From Chloroflexota bacterium (GTDB taxonomy: Bacteria > Chloroflexota > Dehalococcoidia > SM23-28-2 > RBG-16-64-32), in assembly GCA_016190405.1 (NCBI GenBank), contig JACPQO010000124.1, positions 1 through 6,241 of the forward strand: DNA of 6,241 nucleotides, given 5' to 3'. The first letter of the stretch is position 1. Every line of letters starts with the position of its first letter. The notes below the pieces were generated by a model that saw only the letters and a program-made list of their open reading frames with translations, ran no database searches and had not been told where the DNA came from. The position numbers and the translations under genes are program-made. Shown in pieces: positions 1 through 6,241 of this stretch.

Positions 1-1
1 C

Positions 2-472
2 CTGCGGGACTCCTACCTGGACACGCCCTACAACCACGCCTGCACCCTCCGCCGCATCCTGGAAGCCTGCCCTGAGCCTGGTGAAGGGGCGGCGCCGGTG
101 GTGCAGGTGGGGCTGCGCAGCGCCGAACGGGAGGAGCATGACTACATCCGCGAGCAGGGCCTCCCCTTCTACAGCCCGCAGGAGTACCGCCGCCTGGGCC
201 CCCAGGGCATCGCCGACCAGCTATCGGATGACGTCTACATCACCATCGACCTGGACGCCTTCGACCCGTCGCAGGTGGCGGCCGTGGGCACGCCGGAGCC
301 CGGCGGCCTCCTCTGGGACGAGGTCAGCGAGCTGCTGGCCGAGGTGGCCCGCCGCAGGCGCATCGTGGGCTTCGACGTGACGGAGCTGGCACCCTCCCTG
401 GGCCCGCGGGCCAACGCCCAGCTCGCCGCCAGGCTAACGTACCGGCTGATAGGGCTGGCAGTGAGGGAATAG
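2..472 (+). CDS. Agmatinase/arginase-family ureohydrolase, C-terminal part (5' end outside window)
   Basis: Open from the left edge in the frame beginning at base 2 and ending in TAG at 470-472, so about 156 C-terminal residues are present. Seen in sequence: the metal-binding stretch TIDLDAFDPS, with Asp codons at 248-250, 254-256 and 263-265 (the D-x-D-x(2)-D signature of the family), followed by GTPEPGG, typical of agmatinases; and FDVTELAPS near the C-terminus, matching the conserved D-V-x-E-x-x-P segment whose Glu contacts the guanidino substrate. HACTLRRI near the left edge is also family-like. Family knowledge: ureohydrolases use a binuclear Mn centre to release urea from guanidino compounds; agmatinase makes putrescine from agmatine in the cytoplasm. 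Substrate cannot be fixed without the N-terminal half. An ATG at 98 is internal, because homology begins upstream of it. The segment CPEPGEG at bases 68-88 coincides with a near-copy of the dispersed repeat found at 488-506 and may be a small in-frame insertion. Confidence 0.88.
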   Translation: MRDSYLDTPYNHACTLRRILEACPEPGEGAAPVVQVGLRSAEREEHDYIREQGLPFYSPQEYRRLGPQGIADQLSDDVYITIDLDAFDPSQVAAVGTPEPGGLLWDEVSELLAEVARRRRIVGFDVTELAPSLGPRANAQLAARLTYRLIGLAVRE

Positions 473-487
473 GTAGGTTCCCGCTCG

Positions 488-506
488 TCCTGAGCCTGTC
501 GAAGGA
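488..506. repeat. Dispersed palindrome-like intergenic repeat (TCCTGAGCCTGTCGAAGGA)
   Basis: A 19-nt quasi-palindromic element with complementary TCCT/AGGA ends, in the gap between the convergent ureohydrolase and DinB genes. From memory this sequence type recurs as a dispersed intergenic element in many high-GC bacterial genomes; I cannot confirm that without a search. A 15/19 match is present at 70-88 inside the ureohydrolase gene. Function unknown. Confidence 0.5.
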
Positions 507-546
507 TGAGTGGAGCCAGGTGAGCGCGAATTCGTGACGCCCTGCT

Positions 547-564
547 GGCGACCTGAAGGTCGCC
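547..564. repeat. Perfect 8-bp inverted repeat between convergent genes (REP-like or bidirectional terminator)
   Basis: GGCGACCT and AGGTCGCC flank a 2-nt centre (or a 7-bp stem with a TGAA tetraloop). It lies two bases beyond the DinB stop codon (minus strand) and 74 bases beyond the ureohydrolase stop (plus strand). The position suits a bidirectional terminator, but no T-tract follows on either strand, so a dispersed repeat or an mRNA 3'-end stabiliser is equally possible. Confidence 0.45.
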
Positions 565-565
565 G

Positions 566-1027
566 CTACATCTGCCCCCGGAGACCCGCTATCTGCTCGG
601 TGTGTTCCCGCGCGTGCAGCGCCATGCGCTCGGCGCGGCTGGCGACGGTGACCCGGCCTTGCTCGGGGTGGGTGCCGCCGCGCTGCCATTGCTCGTCGGA
701 CAGGCGCTCTAGCTGGTAGGCCAGGCCGCCCCAGAAGGCGCGCACGGCCGTGCGGACGCGACGCGGGTCATCGCCCTGGTAGTCGCGCTCGCGGGCCAGC
801 GCCTCCTGGTCGTACGGCGCCAGGGCCGGCTCGTCTTCCTCCACGAGGCGCCGGACGCGCCGCCCCTCGATCTCCGCCGAATCCCGCAGGTGACACAGCA
901 CCTCCAGGATCGACCAGGCGTCCGGCGACGGCCGCCGCCGCAGGTCATCGTCCGGCAGCCCCTCCAGGAGGGCGTCCAGGGCGTCCGGCAGCCCCCGGAT
1001 GGCGGCGGTGATCTCCTCGCGGTTCAT
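566..1027 (-). CDS. DinB-family (DinB/YfiT-like) putative metalloprotein, 153 aa
   Basis: Four-helix-bundle DinB-type protein. Seen in sequence: a histidine triad arranged as in DinB_2 proteins, with His46 in VLCHLRDS and His138/His142 in ALHAREHTEQI (H-x3-H), plus the typical DAWSILEVLCHL segment after a helix rich in acidic and leucine residues. Known of the family: the three His bind a divalent metal, often Zn or Ni. Several relatives are thiol-dependent transferases (bacillithiol, mycothiol) or DNA-damage induced, but most have no known reaction, so no substrate is assigned. Start: the frame stays open upstream to 1093, but the residues before Met at 1027 are low-complexity repeat translation, and the family N-terminus fits MNREEITAAI. 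No Shine-Dalgarno precedes 1027; instead an extended -10 box sits 7 nt upstream, implying a leaderless mRNA. Stop is TAG (568-566). It is transcribed in the same direction as the kinase gene upstream but separated by 103 nt. Confidence 0.82.
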   Translation of the reverse strand: MNREEITAAIRGLPDALDALLEGLPDDDLRRRPSPDAWSILEVLCHLRDSAEIEGRRVRRLVEEDEPALAPYDQEALARERDYQGDDPRRVRTAVRAFWGGLAYQLERLSDEQWQRGGTHPEQGRVTVASRAERMALHAREHTEQIAGLRGQM

Positions 1028-1034
1028 GGACGTG

Positions 1035-1043
1035 ATTATATCA
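1035..1043 (-). promoter_or_regulatory. Extended -10 promoter element of the DinB gene (TGATATAAT)
   Basis: On the minus strand the sequence reads TG-A-TATAAT, a perfect extended -10 (TGnTATAAT). Seven bases separate it from the ATG at 1027, which places the expected transcription start at or within a base or two of the start codon. No good -35 is seen (CATCGG at a 17-bp spacing), which is tolerated by extended -10 promoters. Confidence 0.6.
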
Positions 1044-1046
1044 GCC

Positions 1047-1108
1047 GCGGATGAGCGCCGATGAAACACAGAGAATTCAAATCTGTGAACCATCTGTGCT
1101 AATCTGTG
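1047..1108. repeat. Degenerate short tandem repeats (GCSGATGA x2, ATCTGTG x3)
   Basis: Two copies of GCGGATGA/GCCGATGA start at 1047 and 1057, followed by three copies of ATCTGTG starting at 1081, 1092 and 1102. The unit spacing is 10-11 bp, close to one helical turn. The stretch fills most of the gap between the kinase stop (1131) and the DinB start (1027) and is lower in GC than the surroundings. From memory, similar degenerate strings occur as dispersed non-coding repeats in environmental bacteria; protein binding is possible but unproven. Confidence 0.45.
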
Positions 1109-1130
1109 GCCAATCGGGGGCCGGGCGGGG

Positions 1131-2030
1131 TTACCGGCAGACGATCTGCGGATGTTCCCGCAGGCGCGCCTCGATCTGCCCGCGATCCGGAATGGCCGAG
1201 GTGCCCTCGCCCTCGACGACGAAGGAGGCGGCGCAGGAAGCGAAGCGCGTCGCCTCCCACACGTCGCCGCACTCCCACAGGCGGATCAGGAAGCCCGCCG
1301 CGAAGACGTCGCCGGCCCCCGTCAGGTCCACCGCCCGCGCCGGGAAGGCGCCGATGTGCCGCCAGGCGCCTCCGTGGCGGACCTCCGCGCCGCGCTCACC
1401 GCGCGTGAAGGCCAGTGTCTCCACCTGGGCGCTCCACTCCTGCAGGGCGGCCGCCGTCTCTTCCGGCAGCAGGTCCTCGTCGGACACGAACAGGGCGCCG
1501 GCGTGTCGCAGAATGGGCGCGGCCTGCCAGCGGGCCGGCGGCACCGGCCGCACCCGCGTGTCGGCGGCTATTTCGCGTAGCCAGCCCTGGGCGCAGGCCC
1601 CCAGCAGGGAGCCGGGAAAGCAGCCGGCCAGTGAGGCGTCGATCTCCGCGGCCACCGGGCCCAGCAGGACTATCGGGGTCTGCCTCCACTCCTGGGGCAG
1701 GTGTTCAGCGGTCAGGCTGACGGCCCGCCGGGGCATGTACTGGTGGCGATGGCCGTCGCTGTAGACGTTGCGGATGCGGGTAGTCTTAGGGCTGGGGACA
1801 ACCCTGCTCTCGATGGCCGGCAGGAGCTCGTCCAGGGGCAGGTCAGGCGCGGCGGCGGTGAGCACGGCGGTGCGCAGGCCCAGGCTACGCGCCAGATGGG
1901 AGGCGTAGGCCACCGTGCCCCCCAACCGCCAGGGGCCGTCCTCTTCGGGGGTCAGGAGGTCCTGGACGGCGTGGCCGGCGACCAGGAACTGAGGCGGGTC
2001 CGCCCGCGGCCCGCGCTGACGGGGCGGCAT
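1131..2030 (-). CDS. PfkB/ribokinase-family carbohydrate kinase, 299 aa
   Basis: Cytoplasmic ATP-dependent sugar or nucleoside kinase of the PfkB family. Seen in sequence: the C-terminal signature DLTGAGDVFAAGF at residues 235-247, containing the anion-hole GAG and the catalytic Asp241; an N-terminal beta strand FLVAGHAVQDLL; and LGGTVAYASHLARSLGL (from residue 36), the family's glycine-rich substrate region followed by a helix. The length is normal for the family. The substrate cannot be predicted, since the N-terminal motif departs from the ribokinase GGKGAN consensus. Start: ATG at 2030 overlaps the jag stop as TGATG, giving translational coupling, with GGGGCG just upstream. An ATG at 2066 would add 12 Pro/Gly/Ala residues and extend the overlap with jag, so it is disfavoured. 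Stop TAA (1133-1131). It is the last gene of the rpmH-jag train; a relationship between its reaction and membrane insertion is not evident. Confidence 0.88.
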   Translation of the reverse strand: MPPRQRGPRADPPQFLVAGHAVQDLLTPEEDGPWRLGGTVAYASHLARSLGLRTAVLTAAAPDLPLDELLPAIESRVVPSPKTTRIRNVYSDGHRHQYMPRRAVSLTAEHLPQEWRQTPIVLLGPVAAEIDASLAGCFPGSLLGACAQGWLREIAADTRVRPVPPARWQAAPILRHAGALFVSDEDLLPEETAAALQEWSAQVETLAFTRGERGAEVRHGGAWRHIGAFPARAVDLTGAGDVFAAGFLIRLWECGDVWEATRFASCAASFVVEGEGTSAIPDRGQIEARLREHPQIVCR

Positions 2031-2812
2031 CAGCGCCCCAGCGGGCGCCCCTGGCCCTCCGGCCACCCCGATCGCGGCGACCGTCGCGGCTGGATCACCA
2101 CCCTGCGGTCCTCGCCCGAGCCGACGGAGCCGGTGGCTACGCCGGGGTCGTCGACCAGGGCCAGGTGGATGAGGCGACGTTCGGCGGCGGGCATGGGCTC
2201 CAGGGTGAACGGCCGGCCTGTCTGCCGCACGCGGTCGGCCATGCGCAGGGCCAGGCCCTGGAGGGACTCCTCGCGGCGGCGGTGGTAGTGCTCGGCGTCC
2301 ACGCTGACCAGCACCTTGCCGCCCGTCTTGCGGCTAAGCATGAGGTTGACCACGTACTGCAAGGAGGCCAGGGTGCTGCCCCGGCGGCCGATGAGCAGGC
2401 CCAGGTCCTCGCCGTCGATGTCCAGCACGGCGCTGGCCCGGCCCAGGCCATCGCCCGGGGTCTCCGGGGCCCGCACCGATATCTGGGCGTCGATACCCGC
2501 CAGCTCCAGGATGTTCTTCAGGTGTTCGGCCGCCAGCTCCACCTCCGGCGAATCGATGTCCTTCACTTCGACCGCCTCTGCCGCCGCCTCGACCGCTACC
2601 TCTTCCTCCTCGCCGCTGGGCATGGGACGCGCCAGCCCCTCTTCCAGGGCGGTCACGCGCACACGGGCCTGCTCGCCGCCCAGGCCGAACAGCCCGGGTT
2701 TGCCCACGGTCAGGATCTCGATGTCGACCTGGTTGCGCTTCAGGCCCAGCTCTTCCAGGGCGATATCGATGGCCTCATCGACGGTTTTTGCGCTTACCTC
2801 TACGCTTTCCAT
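2030..2812 (-). CDS. jag: RNA-binding protein KhpB/Jag (Jag_N, KH and R3H domains), 260 aa
   Basis: Three-domain single-stranded nucleic-acid-binding protein. Residues 1-53 form a Jag_N domain (SVEVSAKTVDEAIDIALEEL and the GKPGLFGLG turn). Residues about 60-88 are an acidic Glu/Ala/Val-rich linker. Residues about 90-172 are a KH domain with the GxxG loop as GRRG (142-145) in LLIGRRGSTLASLQYVVN. Residues about 178-243 are R3H, with ERRLIH supplying the Arg212-x3-His216 signature, followed by SVGSGEDRRVVIQP. Family knowledge: KhpB works with KhpA as an RNA chaperone linked to cell division and elongation in Firmicutes, and is classically encoded next to yidC. The start ATG (2812-2810) matches the conserved N-terminus, has a poly-G Shine-Dalgarno-like run (AGGGGGGG) just upstream, and lies inside yidC, giving a 38-nt overlap. 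The final 17 residues past R3H are basic and Gly/Pro-rich. Stop TGA overlaps the kinase start. Confidence 0.95.
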   Translation of the reverse strand: MESVEVSAKTVDEAIDIALEELGLKRNQVDIEILTVGKPGLFGLGGEQARVRVTALEEGLARPMPSGEEEEVAVEAAAEAVEVKDIDSPEVELAAEHLKNILELAGIDAQISVRAPETPGDGLGRASAVLDIDGEDLGLLIGRRGSTLASLQYVVNLMLSRKTGGKVLVSVDAEHYHRRREESLQGLALRMADRVRQTGRPFTLEPMPAAERRLIHLALVDDPGVATGSVGSGEDRRVVIQPRRSPRSGWPEGQGRPLGR

Positions 2813-3782
2813 GGCCCCCCCTGGCTCTTGCTGACCGGGGAGCCGTGAGGGCGGGCTCCCCGTTATCCTCTTCTTTCTCCTGCTTGTCCTGCTCCGCCGG
2901 CGCCGGCCGTTTGGCCGCCGGCGTCTGGGCCGGCGTGGGAAACAGGAGCTGTCGCCAGCTCAGGGCCCGGCGGCCGTACACGTAGTAGCTGGCGAACAGG
3001 CTGAACACGTTGGAAGCCACCCAGTATACCCCCACCCCACTGGGCAGCGTCAGGGTGATCCAGACCATCATCAGCGGCATCATCCAGGTCATCATCTGCT
3101 GCTGTTGCTGCTGCTGCGCGCTCATGGAAGGCGTCTGTGTGAGCCGCGTCTGCACGTAAGTGGAGATGCCCACCAGCAGGGGCAAGATGAATGTACTGTC
3201 CGCCTTGCCCAGGTTCAGCCACAGGAAGTGCTGGTCCAGGGGCACGTCCCGCGCCAGGAACGACCATGGGTAGAGCCGCCCCGACAGGCCCAGCATGCTC
3301 TCCGGGCTGCCGCCCACCAGATGGACCAGCGCCCGGTACAATGCGATGAAGACGACCATCTGAATGGCCATCGGGACCACACAACCCAGGGGGTTGATGT
3401 TGAACTCCCGGTACAGCTTCAGCATCTCCTCTTGCCGGCGCTTGGGGTCCTTGTACTTCTTCTGGATCTCCTGCATCCTCGGCGAGGCCGCCTGCATGGC
3501 CCGCGTGGACTGCAGCTGCCGCACGGTGAAGGGGATGGTGGCCAGCCGCAGCGCCACGGTGAACACGATGATGGCCACCCCCAACTGGCCGAAGACAAGG
3601 ATGTCCAGGACCACCAGGGCGTTTATGAGGGGGTTGATGAACAGAGTGTTCCAGGGGTCCTGCCCCGAGGCGGCCATGAGGAAGATCGCCAGCGCCACCC
3701 CTACCACGATGGCGAGCGGCATGGCATTGGCCGGGCGCCCTCCTTTGGCGGCGGCTGGGGCGGCAGCGCGACGCTCGCTCAC
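2775..3782 (-). CDS. yidC: Membrane protein insertase YidC/Oxa1/SpoIIIJ family, 335 aa
   Basis: Inserts and folds membrane proteins, alone or with SecYEG. Seen in sequence: an N-terminal hydrophobic segment (about 22-38) without a large periplasmic domain, hence the Gram-positive/organelle-like form; the core TM1 with FTVALRLATIPFT, where Arg79 is the conserved positively charged groove residue; the charged cytoplasmic hairpin (about 88-130) with QLQSTRAMQ and ending in NINPLGC; TM2 about 132-154; and further TM segments at about 196-213, 231-247 and 249-269. An uninterrupted Gln run (223-229, from a CAG/CAA microsatellite at 3096-3116) precedes a Met-rich segment MMTWMMPLMM. The C-terminal tail (about 285-335) is Lys/Arg-rich, a type of tail known in some YidC/Oxa1 proteins to contact the ribosome. 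The start is GTG at 3782, overlapping the upstream TGA as GTGA, with AGGTGAGG as Shine-Dalgarno. No lipobox is visible at the N-terminus. Confidence 0.95.
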   Translation of the reverse strand: MSERRAAAPAAAKGGRPANAMPLAIVVGVALAIFLMAASGQDPWNTLFINPLINALVVLDILVFGQLGVAIIVFTVALRLATIPFTVRQLQSTRAMQAASPRMQEIQKKYKDPKRRQEEMLKLYREFNINPLGCVVPMAIQMVVFIALYRALVHLVGGSPESMLGLSGRLYPWSFLARDVPLDQHFLWLNLGKADSTFILPLLVGISTYVQTRLTQTPSMSAQQQQQQQMMTWMMPLMMVWITLTLPSGVGVYWVASNVFSLFASYYVYGRRALSWRQLLFPTPAQTPAAKRPAPAEQDKQEKEEDNGEPALTAPRSARARGGHGKRRGKRKNRR

Positions 3783-4957
3783 GGCTTCCTCACCTGCACG
3801 GGGCTGCTGACCCCGGCCGCCGGGTCGATGCGGTACAGGTTGCCGCCCTGGGCCACGATGAGCACCTGGTCATCCAGCAGGATGGGATCGGCCAGGACGG
3901 TCTTGGCCAGGATGGCGGGCCCCGACCACTTCAGCGTTCCCGTCGCCGGGTCCAGGCCGTAGACGTTGCCGCTCTTGTCCACCACGATGAGCACGTCCCC
4001 GGCCAGCAACGGCGATGAGCGCACCTGTGCCTCGGCCTTGAAGGGCTGGCCCCACACCGGTTCGCCGGTGGCAACGTCCAGAGCGTATACCTTGCCGTCC
4101 AGGTTGGGGACATAGATTCTGCCGTCCGCCACCAGGGGGCGTCCCCAGAACCAGCTGTCCGCCTTGAAGGCGGGCCATTTCTCCTTCCCGGTCTGCCGGT
4201 CCAGGGCATACAGCCTCTTATCGATGCCGCCCACCAGGAGCGTGTTCACGTCGGCCAGGACGGGATCCATGATCAGACCCGCGTCGGCCTGGAACGGCTT
4301 ATCCCACACCGGCTCCAGGGTCGTCTCGTCCAGCGCGTACAGCTTTCCGTTGACGGAGGACACGTACAGCACGGAGTCCGCCACCAGAGGCGTGGCCCAG
4401 ATGCTGTCCCCGGCGTCGTCGAAGCGGTCCTTCTCGCTCCCGTCCTCGATGTCCAGGGCGTACAGTTTGCCGTCGTCGGAGCCCACGAACAGCCTTGCAC
4501 GCTCGGGATGATCCTTGGGGTCGGGGTCAAACAGCGCCACGCCGCCGATGATGGGCCCGCCTGTGGGGAAGGACCATTTCAGCGACCCGTCCAGAGAGCT
4601 CAGGGCGTACACGTTGCCGTCGTAGGCGCCGAAGTAGACGGTGTCTCTGGTTACAACGGGCGCACCGTATATCGCCTCCAGGTCAAGCCTCTTCCCCTCC
4701 TCAGTATCGGGCGGGAACACCCACTTGGTGGCGAAGTCCGTCGGGTCCAGGGCCGCCATCTTCCCCCGCTGCGTGCTGACGTACAGCGTGCCGTCGGCCA
4801 GTATAGGGCCGGCCCAGCCCTGGGGACGGCTGACCGAGGCACAGCCGGCGGCGATGATGACGAAGGCAGCCAGGACCGCCAGCCACGCCAGAGACCTCGT
4901 CCTGAACCGTGGGCGCGCCAGCCTCAGGCTAATGCCGAACGGATGCCTGGGGCCCAT
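3779..4957 (-). CDS. PQQ-type beta-propeller lipoprotein (BamB-like), 392 aa
   Basis: Predicted exported, lipid-anchored eight-bladed propeller. Seen in sequence: a basic N-terminus, a hydrophobic stretch (residues about 23-38) ending FVIIAAGC, so Cys39 is the likely lipidated residue (Ala at -3 is permitted though less common); then eight repeats of the kind D-x-(V/L)-Y-V-x(4-5)-G-x-(V/L)-YALD-x(2)-TG-x(3)-W, for example around residues 55, 105, 155, 195, 238, 279, 321 and 362. Such repeats build a structural propeller and do not by themselves show PQQ binding or enzyme activity. BamB in Proteobacteria is an outer-membrane assembly lipoprotein; here the gene lies between yidD and yidC and is coupled to yidC by a GTGA overlap, so a role in membrane or cell-surface protein biogenesis is a reasonable inference. 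Start: ATG at 4957 gives a proper signal peptide; a frame open to 5095 would overlap yidD and is rejected. AAGGAGG lies 16 nt upstream, unusually far. Confidence 0.88.
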   Translation of the reverse strand: MGPRHPFGISLRLARPRFRTRSLAWLAVLAAFVIIAAGCASVSRPQGWAGPILADGTLYVSTQRGKMAALDPTDFATKWVFPPDTEEGKRLDLEAIYGAPVVTRDTVYFGAYDGNVYALSSLDGSLKWSFPTGGPIIGGVALFDPDPKDHPERARLFVGSDDGKLYALDIEDGSEKDRFDDAGDSIWATPLVADSVLYVSSVNGKLYALDETTLEPVWDKPFQADAGLIMDPVLADVNTLLVGGIDKRLYALDRQTGKEKWPAFKADSWFWGRPLVADGRIYVPNLDGKVYALDVATGEPVWGQPFKAEAQVRSSPLLAGDVLIVVDKSGNVYGLDPATGTLKWSGPAILAKTVLADPILLDDQVLIVAQGGNLYRIDPAAGVSSPVQVRKP

Positions 4958-5022
4958 CGAGTGGATCGTCTCTCCTCCTTGGTAGCTCTGCCTGCCGGCC
5001 GGACTGTCCCAACGCGCCCGGA

Positions 5023-5232
5023 TCAAGGCACGGGGTCGTAGCCCCCCCGGTTGAACGGGTTGCAGCGGATTAATCGCAAAAGCGTGAGCCAGCACCCCCT
5101 GGCGACACCGTGGCGCTCGATCGCCTCGTAGCCGTAGTGGGAGCAGGTGGGCTGGAACCGACAGGCGGCGGGCCGCGACGGCGACAGGTAGCGCTGATAG
5201 AGCCGGATGAGGCCCAGGGCCAGGCGTTTCAC
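5023..5232 (-). CDS. yidD: Membrane protein insertion efficiency factor YidD, 69 aa
   Basis: Small membrane-associated protein that helps YidC-dependent insertion. Seen in sequence: the amphipathic N-terminus MKRLALGLIRLYQRYLSP, the cysteine core CRFQPTCSHYGYEAIERHG (Cys24 and Cys30), and the C-terminal RCNPFNRGGYDPVP, all hallmarks of the family at normal length. The start is GTG at 5232, overlapping the rnpA stop as GTGA; GAGGAG lies 8 nt upstream inside rnpA. Stop TGA (5025-5023). The 65-nt gap to the next gene is the widest within this operon and carries that gene's Shine-Dalgarno. Confidence 0.95.
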   Translation of the reverse strand: MKRLALGLIRLYQRYLSPSRPAACRFQPTCSHYGYEAIERHGVARGCWLTLLRLIRCNPFNRGGYDPVP

Positions 5233-5588
5233 GACGTTGGCTCCTCGGCGCGCGTGCCCGGCTCGAGGATTCTGGCGCTGTTCAGCAGCTGGGCTACCGC
5301 CGTCTTCAGCTCCTGGAAGCTGGACCGCGCCGCCAGCGCCTTGGCCGAGATCACCAGGTCCCAGCCCGTGCGCAGGGGCAGCGAGCGCACGCCCTCGCGA
5401 AGGCGGCGGCGCACCAGGTTGCGCACCACCGCCTTGCCCACGCGTTTGCTGGTGACGAATCCGTAGCGGTTGTGGTCCAGCTGGTTGGCTAAGCTTCTCA
5501 GCACCAGTAACTCGTTGGCCCAGGTGCGGCCCTGGCGGAAGACGGCATCGAACTCCCTACGTCGGCGCAGCCGTAACTGTCTGCGCAT
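5229..5588 (-). CDS. rnpA: Ribonuclease P protein component, 119 aa
   Basis: Protein subunit that assists the RNase P ribozyme in maturing tRNA 5' ends. Seen in sequence: an N-terminal basic segment RLRRRREFDAVFRQGR; the central strand RYGFVTSKRVGKAVVRN; and the conserved RNR-type helix at about residues 54-68 (VVRNLVRRRLREGVR), followed by DLVISAKALA. Length is typical. The frame is open back to 5702, but that part overlaps rpmH in another frame; ATG at 5588 gives the standard N-terminus MRRQLRLRRRREF and lies 25 nt after the rpmH stop. Its Shine-Dalgarno is weak (GGGTCGGGG), consistent with translation helped by coupling to rpmH. Stop TGA overlaps the yidD GTG start. Confidence 0.95.
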   Translation of the reverse strand: MRRQLRLRRRREFDAVFRQGRTWANELLVLRSLANQLDHNRYGFVTSKRVGKAVVRNLVRRRLREGVRSLPLRTGWDLVISAKALAARSSFQELKTAVAQLLNSARILEPGTRAEEPTS

Positions 5589-5613
5589 GGCCCCGACCCG
5601 GGCGGGGGCCCGC

Positions 5614-5751
5614 TCAGACAGCGAGCCGCCACCTGCCCTTGAGCGCGCGACGCTTGAGGACTGCCTTGCCCCCCTTGTCGCTGTTCCTGGCCATAAAGCC
5701 ATGACGGCGCTTCCGGCGCAGCTTCTTGGGTTGATACGTCCGCTTGGGCAA
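5614..5751 (-). CDS. rpmH: 50S ribosomal protein L34, 45 aa, TTG start
   Basis: Large-subunit ribosomal protein. Translated directly from the minus strand: the N-terminal residues [18 protein letters not shown] match the nearly invariant L34 start, followed by [20 protein letters not shown] and the tail RWRLAV; more than a third of residues are Lys or Arg. The start codon is TTG (5751-5749), preceded by GGAGG (5762-5758) with 6-nt spacing, which supports initiation there; no ATG or GTG fits. The stop is TGA (5616-5614). Its small size and TTG start make it easy for automatic annotation to miss. It is the first gene of the rnpA-yidD-lipoprotein-yidC-jag train, as in most bacteria, but dnaA is not its divergent neighbour here. 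Confidence 0.96.
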
Positions 5752-5780
5752 GGGGCTCCTCCGGCCTGCCTACAAAACCA

Positions 5781-5800
5781 CGCCTGCCCGTCGGCAGGCG
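5781..5800 (-). repeat. Perfect 8-bp hairpin in the rpmH leader
   Basis: CGCCTGCC and GGCAGGCG form a perfect inverted repeat with a 4-nt loop. It lies between the predicted rpmH transcription start (about 5820) and the rpmH Shine-Dalgarno (5762-5756), so it would be in the 5' untranslated RNA. No T-tract follows, so it does not look like a terminator; a leader structure or a dispersed palindromic element are the options. Confidence 0.45.
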
Positions 5801-5826
5801 GTCCCCGGATAGGATGGGGCTGCTAC

Positions 5827-5856
5827 ATTATAAGGTGGCCGTCCAGCGGGGGTCAA
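5827..5856 (-). promoter_or_regulatory. Sigma70-type promoter for the rpmH operon
   Basis: On the minus strand TTGACC (5856-5851) and TATAAT (5832-5827) are separated by 18 bp: a 5/6 -35 and a perfect -10. Transcription would start near 5820, giving a leader of about 68 nt before the rpmH TTG. A strong housekeeping promoter is what a ribosomal protein operon is expected to have. Confidence 0.75.
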
Positions 5857-5889
5857 CGAGTTCAGTGAAATCTGTAACGATCGCGCCGG

Positions 5890-5909
5890 GCCGACCATTG
5901 ATGGCCGGC
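5890..5909. promoter_or_regulatory. Quasi-palindrome overlapping the candidate FTR -35 (possible operator)
   Basis: GCCG-A-CCAT-TG-ATGG-C-CGGC is a dyad with one internal mismatch. It covers the -35-like hexamer TTGATG (5898-5903) of the FTR gene and lies 34 bp from the rpmH -35, a position suited to a regulator of one or both divergent genes. No known operator is recognised. Confidence 0.3.
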
Positions 5910-5927
5910 TGCGGTTTCGCCTACAGT
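5898..5927 (+). promoter_or_regulatory. Candidate promoter for the FTR gene
   Basis: TTGATG (5898-5903) and TACAGT (5922-5927) are spaced 18 bp; each matches 4/6 of the sigma70 consensus. Transcription would begin near 5934, about 15 nt before the Shine-Dalgarno. Weak by sequence; a neighbouring TATAGG (5927-5932) is a second possible -10. Confidence 0.35.
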
Positions 5928-5948
5928 ATAGGCATCGTCCCTGCCGGC

Positions 5949-5954
5949 AAGGAG
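5949..5954 (+). promoter_or_regulatory. Ribosome binding site of the FTR gene (AAGGAG)
   Basis: AAGGAG ends 8 nt before the ATG at 5963. It fixes the start of the recoded gene and shows that the short open stretch before the first in-frame TGA is a genuine translated N-terminus. Confidence 0.8.
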
Positions 5955-5962
5955 CACAGCCC

Positions 5963-6241
5963 ATGCCCAAAGAGGTCACTTTCGAGCGGGCGCTGGAGCG
6001 CGCCCAGCGCATGTCCGAGCGCTACGTGGAGAAGGGGCCCTACGAGTTCTTCCCTTTACCGGAGATCGTAGACGAGGTGCAGCGGGGCCTAGCCAAGAAC
6101 CTGGTCAACTTCGGCCGTCTGTATTGCCCCTGAATGACGCTGTCCGGCGATCCTGATGAGGATCGCAAGAAGATCTGCCCCTGCGAGCGCCACCACGAGG
6201 ACATCGCCCGCGACGGCTTCTGCATCTGAATGTTCTTTGTC
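5963..6241 (+). CDS. ftrB: Ferredoxin:thioredoxin reductase catalytic (beta) subunit, putative selenoprotein with two in-frame TGA codons (3' end outside window)
   Basis: Reduces thioredoxin-like disulfides with electrons from ferredoxin through a [4Fe-4S] cluster and an adjacent redox-active pair. Seen in sequence: 56 codons from ATG with a good Shine-Dalgarno, through the FTR-like segment EKGPYEFFPLPEIVDEVQRGL and NFGRLYCP, then TGA (6131-6133), then in the same frame MTLSGDPDEDRKKICPC and ERHHEDIARDGFCI, a second TGA (6227-6229), then MFFV to the edge. With X for TGA the cysteine pattern is C55-P-X57, C72-P-C74, C87-I-X89. The FTR family has CPC, CPC and CHC; in Synechocystis FTR Cys57 and Cys87 are the redox disulfide and Cys55, 74, 76, 85 bind the cluster. 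The two TGAs therefore replace precisely the redox cysteines. Similarity continues past both TGAs, a SECIS-like hairpin follows the first, and six other genes here use TGA as stop. Selenocysteine is the best reading; a UGA-decoding tRNA-Cys or a pseudogene are alternatives. Confidence 0.85.
6147..6166 (+). promoter_or_regulatory. Candidate bacterial SECIS hairpin for the first TGA of ftrB
   Basis: GCGATCC (6147-6153) and GGATCGC (6160-6166) form a perfect 7-bp stem with the 6-nt loop TGATGA. Twenty bases lie between the TGA and the loop. General bacterial SECIS rules (short stem-loop inside the coding region just after the UGA, loop about 16-37 nt downstream, a G at the first or second loop position) are all met. 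SelB with Sec-tRNA would bind here to decode UGA. The sequence also encodes conserved residues (GDPDEDR), so part of it is under protein constraint. Confidence 0.7.

Follow-up and report, generated by a model that had tools for sequence, protein, structure and literature searches.

Are two in-frame TGA codons in a single ferredoxin:thioredoxin reductase (FTR) gene both read as selenocysteine (Sec)? The question is raised by the 3′ end of a 6,241-nucleotide stretch of Chloroflexota DNA (contig JACPQO010000124.1; hereafter the window), in which a gene for the FTR catalytic subunit begins but is cut by the window end (Table 1). The original prediction described a probable double-selenocysteine FTR. 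We hold with high confidence that the window contains the start of an FTR gene whose two TGAs are predicted Sec codons, each likely helped by its own downstream hairpin; conservation of the TGA pair, selection on the protein, the hairpins and the Sec machinery of the relatives all support the original prediction.

Table 1 Features of the FTR locus, in window coordinates
Feature	Position	Strand	Basis or remark
First 93 codons of the FTR catalytic subunit gene	5963..6241	+	PF02943, NF041072; window end cuts gene
Likely ribosome-binding site AAGGAG, 8 bases 5′ of the ATG	5949..5954	+	Inferred from reading the sequence
TGA 1 in frame (predicted Sec57), in the first CPC motif at its redox-active Cys position	6131..6133	+	
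TGA 2 in frame (predicted Sec89), in the last C-x-C motif at its redox-active Cys position	6227..6229	+	
Four predicted [4Fe-4S] ligand Cys codons	6125-6127, 6176-6178, 6182-6184, 6221-6223	+	Residues 55, 72, 74, 87
SECIS-like hairpin of the first TGA, 8-bp stem, 4-base loop GAUG	6147..6166	+	Folding
Start of the region bearing the second hairpin in relatives	6230..6241	+	Spacing in relatives puts the stem start at 6243, outside the window
rpmH, divergent neighbour, TGA stop	5614..5751	-	

Apart from the TGAs at residues 57 and 89, the frame runs unbroken from its ATG to the window end. When both TGAs were read through, the Pfam model PF02943 (FeThRed_B) spanned residues 11–93 of the 93 residues, across both codons, with an E value of 6.5e-18, in line with the claim that FTR sequence lies before, between and after them. 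Each TGA occupies the last position of its motif, the first CPC or the C-x-C near the C-terminus. These are Cys positions of the family, as had been stated, for Cys stands in both TGA columns in the aligned loci L059, L062 and L063, which come from other phyla. The four remaining motif Cys of the window FTR, which we take from the FTR literature to be the ligands of the [4Fe-4S] cluster, are invariant in a 17-row alignment (A2).

A protein search found 164 relatives, of which 120 were listed. Among those listed, 108 terminate at Cys-Pro directly before the first TGA, two at Cys-Ile directly before the second, and one has Tyr-Tyr-Pro as its C-terminal end; nine reach full length and show Trp at the two TGA positions, which would fit gene callers that translate TGA as Trp. 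Because its predictions are cut at the first TGA or carry Trp in this way, the enzyme is misrepresented in databases. At the DNA level, a scan of the genome collection with the patterns EDRKKICP and C[ED]RHHEDI (which covers relatives carrying at least one of the two) yielded 64 FTR loci, 59 of them from Chloroflexota assemblies titled Dehalococcoidia, SAR202, Chloroflexi or Chloroflexota. Both codons are TGA in all 59 of these loci, and both are TGC or TGT in the five others (three Bacillota, two archaeal). A search of viral contigs found no relative. In the tree, all 59 double-TGA protein rows fall into one clade with support of 100/96, and the window lies within it; its nearest neighbour is L001 (96% identity over 81 columns), and many forks are unsettled because the columns are few.

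These comparisons bear on the possibility that the two stops are real breaks in a decaying gene or sequencing artefacts. The window alone leaves room for this explanation in that its end cuts the gene and hides the true stop, but the same two TGAs recur in every one of the 59 Chloroflexota loci, and dN between the TGAs is 0–0.06 against a dS of 0.24–0.72 when the window is compared with six relatives (L001–L004, L006 and L007), which makes decay or error extremely improbable. Before the first TGA, the same six comparisons gave dN of 0.07–0.16 and dS of 0.46–0.87; after the second, eight pairs of relatives gave dN of 0.01–0.16 and dS of 0.38–1.24. dN is thus far lower than dS in each of the three segments, and purifying selection acts on the protein to either side of each TGA. 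The original judgment that two stops by chance or sequencing error were very unlikely thus holds: a check of the relatives for TGC found TGA at both sites throughout the 59 loci, and a check for decay 3′ of the second TGA found coding sequence that is intact and under selection.

Each TGA is followed by a SECIS-like hairpin. In the window, 21 bases separate the first TGA from the loop of the first hairpin, which has a folding energy of −13.0 kcal/mol, a value that none of 200 shuffles equalled; a 55-nt stretch here has a folding z of −1.9. The stem's seven lower pairs form in 419 of the 434 cells given by the 62 distinct double-TGA sequences, which comprise the 59 Chloroflexota loci, two genomes of the same class and the window; all seven are present in 47 sequences, and at least one is broken in the other 15. 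The second hairpin, at nucleotides 17–33 from the second TGA in the relatives, has a seven-pair stem with a GUU or GUA loop; among 61 sequences, 417 of 427 cells are formed, with all seven pairs in 56 sequences and one or more broken in five. In L124, this hairpin is present with a different sequence and a shifted register. Both stems start at base 17, counting from the U of UGA. The passages of PMC13188914 on bacterial SECIS elements give a set of rules that includes an energy limit of −7.5 kcal/mol; the first hairpin, measured in the window, satisfies them, as does the second, measured in L001, where its −7.7 kcal/mol lies just under the limit. An Rfam search of the window returned no match at E ≤ 1.

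Codon choice within the stems is frozen at Leu CTT (60/60, against a usage of 16%), Ser AGC (57/60; 25%), Phe TTT (49/54; 29%), Gly GGC (59/62; 44%) and Asp GAT (58/62; 41%), while most codons outside the stems vary. Folding of 45-nt stretches compared with synonymous recodings gave a moderate signal, with mean z values of −1.52 for the first hairpin and −1.12 for the second; the natural sequence ranked among the best 5 of 200 in 20 of the 62 sequences for the first hairpin and in 10 of the 61 for the second.

The original prediction had pointed to the Sec machinery as a check, which we ran on relatives. From the 59 Chloroflexota loci, we chose 33 genomes bearing double-TGA loci and drew the line for tRNA-Sec at 60 bits, the next matches, probably other tRNAs, lying below 55. 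Sec machinery is present in most of these genomes: tRNA-Sec exceeds 60 bits in 31, and SelB, SelA and SelD are over the cut-off in 28, 29 and 33, respectively. Absences of Sec genes from some of the 33 likely reflect incomplete assemblies. SelD itself is over the cut-off with one TGA of its own in 32 of the 33 genomes, and ARAGORN called two of the tRNAs tRNA-Sec with anticodon TCA. We also searched 393 genomes from the class that includes G007 (titled Dehalococcoidia). NF041072, the NCBIfam model to which the window protein belongs (see below), is above its cut-off in 25 of them, every one with two TGAs. With a tRNA-Sec threshold of E ≤ 1e-11, 24 of these 25 genomes have tRNA-Sec, compared with 232 of the 368 other genomes of the class (p = 2e-4); G041 is the only one of the 25 without a match. 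Taken at the level of sequence, Sec is very likely at both sites of the window FTR.

A genome-wide reassignment of TGA to Trp, Cys or Gly would instead place an ordinary residue at both positions, and the nine listed relatives predicted with Trp at both look like the output of a caller using another code. TGA is nevertheless a stop in six of the nine window genes checked: jag, yidC, a propeller protein, yidD, rnpA and rpmH, the six genes whose TGA stops had originally been cited against reassignment. The other three genes checked stop at TAA (pfkB) or TAG (a DinB-like gene and an arginase fragment). Moreover, a third TGA lies 52–57 codons past the second in 13 of the 59 loci (L024 has a masked stretch), and at about that place TAA or TAG is found in the majority of the other loci, so the third TGA is likely the stop of the same FTR gene. 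These stops argue against reassignment, which would also leave the hairpins, the frozen codons and the Sec machinery without a role; we regard it as highly improbable. Locus counts, hairpins, frozen codons, dN/dS and TGA stops together led us to reject genome-wide reassignment, gene decay and sequencing error.

The predicted double-Sec enzyme belongs to a family that is already catalogued. Even as a truncated protein, the window product scores 178.7 bits against NCBIfam NF041072 (FtrB_double_U), above the cut-off of 160. NF041072 is an equivalog model named ‘FtrB family double-selenoprotein’; the window protein shares the family and its name-giving double-Sec feature, and we found no difference between the two. 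The FTR passages of a 2008 study of GOS marine metagenomes report two FTR selenoprotein sequences, one of them with Sec at each of the two redox-active Cys (PMC2398784). This sequence, JCVI_READ_1093012271142, has two predicted Sec at the redox-active Cys, as the window does, and a SECIS was predicted there (PMC2398784). Compared with the two sequences, one double-Sec, in those passages, we have 62 distinct double-TGA sequences, a hairpin for each TGA and a check of Sec machinery in relatives. One review lists the FTR family as CxU (PMC9312934), and another lists it as CxU under NF041072, with a 2 that we take as the Sec count (PMC13188914). A double-Sec FTR, which the original prediction had left for a check of the literature, was therefore already reported in 2008 and in NF041072 and is not new: the window gene is a further member of the catalogued family, the kind itself being known by computation. 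A word search of open-licence literature found no experimental study of a double-Sec FTR.

An AlphaFold model of L001, which is 96% identical to the window part, has a mean pLDDT of 79 and matches the solved FTRs 7pwe, 4tpu, 7bzk and 1dj7 (best E 3.3e-7). The catalytic chain of plant and cyanobacterial FTR (1dj7, 2pu9, 7bzk) has the same fold as the L001 model and the same CPC / CPC / CxC order, but has Cys where the double-TGA FTR has predicted Sec; it differs further in its variable partner subunit and photosynthetic electron source, according to the sections of PMC9025218 and PMC3838966 on the plant-type system. The best structural matches are two FTR relatives from outside oxygenic phototrophs, the Methanosarcina acetivorans ferredoxin-dependent disulfide reductase 4tpu (deposited as ‘Rubredoxin’) and the Desulfotalea psychrophila fusion 7pwe, which carries a glutaredoxin domain. 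Unlike the double-TGA FTR, both have Cys in the aligned columns and longer chains.

How might such an enzyme work? In Cys FTR, as the mechanistic section of PMC3838966 describes it, the first electron from ferredoxin leads one active-site sulfur to attack the thioredoxin disulfide and the other to become the fifth ligand of a [4Fe-4S] iron, and the second electron frees the product. Homology suggests that in the double-TGA FTR a Sec-Sec pair likely takes the place of the usual redox disulfide beside the cluster. By analogy with the Cys enzyme, the cluster would receive one electron from ferredoxin; the selenium of one residue, likely Sec89, would become an extra cluster ligand, and that of the other, likely Sec57, would attack a thioredoxin-like partner at its disulfide; a second electron would then release the reduced partner. 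At rest the site would be a diselenide, and the intermediate would have a selenolate bound to the cluster. The division of roles, in which residue 57 attacks and residue 89 binds, is one we assume from structural work on Cys FTR, and it is by the same analogy that we infer the diselenide and the electron path.

Are both Sec residues needed? P0003 and P0004, two of the 120 listed relatives, carry Cys at the first redox site and stop immediately ahead of the second; they may be Cys/Sec forms of the double-TGA family. Further single-TGA FTRs occur in the class. PF02943 matched in 191 of the 393 genomes, and at least 71 distinct genomes have a one-TGA match by hand count among the matches listed; tRNA-Sec is found, among the matches listed, in 63 of these 71 compared with 35 of 65 genomes with Cys forms only. 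Of 50 FTR loci of the class that we inspected (L067–L096 and 20 further stretches), 37 carry a single TGA, which in every case takes the second redox site, the first being Cys; ten more encode Cys at the two sites, another two are of the double-TGA type, and L071 yielded no motif. The single-TGA loci, which lie within L067–L096, L125–L136, L141, L142 and L144 (class of G007), give 35 distinct sequences once L091, which is cut short, and one duplicate are left out, and these form two groups ending CHU (27) and CYU (8). One CHU protein scored 43 bits against NF041072, far below the cut-off, and matched no other NCBIfam model at E ≤ 0.001. On the tree, well-supported branches require the single-TGA state to have changed three times or more, so that on several occasions Sec at the second redox site has been gained or lost. 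The synonymous-recoding signal is weaker in these groups, with mean z values of −0.78 (27 sequences) and −0.64 (8), and −0.17 (6) and +0.91 (3) in the Cys forms of the same groups. The single-TGA FTR match lies about 140–175 bases from the tRNA-Sec gene in five genomes, G272, G281, G292, G383 and G391 (L133–L136 and L141).

The forms with Cys at residue 57, and the two other FTR groups, whose 35 distinct sequences all have their single TGA at the second redox position, might suggest that the second Sec alone matters and that Sec57 is dispensable or freely swapped with Cys. Within the double-TGA family, however, TGA is kept at position 57 in 59 of 59 genome loci and is accompanied by a conserved hairpin, and we consider a dispensable Sec57 very improbable.

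The predicted double-Sec FTR is in part accompanied by a second protein. Upstream of the double-TGA FTR, 28 of 62 loci (between L011 and L116) encode a small protein, about 105 residues long and bearing CxC and MxCxxH motifs, on the FTR strand in 27 of these 28. With a ten-member profile and a threshold of E ≤ 1e-8, it was found in 11 of the 393 class genomes, every one a member of the double-TGA set of 25 (p = 6e-15); it is on a different contig from the FTR in G363, G026 and G041, and two of the 11 matches (G028 and G026) contain an in-frame TAG. That the window's clade carries it as well found no support: the ten genomes nearest to the window, G001–G010, gave no match at E ≤ 1e-8. Three members tried against Pfam gave no match, the weakest hint being E 0.18 in one, and ten members gave no convincing NCBIfam match (best E 0.005, in one). 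Its model is confident (mean pLDDT 87) and matched no PDB fold at E ≤ 0.001. A wider protein search returned 64 relatives, most without a name and those named mainly ‘hypothetical protein’.

The window FTR showed no conserved neighbour, in that no window gene is in the 30 largest neighbour clusters, and blastn of the window against L001–L064 showed the FTR stretch alone to be shared, among the matches listed. The window also holds the gene run rpmH, rnpA, yidD, yidC and jag, with a beta-propeller (PQQ-repeat, BamB-like) protein at 3779–5095 on the minus strand between yidC and yidD.

A wider reading, which we put forward tentatively and as somewhat more doubtful than not, is that FTR of the Dehalococcoidia took up Sec at the cluster-facing redox position more than once, a selenolate in place of a thiolate serving as the extra [4Fe-4S] ligand, and that the double-Sec branch went on to a full diselenide site, part of it, many SAR202 genomes included, having a dedicated small partner protein that turned up in no other of the 393 class genomes. 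An active site with a diselenide beside a [4Fe-4S] cluster would be a rarity. The double-TGA FTR family is conserved in many Chloroflexota assemblies, whose titles include ocean, lake and groundwater samples, and the presence of double-Sec, single-Sec and Cys forms in one class would make the role of selenium in an iron-sulfur disulfide reductase directly testable.
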